Below are positions 1 to 52,386 of a stretch of DNA of 52,386 nucleotides, one piece after another. The stretch comes from Methanosaeta sp. PtaB.Bin018 (lineage in GTDB: Archaea > Halobacteriota > Methanosarcinia > Methanotrichales > Methanotrichaceae). The stretch covers positions 1 to 52,386 of the forward strand of contig MVQH01000097.1 in assembly GCA_002067755.1 (NCBI GenBank), given 5' to 3'. Below the pieces are notes generated by a model that ran no database searches, was not told the DNA's origin, and worked only from the letters and a program-made list of their open reading frames with translations. The translations under genes were made by a program, and so were the position numbers. Position 1 is the stretch's first letter. Every line of letters begins with the position of its first letter.

Positions 1-75
1 ACATTCTGAGATTGGGAATGCAATCTCTTCGCATGATCGATAAAAGCCCTGGCCTTTAGGCCAGGGAGCATTCAC
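1..75. mobile_element. candidate right end of an IS200/IS605-type element (hairpin 47-66)
   Basis: An 8-bp perfect stem (CCCTGGCC at 47-54, GGCCAGGG at 59-66) encloses the loop TTTA and is followed by AGCATTCAC. From memory, the 3' ends of archaeal IS200/IS605 (IS1341, TnpB-type) elements have this layout: a GC-rich hairpin with a TTTAG-like loop a few bases before the cleavage site. The tnpB gene would lie outside the window on the left. The alternative is a transcription terminator of an upstream gene, although no T-run follows the stem. No transposase is visible here, so the call rests on the hairpin alone. Confidence 0.42.
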
Positions 76-141
76 TGAATTGTTAACCGTCAAAGTGAAT
101 ATTAATGTGAACATAAGTCTCTGCTTACGGCAGGATTCTCG

Positions 142-3100
142 ATGAAGGACAGTGGTTTGGCCGGAGAAATACGGGAGCTTTGCCCAAACGAGCTTGATGC
201 TGGCCCTGGTGTGATATGCAAGCGGTTTCAGACTTATTGGGAGAATGCACCATCTGGAATGGCGATGATCGATAAAGACGGCAAATTTCTCTACATCAAT
301 CCCAAGTTCAAAGAGATGTTTGGTTACGATCTGAATGATATCCCCTGTGGCAGAGAGTGGTTTAGATTAGCGTATCCCGATCCTGCTTATCGGCACGAAG
401 CGATATCTACCTGGGTCAATGACCTTAAAGCCTCCAGGCCAGGAGAGATGAGGCCCAGGACATTTGCTGTTAACTGCAAAGATGGAACAAGAAAATTCAT
501 AAAGTTCGTGGCTGCACAGCTGGTGGATGGCAAAAACCAGATCATCTGTGAGGATGTAACAGAGAGCATGCTGGCGGAAAAAGCTCTTCGTGAGAGCGAG
601 GAGCGCTATCGTGCAGTGGTAGATCAGGCATCCGAGTCTATATTCATATTTGATGCCGACACCAAACTCATACTTGAGTCCAACAAAGCGTTCTGTGATT
701 TGATGGGATATGAGATCAAGGAGGTCACTGGGCTGAATGTCTGCGATATTGTCCGCCAGGATCGGCAGAGCGTTGATGCCGATGTTCAAAGAGTGCTGGC
801 CTGCGGACGCAATTTCCTGGGCGAGCGACAGTACATTCGCAAAGATGGTTCGCATGTGGACGTTGAGGTCAGCGCCAACCTCATCGTGTTCAGCGACAGA
901 AGGATGATCTGCGCAGTGGCGAGAGATATCACAGAGCGCAAGCGCGTCGAACAGAGGTTGCAAAGGACAGAAGCTCAGTACAGGGCGCTTTTGGAGCAGA
1001 TTCCAGCAATAACCTACACTGCAGCTCTTGACGATGCCAGCAGTACGCAATACATAAGCCCCCAAATCGAGCCAATTCTTGGCTACTCTCCTGAAGAGTA
1101 CAAGGCAGATCCAGACATCTGGAGCAAAAGGCTACACCCCGACGACAGGGATCGAGTTTTAGCCGAATTGAAGGCCAGCCTGGCCAGCAATCGGCCTTTT
1201 AAATCCGAATATCGCATGATCGCTCGGAGCGGTCGGACGGTATGGTTTCGCGACGAGGCTGTTGTAGTGCAGGACAGCACTGGCGAGCGTCTATTCCGTC
1301 AGGGGGTCATGGTCGACGTCACAGAGCGCAGGCAGGCTGAGAAGGCGCTCATAGAGTCCGAGGAGAAGTTCAGGACGCTCTTCCATAGCGCTTCTGATGC
1401 GATCTTCATTCATGATCTTGACGGCAACTTCTTTGAAGTAAATCAGGCAGCATGTGATCGCCTGGGCTACGCTCGCGACGAACTGGTTCGAATGAAGCCC
1501 TACGACATAGACCCTCCCAATAGCGCATCTCTGGTTCGAGAACATATCAATGAAGTGCTGCAAACGGGCCAAAAAGTCTTCGAATCAGCCCAGGCAAGCC
1601 GTGACGGGAGAGTCATACCTGTTGAGATGAATGCCCGTCTCATAGACTACATGGGGAGGGAGGCGATACTCTGCGTGTCGCGCGACATCACCGACCGAAA
1701 GCGAGCTGAGGATGAATTGCGATGGAAGACAGCGTTCCTTGAGGCTCAGGTTGAGACCTCTTTGGATGGAATCCTGGTTGTAGATGAGAGAACGCAAATA
1801 ATCCTTACTAACCAGCGGCTCTTAAACATGTGGAAAGTGCCTCAGATGATAAGGAATCTGAGGACCGATGAAGCTCTTCTTCAGTACGTAGCAGACAAGA
1901 CCAAGAATCCTGATCAATTCCTTGGGAAAGTCAGGTATCTTTATAGCCATCAGGATGAGACCAGCAGGGACGTGATCGAGTTTAAGGACGGGATGGTCCT
2001 AGATCGTTATTCTTCGCCGGTTGTCGGCAAAGACGGCAAATATTATGGTCGTATATGGATTTTTCATGACATCACCGACTACAAGCATGCGCTGGAAGCA
2101 TTGCGTGAGTCGGAGCGAAGATTGGCGGATATCATCGACTTCTTGCCGGATGCCACCTTTGTCATCGATCATTCTGGCAAGGTGATAGCCTGGAACCGCG
2201 CAATAGAGGCGATGACAGGCATAAAAGCGGCAGATATCATCGGCAAAGGCGATTATGAATATGCTCTGCCATTTTATGGCGAGAGAAGGCCGATTCTGAT
2301 AGACCTTGTGCTTAAACCACAGGAGGGGATCGAAAAAAGATATACTAACCTGAGAAGGCAGAACGGCACTCTGGTTGGCGGCGCATATATGCCGACTCTG
2401 AAGGGCGGAGGGATCTTCCTCATCGGAAGTGCGGCGGCTCTTTACGATTCAGAGGGAAACATTTCAGGAGCAATCGAGTCCATTCGGGACGTCACAGAGA
2501 ACAAGCACGCAGAAGAGGAGCTACGCAAGGCCAAGGAGGAGGCAGAATCGGCAATGCGCGCCAAATCGGAGTTTCTCGCAAATATGAGCCACGAGATACG
2601 CACTCCAATGAATGCAGTCATAGGTATGACTGGATTTCTGCTTAACTCCAACCTCGATCCTGATCTCAGAGAGTGCGTCGATATAATACACAGCAGCGGC
2701 GATGCACTGCTCGCTATCATAAACGACATTCTGGACTACTCAAAGATCGAAGAGGGCAAAGGGGTGCTCGAGAACCAGCCATTCAACTTGCTCGAGTGCA
2801 TTGAGAGCTCTATGGATCTTGTGAGATCAAAGGCTGCTGAGAAGAGTCTCGATCTCATCTGCAAGATAGACGATAGTGTGCCAGAGACCCTGATGGGAGA
2901 CTTCACGAGGCTTCGACAGGTTCTGGTCAACTTGCTCAGCAACGCAGTCAAGTTTACTGATGCTGGAGGGGTGTCGGTCACAGCGACCTCGCAAAAGAGA
3001 GACGATCGCCATGAGATATGCATCACAGTCAGAGATACAGGCATTGGCATTCGTCCTGATAGGATGGACCGCCTCTTTAAATCCTTCAGCCAAGTCGATA

Positions 3101-3711
3101 TGTCCACCACCCGCAAATACGGAGGGACGGGCCTTGGTCTGGCCATAAGCAAACGCCTGATAGAGATGATGGGTGGAGAGATATGGGCTGAGAGCGAGGT
3201 TGGAAAAGGCTCGGCCTTCCACGTTGTCATCGAAGCAAGCTGTGCACCAGCTCGAATAACTGATACAAGGCAGCTCTCGCAGCCCCCATCAGAGCAGCTT
3301 TCGAGCACCGCTGCTCGTGCGCGTCTGCTTTTGGCTGAGGACAACGCTGTGAACCAGAAGGTGGCCATGCGCATGCTCAAGAAGCTCGGATATAGTGCAG
3401 ATTTGGCTGCGAACGGCCTGGAGGTATTGCGGGCTTTAGAGCGCCAGTCGTATGATATAATCCTGATGGACGTCCAGATGCCAGAGATGGATGGCCTGGA
3501 GGCTGCCAGAGCGATACGTCGCCTGCAAAGGCCGCAGCCAAGGATAATCGCCATCACTGCTTACGCTCTGGAAGGCGACAGGGAGAGATGTCTTGAGGCT
3601 GGCATGGACGATTACATAAGCAAGCCTGTGCAGATGGCTGAGCTTGCCGAGGTGCTCAGCAAGTATGGGCCGTGTGTTGACTTTTATGAAGAGCATAACT
3701 TTGAGAAGTAA
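142..3711 (+). CDS. multi-PAS hybrid sensor histidine kinase with receiver domain
   Basis: This 1189-residue soluble kinase has no membrane segment and should sense an intracellular signal. About six PAS modules, several ending in DIT(E/D)RK-type PAC motifs, fill roughly residues 25-800. They are followed by a HisKA dimerisation/phosphoacceptor domain with His817 in the MSHEIRTPMN motif. An HATPase_c domain follows (N box near LLSNAVKF, G boxes DTGIGI and GGTGLGL). The C-terminal receiver domain has phospho-acceptor Asp1110 in ILMDVQMPEMDG and the conserved Lys in the SKP motif. The start at 142 follows an AGGA-like site. The reading frame ends 26 bases inside the next gene, which suggests co-transcription. 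The ligand cannot be predicted. Hybrid kinases of this build are common in Methanosarcinia, and the output partner is not obvious in the window. Confidence 0.93.
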   Translation: MKDSGLAGEIRELCPNELDAGPGVICKRFQTYWENAPSGMAMIDKDGKFLYINPKFKEMFGYDLNDIPCGREWFRLAYPDPAYRHEAISTWVNDLKASRPGEMRPRTFAVNCKDGTRKFIKFVAAQLVDGKNQIICEDVTESMLAEKALRESEERYRAVVDQASESIFIFDADTKLILESNKAFCDLMGYEIKEVTGLNVCDIVRQDRQSVDADVQRVLACGRNFLGERQYIRKDGSHVDVEVSANLIVFSDRRMICAVARDITERKRVEQRLQRTEAQYRALLEQIPAITYTAALDDASSTQYISPQIEPILGYSPEEYKADPDIWSKRLHPDDRDRVLAELKASLASNRPFKSEYRMIARSGRTVWFRDEAVVVQDSTGERLFRQGVMVDVTERRQAEKALIESEEKFRTLFHSASDAIFIHDLDGNFFEVNQAACDRLGYARDELVRMKPYDIDPPNSASLVREHINEVLQTGQKVFESAQASRDGRVIPVEMNARLIDYMGREAILCVSRDITDRKRAEDELRWKTAFLEAQVETSLDGILVVDERTQIILTNQRLLNMWKVPQMIRNLRTDEALLQYVADKTKNPDQFLGKVRYLYSHQDETSRDVIEFKDGMVLDRYSSPVVGKDGKYYGRIWIFHDITDYKHALEALRESERRLADIIDFLPDATFVIDHSGKVIAWNRAIEAMTGIKAADIIGKGDYEYALPFYGERRPILIDLVLKPQEGIEKRYTNLRRQNGTLVGGAYMPTLKGGGIFLIGSAAALYDSEGNISGAIESIRDVTENKHAEEELRKAKEEAESAMRAKSEFLANMSHEIRTPMNAVIGMTGFLLNSNLDPDLRECVDIIHSSGDALLAIINDILDYSKIEEGKGVLENQPFNLLECIESSMDLVRSKAAEKSLDLICKIDDSVPETLMGDFTRLRQVLVNLLSNAVKFTDAGGVSVTATSQKRDDRHEICITVRDTGIGIRPDRMDRLFKSFSQVDMSTTRKYGGTGLGLAISKRLIEMMGGEIWAESEVGKGSAFHVVIEASCAPARITDTRQLSQPPSEQLSSTAARARLLLAEDNAVNQKVAMRMLKKLGYSADLAANGLEVLRALERQSYDIILMDVQMPEMDGLEAARAIRRLQRPQPRIIAITAYALEGDRERCLEAGMDDYISKPVQMAELAEVLSKYGPCVDFYEEHNFEK

Positions 3712-4531
3712 ACGATCAAACGCAAGTTTGCTCATTCTTGCGCTCCTGGTCCTCCTGGCGCTCTTGTGTTTCCTTCAGTCAGTTCTAGCAGCGCAGGCTA
3801 ACCTCAATTCAGTCGATGCCGGCAGAGTTCCGATCTGCGGATTCGAGGTGATTCGCACCTTTCCCCATGACAGCTCAGCCTTTACTCAAGGGCTCGCCTA
3901 CGACTGCGGTGCACTGTATGAAGGAACTGGCGGGTACGGCCAGTCTACGCTGCGCAGAGTCGATCTGAGATCGGGCAGCGTTCTGCAGCAGACGCGCCTG
4001 AATGCAGCATTTTTTGGAGAGGGGGTGGCAGTCTGCAATGACCGCATAGTTCAGCTCACGTGGAAGTCAGGCATAGGTCTGGTATACGACAAGCAGAACC
4101 TGACGCAGATCGGGGAGTTTCGCTATCAGACAGAGGGATGGGGCATAACATCCGATGGCAAGAGACTGATCATGAGCGACGGTACTGAGACGCTGCATTT
4201 CCTGGACCTTGAGACATTCGAGGAGCTGGGATGGCTAAAAGTCAAGGCAGCAGGTGTGCCTGTCCAGGGCTTGAATGAGCTGGAGTACATCAAAGGCGAG
4301 ATCTACGCTAATTTGTGGCCTACAAACTGGATTGCGATCATCTCGCCACAGACCGGTGAAGTGTTGAGGACGGTCAACCTGAGCGGCATTCTGCAAAAGA
4401 AGGACGCGAGAGGAGTGGATGTCCTAAATGGCATAGCCTACGATCCTGAAGGTGACCGGCTCTTCGTCACAGGAAAACTCTGGCCCAAGCTCTTCCAGAT
4501 CAAGCTTGTGACAGATCAGAAAAATAAGTAG
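3686..4531 (+). CDS. exported glutaminyl-peptide cyclotransferase (glutamine cyclotransferase)
   Basis: The predicted enzyme cyclises N-terminal glutamine of exported proteins to pyroglutamate. The ATG at 3686 gives 281 residues with a basic N-terminus and a long hydrophobic signal sequence ending near residue 35. An upstream in-frame start at 3644 would put 14 extra residues before the signal and is less likely. The rest fits the plant/archaeal beta-propeller cyclotransferase family: FTQGLAYD, LYEGTGGYGQS, FFGEGV, TEGWGITSD, LNELEYI, LWPTNWI and LNGIAYDP motifs follow in the usual order. The gene overlaps the end of the kinase gene by 26 bases in a different frame. It probably acts outside the membrane on surface proteins. 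Confidence 0.88.
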   Translation: MKSITLRSKRSNASLLILALLVLLALLCFLQSVLAAQANLNSVDAGRVPICGFEVIRTFPHDSSAFTQGLAYDCGALYEGTGGYGQSTLRRVDLRSGSVLQQTRLNAAFFGEGVAVCNDRIVQLTWKSGIGLVYDKQNLTQIGEFRYQTEGWGITSDGKRLIMSDGTETLHFLDLETFEELGWLKVKAAGVPVQGLNELEYIKGEIYANLWPTNWIAIISPQTGEVLRTVNLSGILQKKDARGVDVLNGIAYDPEGDRLFVTGKLWPKLFQIKLVTDQKNK

Positions 4532-4568
4532 CCGCTGGCGAAGACCCCTCACTCGGAGCATCATGCGG

Positions 4569-7500
4569 CTAAACGACCTCAATCCTGCTGTTGCCCATCT
4601 CGTCCTCCACGACTTGCAGTGTGTTGTCGAACTGCCCCTGAACGTCGCTGATGTGACTGATGGCGATGATCTGGGGAAACCTCTCTTCCAGGCTGCGCAG
4701 CATCCCGATCATCTTCTCTCTGTGCTCCAGATCCTGGCTGCCGAAGACCTCGTCCATGATGAGAAATGAGTAGCTCTCCCCTTCTGGGCCGAAGCGCATC
4801 AGATATTCGCTGATCGCAACACGAACGGAGACGGCGATCATGTCGATCTCGCCTCCAGAGTAGCGGGAGATGGGATAGTACTCGCCCCCGTCCTCAACCA
4901 GAATATTGAAGTCATCGTCGATCTTGAGAAGGCTGTACTTGCCCGATACCTCATCCAGGATCTCGCCTGCTGTCTTGGCGATATCCTTCTTCACCCTGAG
5001 AAGCACCTGGTCCATGAATCCAATGACGAGGCTCCTTGTCGTGTCCACGACCTCGAGCTTTCGGGCCACATCGCCAAGCGTCCTCTCGTGCTCTTTCTTT
5101 CTCTGTGATGACTCTTCTAGCCTCTCAAGCCCGCCCTTCAGGATGCCCAACTGGACCTTCTTTTCTGAGACTGCCTTTTGGGCTGCCTCCAGGTCCTTCT
5201 CTGCCTTGGACAGAGCCACCTTGACGCTCTCGTGCTCTTTTATGCTGTAGCCAAGGGCCGCCAAATCCCTCCTGACAGTGGCCAGGTCCTTTTCCAGATC
5301 CTCCAGGGCTAAAGCTGCCTCTTTCAGCCTCCTTTCGATCTCCGGCTCAGTGGCGATCTTCAGCTGGATCTTTTGAGACTCCTCTTCCATCCTGGCGAGA
5401 TGTTTATGCTCCTTTTGCAGAGCCTCGTATTCGGATAAATCGAAGCCGAGCGACTGCAGCGAGCCTTGCAGCCGTTGCAAAATCAAAGAACGCTCTATCA
5501 GCTCTTGCTGCTGCAAAGAGATCTTCTCCTCAAGATGTGGGATCTCCTGAGCCTTCTCTTGTAACGAGAGGAAGCGGTCGTGCAGAGGCACAAGCTTTTC
5601 AAGCCTCCTCCTCGCATCGGCGTACTCAGAATCGGCAAAGCCAAGGGCCTGGATCTGAAAGTCCAGATCACGGCAATTCCCCTCATGGATCAGTCTCTGC
5701 CTGTGCAGGCTCTCGCGCTCAGTCTCCTTGCGTGGCAGCTCCTCCATTCGAACTGTCAGGCTTCTGCATTCCTCTGCCAGAGGTGCCAGTTCATTTAAAG
5801 CAGCTTCGAGCATTTCCATTCTCTGCAAATCGAAGCGAACGGGACCTAGGGCCTCGATTCTGGCAAGGATCTCATCGAGCTCAGATCTGGTGTCGGATAT
5901 CTGGAGCTTGAGCCTGTGCAGGTCTGCCTGCAAAGCAGAACGGTGGCTCTTTTTTGCATTCAGGTCGTCGAAGCCCTTTTTAAGGTTGCTTCTCGACCTT
6001 GTCACCTTATCCATCTTCTCCATCTGAGATCTGATCGCTGTCTGAAGATCTGAGATCTCCTTTTCTGCCTGGAAAGCCGCGAGCTTATACTTTTTCAATA
6101 GCTCTTCATGCTGGCCCTCCAGTGGTCTCTCGCATGTGGGACAGACGCCCTTCTCCCCCAGCGCCGTGACCTTTTTCACTGAACGCTGAGCATCCAACAG
6201 GGCGCGCTCCTGTACCTTCAGACTGCCCCTCAGGTCTGCAAGAATGCTGTTCAGGTCCGTTCCAAGCCCATCCAGCTCCTTGTCCTGGGCCCGAAGCATG
6301 CGCTCTTGCTCCTCCAGATCGCCAAGTCCTTCCAGAGCCAGACGAACCCTGACAGCTTCGCTCTCCAGGCGTTCTCTGCGCTCTTCCAATGCTTTCCTGC
6401 GGGAGGCGAGGCCATCCAACTCCTTCTGGCGCTCCCTTTGAATGCTCATCTCCTTTTGCTCTTGCAAAAGCAGCCTCGTCTCTTTTAGCCTGGGTTGTAT
6501 CTCTTCAAGCCTTGCTTTTGCGAGCAGAAGACCTTTGATGGAATCCTCCGCCCTTCTGAGGTTCGACTCTGTAGCACTCATTCGGATGGTCTCTTCCTTG
6601 AGGCGAGCACAAAGCTCGAGATATCTGTTGCGCAGGCCTTCCAACCTGCTCAGAAGAGCCTTCACATCTCTGTGCTCCTCTTCTTTTGGTCTCAATTCTT
6701 CTAAAAGAGCTGCATCAGATCGAAGCTTTAAAAGCCGCTCTTCATTCTCCTGAAGTGCTCTCTTCATGCCGTCGATGCCTGCCTCTGCTGCAGCCATCTT
6801 GCGGTAGGTCTCCTCATACGCTTTGCGTTTTGGCTCCAAGAGCTCCAGCCGTTCTCGCACGAGTCTGAGGCGTTGCAGACATGGCTCAAGATCTGCGAGT
6901 TGGCTCTTCAGGGCCTCGATATCCGCCAGCCTCGTCTGCTCTTTTTCGATGGCCTCTCTCTTCGCGAGAGCCTGAGCCTCCAGCAGAGACCTCTTCTCAT
7001 CCAGAAGGGCATGAGAGTGCATCTTCTCTTCCTGAATCTCAAGCTCGTGGGCTCTCTTTTTGCGTGCATCTTCCAAGGCCAAGTGCAGGTTCTCGGCCTC
7101 CTTCAGCTCGCCTTCAGCCAACTGAATGCCGCGCGCCGCCTCCACAAGTCTTGCCTCCACGTCTCCGATCTCTGCTATGGCTCCGGCCAGCCGGCTCTTC
7201 TGCTCCTCCAGCACGATCCTGTCGGACTTGATCTGCTCAATTGCCAGCTCTCTGATGTCGTCCAAGCCCAGAAGCTTTAGAAGATACTCCCTCTTGCCGG
7301 TGCCGCCCTCTTTTAGCAAGTTGTCCAGGTCCTTTTGGCGGGCGTAGAAGGTCTTCATGAAGTCCTGGTAGCTTATCTTTAAGATCTCCTCTAGCCTCTG
7401 ATCCACCTCCTTCGTGCCTGCAGCGATCCTGTGATTGTCCAAGAGAAGGTACGCCTCAGGCATCAAGCCCTTCCCCTTCATCGCCCTGTAGATGGTCATC

Positions 7501-7748
7501 TCCTGTTTGCCCAGGCTCAATGAGAGCCGCACCTCCACTGGGTCGGAGTCGCCCGCGCGCGCATTGCGGATGTAGTCCCTCTTTATGCTCGAAGCCCTGT
7601 TGCCGTAAAGTGCCCAGGCAATGGCCTCCACAATGGTGCTCTTTCCTGCGCCGTTGCTGCCCACGATGCCAGTCAGCCCGTCCTGAAACTCCACCTCAGC
7701 GCGTCGAAACTTCTTGAAATTGCGCATGACCAGTTTATTGAGATGCAT
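4569..7748 (-). CDS. rad50: DNA double-strand break repair ATPase Rad50
   Basis: Rad50 is the SMC-like ATPase partner of Mre11 that tethers and processes DNA ends. The 1059-residue protein starts with MHLNKLVMRNF and a Walker A motif (GSNGAGKST). Long coiled-coil arms are interrupted by the zinc hook, CPTC at residues 536-539. The C-terminal lobe has the ABC signature SGGE near residue 963 and Walker B IMDEVFGSQD near 996. The length is slightly above many archaeal homologues but normal for the family. The start overlaps the end of mre11 by 14 bases, so translation is likely coupled. It is the last gene of nurA-herA-mre11-rad50. The stop is 38 bases from the convergent cyclotransferase gene. 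Confidence 0.96.
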   Translation of the reverse strand: MHLNKLVMRNFKKFRRAEVEFQDGLTGIVGSNGAGKSTIVEAIAWALYGNRASSIKRDYIRNARAGDSDPVEVRLSLSLGKQEMTIYRAMKGKGLMPEAYLLLDNHRIAAGTKEVDQRLEEILKISYQDFMKTFYARQKDLDNLLKEGGTGKREYLLKLLGLDDIRELAIEQIKSDRIVLEEQKSRLAGAIAEIGDVEARLVEAARGIQLAEGELKEAENLHLALEDARKKRAHELEIQEEKMHSHALLDEKRSLLEAQALAKREAIEKEQTRLADIEALKSQLADLEPCLQRLRLVRERLELLEPKRKAYEETYRKMAAAEAGIDGMKRALQENEERLLKLRSDAALLEELRPKEEEHRDVKALLSRLEGLRNRYLELCARLKEETIRMSATESNLRRAEDSIKGLLLAKARLEEIQPRLKETRLLLQEQKEMSIQRERQKELDGLASRRKALEERRERLESEAVRVRLALEGLGDLEEQERMLRAQDKELDGLGTDLNSILADLRGSLKVQERALLDAQRSVKKVTALGEKGVCPTCERPLEGQHEELLKKYKLAAFQAEKEISDLQTAIRSQMEKMDKVTRSRSNLKKGFDDLNAKKSHRSALQADLHRLKLQISDTRSELDEILARIEALGPVRFDLQRMEMLEAALNELAPLAEECRSLTVRMEELPRKETERESLHRQRLIHEGNCRDLDFQIQALGFADSEYADARRRLEKLVPLHDRFLSLQEKAQEIPHLEEKISLQQQELIERSLILQRLQGSLQSLGFDLSEYEALQKEHKHLARMEEESQKIQLKIATEPEIERRLKEAALALEDLEKDLATVRRDLAALGYSIKEHESVKVALSKAEKDLEAAQKAVSEKKVQLGILKGGLERLEESSQRKKEHERTLGDVARKLEVVDTTRSLVIGFMDQVLLRVKKDIAKTAGEILDEVSGKYSLLKIDDDFNILVEDGGEYYPISRYSGGEIDMIAVSVRVAISEYLMRFGPEGESYSFLIMDEVFGSQDLEHREKMIGMLRSLEERFPQIIAISHISDVQGQFDNTLQVVEDEMGNSRIEVV

Positions 7749-8880
7749 CGAAAGCCTCGATATTTCTCGATTGCACTGCTTTTTTCATGAGCTCCGATCC
7801 ATAAGCCACAACTTCGTCCAATATCGCCTTTGGTATCCTCTTTTGGGATGCCTCACCTCTCAGGAAGTTGGAGAACTCTTCGTGCAGCTTATGCCTGTCC
7901 ACTGGGCGCTCCGATCGTTCGGCCTCGTCATTGAACTGCAGCTTGATCTTGAAGTAGAGCGCAGCAGCACCCAGTCGGTTGATCTTTCCCTGGTCGATGC
8001 TCCTGTAGGCAGCTCTGTTCACATTTGTGAGGTTGATCCTGATCATCTTATCTCGGATCTCATAGTCATGACAAAGTTCCATGAGGCATTCAGAGATCTC
8101 CTCGGAGGACAGCCCTGAGCAGTCCACAGCCGGGCAGTCTATCATGTACTTGGGTCTGACCTGCACGCTCTCAACGGTCCCTTTCTCCAGATCCACCAAC
8201 AGCATTCCTTTTCTGTCTGCAGCCTCCCCGAAGTTGAAGTACTCGACAGAGCCGCTGTACCAAGCGTTCGCACAGATGGGTGTCTGGCCGTGAAAGTGCC
8301 CAAGTGCAATGTAATCGAAGTCGCTCTTGAGTAGGCTGTCCTTCAGCTCGTGCTCGCCCACGCTCCTCATCTTCCTGCTCCGAAGTGACTCCACCAGACC
8401 GTGCATGACCAGCACATCTCTACTCGACCTCTCGATCCTCTCAAATTCGGTCAGGTAGTCCCGAGGCTCCAGGCAGAATGGGATGCAGTGAAAATTATAA
8501 TCTCCGACCTCAAAACGCTCATACTTATACCTCTGGGCGATGTGCACGCCTCTTAGACCCTCGAAGAGACGGAAGGGGCCGGTGATGGAGTAGCTCTTGG
8601 GAGCGTCATGGTTGCCGCTGATTATGATTACTGGAATTCCCATCTCAGCCAGCCTGAACAGTCCCCTCTGAAAGATCACAAGCGGCTTGATCTTGGGCCG
8701 CACGTGGTGGAAGACGTCGCCTGCGTGAACGACAGCGTCTGGACGGAGCTGGATGATCTTTTCTATGGCCTGATCGAAGCCCGAATAGATCATCTCTTCA
8801 ATCCTGTTCTGGCCATGCTGATCCAGACGGCTGTAGCTGGAAAATCCAAGATGTGAATCCGCCAGATGAACTATCTTCAA
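7735..8880 (-). CDS. mre11: Mre11 nuclease
   Basis: Mre11 is the Mn-dependent 3'-5' exonuclease and endonuclease of the archaeal Mre11-Rad50 complex. The 381-residue protein shows all five phosphodiesterase motifs: DSH (Asp8, His10), GDVFHH (Asp55), GNHD (Asn90, His91), VMHG (His160) and GHFHG (His195, His197). A capping domain and a C-terminal Rad50-binding tail follow. The start lies 12 bases after the herA stop, and the 3' end overlaps rad50 by 14 bases. This tight packing fits one resection operon producing the four proteins together. Confidence 0.96.
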   Translation of the reverse strand: MKIVHLADSHLGFSSYSRLDQHGQNRIEEMIYSGFDQAIEKIIQLRPDAVVHAGDVFHHVRPKIKPLVIFQRGLFRLAEMGIPVIIISGNHDAPKSYSITGPFRLFEGLRGVHIAQRYKYERFEVGDYNFHCIPFCLEPRDYLTEFERIERSSRDVLVMHGLVESLRSRKMRSVGEHELKDSLLKSDFDYIALGHFHGQTPICANAWYSGSVEYFNFGEAADRKGMLLVDLEKGTVESVQVRPKYMIDCPAVDCSGLSSEEISECLMELCHDYEIRDKMIRINLTNVNRAAYRSIDQGKINRLGAAALYFKIKLQFNDEAERSERPVDRHKLHEEFSNFLRGEASQKRIPKAILDEVVAYGSELMKKAVQSRNIEAFDASQ

Positions 8881-8892
8881 GAACTACACACC

Positions 8893-10536
8893 TCACTCAA
8901 GGAATGGCCTGAAGCCTCCCCTGCTGATCAGAGCCTCATTTGCATCATCCTTTTCCAGACGGCGTAGGTAGTCCTCAAAGCGGTGAATTCTAGCTGGCAC
9001 AGGGAAGGGTATATTCAATGTCGAAACGATTGCCTCGCCCTTCTCCAATGTCTGGATCTCTATGTCCAGCGTTGAGAGGTCCTGCTTGGCAGACTCTTCA
9101 AGCTGAATGCGATCGTTTCTGTCTCCCAGGCCCATGATCACCAGAGTGTTGAACTGGGATAGGAGCTGCTTGTCTATGAGCTTGGGCTGCTGGGTGATGG
9201 CGCACAGTCCCACCCCGAACTTTCGTCCCTCACGAGCGATTGTCTCAAAGCGAGAGGTGTTGCTGCCTGCTCCCAAGACTCTCTGAGCCTCCTCGATGGT
9301 GATGAGACAGTTCTTGCGCCCTTCGCGTTCATCTTTTTTGTACTCTTCCATGATGTAGCGCGAGATGACTGAGAGCAAGAAGAGCTCTGATCTGTCGCTC
9401 ATCCTTGGTATGTCAACTAAAACGACCTTTCCGCTCTGCAGGTTGGCCAGCATATTGGCGAGGCTGGATCTCCCCTGGATGTACTTGTTCTTCTCAAGGA
9501 TGTTCTTGATCCTTCGCACCAGGACATTGACTGTGCTGTCCTTGAATTTCTCCTGCATCATCCTTTCAAGGCCGTCAGGGCTCTGAATCTCTTCCAGCCA
9601 GTTGCCCGCCTCGAAGATCCTGGAGATGGCATCCAGGGCCTCCCTTTGCGGGGGCGACCACTCGTAAAGAAGGGCGACGTCCTCCGGCCTGACCTCGCCC
9701 TTGGAGATGGCAAGCTCCTCCACATAAGGATCTTTGGAATTCTTCTGATCTGTGGAATAACATGCCAGACCATCTCGATATCTCTTGAGATGCATCAGCC
9801 CTTTTATCGATCCCTTGCCTTTCAGGTATTCTCCGTGAGGATCGACGATGAGAAGCCCAAACTTGGACTCGCCACGAGCAGCAAGTCGCATGCATGATGC
9901 CGCAAAGACCTTCATGAAGTTGGATTTGCCCATGCCCGTAGTTGCGAAGACCCCCATGTGGTGGTCTATAGTATCGCTATGCAGTGCTACAGGAATCTCC
10001 TCTACCAGGCGTGAGCCATTGCGTAGATATCCGATCTCGATATCACCCATGACCTGCTTTAAAAACTTGAACTCTGATCTCTCAGCTCTTGAGACCTTTG
10101 AGAATTTGGTGGGAATTGTCCGGGATCTCCTGAAAGATCCATCGCAATTTACGCAACCCAGTGGCTCAGCGAAAACGCGGTTGAATATCTGCTCCTTGTC
10201 GAAGAACTGGGTCCCTTTCATGGTGGTGTCCCAGTTTCCTTCGTAGTTGGACCCATGCTGAATATCCAGGACCCTCGCCAGAAAGGTGAGCCTCCTTCCA
10301 CGCGCCTCGTCATGATCTTTGATGGAGAAGATCTGCCCGACCTCCACGCGTTCCTCATCAGGCAGGTCAAAGGGAACTATGAACTGATACTCAGTCACGC
10401 TCTTGGAGATGATCCTGTAGGTCGTATCCTCCTTTCTTATCACCTTTTTATCGGGCAAAGCCTGTTCAACCTCAGACCCGAGCTTCGCCCTAAATGCGGA
10501 TAAATCTGCCTCTTGCACCAAAATACCCTCGCACAT
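8893..10536 (-). CDS. herA: bipolar DNA helicase HerA
   Basis: HerA is a hexameric FtsK-like DNA translocase that works with NurA to create 3' single-stranded tails for recombination. The 547-residue protein has an N-terminal HAS barrel, Walker A TTGMGKSN at about 199-206, and a Walker B ending in LITIEEAQ at about 411-418. Further family motifs are ITQQP and LGDRND. The start ATG shares its first base with the TAA stop of nurA (TAATG), which indicates termination-reinitiation and balanced production of the two partners. The DHHMGVFATTGMGKS context is typical of archaeal HerA rather than bacterial DUF87 proteins. Confidence 0.95.
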   Translation of the reverse strand: MCEGILVQEADLSAFRAKLGSEVEQALPDKKVIRKEDTTYRIISKSVTEYQFIVPFDLPDEERVEVGQIFSIKDHDEARGRRLTFLARVLDIQHGSNYEGNWDTTMKGTQFFDKEQIFNRVFAEPLGCVNCDGSFRRSRTIPTKFSKVSRAERSEFKFLKQVMGDIEIGYLRNGSRLVEEIPVALHSDTIDHHMGVFATTGMGKSNFMKVFAASCMRLAARGESKFGLLIVDPHGEYLKGKGSIKGLMHLKRYRDGLACYSTDQKNSKDPYVEELAISKGEVRPEDVALLYEWSPPQREALDAISRIFEAGNWLEEIQSPDGLERMMQEKFKDSTVNVLVRRIKNILEKNKYIQGRSSLANMLANLQSGKVVLVDIPRMSDRSELFLLSVISRYIMEEYKKDEREGRKNCLITIEEAQRVLGAGSNTSRFETIAREGRKFGVGLCAITQQPKLIDKQLLSQFNTLVIMGLGDRNDRIQLEESAKQDLSTLDIEIQTLEKGEAIVSTLNIPFPVPARIHRFEDYLRRLEKDDANEALISRGGFRPFLE

Positions 10537-11555
10537 TAAAGTTGCGGCCGCATATCCAGCACATCGTGGAAATCCTGCATCAGCATCCTCACCTGAGGCT
10601 GGCTCATTCCCATATCTCCGAGCATCTCCATCAACCTGAGCCGCAGGAGGCAGCCTTCCTGGGCGCTGATCCTCACATCCTCATGTGCTCGGAAAAGGGC
10701 GTGTGGATAGCCCAGGCACTCTGATGAGCAAGAGTGTGCGACCAGCTTTCCAAGCGCAGAGCCGATTCTCTCTCTTACGTAAGATGGCGCGTCCACGCGA
10801 AAGGCCCGCTCTGAGCCGCCTGCGAAGCGAGCGATGTAGGTCTCGCCATCCCACCTGCCCTGGCCATGCTCCACCTTTTTATCCTTCAGGTCCAGATACC
10901 ATGGGATGCCAGGAACAAAGAGGCCGCCTGCATAGCTAGTGTGCTGCAAAAAGGGCAGTGTGAGCCCCTCTCCCCAGAACAGAGCACTGGACTTGCTGAC
11001 TGCCAGCAGATCGACGTCCTTATCCTCAGCTCTTTTATAGATCACTGCCAGAACGCTTCGCAGGGGCTCGAAGACGTCGAAGCCCCCATCGTAGAGGATG
11101 ATATCACCCGAGCTGGCCTCGGCAATTGCCTCATTCAGAGCGATGTACTCCTGAAGCTCCCGAAAGTATGTGGATAGCCGGTCCAGATCTGACTCCTTGA
11201 GATCGATTCCCTTCAGCCCGAAGAGCGCCTTCAGATATGGATCGAACAGATCTTCACAGATCCTCGGATCTGCGAGGAGCACATCATCGTAGGTGATCGT
11301 CGTTCTCTGCCACACCCGTCCTCTGTACACGGCAAAGCCTGCTCGTATCAGGTTGAGGTTGGCCACGGACCAATTGCATACTGCCGCGTTGGAGCCGTCG
11401 ACCGCAAAGATCTCGCCATCGAATTCTTGAGGCTCTATTGGGACGAAGTCCTCTTTGCGAACTCCCGTCTTTTCGCAATACTCTTCGATGCTCTCGAGGT
11501 AGATATGATCTCGTATCAGTTCGGCCACTGTGGAAAGCCTGCCCAAGTCCCACAT
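10536..11555 (-). CDS. nurA: NurA 5'-3' nuclease
   Basis: NurA is the Mn-dependent nuclease that joins HerA in DNA end resection. The 339-residue protein has the family's metal-binding acidic residues in FAVDGSNA (Asp53) and LYDGGFD (Asp156). A conserved basic C-terminal region contains SYVRERIGS. It is first in the nurA-herA-mre11-rad50 operon, followed immediately by herA through a TAATG overlap. The ATG at 11555 has no convincing Shine-Dalgarno sequence. An AT-rich TATA candidate lies about 30 bases upstream near 11580-11590, so the transcript may be nearly leaderless. Confidence 0.93.
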   Translation of the reverse strand: MWDLGRLSTVAELIRDHIYLESIEEYCEKTGVRKEDFVPIEPQEFDGEIFAVDGSNAAVCNWSVANLNLIRAGFAVYRGRVWQRTTITYDDVLLADPRICEDLFDPYLKALFGLKGIDLKESDLDRLSTYFRELQEYIALNEAIAEASSGDIILYDGGFDVFEPLRSVLAVIYKRAEDKDVDLLAVSKSSALFWGEGLTLPFLQHTSYAGGLFVPGIPWYLDLKDKKVEHGQGRWDGETYIARFAGGSERAFRVDAPSYVRERIGSALGKLVAHSCSSECLGYPHALFRAHEDVRISAQEGCLLRLRLMEMLGDMGMSQPQVRMLMQDFHDVLDMRPQL

Positions 11556-11621
11556 TCAAGGCCAATTATGGAGCGGCATGATATTTACGATTTTTCAAAG
11601 CGTTGGGGGTATAAGGAGGGA

Positions 11622-11670
11622 GGCAAAAGTCTTTGGTGTAGGAGGGAGAAAAGAGACTTTGACTTTTGCC
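11622..11670. repeat. 10-bp inverted repeat upstream of nurA
   Basis: GGCAAAAGTC at 11622-11631 and GACTTTTGCC at 11661-11670 form a perfect 10-bp stem around a 29-base purine-rich loop. Two imperfect direct copies of AGGAGGGAG followed by an A-rich stretch and ACTTT/GTCTTT overlap the arms (starting near 11614 and 11640), so alternative pairings exist. The repeat lies between nurA (start 11555) and the end of the AI-2E permease gene (11751). It could be a terminator or processing structure of the minus-strand permease transcript, or a regulatory site for the repair operon. Confidence 0.55.
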
Positions 11671-11750
11671 AAACAATACTACTACGATCAACGAATATAT
11701 AGTTTTCGGTATTACGTCTATCGGCGAATGGAGAGTGCCTCGTCTTACAT

Positions 11751-12800
11751 TTATCGGTTTAACCGACTTGTATCATCCTCTTGCTTCGTCTCCTCTTTTT
11801 GCTCTCCTTGAATCGCCTGGTATATTCCCGTCACCACTCCAACCATGGCAGGTGCCAGGAAAAAACCGCTAATTCCGGCCACTATGCCGCCCCCGAGAAA
11901 CGCAAGCAACACAAGCAACGGGTGAATGGATGATCTTGCAGAGACTATGTACGGCCTGATGACAAGCTCAGCTACGTGGACCATTATCGAGGCTACCAAA
12001 AAGAAGAGCAGTGCGTCCGCAAGCCCAAACTCGATGTATCTTTCGATGGCTGTGGGAATGAAGACAAGCCAGGTCAGGAAGGGCACCATTCCCGCTAAGA
12101 AGACGATGCACGCCATGGCGAAGGGCCTGGGAACTCCAAATATGTAAAAGATGAGCACCGATGTAATGCCGCCAGCTATTGCGGTATAGATGCTTCCCGT
12201 GTAAATGCCAAGAAGAATGCCGTCTATTCTGGCCAGGCATCTTTGCTCTAAGTCTCTGCCACCCAAGTTCAGAGCATCCATCACAGCATTCTTCAGATGA
12301 GCCCCGTCCAGCAGAAGAAAATAACAGACGCAAAGGGATATCAAAAAGTTCACTATTCCAAGGGATATCGCAGTGCCAAGGCTGAACACAGGCAGGCCGG
12401 CAATGAGATGCAATCCTATCTCCATCAGGTTCGTCATGCCTCTGGAGAGCTCGTCGAATATTGCCTGCGGAATGTGGACATGGGAGATGAGCTCGTAGAT
12501 GGTGGCGATTATATACCTTTGGTGACTCTCCAGCCACTTTATCTGGCTCACGGCTTCGACAAGTCCAAGGGCAAAGATCGCCGAAAGAGGGACGACTATG
12601 CAGACGATCGCTGCAAGAGCGCCTGCCTGTCGATTTTTTCCAAATAGATCTCTGACAGGGCGTCCGACGTATGCGAAGACCAATCCCAGGACAAGGCCGT
12701 CGAGCAGCGGCCAAATAAAGTAAGATGCCAAAATGAAGAGCGCTATGGTTATGAAGAGCATCAGTTCTCTGTTGCCCATACTGCAGCCATTTCTTTCCAT
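11751..12800 (-). CDS. AI-2E family membrane permease
   Basis: This integral membrane protein belongs to the AI-2E/PerM transporter-like family. In archaea, members are linked to Na+/H+ exchange or export of small molecules, and the substrate here is unknown. The 349-residue form starting at 12800 has an AGAGGA ribosome site about 10 bases upstream. A longer frame reaches back to 13001 but would run into the end of the upstream exported-protein gene, so I reject it. Around seven to eight hydrophobic segments are visible (for example near residues 12-40, 65-90, 150-200 and 215-330), with the family's PF.TWLVFIP-like and LVIRPYIVS regions. It forms an apparent two-gene unit with the gene ending at 12823, 22 bases away. 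Confidence 0.85.
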   Translation of the reverse strand: MERNGCSMGNRELMLFITIALFILASYFIWPLLDGLVLGLVFAYVGRPVRDLFGKNRQAGALAAIVCIVVPLSAIFALGLVEAVSQIKWLESHQRYIIATIYELISHVHIPQAIFDELSRGMTNLMEIGLHLIAGLPVFSLGTAISLGIVNFLISLCVCYFLLLDGAHLKNAVMDALNLGGRDLEQRCLARIDGILLGIYTGSIYTAIAGGITSVLIFYIFGVPRPFAMACIVFLAGMVPFLTWLVFIPTAIERYIEFGLADALLFFLVASIMVHVAELVIRPYIVSARSSIHPLLVLLAFLGGGIVAGISGFFLAPAMVGVVTGIYQAIQGEQKEETKQEDDTSRLNR

Positions 12801-12822
12801 GGGCTTTCGGTCCTCTTTTAGC

Positions 12823-13251
12823 CTAGACTCCAGGCAAAGAGTCGCTAGGATTTTGTGGTTTCGTCCCAGGAACAGCTCCAATCCATGTGTAGTAATCAGC
12901 AGCCGGGTAACCATAAATTCTACCACTCGCATCAGGATACAGAACTCCGCTGCTGGATATCGGATTAGTTTTGACTGAGATCGGCGAGCGCATGAACTCA
13001 TTTATGAGGGACTGGTTATTGCCAAATGACGCCCAAAGGAACTGATAATACTGATCCAGGTAAGTGTTATACTGCCCTGCATAGTCCGATACGTACTGGC
13101 CCCGCCCATAGTATTCTCCCATAAACAGTCCTATCTTCAGACCATTGGCAACGCCCTTCTGGTAGTCCGTCATCTCTCCGCTGGCCGGGAATGCCGCCAG
13201 AAGAAGCATGATCGCTAAGGCAATAGGCAGTGTGCACTTCATCACAATCAT
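12823..13251 (-). CDS. small exported protein of unknown function
   Basis: The 142-residue product starts MIVMKCTLP and has a clear signal peptide with a cleavage site near ASG|EMTDY. A second ATG at 13242 gives the same signal and is equally plausible. The mature part is rich in tyrosine, glycine and asparagine (YYGRGQYVSDYAGQYN), carries no cysteine or membrane segment and resembles no family I recognise. It lies 22 bases upstream of the AI-2E permease gene on the same strand, so it may supply an extracytoplasmic partner. The upstream region 13252-13355 is a divergent promoter shared with the FAD dehydrogenase gene. Confidence 0.7.
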   Translation of the reverse strand: MIVMKCTLPIALAIMLLLAAFPASGEMTDYQKGVANGLKIGLFMGEYYGRGQYVSDYAGQYNTYLDQYYQFLWASFGNNQSLINEFMRSPISVKTNPISSSGVLYPDASGRIYGYPAADYYTWIGAVPGTKPQNPSDSLPGV

Positions 13252-13355
13252 CTCGGGGGAGTCTCATCTTGCATCAGCTTTTAGCTTTTCTATCTGCATC
13301 AGGCAATGCTTATATCGATGTGTCGTCGATTGAATTGATAAAAAGTCAGAGGAAC

Positions 13356-14732
13356 ATGTCTGGTATACTTGAGGATCTATTAGAGATCGTCGGCAGCCGC
13401 GCATCCTCTTCCATCGTTGAGAGGCGCTGCTATGCAGCTGATGCATCACAAATTGAAGGACTTCCTGACTTTGTGGTGAGGCCAAAGAGCACAAACGAGG
13501 TCTCTCGCATCATCAGACTGTGCAGTAAGCATCTGATCCCTGTGACTCCGAGAGGTGCTGGCACTGGCCTTTCAGGCGGCGCTTCGCCTGTAAAAGGGGG
13601 CCTCGTCCTGGACATGTCCGGCATGGACAGGATCATTGATATCGATATCGCGAACCTGCAGGCCATCGTCGAGCCGGGCGTGGTCCAGGAGAGGCTCAAT
13701 TTGGCCCTGAAGCCTTATGGATTCTTCTTCCCACCGGATCCTGGCAGCTCGGCTGTGTGCACTATTGGGGGAATGATATCCCATAACAGCAGTGGAATGC
13801 GCTGCGTCAAATACGGGACGACGCGCAGCTACGTCCTCGATCTCGAGGTTGTGCTCGCTGACGGTCGGGTGATACACACAGGCTCGAAGGCGCTCAAGTC
13901 CGCAGTCGGATACGATCTCACTCGGCTCTTCACTGGGTCGGAGGGCACTCTTGGAGTCATCACTCGTGCAGGATTGAAGATCGTCCCTCTTCCCAGGTCC
14001 AGAAGGCTTGTCCTGGCCTGCTTCGAGGATGCTGTGGTCGCAGTCCAGGCGGTCTTAAAGGTATTCTCATGTGGAATCACGCCTTCAGCCTGTGAGATCC
14101 TTGACAAGACGACCTGTCAGGTCCTGAGGCGCTGTGATCCCAAGCTTGCCATTCCTGATGACGGAGATCTGATACTATTCGAGGTGGACGGTCATGAGAA
14201 TTCGACTGTAAAAGAGGCTTTGCACATCGCCGAGATCTGCAGCCCCATGGCATTGGACGTGAGAGTGGCCACCAGCCAGCAGGAGATGGATGCCATCTGG
14301 GCTGCCAGGCGGCTTGTTGGTGCTGCAGTAGCCAAGATCGATCCTGCCAAAACGCGCATCTACATGGGCGAGGATGTGGGCGTGCCTATGAGCCAGATCC
14401 CAGATTTGATCAAGAGGGTGCAGCATATCACAGCAAAGCTGGACATCCCTGCAATGAAATATGGTCACATCGGAGATGGAAACCTGCATGTTGCGCTCTT
14501 CATCGATGTCATGAACGAGGATCAATGGGAAAGGCTCAGGATCGCCGCGGACAGGATTCATAAAGTGGCCCTGCAGCTGGGTGGAACTGTCAGCACTGAG
14601 CACGGAATAGGCCTGGCTAGAGCTCAGTACATGCCAGAGCAGGTGGGACAAGATGCTCTTCAAGTGATGAGATCCATTAAAAAGGCACTTGACCCCAATG
14701 GCATTCTGAACCCTGGAAAGCTGGGCCTGTAG
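13356..14732 (+). CDS. FAD-linked glycolate/D-lactate dehydrogenase subunit (GlcD-like)
   Basis: This is a flavoprotein of the vanillyl-alcohol-oxidase fold that oxidises a 2-hydroxy acid. The start at 13356 (MSGILEDLLEI) is preceded by CAGAGGA and gives 458 residues. The longer frame from 13230 has no family similarity in its first 42 residues. Seen motifs are the FAD-binding loop VTPRGAGTGLSGG, PGSSAVCTIGGMISHNSSG and VGYDLTRLFTGSEGTLG. The C-terminal FAD-oxidase domain has YGHIGDGNLH and STEHGIGL. The partner Fe-S subunit follows 11 bases later, as in bacterial glcDF and archaeal D-lactate dehydrogenase loci. The substrate (D-lactate, glycolate or another hydroxy acid) cannot be decided from sequence. 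Confidence 0.92.
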   Translation: MSGILEDLLEIVGSRASSSIVERRCYAADASQIEGLPDFVVRPKSTNEVSRIIRLCSKHLIPVTPRGAGTGLSGGASPVKGGLVLDMSGMDRIIDIDIANLQAIVEPGVVQERLNLALKPYGFFFPPDPGSSAVCTIGGMISHNSSGMRCVKYGTTRSYVLDLEVVLADGRVIHTGSKALKSAVGYDLTRLFTGSEGTLGVITRAGLKIVPLPRSRRLVLACFEDAVVAVQAVLKVFSCGITPSACEILDKTTCQVLRRCDPKLAIPDDGDLILFEVDGHENSTVKEALHIAEICSPMALDVRVATSQQEMDAIWAARRLVGAAVAKIDPAKTRIYMGEDVGVPMSQIPDLIKRVQHITAKLDIPAMKYGHIGDGNLHVALFIDVMNEDQWERLRIAADRIHKVALQLGGTVSTEHGIGLARAQYMPEQVGQDALQVMRSIKKALDPNGILNPGKLGL

Positions 14733-14743
14733 CAAGAGACTTG

Positions 14744-15823
14744 ATGGAATCAATCGATATGATTCTGGATCTTAAAGCTATCAATCGATGTGTTCGCTGT
14801 GGAAATTGCCGCTCAGTCTGTCCAGCCTTTGAGGAGCTGGGCTGGGAGTCGGCAAACACAAGGGGACGTATCATGGTGATGAGGGGCCTTGCAGACGGCC
14901 TCAAGGCCGATGCAGATGTGCTGGACAGCCTGAACTCATGCACCACCTGCGGGATTTGCACTGATAACTGCCCGGCTGGCGCAGATGTGCCCGATCTGAT
15001 AGAGAGCGCCAGAAGACATCTTGTCTCCCAAGGGATAATGACTGAAGCACAAGAGAGGCTTAGCAGATACATCTTCAACAGCGGTAACACCTTTGGAGAG
15101 CAGAAGGAGAGAGCTGCCTGGCTGCGGGGACGCAGCCGTCTGAAGGAAAGTTCGGACTTCGTCTATTTTGTGGGCTGTATGAACTCATACCGCTATACTG
15201 AGACGGCCGCGCGCACCTATGATCTCTTGAGATGCTTTGGCGTGACCCTTCTGCCAGAAGAGAAGTGCTGCGGCTCGCCCCTTTTGCGCATGGGCTTTGA
15301 TGCCAGAAAGCTCGTGAATGCCAATGTCAGGCAGATGAAGCAGATTGGGGCCAGGACCATCATCACAGGCTGTGCAGGATGCTATACAACCCTCAAGAAT
15401 AACTATCCTGCAGGCTTTCGGGTGGTGAGCGTTCCGGAGTTCCTTGCAGAGCACATATCCGAGCTGAACCTCAAACGCCTCGACCTCACTGTAACCTATC
15501 ATGATCCCTGCCATCTTGGAAGGCATAATAAGATCTATGAGCAGCCGCGCCAGGTGATCGAGGCAGTCTGCAAGCTCGCTGAGATGAAGGACAACCGCCA
15601 GAATGCCCGTTGCTGCGGTGGAGGTGGTGGCGTTCGATCTGGATACAGAGACCTCTCCTTGAAGATGGCCAGGAGGAGGCTGAAGGATGTTCCAGAGGGG
15701 GTGAACTGGATCGTCACATCCTGTCCACTATGCATCCGCAACCTGAGGGATGCAGGAGCAGGTAGTAGTGTGATAGATCTTGTAGATCTGGTGGCGATCG
15801 CGACTGGACAGCATCAAGAATAG
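14744..15823 (+). CDS. Fe-S oxidoreductase subunit with two CCG domains (GlcF-like)
   Basis: This electron-transfer partner of the preceding flavoprotein has 359 residues from the ATG at 14744 (a TTG lies directly before it). Two 4Fe-4S clusters are shown by CVRCGNCRSVCP (Cys16, 19, 22, 26) and CTTCGICTDNCP (Cys66, 69, 72, 76). Two cysteine-rich CCG domains follow, ending in CCGSPLLRMG and CCGGGGGVRSG, as in GlcF and HdrB-like subunits. Some of these bind non-cubane Fe-S clusters. Electrons probably pass to a membrane quinone analogue such as methanophenazine or to a heterodisulfide-type acceptor, which is inference. The gene ends 3 bases from the convergent haemoglobin gene. Confidence 0.92.
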   Translation: MESIDMILDLKAINRCVRCGNCRSVCPAFEELGWESANTRGRIMVMRGLADGLKADADVLDSLNSCTTCGICTDNCPAGADVPDLIESARRHLVSQGIMTEAQERLSRYIFNSGNTFGEQKERAAWLRGRSRLKESSDFVYFVGCMNSYRYTETAARTYDLLRCFGVTLLPEEKCCGSPLLRMGFDARKLVNANVRQMKQIGARTIITGCAGCYTTLKNNYPAGFRVVSVPEFLAEHISELNLKRLDLTVTYHDPCHLGRHNKIYEQPRQVIEAVCKLAEMKDNRQNARCCGGGGGVRSGYRDLSLKMARRRLKDVPEGVNWIVTSCPLCIRNLRDAGAGSSVIDLVDLVAIATGQHQE

Positions 15824-15826
15824 ATA

Positions 15827-16198
15827 TCAAGGCGCCTCTACGATATCGTTCTTGATGCTGTTTAGCAGCTTGAGCAGATCCTTCTGTTCTTCGTCAGGCA
15901 CCGCAAAGGAGTCCAACTCGCCGATGAGATGAGTGATAAACACCTGCCATTCGGATCCGTTGATCCCCAATCCTTTATGCACAGTCGACATGTCACGACC
16001 AAGGTAAAAACAAGGCCCTCTTGTGAGCTGACAGATCATCTCCACAAGCATCTGACGAAGTCGCTTCTTTGAATTGTCGCCATGGCCGGCAAAGTACTTT
16101 GCCAGACGCTTGTCCTCTGCAATTCTTGCCATCAGGCCATCAACAACGGCTGCGATGACGCTGTAGCCTCCCAGCCTCTCATAGAGTGTTCCAGCCAT
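15827..16198 (-). CDS. group 1 truncated haemoglobin
   Basis: This small haem protein is likely used to bind or detoxify NO or O2. The ATG at 16198 gives 123 residues; a GTG at 16207 would add three. The family pattern LYERLGG, then LTRGPCFYLGRDMSTVHKGLGI with proximal His74, is complete. The usual B9-B10 Phe-Tyr pair that stabilises bound ligand reads Leu22-Met23, so ligand chemistry may differ from the TrHbN type. The gene is convergent with the dehydrogenase pair and transcribed away from nikR's far side. Possession by a strict anaerobe suggests a stress function. Confidence 0.88.
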   Translation of the reverse strand: MAGTLYERLGGYSVIAAVVDGLMARIAEDKRLAKYFAGHGDNSKKRLRQMLVEMICQLTRGPCFYLGRDMSTVHKGLGINGSEWQVFITHLIGELDSFAVPDEEQKDLLKLLNSIKNDIVEAP

Positions 16199-16284
16199 AC
16201 AAACCACAAAAGAAACTTTTTCTCACTCAAATGAAATAAATCTTTGCCCGGAGAGGCCTTAAATGAGCTAACACCACACGATTG

Positions 16285-16707
16285 CTATAGCTCCTTTCCA
16301 AGGGATGTCGTAGTAAGCTTGACGTGCTTTACGCCTTTTAGGGCCATCATGTTCTCTGCTGCCTTTCTCACATCCTGACCTTCGCCTCTCAGCACAACTA
16401 CCTCCAAACAGTTATCATGATCCAGATGAACATGCAGGCTGGACTGGATTATTCCTATGAATTCGTGCTGAATCTCAGTGAGGTTATCCTCCAGGCCTCT
16501 TTGAGTGTGCGAATATACTATGGTTATAACTCCCACCCGCTCACCCTGAACATCGCTCATCCACTCGTAGTTGACAATGTAATTTCTAATGGCATCACGT
16601 ATGCCTTCTGAACGGGACGAGTACCCCCTCTGGAGGATTATCTCGTCGAACTTGTTCAAAAGCTTCTCAGGCAGAGAAACCCCGATTCTCATGAGATCTT
16701 GTTCCAT
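16285..16707 (-). CDS. nikR: NikR nickel-responsive transcriptional regulator
   Basis: NikR is a ribbon-helix-helix repressor that binds DNA when its ACT-like C-terminal domain holds nickel. The 140-residue protein has an N-terminal RHH segment ([17 protein letters not shown]...[14 protein letters not shown]). It retains all four nickel ligands with Escherichia coli spacing: His81 from one subunit and His92, His94 and Cys100 in [10 protein letters not shown]. The start may be 16707 or the internal ATG at 16692. A GTATTAC/GTAATA dyad overlaps its likely TATA region (16725-16740), which suggests autoregulation. The probable target is the ECF metal-uptake operon at 35-39 kb. Confidence 0.94.
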
Positions 16708-16724
16708 ATCGATGAACTCATAAG

Positions 16725-16740
16725 GTATTACGTAGTAATA
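16725..16740. promoter_or_regulatory. dyad TATTAC-N3-GTAATA in the nikR promoter
   Basis: TATTAC at 16726-16731 and GTAATA at 16735-16740 flank GTA. Read on the minus strand the element contains TTTATTA, the best TATA candidate, about 25-33 bases before the nikR start. A repressor bound here would block TBP. The half-sites match those near 35.3 kb and 40.7 kb, but the spacer (3 bases) is much shorter than in known NikR operators. Confidence 0.4.
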
Positions 16741-16877
16741 AACTTTTGTATTTTTAGGACGAAATCAGAGTAAATTCCCGCAGATTCGATCTGGAACGGC
16801 GAGCATCGTTCACTCTTCATAGTTAATAGAGTTGCGACGTAACCATCGATGCCATGAGAGATCGCCATCTATTGGAT

Positions 16878-17273
16878 TCATTTTAATCCTGCGAGGTAGT
16901 CCTTATCATATTGGCGCATTGCTTTATACCTCAGCAAACCGCTTCCAATCAATAGAGCGACTCCAGCGCAAAACACTATTAGGCTTGCGAGTAGAAGCTC
17001 AAATGTAAGTTGCGCTTCAATTCCTGCGAGCGCAGCGATCTTGGGCGTTAAGATCATGAAAACCCCAGCCAGTGCTAGGAAGATTCCATTGACGATCCTA
17101 CGCTCGTGCCTGGCCACTGAATCGTCCTTCTCCGGGACGCCCCTCTCCAATAAGTACATCTTCCTCTTATGCCAGAGATAATAAACTAAACCCAATAATG
17201 GTATGCCCTCTATTATCAGAAGCTGGACCGCCACATCGGTCACGACATCATCCTCTCTGACCCTCATCTGCAT
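16878..17273 (-). CDS. small three-helix membrane protein, DUF6249-like
   Basis: The 131-residue protein has a hydrophobic N-terminal segment (about residues 14-34) and a cytosolic loop with KRKMYLLERG. Two further membrane segments follow (about 65-84 and 90-113), with a basic tail. The loop resembles the RxxMIEKG motif of DUF6249-type bacterial membrane proteins, but I am not certain of the family. It could start at 17273 or 17267. A TATA-like AT stretch at 17304-17318 is well placed for transcription. No function can be assigned. Confidence 0.7.
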   Translation of the reverse strand: MQMRVREDDVVTDVAVQLLIIEGIPLLGLVYYLWHKRKMYLLERGVPEKDDSVARHERRIVNGIFLALAGVFMILTPKIAALAGIEAQLTFELLLASLIVFCAGVALLIGSGLLRYKAMRQYDKDYLAGLK

Positions 17274-17330
17274 GATCTTAGATAATCTTTTCGTTTAGCT
17301 AATTAAAATTTAAATATTAAAATGTATAGT

Positions 17331-17347
17331 TGTTAAAATTAATAACA
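17331..17347. promoter_or_regulatory. inverted repeat TGTTA-N7-TAACA in a divergent promoter
   Basis: TGTTA at 17331-17335 and TAACA at 17343-17347 surround an AT-only spacer. They lie in the strongly AT-rich region between the divergent genes starting at 17273 and about 17409. The symmetry and position suggest an operator affecting one or both promoters. The low sequence complexity makes chance pairing possible. Confidence 0.4.
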
Positions 17348-17408
17348 TTAGATGCTATTTATTCTGTACCATATGTTATTTAAAGCACCATCATCAATAT
17401 ATCGATCT

Positions 17409-18425
17409 ATGCGCAGGAGACAGTTCTGCACCAGAGCAAATAAAATCATAATTGTTGTGACTCTCCTCCTATCTTCGATCCTGGTCTCGGCGATTAGCAG
17501 TGCCGAGGATAATGCGTCCACCGAGGTTGACGCGTCCAATATCTCCGATAACAGCTCTTTTGATGGCCCTTATGATGTCCATGTTTATGTGACGAACAAG
17601 GACGACGATAGCCTTGATGTCTCTTTGTTCATCGATTCTGAGCTGAAAGAGACAAAGTCTGTCTCATCCGACTCGGAGGCCAAGTTTGACGGTTATTCCC
17701 TGTCCAAAGGCATCCACAGATTCAAGATAACATGGTGGGATGAGGATGTCAAGAAGTCCTTCGAGTCGGAGGATACTAAAGATGTTCATGAGGAGACATC
17801 TGTAAACCTTTACACTACCCTAAATGACGAGCCTGAGAAGTTCGATCTGGCAGTTAAACTCACCAATGAGAACACAAAAGATTTGGTGGCTTATCTCTAT
17901 GTGGACGACAATTTTGAAAAAAATAAAGAGATCAGCGGCGAGAGTACATCGGATATGGGAACTCTCTCACTCGAAGAAGGCGTGCACAATATATCTGTAA
18001 GGTGGCGGGACAAGGATACCAAGATAGAGTATGTAAAGAAAAAGAAGGTAGTGGTCAGCAAAGACGATGCTGTGGTATTTTATGTTCCTGCAGGTATTTC
18101 TTTTGATGCAGTCGAGAGCACCACGCAATCTTCTAAATATTCTGGCAGTTATGATGAGAAAGATGAGGTTAAAGAGCCCACATCTGAAAATGGAGCATCA
18201 ATTACCAATACCACAAATGAGACATCTTCAGAAGCCATCGCACAGACAGCTCCAAGCATTGAGCCTGATGCTGCATACACCAGCAGGCGAGCTTATCTCA
18301 GCTCATCCGAATCCACCTCCAAGAGAACAAATGCCTTTTCCAGCACAATGATGGATGACAGCATCGGCCTTTATGTATACGTCGGACTTGTGATCTTAGC
18401 GGTTTATCTGATCTTCAGGCATTAG
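17409..18425 (+). CDS. exported C-terminally anchored protein with two tandem beta domains
   Basis: From the ATG at 17409 the product has 338 residues. It comprises a basic N-terminus and signal sequence ending near ISSAED, two homologous acidic domains, a Ser/Thr-rich stalk and a C-terminal membrane anchor (GLYVYVGLVILAVYLIF). Each domain runs from a V.(V/L)TN start through an SL(S/E)(K/E)G(I/V)H turn to a (W/R)W.(D/K)D pattern, so they are an internal duplication of about 85 residues. The frame extends up to 17352, but the extra residues do not improve the signal. The next gene starts one base after the stop, indicating an operon of two surface proteins. No enzyme motif is seen; a cell-surface role is inferred. 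Confidence 0.75.
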   Translation: MRRRQFCTRANKIIIVVTLLLSSILVSAISSAEDNASTEVDASNISDNSSFDGPYDVHVYVTNKDDDSLDVSLFIDSELKETKSVSSDSEAKFDGYSLSKGIHRFKITWWDEDVKKSFESEDTKDVHEETSVNLYTTLNDEPEKFDLAVKLTNENTKDLVAYLYVDDNFEKNKEISGESTSDMGTLSLEEGVHNISVRWRDKDTKIEYVKKKKVVVSKDDAVVFYVPAGISFDAVESTTQSSKYSGSYDEKDEVKEPTSENGASITNTTNETSSEAIAQTAPSIEPDAAYTSRRAYLSSSESTSKRTNAFSSTMMDDSIGLYVYVGLVILAVYLIFRH

Positions 18426-18426
18426 C

Positions 18427-19905
18427 ATGTTCAAGCTTTTAGCGATTCTGCTGCTTTTCTCCTCTGTCGTGCAGGCAGTGGTCTGGGACGAAGGGATTGG
18501 AGCTGAGCTTCACTGGGGTGAGGCGATGATTTTAGGAGACTACAAGCTAGTCCTTGTTGATTTCTCCCCAGAGGAATCCAGAACATCGCAAGCTCTGGTG
18601 GAGCTGCAAAAGGACAACGTCACCTTGGCAATTCGCGCCCTTATGGCAGGTGAATCGTTCTCGCTGAACGATTCGATAAAGGTGACAGCACAAAAGGTCG
18701 TCAAGGACGACCAAGAGGACGAACCGTATGCGGACCTTACAATGCAACTTCCGGCAGCTCCTGAGGTATCGCTTCTTCTCTCATCCGACAAAGACGTCTA
18801 TCAAGGCGGCGATAAGATCCGGCTTGAGCTGGAGATCGAGAACAGCGGCATAGTGGCAGTCGAGGGCATGAAGATATCACTGACCTCGGATCCCTCCCTG
18901 GTCGATGCTAAATGGAACAGATCGACGCTCGAAGCGGGACGGAGTTGGGACGAGGATAAGCATACAAGCAGAATCGATCCAATTAAATTGAATCTCAATG
19001 CGCCATATCTTCCGCTGCCAATGGAGTTTCAGTTAAAGGTTCATGCGTGGTACAACGATCCTGAGGGACGAATGTATGAGGCATGGGGAGGCACATCGTT
19101 TCAGGTGGCAGGCTCTCTTCAGCTGCATAAACAAGTAGATCCCTCCCAGGATTTTGGGAAAGGGTATTTCGTTGTAGACACGCTATGGAACCGTGGCAAC
19201 AGGACTTTGTGCGTGACCCTCACAGATTCTGTTGGACAGGACTTCCAGACCGACTCATCTTTAATCTGGAAATTCAACCTCACCCCTGATGAGACGAAGG
19301 CAGTAAGCTACAAGGTTTTTGCGAAGAAGCCTGGAGAAGGCCTGGTCATGCCGTCCGCAGAGGCCAGCTTCGTCCTGGGGAGCAAGAAATACAAGGTCTT
19401 CTCCGAAAGCCCTGTGGTGGACGTATCTGGCCCGTTCATCGAAGCGAGGAGGGCCATCAGCGCCACGAAGGTCGCCCCAGGAAAAGAGGTTAAGATCCTG
19501 CTGAATCTGACAAACTCGGGAAATAGAAAGGCTAGGGTATCTTTTCAAGAGACAATCCCCAGCGATGCTGAGCTTGTCGGAGGCAGCCCTCGAGGCACAT
19601 TTATGATCAATCCAGGTGAGGGCAGGGACATAGAATATAGCATTCGCGTAATGAGGCTAGGAGAGATCAGGCTTCCTGCAAGTGAGATAGACTACCGCAG
19701 TGTGCGAGGAGACACATACAGCGCATCGACGCCCGCGATCGCAATCAAAGTGCAAGCTGACAAGAAGGCCAACATCAGCCCCGTGGTGCCGTCTCAAGCT
19801 CCTAGAACCAATGAAAAATCCAGTTGGCCCGGAGAGCATGGCATAGTCTATCTCTCATTAGCCTTCATACTCGTTATCTGGGCGGCCTTTGGCAGATATG
19901 CCTGA
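18427..19905 (+). CDS. exported CARDB/COG1470-like surface protein with C-terminal anchor
   Basis: The 492-residue protein has a signal peptide (about residues 1-17) and a long extracytoplasmic region of immunoglobulin-like repeats. Patterns such as YQGGDKIRLELEIENSG and PGKEVKILLNLTNSGN are typical of CARDB/NEW3 adhesion-type domains. A C-terminal membrane helix (YLSLAFILVIWAAF) ends in a short basic tail. It follows the upstream anchored protein by one base, so the two are probably made together and may form a surface complex. No catalytic motif is visible. Confidence 0.8.
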   Translation: MFKLLAILLLFSSVVQAVVWDEGIGAELHWGEAMILGDYKLVLVDFSPEESRTSQALVELQKDNVTLAIRALMAGESFSLNDSIKVTAQKVVKDDQEDEPYADLTMQLPAAPEVSLLLSSDKDVYQGGDKIRLELEIENSGIVAVEGMKISLTSDPSLVDAKWNRSTLEAGRSWDEDKHTSRIDPIKLNLNAPYLPLPMEFQLKVHAWYNDPEGRMYEAWGGTSFQVAGSLQLHKQVDPSQDFGKGYFVVDTLWNRGNRTLCVTLTDSVGQDFQTDSSLIWKFNLTPDETKAVSYKVFAKKPGEGLVMPSAEASFVLGSKKYKVFSESPVVDVSGPFIEARRAISATKVAPGKEVKILLNLTNSGNRKARVSFQETIPSDAELVGGSPRGTFMINPGEGRDIEYSIRVMRLGEIRLPASEIDYRSVRGDTYSASTPAIAIKVQADKKANISPVVPSQAPRTNEKSSWPGEHGIVYLSLAFILVIWAAFGRYA

Positions 19906-20304
19906 AGACAGAAATGGAGCCTTGGATTGAATCTAGCAAACAAGCTGAGTTGATCGATAGATTGATGACGTCTTTTAGAAGCCTTAACTCTCATTCAGTG
20001 GGGAATACATGCGTTCCAAGCCTCTTCTCAAGGTCCATGACCTTTTTTTTGGAACCTCAGAAATCTCGCCATCGGTCATCGGTTAAGGCTTGATTTAGAT
20101 ACTCTCCCTGTTCAATTGGTGTCATCTCATTATACATCTATACTGAATGCCGTTCTGTCTTATCTCGAAGTGAGCATATTCCTACTGACTTCATTTGAAA
20201 TTTGCTTAAGTGAGGCACTCGACCCGCATGTGAACAGAAGGCGATTTGCTGAGGAATGGTGGGCTTAACCGAAAGACGCATGAATACTTGTGAGAAAAAA
20301 AATA
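19906..20304. other. 399-bp gene-free stretch with a T8 run
   Basis: No convincing protein gene was found between two convergent transcription units. A run of eight T at 20043-20050 could terminate the surface-protein transcript on the plus strand. On the minus strand a very short frame (20079 to 19984, 31 codons, starting MTDGEISEVPKK) passes through that same homopolymer. Reading one extra A there would give a different, equally protein-like ending. It is listed as an observation, not a gene. Confidence 0.5.
20295..20302 (-). terminator. poly-U terminator after the symporter gene
   Basis: Eight A on the plus strand give a U8 run in the minus-strand transcript, starting 3 bases after the symporter stop. 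No hairpin precedes it, which fits the T-stretch termination seen in archaea. Confidence 0.5.
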
Positions 20305-21900
20305 TTATCTCAATCCCCTGAAGCAGTCCTCAAGGTGTCGATAATTTAATTTTTTCGTCACCAGGCTTGCGGCCACAGTGACCAGAAATGCCAGTGGCAG
20401 AGCTACTACTATTGGATCGACTACAGGCCAAGGCATCTGTGCGATTAGAACATCTCTGCCAAAGAGCATCTTGCATATTCCCAGTGGTGCTGCCTCTGCT
20501 TTGTGAATGAACATATACCAGAAGACAGTCACGAGAGTTCCTGTGATCATGCCAGCAATAGCTCCAAATCTGGTTGCACCTCTCCAGTAGAGTGCACAGG
20601 TGTACATGGGAAGGAAGGCTGCAGCACACAGCCCAAAGAATATGGCTGTGCCTCGGGCAATTATGTTTTCAGGAAGGATATACCCCAAGGTGACTGCGAT
20701 CAAGACGGCAACCAGTATTCCTATCCTGGTTATCAGTATCGATCCGCCGCCTTTTTTCTGAGTAAGCGTCTCATAGATGTCCCTGCCAATAGCGCTTCCT
20801 TGGGCATGGAACTGAGAGCTAGAAGTGGACATGGCTGCTGCCAGCAGCGTGAGCATGAATAGATAGACGAACCATTCGGGCATTGCGGCATTTATGTAAA
20901 CTGGGATGATGCTATCGGCGTTCCCCTTGGCAATGTTGATTGAGATGTTGCCCTGAGTTTGATAGAAGTAGACATTGGACAGCGCACCTACCACAAATGC
21001 GACGCCCGTCATCATGAGAATAAATACTCCTCCGATCAGAACACCCCTGTTCAGCTCCCTGTTCGACTTGACCGTCATAAACCGCACCACGAGCTGGGGC
21101 ATGGCCAAAACTCCTATTCCAACGCCCATGACAATAGTCGAAACCAAAGTCCACCACCATGAGCTTCCCATGATTGGCATGGATGTCCATCCCATGTGCC
21201 CCTGAGCCGCCAGTTTTGCCGGAACCAGGTGTGTCATGCCAGTGAGAGCCTGATGAGCAGAGGTTATTCCTCCAAGATGAGCATAGGTCACGAGGAGAAG
21301 AAATGCCATCCCCACGAACATGATTGTTCCTTGCATTGCGTCGGTGTACATGACCCCACGAAGCCCTCCCCAGACCACATAGGCAGCGATGATGACAGAG
21401 TAGATGAGCAGCGCCACATCAAAGTCGATGGCCAGTGTAGTCTCCATGAACCTTGCCGCTCCGATGAGAACCACAGATGCGTAAAGCGGCATGCCTAAGA
21501 ATATCACGATGCCACTGAAATACTGGACGAACTTGCTGTCAAACCGCTTGCCCAGAAGCTCCGGAAAAGTCATGGCATTCAGGTTGTGTCCCATCTTTCT
21601 GGTTCGTTTTCCATAAACTACGAATGCCAGAAAGATCCCCACAAAGATATTGAGGAACGTCAGCCACAAAAGCCCCATTCCGAAGAGGCCTGCTGTGCCT
21701 CCGAAGCCGACTATGGCAGAGGTGCTGATGAAGGTAGCTCCGTAGCTCATGGCCATTATATACGGATGAGTCTTCCTTCCAGCCACGAGATACCCTTCAG
21801 AGTCTTTAGTGGACTTCCATCCTCTGTACCCAAGATAAAGGGTGAAGAGAAGGTAGATCAAAATGATGATATTGAGAAGTAGAAGATTCATCTCTGTCAC
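20305..21900 (-). CDS. sodium:solute symporter (SSS family), possible acetate/organic acid importer
   Basis: This is a 12-13 helix secondary transporter of the SSS family. The 531-residue protein opens with an outward N-terminal helix, then shows GYLVAGRKTHPY and SYGATFISTSAIVGFGG, the conserved core region. VVWGGLRGVMYTDAMQG follows, as in PutP/PanF/ActP relatives. The start is either the GTG at 21900, whose GTGA overlaps the stop of the upstream small gene, or the ATG at 21891. The small gene encodes a companion subunit often seen beside such symporters in methanogens. An acetate role is attractive in an acetoclastic methanogen but is inference; pantothenate or another carboxylate is possible. 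Confidence 0.88.
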   Translation of the reverse strand: MTEMNLLLLNIIILIYLLFTLYLGYRGWKSTKDSEGYLVAGRKTHPYIMAMSYGATFISTSAIVGFGGTAGLFGMGLLWLTFLNIFVGIFLAFVVYGKRTRKMGHNLNAMTFPELLGKRFDSKFVQYFSGIVIFLGMPLYASVVLIGAARFMETTLAIDFDVALLIYSVIIAAYVVWGGLRGVMYTDAMQGTIMFVGMAFLLLVTYAHLGGITSAHQALTGMTHLVPAKLAAQGHMGWTSMPIMGSSWWWTLVSTIVMGVGIGVLAMPQLVVRFMTVKSNRELNRGVLIGGVFILMMTGVAFVVGALSNVYFYQTQGNISINIAKGNADSIIPVYINAAMPEWFVYLFMLTLLAAAMSTSSSQFHAQGSAIGRDIYETLTQKKGGGSILITRIGILVAVLIAVTLGYILPENIIARGTAIFFGLCAAAFLPMYTCALYWRGATRFGAIAGMITGTLVTVFWYMFIHKAEAAPLGICKMLFGRDVLIAQMPWPVVDPIVVALPLAFLVTVAASLVTKKLNYRHLEDCFRGLR

Positions 21901-22130
21901 AACCCCAGCTCTTTCTCCTGCATCTCTTCCTCAACCGCCTCCCATGCGGCTTCCTCTTTGATCTCCAAAGCCTCAAGCTCTCCGCCTCGATTCCAGTTGA
22001 TTATGCCATAAATCACACACAGTAGCGCGCTTAAAATACAAAGAACATAAACGCCCCAGATCCACGGATCATCGATGCCGAGCATGTTTATCACCAACTC
22101 GAAGTGCTGCTCCCATTTGCTGGATTGCAC
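21897..22130 (-). CDS. symporter small accessory membrane protein
   Basis: A 77-residue protein starting with GTG at 22130. It has one membrane helix (about residues 22-43, DPWIWGVYVLCILSALLCVI) and a strongly acidic C-terminal tail rich in Glu. Its GTGA overlap with the symporter gene means the two are translated together. NCBI families describe small accessory proteins of this type next to SSS transporters in methanogens. The single helix probably packs against the symporter; the exact role is unknown. Confidence 0.78.
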   Translation of the reverse strand: MQSSKWEQHFELVINMLGIDDPWIWGVYVLCILSALLCVIYGIINWNRGGELEALEIKEEAAWEAVEEEMQEKELGL

Positions 22131-22333
22131 GCATCTCTAAGGAATTGTGCGAGCAGAATGACGTGTGATAGCATGTGTCAATATGACAGGCTATAAGGAT
22201 GTCGGTCAGGATTATCTATTAAAGATGTATGATTCAAGATTCAACAGAAAGCTATATCTCCACGATCGAAAAAAACAGTGACCTTGCTGCTTGATACGAG
22301 TTCCGATCTAGAGTTGGGAGTACCATCCACATA

Positions 22334-23569
22334 ATGCATCCAGACGCCGATATATCCATTTTAGTCTTATCTGCAGTTCTGCTGCTGATAGCAATCAGGC
22401 AGGTTGGCAAGTTCAGCCTTCAGATCTGGCAGATCATGCTTCTAGGCGCCATCGCAGTCCTATTCACCGGAGAGATCTCGCTCGCACAGGCAGCCCGGGC
22501 CATCAATCTGGATGTCATGATATTTCTTGCAGGAATGTTTGTGGTCGGCCAATCCATGCAGGAGAGCGGCTATCTACTTCATCTCTCCTATTGCATCTTT
22601 CGCAGAGCAGGGAACGTGGATCAGCTTTTGCTCCTGATATTATTTGGTATGGGCGCACTCTCGGCCCTTCTCATGAACGATACACTGGCCATCATCGGCA
22701 CCCCGTTGATGATCTACTTTGCCAGAACGCAGGGGATCTCCCCAAAGCTGCTGCTCTTATCCCTGGCATTCGCCGTGACCACGGGAAGCGCTGTGAGCCC
22801 TATCGGAAATCCGCAAAACCTCCTCATCGCCATCAACGGAGATCTTACCAATCCTTTTCTGATCTTCTCGCAATACCTACTGCTGCCGACGGTGGCCAAT
22901 CTGCTGCTCGCATATCTCTTGCTCAAGTTCTTCTACAAGAGCCAGTTCAAGAATAAGCCACTGCAGATCTGCCAGGAACAGATAGAAGATTCGAATCTGG
23001 CTCACTTATCCAAGATATCCTTCGCTCTGCTCATATTATTAATATTTATAAAAATTACTACACTCCTTTTTGGAGTCGAAAAGGATGTTGGCCTGACATA
23101 TATCGCCATTGTTTCTGCTCTGCCCATACTTCTCTTCAGCCCGAGAAGATGGGAGATCATAAAGAAGATCGACTGGTGCACTCTGATATTCTTCGCCAGC
23201 ATGTTCATCCTTATGGACAGCGTCTGGAGTTCTGGAGTCTTTCAGGCATTTATGGCAAAATCCCAGGCGGATTTGGCGTCAGTCTCGACCATCCTGGCAC
23301 TGAGCGTTCTTTTAAGCCAGCTCATCTCGAATGTGCCCTTCGTGGCTCTCTGCCAGCCCATGTTGGTTCATCCTTCTGCCAGGGACCTGATGGCACTTGC
23401 CGCGGGAAGCACCATAGCTGGTAATCTCTTCATCTTGGGCGCAGCAAGCAACATCATAATAATCCAGAATGCAGAGCGCAGCGGCGAGACCCTCACGTTC
23501 CTGGAGTTTGCCAGGGTTGGCGTGCCATTGACCATCCTCAATGTGCTAGTATACTGGATATTCCTTTGA
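22334..23569 (+). CDS. SLC13/ArsB-NhaD-type anion permease
   Basis: A 411-residue polytopic membrane protein of the ion-transporter superfamily that includes ArsB, NhaD and the SLC13 divalent-anion carriers. About ten helices are visible. Family signatures appear twice in pseudo-symmetric positions: MNDTLAIIGTPLM with TTGSAVSPIGNPQN, and ISNVPFVALCQP with GSTIAGNLFILGAASNIII. The ATG at 22334 is well placed after a 200-base divergent intergenic region shared with the symporter unit. The substrate could be a dicarboxylate, sulfate, arsenite or Na+/H+. Sequence alone does not decide, though the short length without large loops favours an ArsB/NhaD-like fold. Confidence 0.82.
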   Translation: MHPDADISILVLSAVLLLIAIRQVGKFSLQIWQIMLLGAIAVLFTGEISLAQAARAINLDVMIFLAGMFVVGQSMQESGYLLHLSYCIFRRAGNVDQLLLLILFGMGALSALLMNDTLAIIGTPLMIYFARTQGISPKLLLLSLAFAVTTGSAVSPIGNPQNLLIAINGDLTNPFLIFSQYLLLPTVANLLLAYLLLKFFYKSQFKNKPLQICQEQIEDSNLAHLSKISFALLILLIFIKITTLLFGVEKDVGLTYIAIVSALPILLFSPRRWEIIKKIDWCTLIFFASMFILMDSVWSSGVFQAFMAKSQADLASVSTILALSVLLSQLISNVPFVALCQPMLVHPSARDLMALAAGSTIAGNLFILGAASNIIIIQNAERSGETLTFLEFARVGVPLTILNVLVYWIFL

Positions 23570-23642
23570 TGAGGCTCTCTGTCCTGAAAATTCCGCTATC
23601 TAGTTAAGCAAGCAGCGATCATAACTTAGGTTAGGAAAGAGC

Positions 23643-25598
23643 ATGCACGAGCACAGGGTAACCGTGGGCTTGATTCAGACCTCTGTTTCAGAGGACCTCA
23701 ATCAAAATCTTAGAAAGGCTGTTTCAAAAGTGGAGCAGGCCATTGCCAGAGGGGCCAAGATCATCTGCCTTCAGGAACTTTATAGAATGCGCTACTTCCC
23801 GCAGTGGGAGATGAGGGATGTGTTCGGCCTTGCAGAGACAATTCCCGGGGAGTCGACGGCTGTCTTCTCAGAAATGGCAAAAAAACATGATGTAGTGATG
23901 ATAGTGCCTGTCTTCGAGAAGGACGAGGCAGGCTACTACAATTCCGTTGCAGTCATCGATGCAGACGGAAGCCTGCAAAAGACCTACCGAAAGGTTCACA
24001 TCCCCCACGATCCCATGTTTTATGAGAAGAGCTATTTTGCAGCAGGCGATGAGTTCCAGGTTTACGATACCCGCTATGGCAGGCTCGCAGTGCTCATCTG
24101 CTACGACCAGTGGTTCCCTGAAGCTGCCCGCGTGGTCGCTTTGCGAGGAGCGCAAATAATATTCTATCCCACGGCCATCGGCTGGATTGTGGGCGAGGAG
24201 AATCCTGAGGAGGGCGACTGGCGTGATGCCTGGGTGACTGTCCAGCGCAGCCATGCAATCACAAACAGTGTGTGCGTTGCCGCTGTCAACCGCGTCGGCC
24301 TGGAGGATGGCCAGAATTTTTGGGGAGGCTCTTTTGTATGCGATTCCTTTGGCAGGATCCTGGCCAAAGCAAGCGATAAGGCGGAAGAGGTTCTCGTGGC
24401 AGAGCTCGACCTGGCCCAGAACGAGGTCGTGCGAGAGGGCTGGGGCTTCTTTTGCAACCGGCGTCCAGACACCTACTGGCCCCTGATCGAGATGGTGCAG
24501 GAGAAGGGGGCGAGAGGGTTGGGCTCAGGCAAAAAGGCAACGGGAAAGAGCCTATCGCTCGAGGATACACCACGCCAACTGGGCTATCACATGCCTGCCG
24601 AGTGGGAGAGGCATGAGGCCATTTGGCTCTCCTGGCCTTACGACCTGGACAGCTTCCCGCAGATCGAGAAGGTAGAGAGGGCTTACGTTGACATAATCAA
24701 AGCCATCCACAGGAGCGAAATTGTAAACCTCTTGGTGAAGGACGAGCTGATGCTCGGCCGGGTAGTTGAGATGCTGAGAGACGCAGCGATAGACCTCTCC
24801 AAAGTCAAGTTTCACCAGATGAGCTATGCCGATGTCTGGTTCAGGGACTATGGGCCCACATTCGTGCTCAACCGGGAAGAGAGGAAGGGCAGGCTGGCCA
24901 TGGTCAATTGGATATTCAATGCCTGGGGCGAGAAGTATCCGGAACTGATGGCAGACTCCAGGATCCCCTGCCTCATGAACGATGATCTGTTGCTGGATTG
25001 CTTCATGCCAGGCATAGTGCTTGAGGGCGGTTCAATCGATGTGAACGGCTGTGGAACGGTCCTGACCACTGAGCAGTGCCTCTTGAACAAGAATAGAAAT
25101 CCATCTTTGAGCAAAGAAGAGATCGAGGCTTATCTGAAGGAGTATTTGGGCGTCAGAAAGGTCATCTGGCTGAAGAAGGGGATCGCAGGCGACGACACAG
25201 ACGGCCACGTGGACGACGTCGCAAGGTTCGTAAATCCCAACACGGTGCTCTGTGCATATGAGGAAGATCCAGAAGATGAGAACTACCAGGTCCTGAAGGA
25301 GAACTATGAGCTTCTCTGCCAGGAGACTGATCAGGATAAAGGTCCCCTGAAGGTCATCAAGCTGCCAATGCCAGGGTTCGTGGGCAAGGAGCGTCGACTG
25401 CCGGCGAGCTATGCCAACTTCTACATCGGAAACGATGTGGTCCTGGTGCCCATGTTTGGCCACAAGAACGACAAAGCAGCGCAAAAGATCATTCAGGAGG
25501 CTTTCTTGGATAGGAAGGTCGTGGGGATCAACTGCAGGGAGATGGTGCATGGCCTTGGTACAGTGCACTGCATCAGCCTGCAGCAGCCTGAGCAATAG
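23643..25598 (+). CDS. bifunctional N-carbamoylputrescine amidase / agmatine deiminase
   Basis: This single 651-residue chain carries both steps that turn agmatine into putrescine. The N-terminal nitrilase-fold domain (about 1-282) keeps the catalytic triad Glu45 (LQELY), Lys117 (YRKVHIP) and Cys153 (LICYDQW), with features of N-carbamoylputrescine amidase. A Lys/Gly-rich linker (about 285-312) leads to an agmatine deiminase domain (about 315-651). That domain has MPAEWERHEA, WFRDYGPT, LEGGSIDVNG, the DDTDGHVDD motif and nucleophile Cys643 in GTVHCIS. AguA and AguB are usually separate adjacent genes, so the fusion is unusual. The deiminase product would be the amidase substrate, suggesting channelling. 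Agmatine would come from arginine decarboxylase elsewhere. Confidence 0.9.
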   Translation: MHEHRVTVGLIQTSVSEDLNQNLRKAVSKVEQAIARGAKIICLQELYRMRYFPQWEMRDVFGLAETIPGESTAVFSEMAKKHDVVMIVPVFEKDEAGYYNSVAVIDADGSLQKTYRKVHIPHDPMFYEKSYFAAGDEFQVYDTRYGRLAVLICYDQWFPEAARVVALRGAQIIFYPTAIGWIVGEENPEEGDWRDAWVTVQRSHAITNSVCVAAVNRVGLEDGQNFWGGSFVCDSFGRILAKASDKAEEVLVAELDLAQNEVVREGWGFFCNRRPDTYWPLIEMVQEKGARGLGSGKKATGKSLSLEDTPRQLGYHMPAEWERHEAIWLSWPYDLDSFPQIEKVERAYVDIIKAIHRSEIVNLLVKDELMLGRVVEMLRDAAIDLSKVKFHQMSYADVWFRDYGPTFVLNREERKGRLAMVNWIFNAWGEKYPELMADSRIPCLMNDDLLLDCFMPGIVLEGGSIDVNGCGTVLTTEQCLLNKNRNPSLSKEEIEAYLKEYLGVRKVIWLKKGIAGDDTDGHVDDVARFVNPNTVLCAYEEDPEDENYQVLKENYELLCQETDQDKGPLKVIKLPMPGFVGKERRLPASYANFYIGNDVVLVPMFGHKNDKAAQKIIQEAFLDRKVVGINCREMVHGLGTVHCISLQQPEQ

Positions 25599-25751
25599 GC
25601 GTTTGCAGCCGTTCACATTCTCGCCGGACAACCCAATGTCATGCTATGCACCTCAATGCTAGTTAGGTGGACTGCCAGAAGAGCCCGCAAACATTATCTG
25701 CGTTGCAACTCGAATGCTTCACAATTTCCGTCTTGATAGAGTGGTGAAGGC

Positions 25752-26537
25752 TTGAAACTGGTAGTATTCTATAGTGGCGAGTTCGGTCAGCGTGTTGTAG
25801 GCAATCTCATCAACTACTCGGGTTTTTGCATATCATGCGGCGAGGCCTGCACCCAGTGCCGCAATGTCCGCTCTGGATTTGCCGAGAACATCGTGGCCCT
25901 GGTGGAGATGCCGGATCCGGACTCATTGGGCGATTTCATCGATGATGTAGAGCCCTTGCTGCCAAGAGACATACCTCGGGCAGACATTGCCATGCTCATC
26001 AATGTCCACCCGGACATCCTCTTTGGCATGCTCTCCAAACTAAAAGAGGCGGGCGTGAAGGGCATCATAGGCTGCTCGGAAAGGCCCAAAGAACTGCCGC
26101 AGGGACAGCGAAGACAGCTCGAAGATAAAGCAGCCGAGCTTGGGATGGAGGCTGCCTTTGCCAAGCCCTTCTGCGCCATGCGCCCCGATCCAGCCAAGCC
26201 CAACATCTCAGCTTTTCTTGAGGCTGCGGGCATCGGAGAGCCTCTCATCGATGTGGTCGTACAAAAGAGTCGGGAGGGCAAAGACCACATTGTCGCGGCA
26301 AATGTCATTCGCAGCGCACCATGCGGCTCAACATGGTTTGTGGCCAAACGCCTGCTGGGCCTTGAGCCGGATCAGCCCGACATTCGAGAGCGGATATCCG
26401 AGGCACATCACGCATACCCATGCACTGCCTCCATGGAGAGGGACACAGAGCTTGGAGACACAATACTTCACAAGGGCGGCTATATCATCCGCGATGCAGT
26501 AGAGGATGCCTTCAAGAGAGCAAAGAGGCTCGACTGA
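25752..26537 (+). CDS. DUF166 family protein with N-terminal cysteine cluster
   Basis: A 261-residue protein of the archaeal DUF166 (COG1810) family, sometimes misnamed thymidylate synthase; the function is unknown. It starts with TTG at 25752 after GGTGAAGG, a good archaeal ribosome site. Four cysteines (Cys26, 29, 33, 36) in FCISCGEACTQCRN suggest an Fe-S cluster or zinc site. Further conserved features are GIIGCSERP, KPFCAM, APCGSTWF and HAYPCTAS. The 3' end overlaps the convergent transposase remnant by 26 bases, so an insertion occurred right at its end. About 150 bases separate it from the polyamine enzyme; co-transcription is possible but not shown. Confidence 0.85.
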   Translation: MKLVVFYSGEFGQRVVGNLINYSGFCISCGEACTQCRNVRSGFAENIVALVEMPDPDSLGDFIDDVEPLLPRDIPRADIAMLINVHPDILFGMLSKLKEAGVKGIIGCSERPKELPQGQRRQLEDKAAELGMEAAFAKPFCAMRPDPAKPNISAFLEAAGIGEPLIDVVVQKSREGKDHIVAANVIRSAPCGSTWFVAKRLLGLEPDQPDIRERISEAHHAYPCTASMERDTELGDTILHKGGYIIRDAVEDAFKRAKRLD

Positions 26538-27129
26538 CGAGCCCCTTTGCTGTGAAGTTCGACTGGTCAAGAATGCCCTGGAACACTATATCCTGCACAT
26601 CTCGATCAACACCTACTGTGCGCAGCAACTTGGAGACTGCACCAGGATTCATGTTCGGGGAAATGGCATCTGGATTGTAGAACTTCTCCCAGACAACTTT
26701 GCTTCGCTTGAGCGGGACATTGCCACAGGCCCGAATCATGGAAAGAGCATAGATCGCATCCCTGCCGTCTGGAAAAGCAGAGATCAGGAGCGGCTTGAGA
26801 TCTTCCATCGCCAAACGAAGAAGCATGGCGTTTCCGTATTCAGTGACATTCCGAACCAGCTCATCATCATATTCTTTCATGCCTTGCGGCTCTATGAGAC
26901 CTCGTTCCGGATCAAGTTCTTTATATTTTGAGGTCTTGACGCGCTTTTTGAGAATGCTATCCCAATGAGTTGTTGATTCGTAGACGTAATGCTTCGACCC
27001 TCGGTTCTCGATCTCCAAGCGCTTTACTCCCTTGGAACGCTCCCCTTCCAACCAATCCCTGGCCCGTTGTTCCATATCCCTAAGTATGGAACTATATATA
27101 TTTTTATTGTCAATATCGATTCGAAGCAT
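26512..27129 (-). pseudogene. truncated IS1634/IS4-type transposase, N-terminal part only
   Basis: This 205-codon frame begins like IS1634-family transposases. A (K/R)-rich N-terminus with VYESTTHWD and KRVKTSKYKELDPERG is followed by a central alpha-helical part (LRLAMEDLKPLL...DAIYALSMIRACG). It stops before the DDE catalytic core. The last eight or so residues are encoded antisense to the DUF166 gene end, so true homology ends near 26545. A TATA-like stretch (near 27089-27105) still precedes the start. No terminal inverted repeats were found, and the 3' two-thirds of the element are missing. Confidence 0.7.
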
Positions 27130-27242
27130 TCTGGTTATCAGTAGAATGTATTCCCTGCATGATGGGAGTCAAGGTTCAAAGAGGCAGCGTGAAATCCTGG
27201 ATCTTCTCAAGCACATGTGCCTAAATGCCGGGGAGGTTAGGC

Positions 27243-27629
27243 CTAAAGCGCTCCCAGATGATTCTGTCTGAGGACCGCATATGTTTGAGCTGCCCTTTCA
27301 TCATATGCCGGGGGAACAGGCGGTGTGCGAGGCTTGGACCCCCACGTGGAAAGGTTGCCTGTCGTGTTATTGGAGCCATTCAAAGAGCTGTTCGTCAGGT
27401 TCTTCAACAACCCTGTGCCGTCATTGCCGCTCAATTGAACCGTCACGACACCGTGAGTGAGATTGATCGATGTCTTGTTGACCTCAACCTTAATGGTCGA
27501 ATTGTTTGCCAGATCTTTGAGCAATGATATGCCGTCATCTCCGCCGATCTGGAGAGATGACTTGCCGTGTGCAAGGATAATTATCGCTGATAATATGAAC
27601 AGGATCGGTGTCAATCGTCTCATTCCCAT
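27243..27629 (-). CDS. small exported Asn/Thr-rich protein with internal repeat
   Basis: The 128-residue product has a signal peptide ending near ILAHG. In the mature part, GGDDGISLLKDLANNST and SGNDGTGLLKNLTNSSL are two related units about 40 residues apart. Many N-x-S/T sites suggest glycosylation at the cell surface. A good TATA element (TTTAAATATG, 27658-27667) lies about 30 bases before the ATG, so the gene has its own nearly leaderless promoter although it follows uvrB on the same strand. An alternative start is 27623. No family is recognised. Confidence 0.68.
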   Translation of the reverse strand: MGMRRLTPILFILSAIIILAHGKSSLQIGGDDGISLLKDLANNSTIKVEVNKTSINLTHGVVTVQLSGNDGTGLLKNLTNSSLNGSNNTTGNLSTWGSKPRTPPVPPAYDERAAQTYAVLRQNHLGAL

Positions 27630-27657
27630 CTCCCTATGTCATCCATCCTTCGTCCAG

Positions 27658-27667
27658 TTTAAATATG
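27658..27667 (-). promoter_or_regulatory. TATA box for the small exported protein gene
   Basis: CATATTTAAA on the minus strand lies 29-38 bases before the start codon at 27629, the spacing expected for a leaderless or near-leaderless archaeal transcript. Confidence 0.55.
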
Positions 27668-27694
27668 CTGCGGCCACCTGCACAAGGCATTTCA

Positions 27695-29653
27695 TCAAGC
27701 CTCCTTTTCCAGCTTCCTGAGCGTATCTCTGAGCTGAATTGCTCTCTCAAACTCCAGCCTCTCAGCCGCAGCTCTCATCTCAGCCTCCAGCTCGATGATG
27801 ACGTTTGGAATCTCGGCCTTGGGAATATGCTTGGTGTCAGTGATATCTACCATCTTCTCTTTGATGGGCTTCTTGATGGTCCTGGGGACGATGCCGCGCT
27901 CCTGGTTGTAGGCCATCTGCAATGCGCGCCTGAGCTTTGTCTTCTCCACTGCCCTGCAGATGGAGCCTGTCATGTTATCTGCGTAGAGAACAACCTTGGA
28001 GCTGGCATTTCTCGAGGCCCTGCCGATTGTCTGTATCAGGCTTCTCTCATCTCTCAAAAATCCTTCTTTGTCAGCGTCGAGGATTCCTATGAAGCCTACT
28101 TCAGGGATGTCCAGCCCCTCACGCAGGAGGTTGATGCCCACAAGCACATCGAACTTGCCAAGCCGCAGCTCGCGTACGATCTCAGTTCGCTCCAGTGCCT
28201 GGATCTCCGAGTGCAGATAGCGGGCTCTGACATCGTTCTGGCTTAAGTAGTCCGTCAGCTCCTCTGCCAGACGCTTGGTCAGCGTAGTCACAAGCGCCCG
28301 ATCGCCTCTCGAGGCTACAGCGCGAATCTCCTGCATCACATCTCTTACCTGCCCCTCTACTGGCCGCACCTCTATTTCAGGGTCCAGCAGTCCTGTGGGC
28401 CTGATGATCTGCTCCACAACTGCCCCAGAGCGTTCAAGCTCATAGTCGCCGGGAGTCGCCGAGACGAAGATCACATTCTTCATGTACCTCTCGACCTCCT
28501 CAAAGCGCAGTGGCCGGTTGTCATAGCTGCTAGGCAGGCGAAAGCCATAGTCGACGAGGTTCTTCTTGCGGGAGAGGTCTCCATGGTACATGGCCCTGAG
28601 CTGAGGAAGGGTCTGGTGGCTCTCGTCGATGACAAGGAGGAAGTCGTCCGGGAAGTAGTCCAGCAGGCAGTAAGGAGGCTCTCCAGGCAGGCGGTGGTCG
28701 AAGTGGCGGGAATAGTTCTCGATGCCCTTGCAACTGCCGGTCTCCTGGATCATCTCAAGGTCGTGCAATGTGCGCTGCTTCAGCCTGTGGGCTTCGATCA
28801 TGCCAAGCTCTGGCAGCCGCTCTTCCAGCTCAATCTCAATGGACTTTATGGCAGCCTTCTGCTCCTCCTCAGGGATCAGATAGTGTCTCGCAGGGTATAC
28901 GAAGAAGTAGTTCATCTCCTCTCTCCGAAGAGCTGTCTGCCGGTCTATCTCAAAGATCCTGTCCACCTTATCTCCATCCAGCTCAATGCGGATGATATCG
29001 TTGAAGTACCCTGGAACAAGGTCGATGGTATCTCCTTTTACGCGGAAGCGTCCCGGGGCGAGATCCAGGTCGTTCCTCTCGTAAAGAATGTCGACGAGCC
29101 TTCTTTGGATCTCCCTCCTCTCTATCCTGTCTCCAACTTTCAGCTCAAACCCCATATTCTGGAAGTTCTCCGGGTTGCCAAGGCCATAGATGCAGGAGAC
29201 TGATGCCACAACGATCACATCGCTCCGCGACGATAAAGATGCAGTGGCGGCAAGCCTCATCTGCTCGATCTTGGGATTGATGTGCGAGTCTTTTTCGATA
29301 TACTGGTCCTTTGCTGGCAGATAAGATTCCGGCTGATAGTAATCATAATAGGAGACGAAGTACTCCACCCTGTTCTCTGGAAAAAATCCTTTGAACTCGT
29401 TGTAGAGCTGAGCTGCCAGGGTCTTGTTGTGAGCGATGACGAGCGTCGGCTTCTGGACTTTTTCTATGACATTTGCCACAGTGTAGGTCTTGCCAGATCC
29501 GGTGACGCCGAGCAGTGTCTGGAACCTTCTGCCTTCCTTGAAGCCCAAAATGAGCTGTTTGATGGCCTCCGGTTGGGATCCTGCAGGTTCAAAGTCGGAT
29601 ATCAGGCGAAAATGGGAGTTTGCATGGTCCGCGTGGTTGCTCTGATTCTTCAC
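27695..29653 (-). CDS. uvrB: excinuclease ABC subunit B (UvrB)
   Basis: UvrB is the damage-verifying helicase-like subunit of bacterial-type nucleotide excision repair, which many methanogens acquired from bacteria. The 652-residue protein has Walker A GVTGSGKT at 49-56 and the damage-probing beta-hairpin YYDYYQPESYLP (about 102-122). A DESH box (near residue 345), RPTGLLDP and the late helicase motifs GINLLREGLDIPE and QTIGRASRN follow. A C-terminal UVR domain (about 613-648) would bind UvrC. The length is normal and all key motifs are intact. uvrA and uvrC are not in the window. Transcription runs leftwards, and the MATE gene ends 85 bases upstream. Confidence 0.97.
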   Translation of the reverse strand: MKNQSNHADHANSHFRLISDFEPAGSQPEAIKQLILGFKEGRRFQTLLGVTGSGKTYTVANVIEKVQKPTLVIAHNKTLAAQLYNEFKGFFPENRVEYFVSYYDYYQPESYLPAKDQYIEKDSHINPKIEQMRLAATASLSSRSDVIVVASVSCIYGLGNPENFQNMGFELKVGDRIERREIQRRLVDILYERNDLDLAPGRFRVKGDTIDLVPGYFNDIIRIELDGDKVDRIFEIDRQTALRREEMNYFFVYPARHYLIPEEEQKAAIKSIEIELEERLPELGMIEAHRLKQRTLHDLEMIQETGSCKGIENYSRHFDHRLPGEPPYCLLDYFPDDFLLVIDESHQTLPQLRAMYHGDLSRKKNLVDYGFRLPSSYDNRPLRFEEVERYMKNVIFVSATPGDYELERSGAVVEQIIRPTGLLDPEIEVRPVEGQVRDVMQEIRAVASRGDRALVTTLTKRLAEELTDYLSQNDVRARYLHSEIQALERTEIVRELRLGKFDVLVGINLLREGLDIPEVGFIGILDADKEGFLRDERSLIQTIGRASRNASSKVVLYADNMTGSICRAVEKTKLRRALQMAYNQERGIVPRTIKKPIKEKMVDITDTKHIPKAEIPNVIIELEAEMRAAAERLEFERAIQLRDTLRKLEKEA

Positions 29654-29738
29654 TGACGAAAAGCTATTCTCTTTTCAGGTAAAGAACTTTCTGCTGCTTC
29701 AATTGCGATCCTGGTTGCTCAAAGGTGCAGGCTGCCGC

Positions 29739-31133
29739 TCAAGCATCGATACTGTGCTTCCAAAAGACCTCGGCAGATCTCATGCGTGATGCATAAAGCC
29801 TTGCCCAAGAGTAGCCGATGATGCTTCCAGTGATGTTGCCAAAGACAATTCCCCACCATATGCCCTCCTGGCCGAGGCCTAGAACGATCCCCAGAAGGAA
29901 GGACATCAGCGTCATGAGGATCAGGTCCCTTAGCATGTTGATGATCAGCGAGGTCCCTCCCCTGCCCGTCCCCTGAAATAGGCAGGCTGACATGATGCCA
30001 GGCGAGGCAAATGGATAAAATAGACACATGACATGCAAAAATGCAACCATCGTTGCAGCCAGGTGAGCGCTTTGGGGTGTGTAGGTGAAGATCATGGTTA
30101 TCTGCGGGGCAAAGGCCCAGGTGAAGACAGCTGTAGCGCCTCCGATAATGAGCCCAAGGCGCGTTGAGTAATTGTGGATGACGCTCAGATTTCCATAGCG
30201 CCTGGCGCCAAAGGCAGCGCCAGCGACAGAGATCTCTGCAGTTCCAATCGCGATCATTGGGATTATGGCCAGCGCGATGATCCTCCATCCGGCAGTATAA
30301 ACGGCCACTGCATCTGTCCCTGATACATGAACCAGCATGCTGTTTATGATGATGCCGTCAATTGAGTACATTAGGAACTCCACGCTGGCAGGAAGCCCAA
30401 CGCGGAGAATATCCCAAACGACATTCCTGTCCGGGTGGAAGGTCCTTCGTGAGAGCGATACATAAGTGTCCCTCTTGATTCGCAGCCAGTAAATCAGGAC
30501 TGCAGACACCAGAATAAGGGATATAATTGTTCCCCATGCTGCCCCGGAGACTCCCATGCCTGCATAGTAGATCAGCAGCGGATCGAGAACTGCATTGATC
30601 AGCGATCCCGCGCTCATGGCGTACATTGTTCGTTTTGCGTCGCCCTCACCCCTCAGAATTGCATAGGCGACATTGGTGAAGACTATTAATATGCTCCCTG
30701 CGAACACGATCCTGCCATATTCAACTGCAAGCCCGGTGGCAGCCCCCGCTCCCATGGCAGCGAGCAGCGGCTCCAGGAGATAGATGAGAGCGCCCGTCAA
30801 TATCGAGGATATGATGACCGTGATAAGCAAGGCGTGCATCGCCGCATTGTCAGCGCCTGCTTTATCGTCTGCTCCAATCTTTCGGGAGATCGAAGAAGAC
30901 ACGCCTGCCCCAAGGCCGTTGCTCAGGCCCACAATGACCATGTAAATGGGCATCACAAAACCAACTGCTGCCAGGGCATCTGGCCCAAGGCCTGCGACCC
31001 AGATAGCATTTACAAGGTTATATGCTGCCATAAGCATCATGGCTGCCACCATGGGTCCAGAGAGCGTCCAAATGGCCTTTTTTGGGTCTCCGATCAGCAA
31101 GGAAACGCCTCTGGTAGGCTCCGTCTGGTTCAT
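29739..31133 (-). CDS. MATE family efflux transporter
   Basis: A 464-residue polytopic protein of the multidrug and toxic compound extrusion family, with 12 predicted helices in two similar halves. Family motifs include a first half with GPMVAAMMLMAAYNLVNAIWVAGLG, PIYMVIVGLSNGLGAGVSS and SRKIGADDKAGADN. A second half carries AEISVAGAAFGARRYG and ACLFQGTGRGGTSL. It exports cationic or other compounds using Na+ or H+. The ATG at 31133 follows a short AT-rich region. The gene is on the same strand as uvrB, but the 85-base gap gives no proof of an operon. Confidence 0.9.
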   Translation of the reverse strand: MNQTEPTRGVSLLIGDPKKAIWTLSGPMVAAMMLMAAYNLVNAIWVAGLGPDALAAVGFVMPIYMVIVGLSNGLGAGVSSSISRKIGADDKAGADNAAMHALLITVIISSILTGALIYLLEPLLAAMGAGAATGLAVEYGRIVFAGSILIVFTNVAYAILRGEGDAKRTMYAMSAGSLINAVLDPLLIYYAGMGVSGAAWGTIISLILVSAVLIYWLRIKRDTYVSLSRRTFHPDRNVVWDILRVGLPASVEFLMYSIDGIIINSMLVHVSGTDAVAVYTAGWRIIALAIIPMIAIGTAEISVAGAAFGARRYGNLSVIHNYSTRLGLIIGGATAVFTWAFAPQITMIFTYTPQSAHLAATMVAFLHVMCLFYPFASPGIMSACLFQGTGRGGTSLIINMLRDLILMTLMSFLLGIVLGLGQEGIWWGIVFGNITGSIIGYSWARLYASRMRSAEVFWKHSIDA

Positions 31134-31195
31134 TTAGATGCAGCTGGAGCTGTGTGCATTTAATGCTGTCGTTGTAGTCGATGAAAAGGCCGCAA

Positions 31196-31219
31196 TTAAT
31201 ATATACGACTTGTGTCGTA
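31196..31219 (+). promoter_or_regulatory. TATA-like element joined to a perfect inverted repeat upstream of aroA
   Basis: TTAATATATA (31196-31205) runs directly into TACGAC-TTGT-GTCGTA (31204-31219), a perfect 6-bp dyad. The pair lies in the 198-base region between divergent MATE and aroA genes. A protein bound to the dyad would sit at the downstream edge of the TATA box. If this is the aroA promoter, the leader would be roughly 100 bases. Confidence 0.42.
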
Positions 31220-31331
31220 CTACGTCGAATGCCGTATGAAGGACGGCGACCGTGGTAGTGGAGTGGGGGCCTCCCGCAGTCAAGTCATCTCATGGCACAT
31301 TTCTTATACTCCAAAGTAACATCTTCAGATC

Positions 31332-32630
31332 ATGATCGCGTCAGTCGAACGCTCCTCTCTGTCAGGCGAGGTCTATGCCCCGCCATCCAAGAGCTACACA
31401 CACCGCGCTATTCTGATAACTGCTCTGGGGCCTGGGGGCACAGTGAAGCGGCCCCTCATCTCCGCAGACACAAAGGCGACCATCTCAGCCTGCGAGGCAT
31501 TCGGCGCGAAGATATCTTTGAACGACGAAGTCAAGGTCCAAGGCGTCTCGAGCATGCCTCAGACTCCTGACGATGTGATCAACGTCCTCAACTCAGGCAC
31601 GACGCTGCGCTTCTGCTCTGCGGTGGCAGCCCTGACTGACGGAGCAGTGCTCACAGGAGACGCCTCAATCCGCACCAGGCCCAACGGCCCGCTTTTGAGC
31701 TCTCTTGAGGACCTGGGCGCTACTGCCTTCTCCATTCGAAATAACGGCAAAGCGCCATTGGTGATCAGAGGAAAGATGCGAGGAGGCACGGCCAGGCTGA
31801 ATGGCGGCGTCAGCTCGCAATTTCTCTCTGCACTGCTCATCGCCGCGCCCCTGGCCAGGGGCGATACAAAGATAGTGATAGAGGGGTATCTGAAGTCGCG
31901 GCCCTATGCGGAGATCACACTCGACATGCTGGCGGATGCGAGCGCTCGTGTTCAGGCTGGAACGCAGGAGTTCTTCGTGCCTGGGAACCAGGAATACAAC
32001 TTGCGAGACTACACCATTCCTGGAGACTTCTCCTCTGCATCCTATCCACTGGCAGCGGCAGCGGTCACGGGATCTGAGGTCACTGTCAGGGGCATTTTGC
32101 CATCTCGCCAGGGAGACTTTGCGATCATCGATATACTCTCTCGCATGGGTGCGAAGGTCTCATGGGATAAAGAGGCAGGAGACCTCCGGATCAAGGGCGG
32201 AGAGCTGCAGGGAATTGAGGTGGATGCGAGCCTGACGCCTGACCTGGTGCCGACCATCGCTGTCATCGGCGCCGTGGCCCGTGGCAAGACAGTGGTCAAG
32301 AATGCAGAGCACGTTCGGCACAAGGAGACTGACCGGCTGCATGCCATGGCAGTGGAACTATCCAAGATGGGAGCTGACATCCGCGAGCGATCCGATGGGC
32401 TGGAGATCGTCGGAGGAGAGCTGCATGGTGCCGATCTGCACGGCTACCATGATCACAGGATCGTCATGGCGCTAACAGTGGCAGGCTTCGTGGCAGGCGA
32501 AACGAGGATCGACACGGCTGAGTCAGTGGATGTATCCTATCCGGGATTTTTCCAGGAGATGCGCAAGCTTGGCGCAGATCTTCAGATGAGCGCCGACTTG
32601 AAAAATGAAGCTTTAAATAATTTCAGTTAG
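31332..32630 (+). CDS. aroA: 3-phosphoshikimate 1-carboxyvinyltransferase (EPSP synthase)
   Basis: AroA transfers the enolpyruvyl group of PEP to shikimate 3-phosphate, the sixth step of aromatic amino acid synthesis. The 432-residue protein has the expected repeated alpha/beta units. Motifs are PPSKSYTHRA (substrate Lys/Ser), LNSGTTLRF, TRPNGPLLSSLEDLGA, the PGDFSSASY segment and RHKETDRLHAMAVELSKMGA. DHRIVMAL is at the end. The ATG at 31332 lacks a clear Shine-Dalgarno sequence but starts exactly at the conserved N-terminus. No other shikimate gene is in the window. A TATA-like stretch in its last codons probably serves the next gene. Confidence 0.96.
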   Translation: MIASVERSSLSGEVYAPPSKSYTHRAILITALGPGGTVKRPLISADTKATISACEAFGAKISLNDEVKVQGVSSMPQTPDDVINVLNSGTTLRFCSAVAALTDGAVLTGDASIRTRPNGPLLSSLEDLGATAFSIRNNGKAPLVIRGKMRGGTARLNGGVSSQFLSALLIAAPLARGDTKIVIEGYLKSRPYAEITLDMLADASARVQAGTQEFFVPGNQEYNLRDYTIPGDFSSASYPLAAAAVTGSEVTVRGILPSRQGDFAIIDILSRMGAKVSWDKEAGDLRIKGGELQGIEVDASLTPDLVPTIAVIGAVARGKTVVKNAEHVRHKETDRLHAMAVELSKMGADIRERSDGLEIVGGELHGADLHGYHDHRIVMALTVAGFVAGETRIDTAESVDVSYPGFFQEMRKLGADLQMSADLKNEALNNFS

Positions 32631-32661
32631 TTGGGGTATCTGATGTTTGGGGGTTTCAATT

Positions 32662-33231
32662 ATGCACAATAGGCCAATGAACCTCATGTTATTGCTCGTA
32701 TTGGCAGCAATGACCTCACAAGCTTTGAATGGGATTGCACTTTCTGAAGACTGGAGCAGCTACCAGCCGGCGCATGCACTTGGCCTTGACGAGGGTGATT
32801 GGTGGACGGTGTATCCATCACAGCATGCGGATTCTGGAACTTCTGTCGATCATCCCAGTTGGGTCACAGATGCCCTCAAGAAGAAGCCAGTGATCATCCT
32901 GGTTCATAGCAGTACCTGCAAGCCCTGTGCCGAGCAGATGGAGAACTTAAAGGAGCCCCTTGCGACCTTTGGCTCCTATCTGGATTACTATGACATACTT
33001 GGCGAAGGAAGCGGCCTGGAAAAGGCGACAGAGATTCTCTCCGTCTACAACCCAACGGGCGGAATGCTGTATGTACCGACGACGATCTTCATTACTCTGA
33101 TCAAAGGGCCTGACGGAGAGGTGCAGGTGGCCTGGCACAGCCAGATCGATGCCATGAGCGTCGATCAGATCAATGCCTACATCGAGGACTCAATCTACTA
33201 CTACCAGCAAAATGCCGCAGAATGGAGGTGA
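32662..33231 (+). CDS. exported thioredoxin-fold protein with CxxC
   Basis: The 189-residue form from the ATG at 32662 has a signal peptide (about 1-22). A thioredoxin-like domain follows with active-site STCKPCAEQ (Cys86, Cys89) after the strand PVIILVHSS, and a cis-proline in YVPTTIFIT. It is 12 bases upstream of the TlpA-CcdA fusion gene, so the two likely form an extracytoplasmic thiol-disulfide exchange pair. Its own TATA candidate (CTTTAAATAATTT, 32610-32622) lies at the end of aroA. It could reduce or isomerise disulfides in surface proteins; the client is unknown. Confidence 0.83.
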   Translation: MHNRPMNLMLLLVLAAMTSQALNGIALSEDWSSYQPAHALGLDEGDWWTVYPSQHADSGTSVDHPSWVTDALKKKPVIILVHSSTCKPCAEQMENLKEPLATFGSYLDYYDILGEGSGLEKATEILSVYNPTGGMLYVPTTIFITLIKGPDGEVQVAWHSQIDAMSVDQINAYIEDSIYYYQQNAAEWR

Positions 33232-33243
33232 GGGGTAGGCTAA

Positions 33244-34620
33244 ATGCCCCGAAAAAGAGCGATCTCGTTTAAGATCTGCTGTCCAGCAGCTGCCATCCTG
33301 TTTTTCTGCTATTTTTTGGCAGTCTCATCTGGCTCTGACCTGGTGAAGGCTCCCAATTTTACAGCCACTGGCGCAGATGGGAGGAACTTCTCGCTGGAGG
33401 ACTTTCGCGGGACCCCCGTGCTCTTGCACATAACTAATATCGAAGTCCCCCTGTGCGTGGAGTGCGAGAGTTCCTTGAAAGGCCAGTTAAGCGAGCTGGT
33501 CAGGCTGAAAGCCATGGACCCAGGTGCGCAGATCATCACATTGAACCTCAGGAAGAATCGCTATTCTCAAGATGGCAAATCCCTGGCCGAAAAATGGTGG
33601 GAGCTCAACATAACTTGGCCCTGGACGGAGGACATCGAGCCTTACGCCATCGGCAGCAAATACCTCGATTACTGGAATGTGAGGGGCAGCTCCTCCAATC
33701 CCACCATACTGCTGATCGACAAAGGCGGTGACATCGCCGGGGTCTACCATGTCTACAGCGTAGGATCGGGCGTGGTCGATGGGGTACAGAGCTCCGAGAC
33801 GCTTTTGCAAAAGCTGCAGGAACTTAAAGACTCACAGTGGGAGGGCCTGGAGGGCGAGGTCTCGCGGCAGGATGTCTCAGCCTTGGGGATGTTCTTCCTT
33901 GGGATTTTAACCTCGCTTGCACCCTGTTCAATTGCTCTGCTGATTGCCGTGTTCTCCTATGTGCTGACATTGCACAGAAAGGATGAGTATCTGCGCAGGA
34001 GCGTCTCCACATCAAAAGAAGGCTTCATGATTGGAGTTGCCTTTACCCTTGGAATGGCCACCGTCTTCTTCGTGCTCGGGCTGTTTGTATCCCAGGTCGG
34101 CATGTTCATACGCGACTCAAAGCTATTCGACCTCATAGCCGGTTGCATCATGATCCTTCTTGGAATTGGCAACTTCAAGCCCCTGGAGGAGATCCTCGAT
34201 CCGGTAGCCTCTCGCCTCCGGCAGGCTGAGGTCCGAGAAAAGGGCCCAGGCCTGATGCAAAGATCAGTCGAGGCATCAGTTGGCCTTTTCAGGCATTCGG
34301 CATTCATCGGAGCCTTCACGCTTGGAATTTTCTTTGCGCTCGGCTGGGCTCCGTGTGCCCTTTCAATGGTTCTTCCTGTTTTGATATGGCTGGCATCCCA
34401 GAATGTCACGCCCCTGGGCGGAGGCCTGATGCTCTTCATCTTCGGCGTGGGACATGGAGTGCCCATCATCCCCATCGCCACATTTTCTCGTGCAGTCGGA
34501 GGAAGGATCGGCGAAAAGTATGTCGCCTTTGGAGCCTGGACCACCAAATTCTTTGGATTGCTGGTGATAGCAGTGGGCATGTTTTATGCTGCAAGGTATT
34601 TTGGCGTCTTGCTGTGGTGA
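33244..34620 (+). CDS. fusion of an exported redoxin domain with a CcdA/DsbD-type membrane domain
   Basis: This 458-residue protein carries electrons across the membrane to exported thiol proteins. A signal-anchor (about 12-30) leads to a redoxin/TlpA-like domain (APNFTATGADGRNFSLEDFRGTPVLL) with a CVEC pair, Cys71 and Cys74. The six-helix CcdA domain (about 213-458) has its two paired cysteines in SLAPCS (Cys228) and GWAPCA (Cys371). In DsbD-type proteins the membrane cysteines take electrons from cytosolic thioredoxin and pass them to the outside domain. Here the outside domain is fused to the N-terminus. The upstream secreted thioredoxin is a likely acceptor. The start at 33244 follows a GGTGAGGGG ribosome site. 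Confidence 0.88.
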   Translation: MPRKRAISFKICCPAAAILFFCYFLAVSSGSDLVKAPNFTATGADGRNFSLEDFRGTPVLLHITNIEVPLCVECESSLKGQLSELVRLKAMDPGAQIITLNLRKNRYSQDGKSLAEKWWELNITWPWTEDIEPYAIGSKYLDYWNVRGSSSNPTILLIDKGGDIAGVYHVYSVGSGVVDGVQSSETLLQKLQELKDSQWEGLEGEVSRQDVSALGMFFLGILTSLAPCSIALLIAVFSYVLTLHRKDEYLRRSVSTSKEGFMIGVAFTLGMATVFFVLGLFVSQVGMFIRDSKLFDLIAGCIMILLGIGNFKPLEEILDPVASRLRQAEVREKGPGLMQRSVEASVGLFRHSAFIGAFTLGIFFALGWAPCALSMVLPVLIWLASQNVTPLGGGLMLFIFGVGHGVPIIPIATFSRAVGGRIGEKYVAFGAWTTKFFGLLVIAVGMFYAARYFGVLLW

Positions 34621-34672
34621 TCTGCTGAGGTCTCTTGGGGGCTTGGGAGGGCAGAGGAGGATCCCAAAACAT

Positions 34673-34682
34673 CTTTATAATT
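34673..34682 (+). promoter_or_regulatory. TATA box of the 34704 gene
   Basis: CTTTATAATT lies 22-31 bases before the ATG at 34704, giving a leaderless transcript. It supports choosing 34704 over the longer frame starting at 34635. Confidence 0.6.
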
Positions 34683-34703
34683 TTCCAGCATAACTCTTCT
34701 TTT

Positions 34704-35243
34704 ATGAAAACAGTCTTTTCAATTTCGCTGTTGATGCTCCTTTTGCTCCTGACAGGCCATGCATGCGGATCTTACTGGTTCAAGGTGGTAGATGTCTCGC
34801 CCATCGGTCTGACCCCGAACAGCGAGACGAATTTCACAGTGGCTGTGAAGGGCTTGGGGAGCAATGGGGCTTATGTGGAACTTGTCTTCAAAAACCTGAG
34901 CGAGGGCCTTAGTGTCGCTTGCCCCAAAATGATCAAGTATGTCTTTCCAGCAGGCATCACCAGGTACAACTGCACGCTAAGGGCCAAAGATATAGCCCCA
35001 GGCAACTACTCCTTTGTGGTGGATGTCGCTGCAGTGGGCTCTCCATCTGGCAAGAAGATCGCCTATGTTGATGTTCTTGCAGCTATGAATGAGCGAGCAA
35101 TCGGAGATCAGTTGGACTCCGTCTCAAATGAGCCCAATTTGACAGTTTCCGCACCTCAAGATCGGGCCAAAAGAACGCCAGCACCAGGCGCTTTACTGGT
35201 GGTCATCCTCGCCTTGCTGGCCTATTGGAGGATGAGATGGTGA
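34704..35243 (+). CDS. exported protein with short C-terminal anchor of sorting-signal type
   Basis: The 179-residue product has a signal peptide ending near HACG and one immunoglobulin-like domain (FKVVDVSPIGLTPNSETNFTV...GNYSFVVDVAAVG). A Thr/Pro linker leads to a C-terminal tripartite tail: PAPG, hydrophobic ALLVVILALLAYW, then RMRW. This layout resembles archaeal PGF-CTERM sorting signals cut by archaeosortase, although the exact PGF triplet is absent. It lies downstream of the redox genes but has its own promoter. Two cysteines in the mature part (in SVACPKM and YNCTLR) could form a disulfide, a possible client of the neighbours. Confidence 0.72.
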   Translation: MKTVFSISLLMLLLLLTGHACGSYWFKVVDVSPIGLTPNSETNFTVAVKGLGSNGAYVELVFKNLSEGLSVACPKMIKYVFPAGITRYNCTLRAKDIAPGNYSFVVDVAAVGSPSGKKIAYVDVLAAMNERAIGDQLDSVSNEPNLTVSAPQDRAKRTPAPGALLVVILALLAYWRMRW

Positions 35244-35269
35244 GCATGCAAAATAATATAAAAATATAG

Positions 35270-35280
35270 TTTTATAATAT
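35270..35280 (+). promoter_or_regulatory. candidate TATA box of the metal-uptake operon
   Basis: TTTTATAATAT sits inside a long AT-rich stretch in the 197-base region before the DUF4198 gene. Transcription from it would start close to the dyad at 35308-35335. Confidence 0.4.
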
Positions 35281-35307
35281 TATTTTCGAAAACTATTTAT
35301 CTATTAA

Positions 35308-35335
35308 TTGTTACTACTAATTTGGTGAGTAATAC
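35308..35335. promoter_or_regulatory. NikR-type operator candidate TTGTTAC-N14-GTAATAC
   Basis: Half-sites TTGTTAC (35308-35314) and GTAATAC (35329-35335) are separated by 14 bases. From memory, predicted NikR operators in some bacteria read GTGTTAC-N13/14-GTAACAC, which this matches in the TTAC/GTAA cores and spacing. It lies about 28 bases after the TATA candidate, where a repressor could block transcription of the ECF operon. Confidence 0.5.
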
Positions 35336-35440
35336 GAAAACGGTCTTGATGCAATCTCAGCTTATCTGGAGCAATGACCATGAATGCGAGTGCGTAAGTG
35401 ATCTCCACCTACATTTCAGCTTTTTAATTGTGAGAAATGC

Positions 35441-36235
35441 ATGATAATTATGAAAGGAATTGCACTGTTATCGATGCTTGTGGCGCTTGTAGCTTTCGCG
35501 TCGGCCCACTCGCTCTATGCTGAGTTCCCAGAAAAACCCGCCCTGCAATCCGATATGAAAGTCTGGATCGCCTACGGTCACGGAGGGGAGGCTGAGTCCG
35601 AACTCCTCGACCTGCCTGTTGCGAGGTTGATCTCGCCAGATGGCAAGATATCCGACCTCGCCTTAGAGCCCTACAAATCAGGCCTCCTGGGAAGGATATC
35701 TCCAGATGAAAAAGGATGCTACATTCTGGATTTGCAGGCAGAGTCCACGCTCTTTGATCCAGCATGGTATGGTTCTTCTGGCAACAGGAATCTTGTAGAA
35801 AAGTATGCCAGGGCTCTCATACCTGTGCAGTCCGGCCATGGATTTGACTGGTCAGACGGCAAAGGATTGGAGATCGTGCCCGAATTGGATCCCTACGGCC
35901 AAAAGTCAGGCGATGAGTTCAAGGCCAAAGCATTCTGGAATGGAAAGCCCATCGCAGGCAGCTACAGCGCTATTGTGACAAGATCCCCAGATGATGTGCT
36001 GATGGTGCAGCATGCTCAGAAGACTGAGCTGGAGGGCAGTTCCCCCGACGGTTCATTGAATTTCCAGCTAACTCGTCCAGGCCTGTGGGTCTTGAGCTTT
36101 GAGGCGACCATCGAGCAGAAGGGTGTCTGGAAGGCAAGTGCAGATGATCTACAGGGTCATTATAAAGCGGGCGACGATCTCGAGTACGATCAGATAGCTC
36201 CGACTGTTTTTCTTACATTTTGGGTAGGAAAATAG
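35441..36235 (+). CDS. DUF4198 exported metal-transport accessory protein (NikK-like)
   Basis: The 264-residue protein starts at 35441 or at the ATG at 35450. It has a signal peptide whose cleavage after ASA would leave HSLYAEF as the mature N-terminus. The rest fits DUF4198, a beta-sandwich family linked to nickel/cobalt ECF transporters (VWIAYGHGGEAE, VARLISPDGK, GCYILDLQAE, and a C-terminal W/F-rich strand with TVFLTFWVGK). It is the first gene of the DUF4198-CbiM-small-small-CbiQ-CbiO operon, ending just before the CbiM ribosome site. It probably captures or shuttles Ni2+ or Co2+ outside the membrane. The dyad upstream suggests metal-dependent repression. Confidence 0.84.
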   Translation: MIIMKGIALLSMLVALVAFASAHSLYAEFPEKPALQSDMKVWIAYGHGGEAESELLDLPVARLISPDGKISDLALEPYKSGLLGRISPDEKGCYILDLQAESTLFDPAWYGSSGNRNLVEKYARALIPVQSGHGFDWSDGKGLEIVPELDPYGQKSGDEFKAKAFWNGKPIAGSYSAIVTRSPDDVLMVQHAQKTELEGSSPDGSLNFQLTRPGLWVLSFEATIEQKGVWKASADDLQGHYKAGDDLEYDQIAPTVFLTFWVGK

Positions 36236-36241
36236 GGGAGG
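36235..36241 (+). promoter_or_regulatory. ribosome binding site GGGGAGG for CbiM
   Basis: The motif overlaps the stop of the DUF4198 gene and lies 11 bases before the GTG at 36253 (8 bases before a TTG at 36250). The GTG start is preferred because it puts His at position 2, a CbiM metal ligand. Confidence 0.5.
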
Positions 36242-36252
36242 CAAAGCCTTTG

Positions 36253-36870
36253 GTGCACATCGCCGACGGAGTTCTTCCAGCATGGATGCTAGTGGCAGGC
36301 TTTCTAGCCACCAGCGCGCTGCTTTATTTTTCTCTGTACAAAACAACTGCCGAGGAGATACCCAAGGTCTCGCTGGTGACCGCCGCCCTCTTCGTGGCCA
36401 GCCTTGCCCATTTTCCGGTCGGACCGACATCAGTTCATCTGCTGCTGGACGGCCTGGCAGGGATAATGCTAGGCAGGAGGGCATTTGCGAGCGTCTTCGT
36501 GGCACTGGCTTTGCAGGCGGCTTTCTTTCAGCACGGGGGACTGACAGCACTGGGAGTCAATGCCTTGAACATGGGAATTCCCGCCCTTCTGGCCTGGCAG
36601 ATCTTCCAGCGACGTTTGTCATTTGAGTTGCCCAACAGAGAGTTCATCTTCGGAGCTCTTGCAGGCGGAACGGCAGTTCTACTGGCGGCTTTGATGGTCT
36701 TCGCCGAGCTTTTGGCCATAGGTGAAGGCTTTCGCGAGATCTCAATGCTCGTCTTGGCATCTCATGTTCCCGTCATCCTTGTGGAGTGTGTGGTGAGTGG
36801 GTCTGCCGCAGGCTATCTGGCCAGAACTCGTCCTGAGATGTTATGCACAATGAACTATGCTCAAATTTGA
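36253..36870 (+). CDS. ECF transporter metal-specificity component CbiM/NikM
   Basis: This is the substrate-binding membrane subunit of a group I nickel or cobalt energy-coupling-factor transporter. The GTG at 36253 gives 205 residues starting (M)HIADGVLP, matching the family's N-terminal MHI.DG, whose His2 and amino terminus bind the metal. A second metal-site His lies in SLAHFPVGPTSVHLLLDG, followed by the G-rich region. NALNMGIPA and about six to seven helices complete the domain. CbiM/NikM needs CbiQ and CbiO, both encoded downstream. Ni rather than Co is favoured by the NikR-type site upstream but is not proven. Confidence 0.92.
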   Translation: MHIADGVLPAWMLVAGFLATSALLYFSLYKTTAEEIPKVSLVTAALFVASLAHFPVGPTSVHLLLDGLAGIMLGRRAFASVFVALALQAAFFQHGGLTALGVNALNMGIPALLAWQIFQRRLSFELPNREFIFGALAGGTAVLLAALMVFAELLAIGEGFREISMLVLASHVPVILVECVVSGSAAGYLARTRPEMLCTMNYAQI

Positions 36871-36878
36871 GGTGATGG

Positions 36879-37265
36879 ATGTTGAAGAGAATGATCTTTG
36901 CGATCCTTGTCCTGGCCCTCGTCCTCGAGGCCATGCCTGCCTTTGGCCACAGGATGTTCATAGGCCAGAGGGTGACAGTTGACCTGTACGCGATCTTCGA
37001 TGACGGCGAGCCTGCAAAGGATGCGTCAGTTCAGGTTTTCAGGGATGGGGAGCTCTACGCCGAGAATAAGACCGACTCCAGTGGAAAGTTCAGCTTGGTC
37101 TTGCCAGGAAAAGGGACCGGCGAGTGGAAATTCCTTGTGTCCGGAGGAGGGCATGTTGAGACGGCAAATGTCTACATTGCGAATGATAACAGCAAGACTG
37201 CTGCTGCAGCTCTTGCCCTGGTGGCTGTACCTTTAGCCTTGATCTGGCGGCGTTCCAGGAGGTAG
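36879..37265 (+). CDS. small exported ECF companion protein 1 (NikL/NikN-like)
   Basis: A 128-residue protein with a signal peptide whose cleavage after FG would leave HRMFIGQRV. A single transthyretin/carboxypeptidase-regulatory-like beta domain follows (YAIFDDGEPAKDASVQVFRDGELY...TDSSGKFSLVLP). A C-terminal membrane helix (AAAALALVAVPLALIW) ends in a basic tail. GGTGATGG stands very close to the ATG at 36879, so initiation at the TTG at 36882 or ATG at 36891 is possible. Its position between CbiM and CbiQ is that of NikN/CbiN or the NikL component. It is a paralogue of the next gene. Confidence 0.78.
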   Translation: MLKRMIFAILVLALVLEAMPAFGHRMFIGQRVTVDLYAIFDDGEPAKDASVQVFRDGELYAENKTDSSGKFSLVLPGKGTGEWKFLVSGGGHVETANVYIANDNSKTAAAALALVAVPLALIWRRSRR

Positions 37266-37267
37266 CA

Positions 37268-37702
37268 ATGCAAATCACGCCAATAGCCATTTGGGCGGGC
37301 ATGGCTGCAATGCTGATCCTGTCAGCCGGAACAGCTGACGCTCATAGGATGCTCCTTGGCTACAAGGTGAATGAGCTGGAGCTCAAGGCCATGTACGATG
37401 ATGGAACTCCTGCTCAGGGCGTCGAGGTTATGGTACAGAAGGACGGACTGATGATCTACAACGGCACCACGAATGACAAGGGGGAGCTTTTATTTCGCCC
37501 TGAGGACGATCTCGGAGCCTTGACATTCATCAGCAGCGCTGCAGGACACAGGGCACAGCTCAGTCTGAACATCGAGCAAGGGAAAACTGACGCAGGGATG
37601 CCACTCGCCGCCAGAGTTGCAGCTGGGCTTGGTTACTTGCTTGGAGTGGCAGGCATCTCCATGATCTATGTCGCCCGCAAACTGGGCAGACGGCCGAAGT
37701 AG
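37268..37702 (+). CDS. small exported ECF companion protein 2 (NikL/NikN-like)
   Basis: A 144-residue paralogue of the preceding protein. It has a signal peptide, cleavage after ADA leaving HRMLLGYKV, the same beta domain (MYDDGTPAQGVEVMVQKDGLMIYNGTTNDKGELLF) and a C-terminal helix with a basic end. A strong AGGAGGT ribosome site lies five bases before the ATG. Two adjacent copies in one operon are unusual. They may bind the metal jointly through their terminal histidines, or contact CbiM in turn. Confidence 0.78.
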   Translation: MQITPIAIWAGMAAMLILSAGTADAHRMLLGYKVNELELKAMYDDGTPAQGVEVMVQKDGLMIYNGTTNDKGELLFRPEDDLGALTFISSAAGHRAQLSLNIEQGKTDAGMPLAARVAAGLGYLLGVAGISMIYVARKLGRRPK

Positions 37703-37728
37703 TCCTCAGATGGGTGAGAAAAAGGCCA

Positions 37729-38493
37729 ATGAACCTCGAACCAAACTCTTGCTGCCGCTCTCCGATCCATGATTGGGAGCCACGGTCGCGGATTGCATCT
37801 ATGGGCCTTCTGATGCTCTCAATCGTCACTTTGCAAAGTCTGGTCCTCGCATCCATGGGGCTGGCAATCTCTTTTGGATTTCTTGTCCTCTCTCGCATCT
37901 CCTGGAAGCGCGTTGCAGGCAATTTGAGGTGGCCTGTGCTCTTCTTTATGCCTTTTCTCCTCATCTTGCCCTTCACAGTTGAGGGAGAGGCCGTCGCATC
38001 CCTATCATATCTCTCGGCCAGCCGCCAAGGATCTCTTCTGGGTCTTTTGATCTTTCTCAAGGGCTGCGCTGCCGTAATACTCGCTCAGGTGTTGCAAGGA
38101 TGCTGTCCCTTCTCTGTCACTGCCTTGGCACTGAGGGACCTTGGCGTTCCTGATTCACTGGTGCAGATATTCCTCTTCACTTATCGGAACATCGATCTTC
38201 TTGGCCAGGAGCTCTCCTCCTCCTTTCGCTCAATGTCTGCGCGAGGATTTGAGCGGCAGTCGAACAGCAGGACAGCAAGAGTCTACGGCAACGCCTTTGG
38301 AGCACTTCTCCTTCGCAGCCTTGCTCGCTCTGAGAGGATGTTCTTTGCAATGGTCTCCAGGGGCTACGATGGGCATCTCCCCAAAATCAAAGCAAGAAGG
38401 ATGAATCTTTGGGATTGGATGAAGGCACTGTCTGTGGTTTTCATGGCACTGGCCTTGCAGTCTCCAGGGGTGATGGGATGGAGTATGCTGTAG
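37729..38493 (+). CDS. ECF transporter transmembrane component CbiQ/EcfT
   Basis: This subunit couples ATP hydrolysis to metal movement. The ATG at 37729, about 10 bases after GGGTGAG, gives 254 residues; a GTG at 37714 is the alternative. Family hallmarks are the two cytoplasmic coupling-helix motifs with Ala/Ser-Arg-Gly, MSARGFE and VSRGYDG, that dock into the ATPases. About five helices are visible (MGLLMLSIVTLQSLVL, WPVLFFMPFLLILPF and others). It overlaps cbiO by 16 bases, so the two are translationally linked. Confidence 0.9.
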   Translation: MNLEPNSCCRSPIHDWEPRSRIASMGLLMLSIVTLQSLVLASMGLAISFGFLVLSRISWKRVAGNLRWPVLFFMPFLLILPFTVEGEAVASLSYLSASRQGSLLGLLIFLKGCAAVILAQVLQGCCPFSVTALALRDLGVPDSLVQIFLFTYRNIDLLGQELSSSFRSMSARGFERQSNSRTARVYGNAFGALLLRSLARSERMFFAMVSRGYDGHLPKIKARRMNLWDWMKALSVVFMALALQSPGVMGWSML

Positions 38494-39308
38494 AGGTTGA
38501 GGGCCTCTGCTATAGCTATCCTGGCGGCGATATGGCCCTGCAGGATGTCACTTTCCGGCTGCGTCAGGGTGGCTCTCTTGGCCTTCTGGGGCCGAATGGC
38601 GCCGGAAAGTCCACGCTGTTGCTGCATCTGAACGGACTTCTGGTAGGAACAGGATCTGTCAGGATCCTGGGCAGAAGAGTCGTCAAGGAGAACTTAAACT
38701 GGGTTCGAAAGAGGGTGGGCATGGTCTTTCAGGATCCCGAGGATCAGCTGATCATGCCAAGCCTGTGGGAGGACGTGGCCTTCGGGCCCAGGAACCTGGG
38801 GCTTGATGAACATGAGGTAGAAAAAGATGCCCTCTGGGCGCTGCAAGCAACAGGCATGGCAGATCTGGCGCAGCGCTCTCCCAGGTCCTTGAGCTTCGGA
38901 CAGAAGAAGAGGGCGGCACTGGCTACAGCCCTTTCGATGCGGCCAAAGATCCTGGTGCTGGACGAGCCAACATCGAATCTTGACCCGAGGTCGAAGAGAG
39001 ATGTTGTGGCACTCATGAAAAGCCTCAAAGAGAGCGGCACGACGATAATTCTCTCGACGCACGATGTAAACTTGGTTCCGTTGCTGGCAGACGAGGTCCT
39101 GCTATTGAATCGAGTGGTAGTGGCCATGGGAGGAGCACAAGAGATCCTGAGCGAGCGCAAGCTTCTGGAGGAGCAGGGACTTGAGATGCCACTTTATGCC
39201 GGTCTTTTCGAGGAGCTGCGATCTGAGGGCAGATACAGCGGGCAGATGCCTTTTACCTGTGAGCAGGCAAAATCTGCCATTCTAAGAGCATCCAACTGGA
39301 AAAAATGA
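38478..39308 (+). CDS. cbiO: ECF transporter ATPase CbiO
   Basis: The ATP-hydrolysing subunit of the metal ECF transporter. The ATG at 38478 follows GGGGTGAT and gives 276 residues; the longer frame from 38409 would lie entirely within cbiQ. Seen are Walker A GPNGAGKST (38-46), Q-loop VFQDPEDQLI and the signature LSFGQKKRAALA (the variant usual for CbiO). Walker B is ILVLDEPTSNLDP and the switch histidine is in STHDVNLV. It is the last gene of the operon. A single ATPase gene implies a homodimer. Confidence 0.95.
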   Translation: MEYAVEVEGLCYSYPGGDMALQDVTFRLRQGGSLGLLGPNGAGKSTLLLHLNGLLVGTGSVRILGRRVVKENLNWVRKRVGMVFQDPEDQLIMPSLWEDVAFGPRNLGLDEHEVEKDALWALQATGMADLAQRSPRSLSFGQKKRAALATALSMRPKILVLDEPTSNLDPRSKRDVVALMKSLKESGTTIILSTHDVNLVPLLADEVLLLNRVVVAMGGAQEILSERKLLEEQGLEMPLYAGLFEELRSEGRYSGQMPFTCEQAKSAILRASNWKK

Positions 39309-39339
39309 GACATGATCTGCGTCTCAACTCCTCCTCTCA

Positions 39340-39729
39340 TCAGCTTTTCTTGGCTGAGGCATCTTCGGCCATCTCGTAGTACCTGTCGGGCACGCCCTCC
39401 AGCTCGCCTTGGACTTTGATCAGAGGCGGATAGATGAATACTCCATGCGAATTCAGGTCATAATCCAGGCCCAGGAACTTGTGCAGATACACCTGATGCA
39501 GCTCTTCTGGGTCCAGGTCCACGATATCCGGATGGAAGATCTTGGCCAGATAAGCTGCCCCAATCAGGCCTTTGGTTGCGTCGTTCCTCAGATTGCCGTT
39601 GATGATGTAGACGTGGCCGTCCTTCACTGCTGTCAGATTGGCATACTCTGGCCTGCTCAGGAAGGCGTCCAGGGCTTTTTTCATGCCCGCGACATCATCT
39701 GAAAATTCTCCGCAACATTTTTCACACAC
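39340..39729 (-). pseudogene. truncated ABC-transporter substrate-binding protein (C-terminal fragment)
   Basis: The 129-codon frame matches only the C-terminal lobe of FepB/BtuF-like (TroA fold) binding proteins: LSRPEYANLTAVKDGHVYIINGNL, GLIGAAYLAKIFHP, DLDPEELHQVYLHKFLGLDYDL and GVFIYPP. It has no signal peptide or N-terminal lobe. The region just upstream is a terminator and the next gene's end, so the missing part is not nearby. It is probably the relic of another metal or corrinoid uptake system next to the ECF operon. Confidence 0.72.
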
Positions 39730-39744
39730 CGAAGGGTTGATCGC

Positions 39745-39770
39745 AAAAAATTTGGAGGAGAAATCTCCTC
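39745..39770 (-). terminator. hairpin plus T6 terminator after the second DUF4198 gene
   Basis: On the minus strand GAGGAG-ATTT-CTCCTC (39770 to 39755) is followed by CAAA and six T (39750-39745). It overlaps the stop codon of the DUF4198 gene ending at 39769. The layout is like an intrinsic terminator. Confidence 0.65.
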
Positions 39771-40650
39771 ACTCAACGGTCTTGACGTAATCGTTTCTCA
39801 GAGTAAGGGCCGCTCTGTGGACAGGTCCCACAAAGCTCTTCTCCTTGGAGTCCTTGCCCCTGGGCAGATCCTTGGCCTCGACCACGCGGGTGTCCATGCC
39901 TGTATCAGCCCTGATCAGCCATTCTGTGATCTCTGCTGGATCTTTGAGGTTAAGGATGACCTTGCCATCCTTGTCCGTCACTGCCTCCAGCTTTGTGTCG
40001 TTGCCGACGCGCTCAGCTGTCACTGTGATGTTATCGAATGGCTTGCCCTGGTAGAGCACCTGGAACTCGAAATCGCCATCTCCGACTGTGGTTATGTTGT
40101 CCAGTGGCACGATCTCCAGTGTTTGGCCAATGGGCTTGGAGGCCAGTGAAAAGTCGGCACCAGGAGCTGCTACGAAGGCTTTGCCATAGCAGTGCTTGGG
40201 ATAAGACCTCTCCACATACCAGTCGCTGGCCCAGCCGGTTGTGTTCAGCTCCGTCCAGTTGATCTCATCTGCAGACTTGTGCTCCCAGTAGCCAGTCGCT
40301 GGTGGATTGGTGATGAAGTGGGTCCATGACCCCTCAGTATGGTAGATGTCGATGATGTACAGGCCTGGTTCGTCCACATCGAAATCATAGAACTTCCAGA
40401 AGCCTTGTGTTGCTGTCTTCTCATCCAGAGTATGGTTCAATACAGTTCCTGTCTGGCTTATGACCTTGACAAAAGCAAAGCCCTCGGGAAGCTCTGTGGA
40501 TGATGTGTTGTGGCCGCTTCCAATTGGCAAATAGACCTCATCGCCAACCTCTGCCCATCCAGAAATGGGCCTGATGAAGGTCTCATGGGCGTTCACAGTC
40601 GTGCAGCACAGTAGCACTAATAAAATAGAGCTTATTAATATCGATCTCAA
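39769..40650 (-). CDS. second DUF4198 exported protein
   Basis: A 293-residue DUF4198 protein. A signal peptide cleaved after VNA would expose HETFIRP, the hallmark start of the mature family (H-x-x-(F/W)-(I/L)-x-P). Further features are EVYLPIGSGHNTSS, YIIDIYHTEG, the Cys-containing YPKHCYGKAF and a C-terminal PEP-domain-like beta unit. Many N-x-S/T sites fit surface exposure. It is transcribed alone from a promoter with AGTATTACTA repeats on both sides of the TATA box and ends in an intrinsic terminator. It probably binds or stores a transition metal for the nearby ECF system. Confidence 0.83.
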   Translation of the reverse strand: MRSILISSILLVLLCCTTVNAHETFIRPISGWAEVGDEVYLPIGSGHNTSSTELPEGFAFVKVISQTGTVLNHTLDEKTATQGFWKFYDFDVDEPGLYIIDIYHTEGSWTHFITNPPATGYWEHKSADEINWTELNTTGWASDWYVERSYPKHCYGKAFVAAPGADFSLASKPIGQTLEIVPLDNITTVGDGDFEFQVLYQGKPFDNITVTAERVGNDTKLEAVTDKDGKVILNLKDPAEITEWLIRADTGMDTRVVEAKDLPRGKDSKEKSFVGPVHRAALTLRNDYVKTVE

Positions 40651-40673
40651 TTTTACTACCTCAACATGATAAT

Positions 40674-40701
40674 AGTATTACTAAATATATAAGTATTACT
40701 A
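40674..40701 (-). promoter_or_regulatory. two identical AGTATTACTA repeats flanking the TATA box
   Basis: AGTATTACTA occurs at 40674-40683 and 40692-40701, 18 bases apart. AATATATA lies between them (TATATATT on the minus strand), about 36 bases before the start at 40650. Each 10-mer is almost self-complementary (TAGTA-T-TACTA). A dimeric regulator on either or both sites would cover the TATA box. A related TTACTACC also occurs at 40653-40660. Confidence 0.55.
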
Positions 40702-40787
40702 CCAACAAAGGGAGAGCGATTTTTAGGATAAATGCAGGGCAAATCCCCTCCAATTCGTTGGTGGGAGTGGTCACATGGGTGAAGCTA

Positions 40788-41795
40788 CTATCTTGGATCT
40801 GGCGTGCTGGGCACTGGACTTTTCAAGGAGGGAAGCATGCTTGCAGCTATCGCTAAAATTGGGCCCATGATAAGTCCCGATCCTGCCAAAAGGGCCACTG
40901 TTCCGATGATCCCCATAAGAGTCCTCTGCAGCATGCCAGCTTCGCTCCTGGCCAGGCGCAGACCGATCACGCCCAAGATCGAGTGAAAGAGTGCTATCGT
41001 CAGGGAGATGTAAACCTCCGGCCCAAAGGGTGCGCGTGTAAGGTTGAAGGCGGTCTGTCCGATCACTGTGGCGCTGGTGGCCAGGAATAGGAATGCAGCC
41101 ATCGTCCCAGCAAAGCTGTAGGCAGTTCGTCTTGAGCTGCGCCAGAAGATCAAAATGCTGATGATCTCTGCTACAAAGTATGGTATGAGGATCATGCCCG
41201 GACTCTGGCCTGACCAGAGCCAAACAAATATCAGCCTTATCGGGGATGCAATCCTATCGGCAAAGCTGAACTCCTCGCGGTAGCCTGCTGCCAGGCCGTA
41301 ATGGCCCTGCGCCACATTGCTGTAAACAGCAACGTAGTATCTGCCAGATTCGGGAGCAGGCAGATCAAGCTCAGCCATCTTGATGAAGCTGCTGGGCCCA
41401 AATGGCTCATAAGTGGCACTAGAGGCATTTTTGGTGGCTGCGACCAGGCCTCCAAGGCCTTTTGGAAGCTGGATCCAATCAGGAGCATTGCCCGCGGTCT
41501 CGATTTTCGGCCCGATGAGAATCATCGCTGGGACGAAGTCCTTCTCCTGCGGGTCGGCTGATTTGATCAAAGAGAGATAGATCCTCTGGCCCCTCTTCAC
41601 ATCGAAGCTGTAGTAATGAACAACATGAGGCTTGATAAAGCCATAGATCGCCCAGGACTTGGCCGGATCAGATATGTGCATGGCAAGAGAGATGTTCTCT
41701 TTCTCCTCTGAGATGAGGGGAACGTGGGCCATAGATGCCCAAGACAGCATTAGAAGGGCCGCCAGAACTCCCAGGAGCGCTGCGTAAGACCTCAC
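40788..41795 (-). CDS. exported-domain plus five-helix membrane protein of unknown family
   Basis: The 335-residue protein starts with GTG at 41795. A signal sequence cleaved after SMA would leave HVPLISEE. The first half is an extracytoplasmic beta-rich domain (PHVVHYYSFDVKRGQRIYLSL, ESGRYYVAVYSN). The second half has about five helices (near residues 190-215, 220-240, 245-265, 270-285 and 295-320) and a Pro-rich tail. A TATA candidate lies 30-40 bases upstream. It is on the same strand as, and next to, the second DUF4198 gene, so a role in the same metal pathway is possible. I recognise no named family. Confidence 0.72.
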   Translation of the reverse strand: MRSYAALLGVLAALLMLSWASMAHVPLISEEKENISLAMHISDPAKSWAIYGFIKPHVVHYYSFDVKRGQRIYLSLIKSADPQEKDFVPAMILIGPKIETAGNAPDWIQLPKGLGGLVAATKNASSATYEPFGPSSFIKMAELDLPAPESGRYYVAVYSNVAQGHYGLAAGYREEFSFADRIASPIRLIFVWLWSGQSPGMILIPYFVAEIISILIFWRSSRRTAYSFAGTMAAFLFLATSATVIGQTAFNLTRAPFGPEVYISLTIALFHSILGVIGLRLARSEAGMLQRTLMGIIGTVALLAGSGLIMGPILAIAASMLPSLKSPVPSTPDPR

Positions 41796-41921
41796 ACAGG
41801 TCTATTGAAGATCTCTCCCAATTCAATATTTCGGCCTGTCTCCGTGGCCCTGCAGCAGAAAGAAAAGGTTTATCTTTTGGCCGGGCTACGGTTTATCACT
41901 TATGGAGTGGTGGTTAGAACC

Positions 41922-42863
41922 ATGATTCGAAGAAATAAAGATATGCTGCGTCTATTGCTTGCAGCCTTGCTCTGTGCCGGTCTTGGTGCTGCCCAGATCA
42001 GTGGAACTAACGAAACAGGAGAATATGGCGTGAAGGATGCAGCCGGCGAGCTTGGCCTCGCGACCTTCTCCTCGGCGCTGGATAGTGCAGGTTTGGCTGA
42101 TATCCTGGACAACAAGGGGGTGCTTCTCTTCGGGAGCGGGACCTTCGCAGTGTTTGCGCCCGATGATGAGGCATTTTCCAGCATTGCTGACAGTGGCATC
42201 ATGGATAACCAGAGTGAGCTGAAGAGAGTTCTGAGCTACCATGTTGCCTGGAACGACGGTCTCTTTGATAACATCACTGAGGTCTCATCCTTGAGAACTT
42301 TGCAAGGGGAGAGCCTGACGGTCGACAGCACAGACGGCCTGAAGGTGAATGGAGCAAATGTCACCCGGACCAAAGAATACGACTCCGGCACCATCTACGT
42401 GATCGATAGGGTGCTGGTGCCAGCGAAGGGCTCAAGTCAGGGTGTAGAGGAGGCTGCAGACCATCTCGGCGTCAAGAAGTTTGCTTCTGCCATCAAGGCT
42501 GCAGGATTTGTGGAGAGATTGAATGGTCAGGGCCTGATGGGGATCGAGTCGTTGAGAGAGGGGCCCTTCACGATCTTCGCTCCGAGCGATGAAGCTTTCG
42601 ATAGAGCAAAGGCCGCCTTGGACTCCATCAGCAAGAAGGATGCAGGCATAAGGACCCTCCTCAGCTACCACATGGTCGATGCCAGCGCCCTGATCAACAG
42701 GACAGACTCAAATTCTGTCAAGACGCTGGAGGGAGATTCGCTGGGCGTCGATGCCACCTCTGGCCTCGTCGGTGGAGCCAGGACGCTGAGGTCCGAGAGG
42801 TACGACAACGGCATCATATACGTCATCGATCAGTTGCTCGTGCCTGTCAGGCTGAGCATGTAA
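41922..42863 (+). CDS. exported protein with two fasciclin (FAS1) domains
   Basis: The ATG at 41922 gives 313 residues; the ATG at 41943 is a close alternative, and the longer frame from 41805 adds no signal. After a signal peptide ending near GLGAAQ come two FAS1 domains (about 25-160 and 175-310). Each has the H1-type motif (FAVFAPDDEAF; FTIFAPSDEAF), LLSYH/VLSYHV, TLQGESL or TLEGDSL, and NGIIYVIDQLLVP at the end. FAS1 domains mediate adhesion at cell surfaces, and methanogens such as Methanothrix carry many. There is no C-terminal anchor, so it may be secreted or bound to the sheath. Confidence 0.9.
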   Translation: MIRRNKDMLRLLLAALLCAGLGAAQISGTNETGEYGVKDAAGELGLATFSSALDSAGLADILDNKGVLLFGSGTFAVFAPDDEAFSSIADSGIMDNQSELKRVLSYHVAWNDGLFDNITEVSSLRTLQGESLTVDSTDGLKVNGANVTRTKEYDSGTIYVIDRVLVPAKGSSQGVEEAADHLGVKKFASAIKAAGFVERLNGQGLMGIESLREGPFTIFAPSDEAFDRAKAALDSISKKDAGIRTLLSYHMVDASALINRTDSNSVKTLEGDSLGVDATSGLVGGARTLRSERYDNGIIYVIDQLLVPVRLSM

Positions 42864-42878
42864 TCTATTTGGATCTAT

Positions 42879-44243
42879 TTATTTTTTTATCGGACACCTC
42901 TTCGATCTCCAGCCGGCGATGCCACCTAGGATGACGGCCAAATTCCTCCAGCCGTGGCGCTCCAGATAGCTCGCCGCAATCATGGAGCGCAGGCCGCTGC
43001 CGCAGAAGATATAGATCCTCCTGTCCTTTGGAACCTCATCTTTTTGCTCTGGAATCTGGGTGACGTGAATATGCTGTGCTCCTGTGATCCTCCCGTCGCT
43101 CTCAAGCTCCCTCTCGCTCCTGACGTCCAGGATCCATAATGCTTCCTCTCTGTCCAGCAGGCTGCATAGGTCCTGCACTGTTATTGTCTGAATTGCGTTG
43201 GACATCCTTCCAGACATATGCCAGTTGAGCATGCCTCCTGCCAGGTATCCTGCGACGTTGTCGAAGCCCAGTCTTATGAGAATGCGAAATGGCTCGCAAG
43301 GCTCATTGGCCTCGGTGACCAGAATAATAGGCCTGTCGTAGGCGAGGAACCATCCTGCGAAGCTGGCCAGCCCATTCAACCAGATAAATTGAGATCCAGG
43401 AATGTGTGCAGCACCAAACCCCAGCTCCATGCGGATGTCCAGGATCTGAGCCTCTTTGGAAAGGCGTTCGAAATCATTCGGAGCCAGCGGCCTTGGTCTG
43501 GGAAGATCACCCAGAGCAGGCTCACAATGCAAATTGACCTTCTCCATCATGCTGAAGTAGGGAGGCCTCTCTGGTTTGCTCTTGAGCAGGTCAGCTGAGA
43601 ACTCCTCCCGGCTCCTCCGCTTGAGGCGAGGGTTATGTCTTTTCTCCAGGCCGATGGTTGTCCAGAGACGCTCGGCTATAGACTCGCCGCAGACGGACCC
43701 TGACCCATGTGCTGGGCAGACCAGGACCTCATCGCCCAGGGGCAAGAGCCTCTGGAAGATGCTGTCGTAAAGCAAACCCGCCATCTCGGGGGCTTTTTCC
43801 AATCCCAGGAGGTCGATGCGCCCCACCTCACCGGCGAAGAGCGCATCTCCTGTAAATACCACCCAGGCAGCGCCTGCAGGATCTCTGAGCAGATAGCTCA
43901 TGCTTCCGGGAGTGTGGCCTGGGGTGGGAATTGCCTCTATCACAAGACGCCCTACACTCCACCTCTGGCCAGGTTGCACAGCCTTTCCGTACCTGTAATC
44001 CAACTGGCCGTCTGCATGCCAGGCTTCTGCGCCTGTGCGCCGTGCAAGCTCCACAGAGCCAACGAAATAATCCTCATTGCGGTGGGTCTCGAGGATGTGG
44101 GCGATCCTCATGCCCTCGGACGACGCCTTTTTAATGTAGACCTCGCAATCCCTTCTGGGATCGATGACCACAGCGTCATTTCTGTCGCCGACCAGGTAGG
44201 AATAATGTGCCAGGCCACTCGATACAATTCTTTCGAAGAGCAT
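42879..44243 (-). CDS. metallo-beta-lactamase fold protein with two rhodanese domains
   Basis: The 454-residue protein joins an MBL domain (1-245) of the persulfide-dioxygenase type to two rhodanese domains. In the usual THxHxDH motif it reads ETHRNEDYF. His54 and Asp58 remain, but His56 and His59 are Asn and Tyr. His110 (PGHTPGS) and Asp133 (TGDALF) remain, so the ligands of an ETHE1-like mononuclear iron site are kept. The first rhodanese (about 260-345) has no Cys in its active loop; the second (about 355-450) has Cys414 in FCGSGLRS. A role in persulfide or sulfur transfer is likely. The downstream gene on the same strand side is an unrelated exported protein. Confidence 0.87.
   Translation of the reverse strand: MLFERIVSSGLAHYSYLVGDRNDAVVIDPRRDCEVYIKKASSEGMRIAHILETHRNEDYFVGSVELARRTGAEAWHADGQLDYRYGKAVQPGQRWSVGRLVIEAIPTPGHTPGSMSYLLRDPAGAAWVVFTGDALFAGEVGRIDLLGLEKAPEMAGLLYDSIFQRLLPLGDEVLVCPAHGSGSVCGESIAERLWTTIGLEKRHNPRLKRRSREEFSADLLKSKPERPPYFSMMEKVNLHCEPALGDLPRPRPLAPNDFERLSKEAQILDIRMELGFGAAHIPGSQFIWLNGLASFAGWFLAYDRPIILVTEANEPCEPFRILIRLGFDNVAGYLAGGMLNWHMSGRMSNAIQTITVQDLCSLLDREEALWILDVRSERELESDGRITGAQHIHVTQIPEQKDEVPKDRRIYIFCGSGLRSMIAASYLERHGWRNLAVILGGIAGWRSKRCPIKK
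42881..42889 (+). terminator. T-run terminator between convergent genes
   Basis: A T7 run preceded by ATCTATTTGGATCTATTTA follows the FAS1 gene stop by 18 bases and overlaps the last codons of the convergent metallo-beta-lactamase gene. Confidence 0.4.
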
Positions 44244-44245
44244 AA

Positions 44246-44944
44246 TTATCTATTTAATTCAAAGGGGTTTTTGTAGTTAAAGATATCATCGGCGCTGACT
44301 TGAGGCAAAAGATACAGCCCATTGAGACCAAAATAGCCTCCAGTGCAGCAGCTGAAAATTTCCGCATCGAGGGTGTAAGGCGTCGAAAGCGTCATATTTT
44401 TGTAAATATGATATGTCCCAACATACTCCTCATCGATCTCCAGAGAGGGATCTTTCAATGAATGCACTCCAATTTGAACTCTTCCGTCGGTAACATTCTC
44501 ATTGATACGCATATGGGTCTTGGCTGTGCCAGATGCTGTGGAGAATCCCGGGCCATAATGGCTGATGCTGCTCTCTGATGCCGAAAACTCAGTCTCCCCC
44601 TCGACATTGCGTGCGAAATCTACATCGTGGCGCATGGACGTTGACGAATACGAATCTACAACCTGGGCATTGCTGCCAATTCCCAAGTTGTAATGAATGG
44701 GATGGTTTGAGTAGTAACCTCTTCCCACCAAAAGGCTTATGGGTGCGCTGGTGATGTTGTTTTGACTTTTATAGCTGACTGTTGAGTTGCTATATGACGA
44801 ATTATCTGCAGCGGGTCCAGCATGGCTTATTGAGCCCTCTCCTGTAGCGGCATTTGCATTGCTGGCCACATAGGTCATAATCACCAGGCCGATTAAGACC
44901 AATCGCAAAAGCCCAAGGCCAAACATTTTCTTCGATTGATGCAT
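44246..44944 (-). CDS. exported protein of unknown function
   Basis: A 232-residue protein with a clear signal peptide (cleavage near ANAATG), starting at 44944 or 44926. The mature part is rich in Ser, Thr, Asn and His, with many N-x-S/T sites and a short pair of cysteines (SCCTGG). It has a repeated SISH(A/Y)GP element, at the start (GEGSISHAGPA) and middle (ESSISHYGPG). The stop is 2 bases from the start of the MBL-rhodanese gene on the same strand, so it precedes that gene in a possible operon. No family is recognised; a surface or sheath component is plausible. Confidence 0.66.
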   Translation of the reverse strand: MHQSKKMFGLGLLRLVLIGLVIMTYVASNANAATGEGSISHAGPAADNSSYSNSTVSYKSQNNITSAPISLLVGRGYYSNHPIHYNLGIGSNAQVVDSYSSTSMRHDVDFARNVEGETEFSASESSISHYGPGFSTASGTAKTHMRINENVTDGRVQIGVHSLKDPSLEIDEEYVGTYHIYKNMTLSTPYTLDAEIFSCCTGGYFGLNGLYLLPQVSADDIFNYKNPFELNR

Positions 44945-45052
44945 GACAGCATTACATCATTGCGGCCAGCAATATATTTCAATCGGTCAAAGGAGATGAG
45001 GCGCATTTACGGGGATTAGGACAGTGTCGTTTGCAGGAGGGCGAAAATCTTT

Positions 45053-46621
45053 TCACTTCTTCCAAAACTCCGGCACAAACAGAACAAGGGCCGTCATAAC
45101 CTCCAGCCTGCCGATCCACATGCATAAGATTAGCAGCATCTTTCCCGCTGGATGGATGTCTGCAAAGCTGTACATCGGACCTACCATGCCAAAGCCTGGG
45201 CCCACATTGCCAAGGGTGGTGGCCACTGCTGAGATGATCGTCTCGACATTCATGTGAGGATCGTCAAAAGAGATGACTGCCAAAAGCAGCGAAGCTACAG
45301 CGAAGATGATCAAATAAGAGGCTACGAAGATATTGCTCTGTCTGAGGATCTCATCTCTCACTGGAAATGCTCCGAGCCTTACAGGAATGACGGCTTTGGG
45401 GTGCAGCGCATGGAATAGCTCTCGATATCCGCTTTTCAATACCAGCAATATCCTCACCACCTTTATAGCTCCGCCAGTGGAGCCTGCACAGGCACCTATG
45501 ATCATGAGCAGCAGCAGCACGAGCTTGGACGCAGCCGTCCACTGGTCGAAATCCGCTGTGGCAAAGCCTGTGGTGGTCATGATGGAAATTACCTGAAAGC
45601 CTGCTAACTGGATCTTGCGGAAGATATCTCCCTCCAATCCACCCCAGAGGACTATGATCAATGTCGCTGCCACTACAATCAGTGCATAGAACCTGAACTC
45701 CAGGTCCCTAAACAAGGCTTCTCTGTCGGATGTGAGCACCTTGTAGTGTAGGGCGAAGTTGGCCCCGGCCAGAAACATAAAAAGTGCGATGATCGAGTCG
45801 ATGATCCAACTATTGTAGGCCATGATGCTCGCTCCCTTTGGCGAGAAACCGCCCGTAGCCATGGAAGCAAATGTATTGCAGAGCGAATCGAACAGAGGCA
45901 TCCCGGCCAGGTAAAGGAGCACAACTTCTACCACTGTCATGAGTATGTACACCACCCAAAGAACCCTGGCGGTCTGCCTAATTCGAGGCGTCAAAGAATC
46001 CTTCTCTGGTCCTGGCACCTCTGCACGGTAGAGCTGACGGCCGACCACACCAAGTCTAGGAAGGATGGCAACGAATAGAAGAATTATGCCCATCCCGCCC
46101 AGCCACTGGGCGAAGGATCTCCAGAAGAGCAACCCCATGAAGGTCTGATCAGCACTGTAGCGTGGCCGAAACAAAGTAGCATTCCCCGAAACACTCCTCA
46201 AGCCCATCTCCAGATGATGAGCAATGCTGCTATCGGCCAGAGTGGAGTTTATTATCCAGTAGCCATGGGCATTGTACTCTGTTAGTATTGAAGAGCCTGT
46301 GGTGGTGAAGGCTGACATCGACTCGAAGAGGGCATCTATCATGCTCGTGCCCAGGAAGAAATAAGGCAATGCCCCAAAGAAAGCTGCCCCGAGCCACCCC
46401 AAAGCCACGAGCGCAAAGCCCTCTTTCAATCCAGGCTCCTCATTTGAGGATAGACGCCCAAGGATGATGCCAGTGGCAAGTGCCAGCAGAGATGTCAGGG
46501 CAAAGGAGATCACCCCGCCGGTCTCTCCAAAATAGGCGGCAACGGCTCCTGGGACAAGAAGCAAAACTGCAAGGAGCTTCAAAAGAGCTGCAAATTGGCG
46601 CAGAAATATGCGGATCTTCAT
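45053..46621 (-). CDS. trkH: potassium uptake membrane subunit TrkH
   Basis: TrkH is the K+-conducting subunit of the Trk/Ktr superfamily. The 522-residue protein has the four membrane-pore-membrane repeats, each with a TxG-type filter region (SAFTTTGSS, NTFASMATGGFS, MTTTGFATADF, ATTLGNVGPGFG). SGxxGxP-type helices and the ACAGSTGGAIK loop are also seen. It starts with ATG at 46621. TrkA (46724-48037), the regulatory subunit, is encoded upstream on the same strand, 102 bases away. The intervening stretch contains a TATA-like site, so trkH may also have its own promoter. Confidence 0.94.
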   Translation of the reverse strand: MKIRIFLRQFAALLKLLAVLLLVPGAVAAYFGETGGVISFALTSLLALATGIILGRLSSNEEPGLKEGFALVALGWLGAAFFGALPYFFLGTSMIDALFESMSAFTTTGSSILTEYNAHGYWIINSTLADSSIAHHLEMGLRSVSGNATLFRPRYSADQTFMGLLFWRSFAQWLGGMGIILLFVAILPRLGVVGRQLYRAEVPGPEKDSLTPRIRQTARVLWVVYILMTVVEVVLLYLAGMPLFDSLCNTFASMATGGFSPKGASIMAYNSWIIDSIIALFMFLAGANFALHYKVLTSDREALFRDLEFRFYALIVVAATLIIVLWGGLEGDIFRKIQLAGFQVISIMTTTGFATADFDQWTAASKLVLLLLMIIGACAGSTGGAIKVVRILLVLKSGYRELFHALHPKAVIPVRLGAFPVRDEILRQSNIFVASYLIIFAVASLLLAVISFDDPHMNVETIISAVATTLGNVGPGFGMVGPMYSFADIHPAGKMLLILCMWIGRLEVMTALVLFVPEFWKK

Positions 46622-46723
46622 GTTGATAGGCTGCCCTCTATGAAGAAGTAAAAGCCTTCTCCAGGAGGGCTTAGGATGTCTTATTGCTATAAAAATGATA
46701 TGCTTGTCTGGACCTTTCGCTTA

Positions 46724-48037
46724 TCAGGAGGCGAAGAGCTTCTTTACCTTTGAGACCACATTTGGCATGGACATTACAAAGATGCGGTCGCCTTCTTTGA
46801 CCTTGAAACTGGCATCGGGCGTCATTGGGTTTCCGTCTCTTATGACCAGGCCCACCATTGAATCCTTGGGAAGCTCTTTGGTTATGCTCTTTCCTATGAT
46901 CTTGTTTCCAGCTTTTGCAATGAAGTCCACAAGTTCCATTCTCTCGTCGCTGAGTGTTATCACCTCTTCTCCTCCAATCACCCTCTGAAGCACAGCATCT
47001 GCGGTCACCTGCCCCGGACTTACGGCTCTGTCGATGCCCACCATCTCAAAGAGCTTGATGTAAACGCTTCTGTTGGCTCGGGAGAGGATCTTCTTGGCAC
47101 CGAGCTGCTTTGCCAATAATGAGCACAGAAGGTTCTTCTCATCCAGGCCGGTCACTGCATAGACCACATCCATCCTGCCTGCTCCCTCCTCCCTGAGGAG
47201 CGCCAGGTCTGTGCCATCGCCATTGAGGATCATGGTGCCGGAAAGCGTCTCTGCAATCTCGGCGCAGCGTTCAGCATCCAGCTCGATCAGCTTGATATCG
47301 ATGCCCATCTTCTCTAGCCTGCTTGCAAGGTAGAAACCCACCATCCCGCCGCCTACTATCATGACCTTCTGGGAGGTTTGAGCTTCATGCAGCATGATCC
47401 TCAGATCCGGCAAAGCACTGGACTCGCATAGCAGCATCAGATGATCGCCGACTTGTATCTGTTCGTCTTCGTCGGGAATGGAGATCTCCCCTGCCCGGTT
47501 TAAGGCAACGATCTTACAATTTTCAGGAAGGATCGCGTTCTGGATGGGCCCATTGATGTTCATCTCAGGCGTCACCTTGAACTCTATGAGCTCGACTTTG
47601 CCCGCTGCCAGCTCCTTGTTCATGAGCATTGACGAGAAGTAGAGCGCTCTTGCCATCTCCTCTGCCATGGCCAGCTCAGGGCAGATCATGCAGCTTATGC
47701 CTATCTCCTTCCGATCCTGTACAGGCTGATCGATATATTCGGGATTGCTGACACGCGCGATGGTCTGCGGCACGCCTAGATGGCTGGCAATGATGCAGGT
47801 GATTACATTCACTTCGTCGTTGCCTGTGACCGCAACTACGATGTCCGCCCTCTTGATTCCAGCCTCGAGGAGCAGGCGCGCATTGGCAGCATTTCCCATC
47901 AGGATCTTCACGTCCATATCCTGTAGCCTGGAACAGGCCACAGGGTCCTTGTCTATGACTGTTACATCATGGTCTGCATAAAGCTCGCTCGCCACGAGAA
48001 ATCCTACCTCGCCGGCTCCTGTGATCAAGATACGCAT
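46724..48037 (-). CDS. trkA: Trk potassium transport regulatory subunit TrkA
   Basis: TrkA is the peripheral gating subunit of TrkH that binds NAD(H)/ATP. The 437-residue protein contains two RCK_N/RCK_C pairs. Rossmann motifs GAGEVG (near residue 7) and GGGMVG (near residue 228) are each followed by a conserved acidic residue, with C-terminal TrkA-C domains after them. It precedes trkH on the same strand, the arrangement expected for one K+ uptake system. The start at 48037 faces a divergent exported-protein gene. Confidence 0.94.
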   Translation of the reverse strand: MRILITGAGEVGFLVASELYADHDVTVIDKDPVACSRLQDMDVKILMGNAANARLLLEAGIKRADIVVAVTGNDEVNVITCIIASHLGVPQTIARVSNPEYIDQPVQDRKEIGISCMICPELAMAEEMARALYFSSMLMNKELAAGKVELIEFKVTPEMNINGPIQNAILPENCKIVALNRAGEISIPDEDEQIQVGDHLMLLCESSALPDLRIMLHEAQTSQKVMIVGGGMVGFYLASRLEKMGIDIKLIELDAERCAEIAETLSGTMILNGDGTDLALLREEGAGRMDVVYAVTGLDEKNLLCSLLAKQLGAKKILSRANRSVYIKLFEMVGIDRAVSPGQVTADAVLQRVIGGEEVITLSDERMELVDFIAKAGNKIIGKSITKELPKDSMVGLVIRDGNPMTPDASFKVKEGDRIFVMSMPNVVSKVKKLFAS

Positions 48038-48138
48038 GTTATATCCTCCAATGGTCCATGGGACGAATAATAGGAATATGGGCAGAGGATTACATTATTA
48101 ACCTCTTCGACCTATTTTCAGCCTGAGGAATAGAAAAT

Positions 48139-48723
48139 ATGGCGCTGGTAGAAGTATCAACCACAACGTTATTGTTTGCCTGTTTGGTCGTTTCGGCGTC
48201 TTCGCAAGGTTATATGGGCACAGTGAGCACAGGAACTGGAATTTTGTCTCCACTGACCGTTGGCTTTGGTGCTTCCTCTCCTGTTGTCATGGGAGCGATG
48301 TCTTCACAGGTTAACTTGACCGGAAGTTGGTCATTGGATCTGAGAGGCAAAAATATAAAGCATCTTGATCTGCAAATATTCCAGGAAAGCGACATGATCG
48401 TAGGATCTGGCACAATGACCTCAAACGGCGCCAGCCATGATGTGGCAGTCGCCGGGTCTGCGGCAGGTGACAGGCCTACGATATTCATCGCAACCTTCAA
48501 TCAAACAGAGGCCTTCAGGCTGAAGCTCTCTGCTTCGGGGACTGCTCTTGCTGGAGAGTATGACTTGCTTTCGGCAGACGGAGTGCGCGAATCAGGGACA
48601 ATAACCGGAAGTGTTGCACTTGCGACGAAGCAGAGCTCGCCCACTGTGCTGGGCACGGGAACCAATCCAAGCGCGACCTCTGGCGCATTCGTTGGAGCAA
48701 CTGGTGCCTCATCCACCGAATAA
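48139..48723 (+). CDS. exported protein of unknown function
   Basis: The 194-residue protein begins MALVEVSTTT with a hydrophobic signal ending near ASSQG. The mature part is small-residue rich (Gly, Ser, Thr), with a beta pattern (LTGSWSLDLRGKNIKHLDLQIFQ...GSGTM). The central part resembles a lipocalin-like or META-type single domain that lacks cysteines, and the tail is Ser/Thr-rich. It has no anchor. The family is not known. It is divergent from trkA with a 100-base spacer. Confidence 0.66.
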   Translation: MALVEVSTTTLLFACLVVSASSQGYMGTVSTGTGILSPLTVGFGASSPVVMGAMSSQVNLTGSWSLDLRGKNIKHLDLQIFQESDMIVGSGTMTSNGASHDVAVAGSAAGDRPTIFIATFNQTEAFRLKLSASGTALAGEYDLLSADGVRESGTITGSVALATKQSSPTVLGTGTNPSATSGAFVGATGASSTE

Positions 48724-48811
48724 ATTCAGGGGCATCGAGATTGGATCTTTGCCCCGGATTCTCGAAGCCTGGTGCCGGGAGGGTTTATGGGGCAAGATAA
48801 GCGGAAGGCAC

Positions 48812-49165
48812 GCTACAGATAACTTAAAGGCCTTTGAGCAGCATACCAGCACATAAAAGAGATGCGGAATTGACATGCAACGAGCAGAGATCATTGCCAG
48901 AGGAGATGTCCAGAGGGTTGGATTTCGGGATGCCGTCCAGAAGATCGCCCGGAATCTGGAGCTCTCGGGCACCGTCCAGAATCTGGAACCTTACGATGTA
49001 AGGATCGTGGCCGAAGGCGAGGAAGCTGCCTTGAAGGAGTTTGTGAAGGCCATAAATATCCAGGATAAACCAATCAGAGTACAGGCGCTTGAGACAAGAT
49101 GGACAGCTGCGACGGGCGAGTTCCCGTACTTCAAGATCCTCAGAGGAGACTGGCACGAGGAGCTG
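48812..49165. repeat. long direct repeat, copy 1 (with promoter)
   Basis: From GCTACAGATAAC at 48812 to about 49165, the sequence recurs at about 51278-51630 with only scattered differences. It includes the 60 bases before the start codon and the acylphosphatase half of the coding region. The copies are about 2.47 kb apart in the same orientation, a recent segmental duplication. Confidence 0.85.
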
Positions 49166-49477
49166 GAGGAGAGTCTCGATGTTGCGATCGGACTGCTGCA
49201 TAGATTCATCGAATTTGGCGAGCAGAACCTGATGGTGAGCAAGGAAAACCTGTCCATCGGAAAGATGATGCTCGAAAAACAAGATAAAATGCTTGAAAAA
49301 CAGGACAGGATGCTTGAGAAGCAAGACCAGATGCTTGAGAAGGAAGACGAGACCCTCGGTGAGATTCGTGGCATGAGGTCTGATCTGCATGATCATCTTG
49401 AGAGGCGGTTTGCTCGAATTGAGGACGATATCGTCGAGATCAAGCGCGCCATCAAGGAGATGGGCGGGAGCTACTAG
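48875..49477 (+). CDS. acylphosphatase domain fused to a heptad-repeat coiled coil
   Basis: The 200-residue protein starts with an acylphosphatase fold (about 1-95). The phosphate-binding loop DVQRVGFR carries catalytic Arg18, and Asn36 (TVQN) is retained, although the usual Gly before VGFR is Arg. The C-terminal half is a long charged coiled coil. It contains four perfect-length tandem units of seven residues (LEKQDKM-type) encoded by 21-base DNA repeats (49268-49351), then an MRSDLHDHLERRFARIEDDIVEIK helix. The coiled coil would make it oligomeric. The enzyme hydrolyses acyl phosphates in other organisms; use here is unproven. A frameshifted copy lacking the coiled coil lies at 51341. Confidence 0.83.
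   Translation: MQRAEIIARGDVQRVGFRDAVQKIARNLELSGTVQNLEPYDVRIVAEGEEAALKEFVKAINIQDKPIRVQALETRWTAATGEFPYFKILRGDWHEELEESLDVAIGLLHRFIEFGEQNLMVSKENLSIGKMMLEKQDKMLEKQDRMLEKQDQMLEKEDETLGEIRGMRSDLHDHLERRFARIEDDIVEIKRAIKEMGGSY
49268..49351 (+). repeat. four tandem 21-bp repeats encoding LEKQDxM heptads
   Basis: Units start at 49268, 49289, 49310 and 49331, each beginning with ATG and differing by a few third-position changes. They lie inside the acylphosphatase-coiled-coil gene. Confidence 0.9.
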
Positions 49478-49738
49478 CCGATCGCCCTGTGCAGGCATCC
49501 TCATGCGACAGGCGCGTTCCCTGACGGCTGGAGAGGGCTGATGACGGATATCCGGCTGTGCTCAATGCAAAATAGTATCAATATATTTCTAAGCATATAC
49601 TAATTTTCGATTAAAAAAGGCCCTCTCGGAGGAGCGGATATTCGCGGGAGGGCTGATCTCTGAGGCTGACAGCAAGGCAGAGGGGGATCAGGGCAGATCT
49701 TTCGAGGGAAACTGTTTTTAGCTACATGGTATAATTTC
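49478..49738. other. intergenic region with a two-part hairpin at 49620-49653
   Basis: Outer arms GCCCTCTC (49620-49627) and GGGAGGGC (49646-49653) pair through eight positions with one G-U. An inner stem GCG/CGC encloses GATATT. An A6 run precedes it. The rest is AT-rich with no gene. Confidence 0.45.
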
Positions 49739-50041
49739 GTGAATTGTGACTGTAAAATGAACCTGAGGCATATCTGCATACTCGAGATGAGGGCTTTGGC
49801 CTGGAGGCATGCTGCAGGTATGCTCAGTGATCCGCTGTACAGGAACTCGCTCTTCATGGCATTCACGAGCGTCTTCAATGCAGGCTGTGGGTTCTTCTTC
49901 TGGATGATTGCGGCACGGCTGTACACCGTGGAGCAGGTGGGCCTGGCCACAGCGCTCATCTCAGCGCTCGGGCTGGTGGTGCTGCTCTCGCGGCTGGGAT
50001 TCGACGTCTCAGCGATACGTTTACAAGGGTGTAGACCTTGA
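49739..50041 (+). pseudogene. N-terminal fragment of a polysaccharide flippase (Wzx-like)
   Basis: The first about 100 codons match oligosaccharide flippases (MATE-like Wzx): LSDPLYRNSLFMAFTSVFNAGCGFFFWMIAARLYTVEQVGLATALISALGLVVLLSRLGFDVS, which is split here for reading, covers the first two helices. The protein then ends after SAIRLQGCRP where full-length members continue for over 300 residues. It is likely a broken gene at the edge of accessory DNA. The better start is probably the ATG at 49757. Confidence 0.68.
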
Positions 50042-50165
50042 TTGCGGCTAATGGATGGATCTGCCGGTTGAAATAAGGCTGTGGTTGAACTGAAATCAGT
50101 GGACGGACTTGTGCTTATAGAAGAAAAGCAAAGATACAATAACTATCAATGACGAATTAGAAGAT

Positions 50166-50417
50166 ATGAGCGAGATCGTCATACGTGTGCCAGATGATGC
50201 TTCACTAGCCTTGAAGTTGTCTCCTGATGAATTTGGAAAGGAGTTGAGGATGGCTGCGGCCGTAAAGCTTTTTGAACTTGGAAGATTATCCTCCGGAGCT
50301 GCAGCAAAGCTTGCTGGAATACCACGGACCGTCTTCCTAGCCAAGCTTGCCAGTTACGGCGTTAATACCTTCAGCCTTACGGAAGAAGAACTCATAGCGG
50401 AGGCAGGTCTTGCCTGA
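50166..50417 (+). CDS. UPF0175 family protein, probable antitoxin
   Basis: An 83-residue protein of the UPF0175 family, with an N-terminal beta strand and a HTH-like segment ([40 protein letters not shown]) typical of these antitoxin-type regulators. Its stop overlaps the DUF3368 gene by 8 bases. It probably binds DNA of its own promoter and the nuclease partner. The pair is common in archaea and cyanobacteria, mostly without experimental proof of toxicity. Confidence 0.87.
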
Positions 50418-50895
50418 GGTCATCTGCAATACATCACCATTACAGTATCTGCATCAGATAGGCCTTTTGGATATCATTCATTCTCTTGCTGGATCAATCA
50501 TCGTTCCACCTTTCGTTGTGGCAGAACTGTACGCAGGAATTGAGAAAGGATTAGACCTGCCACAACCAGAGAACATCGAATGGGTCAGGATACAGGCACC
50601 AATCAGCACATCAGCAGTAACACTAATAACTGATCTTGGGCCTGGAGAGTCTCAGGTACTAATGCTGGTGCTTGAAATGCCTGGAAGCATAGCACTTCTA
50701 GATGACGCTCTGGCACGCAGAGTGGCAAATGCAAGAGGAATACCAATTAAGGGCACATTAGGCTTGCTTTTAGATGCGAAACGCGTTGGTCTTCTGGAAA
50801 CAGTGGAGCCTTCACTGGACAGGCTACATGAGCTAGGATTCCACCTAGCTGAACAAACACGGATAGCTGTGCTCAAGCTGGCTGGTGAGTCCTAG
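50410..50895 (+). CDS. DUF3368 PIN-like nuclease, probable toxin
   Basis: A 161-residue PIN-fold protein starting with TTG at 50410. It has [10 protein letters not shown] (PIN strand with acidic/polar position), VVPP-type [21 protein letters not shown] (the conserved acidic region), [31 protein letters not shown] and a C-terminal helix. These match DUF3368 proteins, which pair with UPF0175 partners. The usual first Asp of PIN domains is Asn here (CNTSP), as in many DUF3368 members. An RNase function is inferred from the fold. It overlaps the antitoxin gene, forming one unit. Confidence 0.86.
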
Positions 50896-50935
50896 TACTC
50901 ATGGCCTCTGTGGTTTCAGTATACGCAGTCAGTAA

Positions 50936-50945
50936 CTTATATAAG
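50936..50945 (+). promoter_or_regulatory. palindromic TATA box CTTATATAAG
   Basis: A perfect palindrome centred about 32 bases before the ATG at 50973, well placed as TATA box for a near-leaderless transcript of the winged-helix gene. Confidence 0.55.
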
Positions 50946-50972
50946 TACTAACCACTTATACCCCCACCCCTC

Positions 50973-51234
50973 ATGTCACACAAGCGTTACAAGGACCAGA
51001 TCCTACTAAATATCTTACAAGTGTGTGCGGGGGGGTGGGGAACCAAAACGCAAATTGTCTATAAATCCGGCCTGAATTTTCACACCATCATCCCCTATCT
51101 CGACCTCCTCACCCACAGCGGCCTGGTGGTGCGCACGGAGGGCACGATCCGGGATGACCGAGAAGGGCGAAGCAGCGCTCATACACCTGCGGGAGGTCGA
51201 GAGGCTGGTGTGGGCAGGAACAGGTGAAGAATGA
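50973..51234 (+). pseudogene. frameshifted archaeal winged-helix regulator
   Basis: The first 58 codons (MSHKRYKDQILLNILQVCAGG...TKTQIVYKSGLNF...PYLDLLTHSGLVVRTEGT) match small archaeal winged-helix proteins. The frame then turns into nonsense after GTIR. Reading the next frame from the run GGG at about 51154 restores MTEKGEAALIHLREVERLVW and a stop at 51232-51234, the normal end of the family. One extra G explains it. Either the gene is inactive or this is a sequencing or assembly error in the G-run. Confidence 0.7.
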
Positions 51235-51277
51235 ATTCGTGCAGCTTTTGACAATTAGAGTCCCAACATCAAACTAT

Positions 51278-51630
51278 GCTACAGATAACTTAAAGGCCTT
51301 TGAGCAGCATACCAGCACATAAAAGAGATGCGGAATTGACATGCAACGAGCGGAGATCATTGCCAGAGGTGACGTCCAGAGGGTTGGATTTCGGGATGCC
51401 GTCCAGAAGATAGCCTGGAATCTGGGGCTCTCGGGCACCGTCCAGAATCTGGAACCTTACGATGTAAAGATCGTGGCCGAAGGCGAGGAAACTGCCTTAT
51501 TGGAGTTTTGTGAAGGCCATAAATATCCAGGATAAACCAATCAGAGTACAGTCGCTGGAGGCAAACTGGTCCGCTGCGACGGGCGAGTTTCAGTATTTCA
51601 AGATCCTGAGAGGAGACTGGCAGGAGGAGC
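51278..51630. repeat. long direct repeat, copy 2
   Basis: It matches the segment 48812-49165, including the upstream 60 bases. The copies diverge after about 51630 (GACTGGCAGGAGGAG), just before the coiled-coil part. Confidence 0.85.
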
Positions 51631-51734
51631 GAGACGAAAAAAGTAATATTCGCCCCCCTCATCCATCACTACACCAAAGACGGTGCTCTAACTGCCAGTA
51701 CAACAAAGAGTTTATGAACCATAAGGACAAATGA
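51341..51734 (+). pseudogene. frameshifted duplicate acylphosphatase gene
   Basis: The copy reads like the gene at 48875 for 55 codons, then shifts. A T3 in the parent is T4 here (51506-51509), giving a premature stop at 51533-51535. In the shifted frame KAINIQDKPIRVQSLEANWSAATGEF resumes to about 51630, followed by an unrelated tail ending at 51734. Without the T insertion it would be a lone acylphosphatase domain with no coiled coil. Arg18 and Asn36 are kept. Confidence 0.82.
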
Positions 51735-51749
51735 GCACGTGGTGATTGA

Positions 51750-51959
51750 GTGGGTGTAATCGAGGTCGAGATACCAGATTTCTTGCCCATGAAACCTCTA
51801 AAAAAGAAGATCGAGGATCTCGTCAAAGAAGAAGAGATAAGATGGGTGTTGTTTAGAAGAGCGACAGAGGATCTGGACCTGAGCAATGAAGATCTGCTTG
51901 TTTTAGAGGAAGTGCGAGAGAAGGTATGGAAGGAAGAGAAAAAGAGCTTAGGATTGTAG
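51750..51959 (+). CDS. small VapB-like antitoxin candidate
   Basis: A 69-residue, highly charged protein, starting with GTG at 51750 after GGTGAT. It begins with a beta strand (VIEVEIPDFLPM) and continues as alpha helices rich in Lys and Glu. It overlaps the downstream PIN gene by 34 bases in another frame, the usual antitoxin-toxin layout. No strong DNA-binding motif is visible, so assignment rests on context and size. Confidence 0.68.
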   Translation: MGVIEVEIPDFLPMKPLKKKIEDLVKEEEIRWVLFRRATEDLDLSNEDLLVLEEVREKVWKEEKKSLGL

Positions 51960-52372
51960 TAGATACGAATATCATAATTTCGGCCCTTCTCAAAGATAAT
52001 TCGACTAATTCGCATTTGATAAAATCAAAATTATTCTGTATTTATTTTCCCGATTATGGATTGAAGGAGATCGAGAAATATAAGAGCTATATTAAAGCTA
52101 AGAGGGTAAGAAAATCCCAAAGCCTTTCCTTCGAATTTGCAGAGAAATATATCCTGGAAGAAGTCAAGATAGCACATTTTGACCTATACCGCGAAAAAGT
52201 GGAAGCGGCGTATGAGATTATGAAAGACATCGATGAAAAAGATACGCCGATCCTGGCTTCTGCAATGCAACTCTGCTGTCCCATATGGTCCAATGACAAT
52301 CATTTCAAGATGCAAAAGGCAGCTAAAGTATACACAACCAACGATCTTCTTGATCTATTAAACCGCAAATGA
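51926..52372 (+). CDS. PIN-domain ribonuclease toxin, VapC-like
   Basis: A 148-residue PIN protein. VVDTNIIISALL gives the first catalytic Asp, a central Glu lies in KEIEKY, and DEKDTPILASAMQL carries the C-terminal acidic cluster. IWSNDNHFK with a final Asp completes the family pattern. The N-terminus (MEGREKELR) overlaps the antitoxin gene. It would cleave RNA in the absence of the antitoxin. The stop is 14 bases before the window end, so nothing after it is known. Confidence 0.87.
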   Translation: MEGREKELRIVVDTNIIISALLKDNSTNSHLIKSKLFCIYFPDYGLKEIEKYKSYIKAKRVRKSQSLSFEFAEKYILEEVKIAHFDLYREKVEAAYEIMKDIDEKDTPILASAMQLCCPIWSNDNHFKMQKAAKVYTTNDLLDLLNRK

Positions 52373-52386
52373 ATCAGGGAAGCCGT

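Follow-up and report, generated by a model that had tools for sequence, protein, structure and literature searches.

The fused gene and its two domains

The window, a 52,386-nucleotide stretch from a Methanothrix genome, carries at positions 23643-25598 of the (+) strand one uninterrupted ATG-to-TAG open reading frame, which encodes 651 amino acids and both a nitrilase-fold and a pentein domain with no internal stop. The original prediction had placed two such domains in one polypeptide of a methanogen, joined by a short Lys/Gly-rich linker, and in this it was right, as the host is a Methanothrix species, CN_hydrolase (PF00795) covers residues 8-261, PAD_porph (PF04371) covers residues 316-649, and the stretch between the domains (about residues 284-306) is rich in Lys and Gly in this species. 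The features are as follows.

23643..25598, + strand: fused aguB-aguA gene, 651 aa, single open reading frame
23643..24491, + strand: N-terminal nitrilase-fold domain, N-carbamoylputrescine amidase-like, residues 1-283 (PF00795, TIGR03381 match below cut-off, Foldseek)
23775..23777, + strand: catalytic Glu45, aligning with Medicago Glu48, conserved in all fused rows
23991..23993, + strand: catalytic Lys117, aligning with Medicago Lys121, invariant
24024..24026, + strand: second Glu128, aligning with Medicago Glu132, invariant
24099..24101, + strand: catalytic Cys153, nucleophile, aligning with Medicago Cys158, invariant
24492..24560, + strand: interdomain linker, residues 284-306, unconserved and of variable length (column identity, pLDDT)
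24561..25595, + strand: C-terminal pentein domain, agmatine deiminase-like, residues 307-651 (PF04371, TIGR03380 match below cut-off, Foldseek)
24846..24848, + strand: Asp402, Medicago AIH position 94 by alignment, invariant
25206..25214, + strand: His522 and Asp524 of the deiminase catalytic set, Medicago His224 and Asp226 by alignment, invariant
25569..25571, + strand: catalytic Cys643, Medicago Cys366 by alignment, invariant

Since the same single frame recurs in independent genomes, two of them with 94% and 92% identity and most other Methanothrix with 69-77%, the fusion is not an artefact of assembly, sequencing or frame. The gene neighbourhood gives no clear functional hint, because a DUF166 gene lies 3' of the fused gene in its closest relatives only and a CitMHS gene lies upstream of it in several Methanothrix.

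In the N-terminal half, the PF00795 match (189.3 bits, E=1e-55) is well above the Pfam cut-off of 23.2, and the best amidase match is the N-carbamoylputrescine amidase equivalog TIGR03381, at 284 bits (E=1e-84) and below its curated cut-off of 410.25. Among solved structures the nearest come from a Helicobacter pylori carbon-nitrogen hydrolase and from the Medicago N-carbamoylputrescine amidohydrolase (NCPAH), the latter being matched by the predicted model in Foldseek (5h8i, TMt 0.81). Catalysis in Medicago NCPAH relies on Glu48, Lys121 and Cys158 together with Glu132 (PMC4812014). The Glu-Lys-Cys triad of the PF00795 family is complete in the Methanothrix protein, and the set Glu45-Lys117-Cys153, previously proposed to be intact, lies at just these positions and is invariant in the relatives. 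The amidase loop which bears the substrate-tail Glu187 in Medicago reads differently here, as WIVGEENPEEGDW; Glu185 aligns with that residue and is a plausible substitute for it, though a Glu is found at this position in only 22 of the 35 fused rows.

In the C-terminal half, PF04371 was matched with 400.7 bits (E=6e-120; Pfam cut-off 25) and the agmatine deiminase equivalog TIGR03380 with 308.8 bits (E=4e-92), again below the curated cut-off (381.8). Of the solved structures, Chlorobium 1xkn and a number of agmatine deiminases lie nearest, and with the predicted model Foldseek returned the agmatine deiminases 1xkn, 6nic and 2jer. In Medicago AIH, Cys366, His224 and Asp226 are catalytic, and position 94, Trp91, Trp125, Asp220 and Asp89 lie around agmatine (PMC6447857). 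Taken in the order Asp89, Trp91, 94, Trp125, Asp220, His224, Asp226 and Cys366, these positions correspond to Asp397, Trp399, Asp402, Trp428, Asp518, His522, Asp524 and Cys643, all eight of them unvarying in 35 fused proteins, while position 638, a Gly in plants (Gly361), is occupied by Leu here. Cys643 had been correctly singled out beforehand as the deiminase nucleophile; its partners Asp402, His522 and Asp524, which had then gone unmentioned, are also present.

As both domains fall under the TIGR03381 and TIGR03380 cut-offs, the protein is filed as a member of PF00795 and PF04371 which would work like AguB and AguA, its substrate specificity being judged from sequence, and is certified in neither equivalog. 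The same applies to an unfused sister (genome G026), in which both proteins also score below the equivalog cut-offs, its deiminase reaching 315.3 against TIGR03380. The residue comparison covered 35 fused proteins and as many unfused relatives; Glu/Lys/Cys of the amidase and Asp/His/Asp/Cys of the deiminase are kept throughout both sets, except for one gap in one unfused row. Even fused proteins with only about 50% identity have retained both catalytic sets unchanged, and conservation is equally strong in the two domains (mean column identities of 0.72 and 0.73), which makes it scarcely credible that one domain is inactive and has been kept as a structural or regulatory partner only.

Distribution and origin of the fusion

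From a collection of species-representative genomes 80 homologous loci were fetched, 38 of which have both domains in one frame (counting L039 as fused), 37 have them as two open reading frames and 5 contain one domain. Fused loci occur in Methanothrix, Methanolinea, Methanoregulaceae, Methanofollis, Methanoculleus, Methanospirillum and relatives, plus one Bathyarchaeota and one Micrarchaeota metagenome-assembled genome (MAG), and an even sample of the host phylum (246 genomes) yielded 44 strong matches, about 38 of them fused in one open frame. Moreover, a fused aguA-aguB gene was reported in passing in 2023 for a Ca. Diapherotrites archaeon (PMC10407285). The fusion had been put forward as unusual, a view which these numbers do not bear out; in fact, a fusion both common and described, the outcome named beforehand as speaking against that view, is largely what was found, the spread being wide and the description amounting to one report. 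A literature search returned no paper on methanogen fusions, which is weak evidence of absence, as subscription journals were mostly outside its reach. The Methanothrix fusion is thus frequent in its lineage and of a kind already noted once in another archaeon.

Of the 37 unfused loci, 34 place aguB directly upstream of aguA on one strand, the two matches being usually less than 200 bases apart. It is because the fusion retains this operon order that the enzyme of the second step is placed first. The original prediction had drawn attention to this arrangement; the order itself is real, but it carries no functional message, since it is the usual one of the operon. The aguB-aguA fusion arose by loss of the intergenic stop in a two-gene operon. 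In a tree of the two domains, the Halobacteriota fusions group with one split sister (L050) in one branch of support 98, and a single fused clade within Halobacteriota is compatible with the data (AU p = 0.39). One origin for all the fusions was rejected on the tree (AU p = 4e-15), the Bathyarchaeota (L024) and Micrarchaeota (L022) proteins standing apart from Halobacteriota; therefore, the fusion arose two or more times, or a single time with transfers and losses. Both of these loci are on MAG contigs, where a possible binning error could touch the taxon name and not the fused frame. The reverse step has probably also taken place: in genome G210 (L151:1477-3420) the two domains are separate open reading frames which share one frame and are parted by a TGA in the linker, and one TGA inside the match was also counted in two congeners (G147 and G108). 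This split is read as a secondary reversal because the other members of the family are fused, these genomes lying outside the tree.

The arginine-to-putrescine route in the genome

Gene content was drawn from family searches of the genome, which is 96% complete. A SpeA-type arginine decarboxylase of 644 aa is encoded on another contig (L120), with 681.6 bits against TIGR01273 (cut-off 624.1), and it exceeded both NCBIfam cut-offs in the genome family search. The pyruvoyl arginine decarboxylase (PF01862), considered as a source of agmatine, is absent from this genome and from most Methanothrix sampled, the PLP-type SpeA being found instead. Weak PvlArgDC (PF01862) matches were seen in five Methanothrix genomes (G007, G015, G017, G019 and G024), in longer frames (about 230-246 codons) which differ from the usual archaeal enzyme. 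As for a downstream route, neither SpeD nor SpeE had a match in this genome. There are two deoxyhypusine synthase paralogs, and speA stands back to back with one of them (L120:1089-4175, contig C101), a pairing which recurs by coordinates in other Methanothrix; with SpeD and SpeE missing, this paralog may make homospermidine from putrescine.

An agmatinase-family gene, above the TIGR01230 cut-off, directly follows the aIF5A gene (L121:1876-3153, contig C98). In Euryarchaeota agmatinase is known to cluster with aIF5A, an association linked to the formation of hypusine (PMC5178350), so this agmatinase may have another role. On the same contig (L123:1201-2901) a tandem pair of nitrilase domains was noticed in a protein of 566 aa; by eye, the second domain appears to lack the catalytic Cys (LLGHDL) and Lys and may be a dead copy.

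On paper, and judging from these sequence matches, the route from arginine to putrescine is complete, and its second half could be carried out by either of two enzymes. The original claim that the fusion marks such a complete route therefore stands in part: the route is present, thanks to SpeA, but the fusion alone does not mark it, since the agmatinase beside aIF5A could make putrescine as well. Among 22 genomes of the family which are at least 90% complete, 7 have aguB-aguA without an agmatinase-family gene, 5 show the reverse, 10 have both and none has neither. The chance of finding no genome that lacks both is about 0.11, a hand calculation uncorrected for relatedness, so that the pattern fits agmatinase and aguB-aguA as alternatives for one step and is suggestive only, not statistically strong.

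These data also bear on the substrate. Both domains miss their equivalog cut-offs, two deoxyhypusine synthase paralogs are present, one of them beside speA, and agmatinase is another user of agmatine in the genome, all of which leaves some room for domains acting not on agmatine but on other guanidino or carbamoyl compounds, such as guanidino intermediates from the deoxyhypusine synthase paralogs. Nevertheless, the residues placed to contact agmatine are unvarying, agmatine deiminases and N-carbamoylputrescine amidohydrolases are the nearest structures, and the genome counts fit alternatives for the same step, which renders such other substrates very unlikely.

Proposed working of the enzyme and comparison with known systems

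The fusion is a real and probably bifunctional join of two well-known enzymes. The reading we hold with high confidence is that the gene encodes a bifunctional AguB-AguA enzyme which makes putrescine from agmatine, was born by stop loss and has its linker as a passive tether. Such an enzyme of polyamine synthesis would be located in the cytoplasm and would receive its agmatine from the SpeA-type arginine decarboxylase, whose gene lies on another contig. The C-terminal pentein domain would convert agmatine into N-carbamoylputrescine and ammonia by a thiol mechanism at Cys643; the intermediate would be released and then taken by the N-terminal nitrilase domain (Glu45-Lys117-Cys153) to give putrescine, CO2 and ammonia. 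Once the stop between neighbouring aguB and aguA had been lost, the tether would have provided the two activities in equal amounts and held them close, with no channel between them; both this fixed stoichiometry and the lack of a channel are what we infer.

The linker is the point at which a more intimate arrangement has to be weighed. Its mean column identity is 0.18 (residues 284-306), against 0.72 and 0.73 in the two domains, and its length in relatives ranges from 2 to 35 residues. The AlphaFold2 model, built as a single chain with 25 aligned homologues, has confident domains, a pLDDT which drops below 50 for residues 268-303, and a pTM of 0.57. Nitrilase-fold enzymes are oligomers, and for this reason, as well as for the single chain and the shallow alignment, the model falls short of proof against channelling.

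It had been suggested that the fusion would allow channelling of N-carbamoylputrescine, from the deiminase to the amidase, and the domain-swapped C-terminal tail of the nitrilase fold, where the linker begins, might assist in this. The joining of consecutive enzymes is compatible with such a transfer; moreover, the deiminase is attached just past the tail which, in Medicago NCPAH, enters the active-site entrance of the partner subunit (Trp277*; PMC4812014), and Trp267, the equivalent of that residue, is invariant in the aligned fusions. In its strongest form, which we rate as a slim prospect, the swapped amidase tail would set the deiminase over the amidase entrance of the partner subunit, so that N-carbamoylputrescine passed directly and the protein were a true channelling enzyme. 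Nevertheless, the linker is neither conserved nor constant in length, the low pTM and the predicted disorder of the linker point to no fixed arrangement of the domains, and the genes are adjacent and unfused in a close sister genome and separated by a stop between the domains in another. The suggestion thus finds no positive support, and channelling of any kind appears unlikely; the linker as a tether is the simplest reading.

The bifunctional, passively tethered enzyme leaves established polyamine biochemistry unchallenged. Its meaning lies rather in a lineage-wide correction of annotation for putrescine synthesis in acetoclastic and hydrogenotrophic methanogens, where one gene can cover both steps and agmatinase is dispensable, and it offers a modest example of a two-gene operon becoming one gene, and sometimes two genes again, with its catalytic residues unchanged.

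Among known systems, the Ca. Diapherotrites fusion (PMC10407285) is likewise archaeal and found in a polyamine context, a likeness by description and not by sequence; it is clustered with speDA and speY, whereas the Methanothrix gene stands alone and its decarboxylase is the SpeA of another contig. The aguB-aguA tandems of Acidobacteriota, Verrucomicrobiota, Chloroflexota and Bathycorpusculum comprise the same two proteins in the same order and with the same catalytic residues, but as two open reading frames with a stop between them, where Methanothrix has one. Medicago truncatula AIH (6nib/6nic) and NCPAH (5h8i) share with the fusion their folds, their catalytic residues and, presumably, their reactions, although they are separate chains, NCPAH being an octamer and AIH a dimer, and they differ from it in the substrate-tail loop and at Gly361. 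Finally, the closest solved relative of the C-terminal domain is the PAD_porph protein of Chlorobium tepidum (1xkn; 48% identity, TMt 0.91), which has one domain and whose deposition names it only as a putative deiminase, whereas the Methanothrix protein has two domains.
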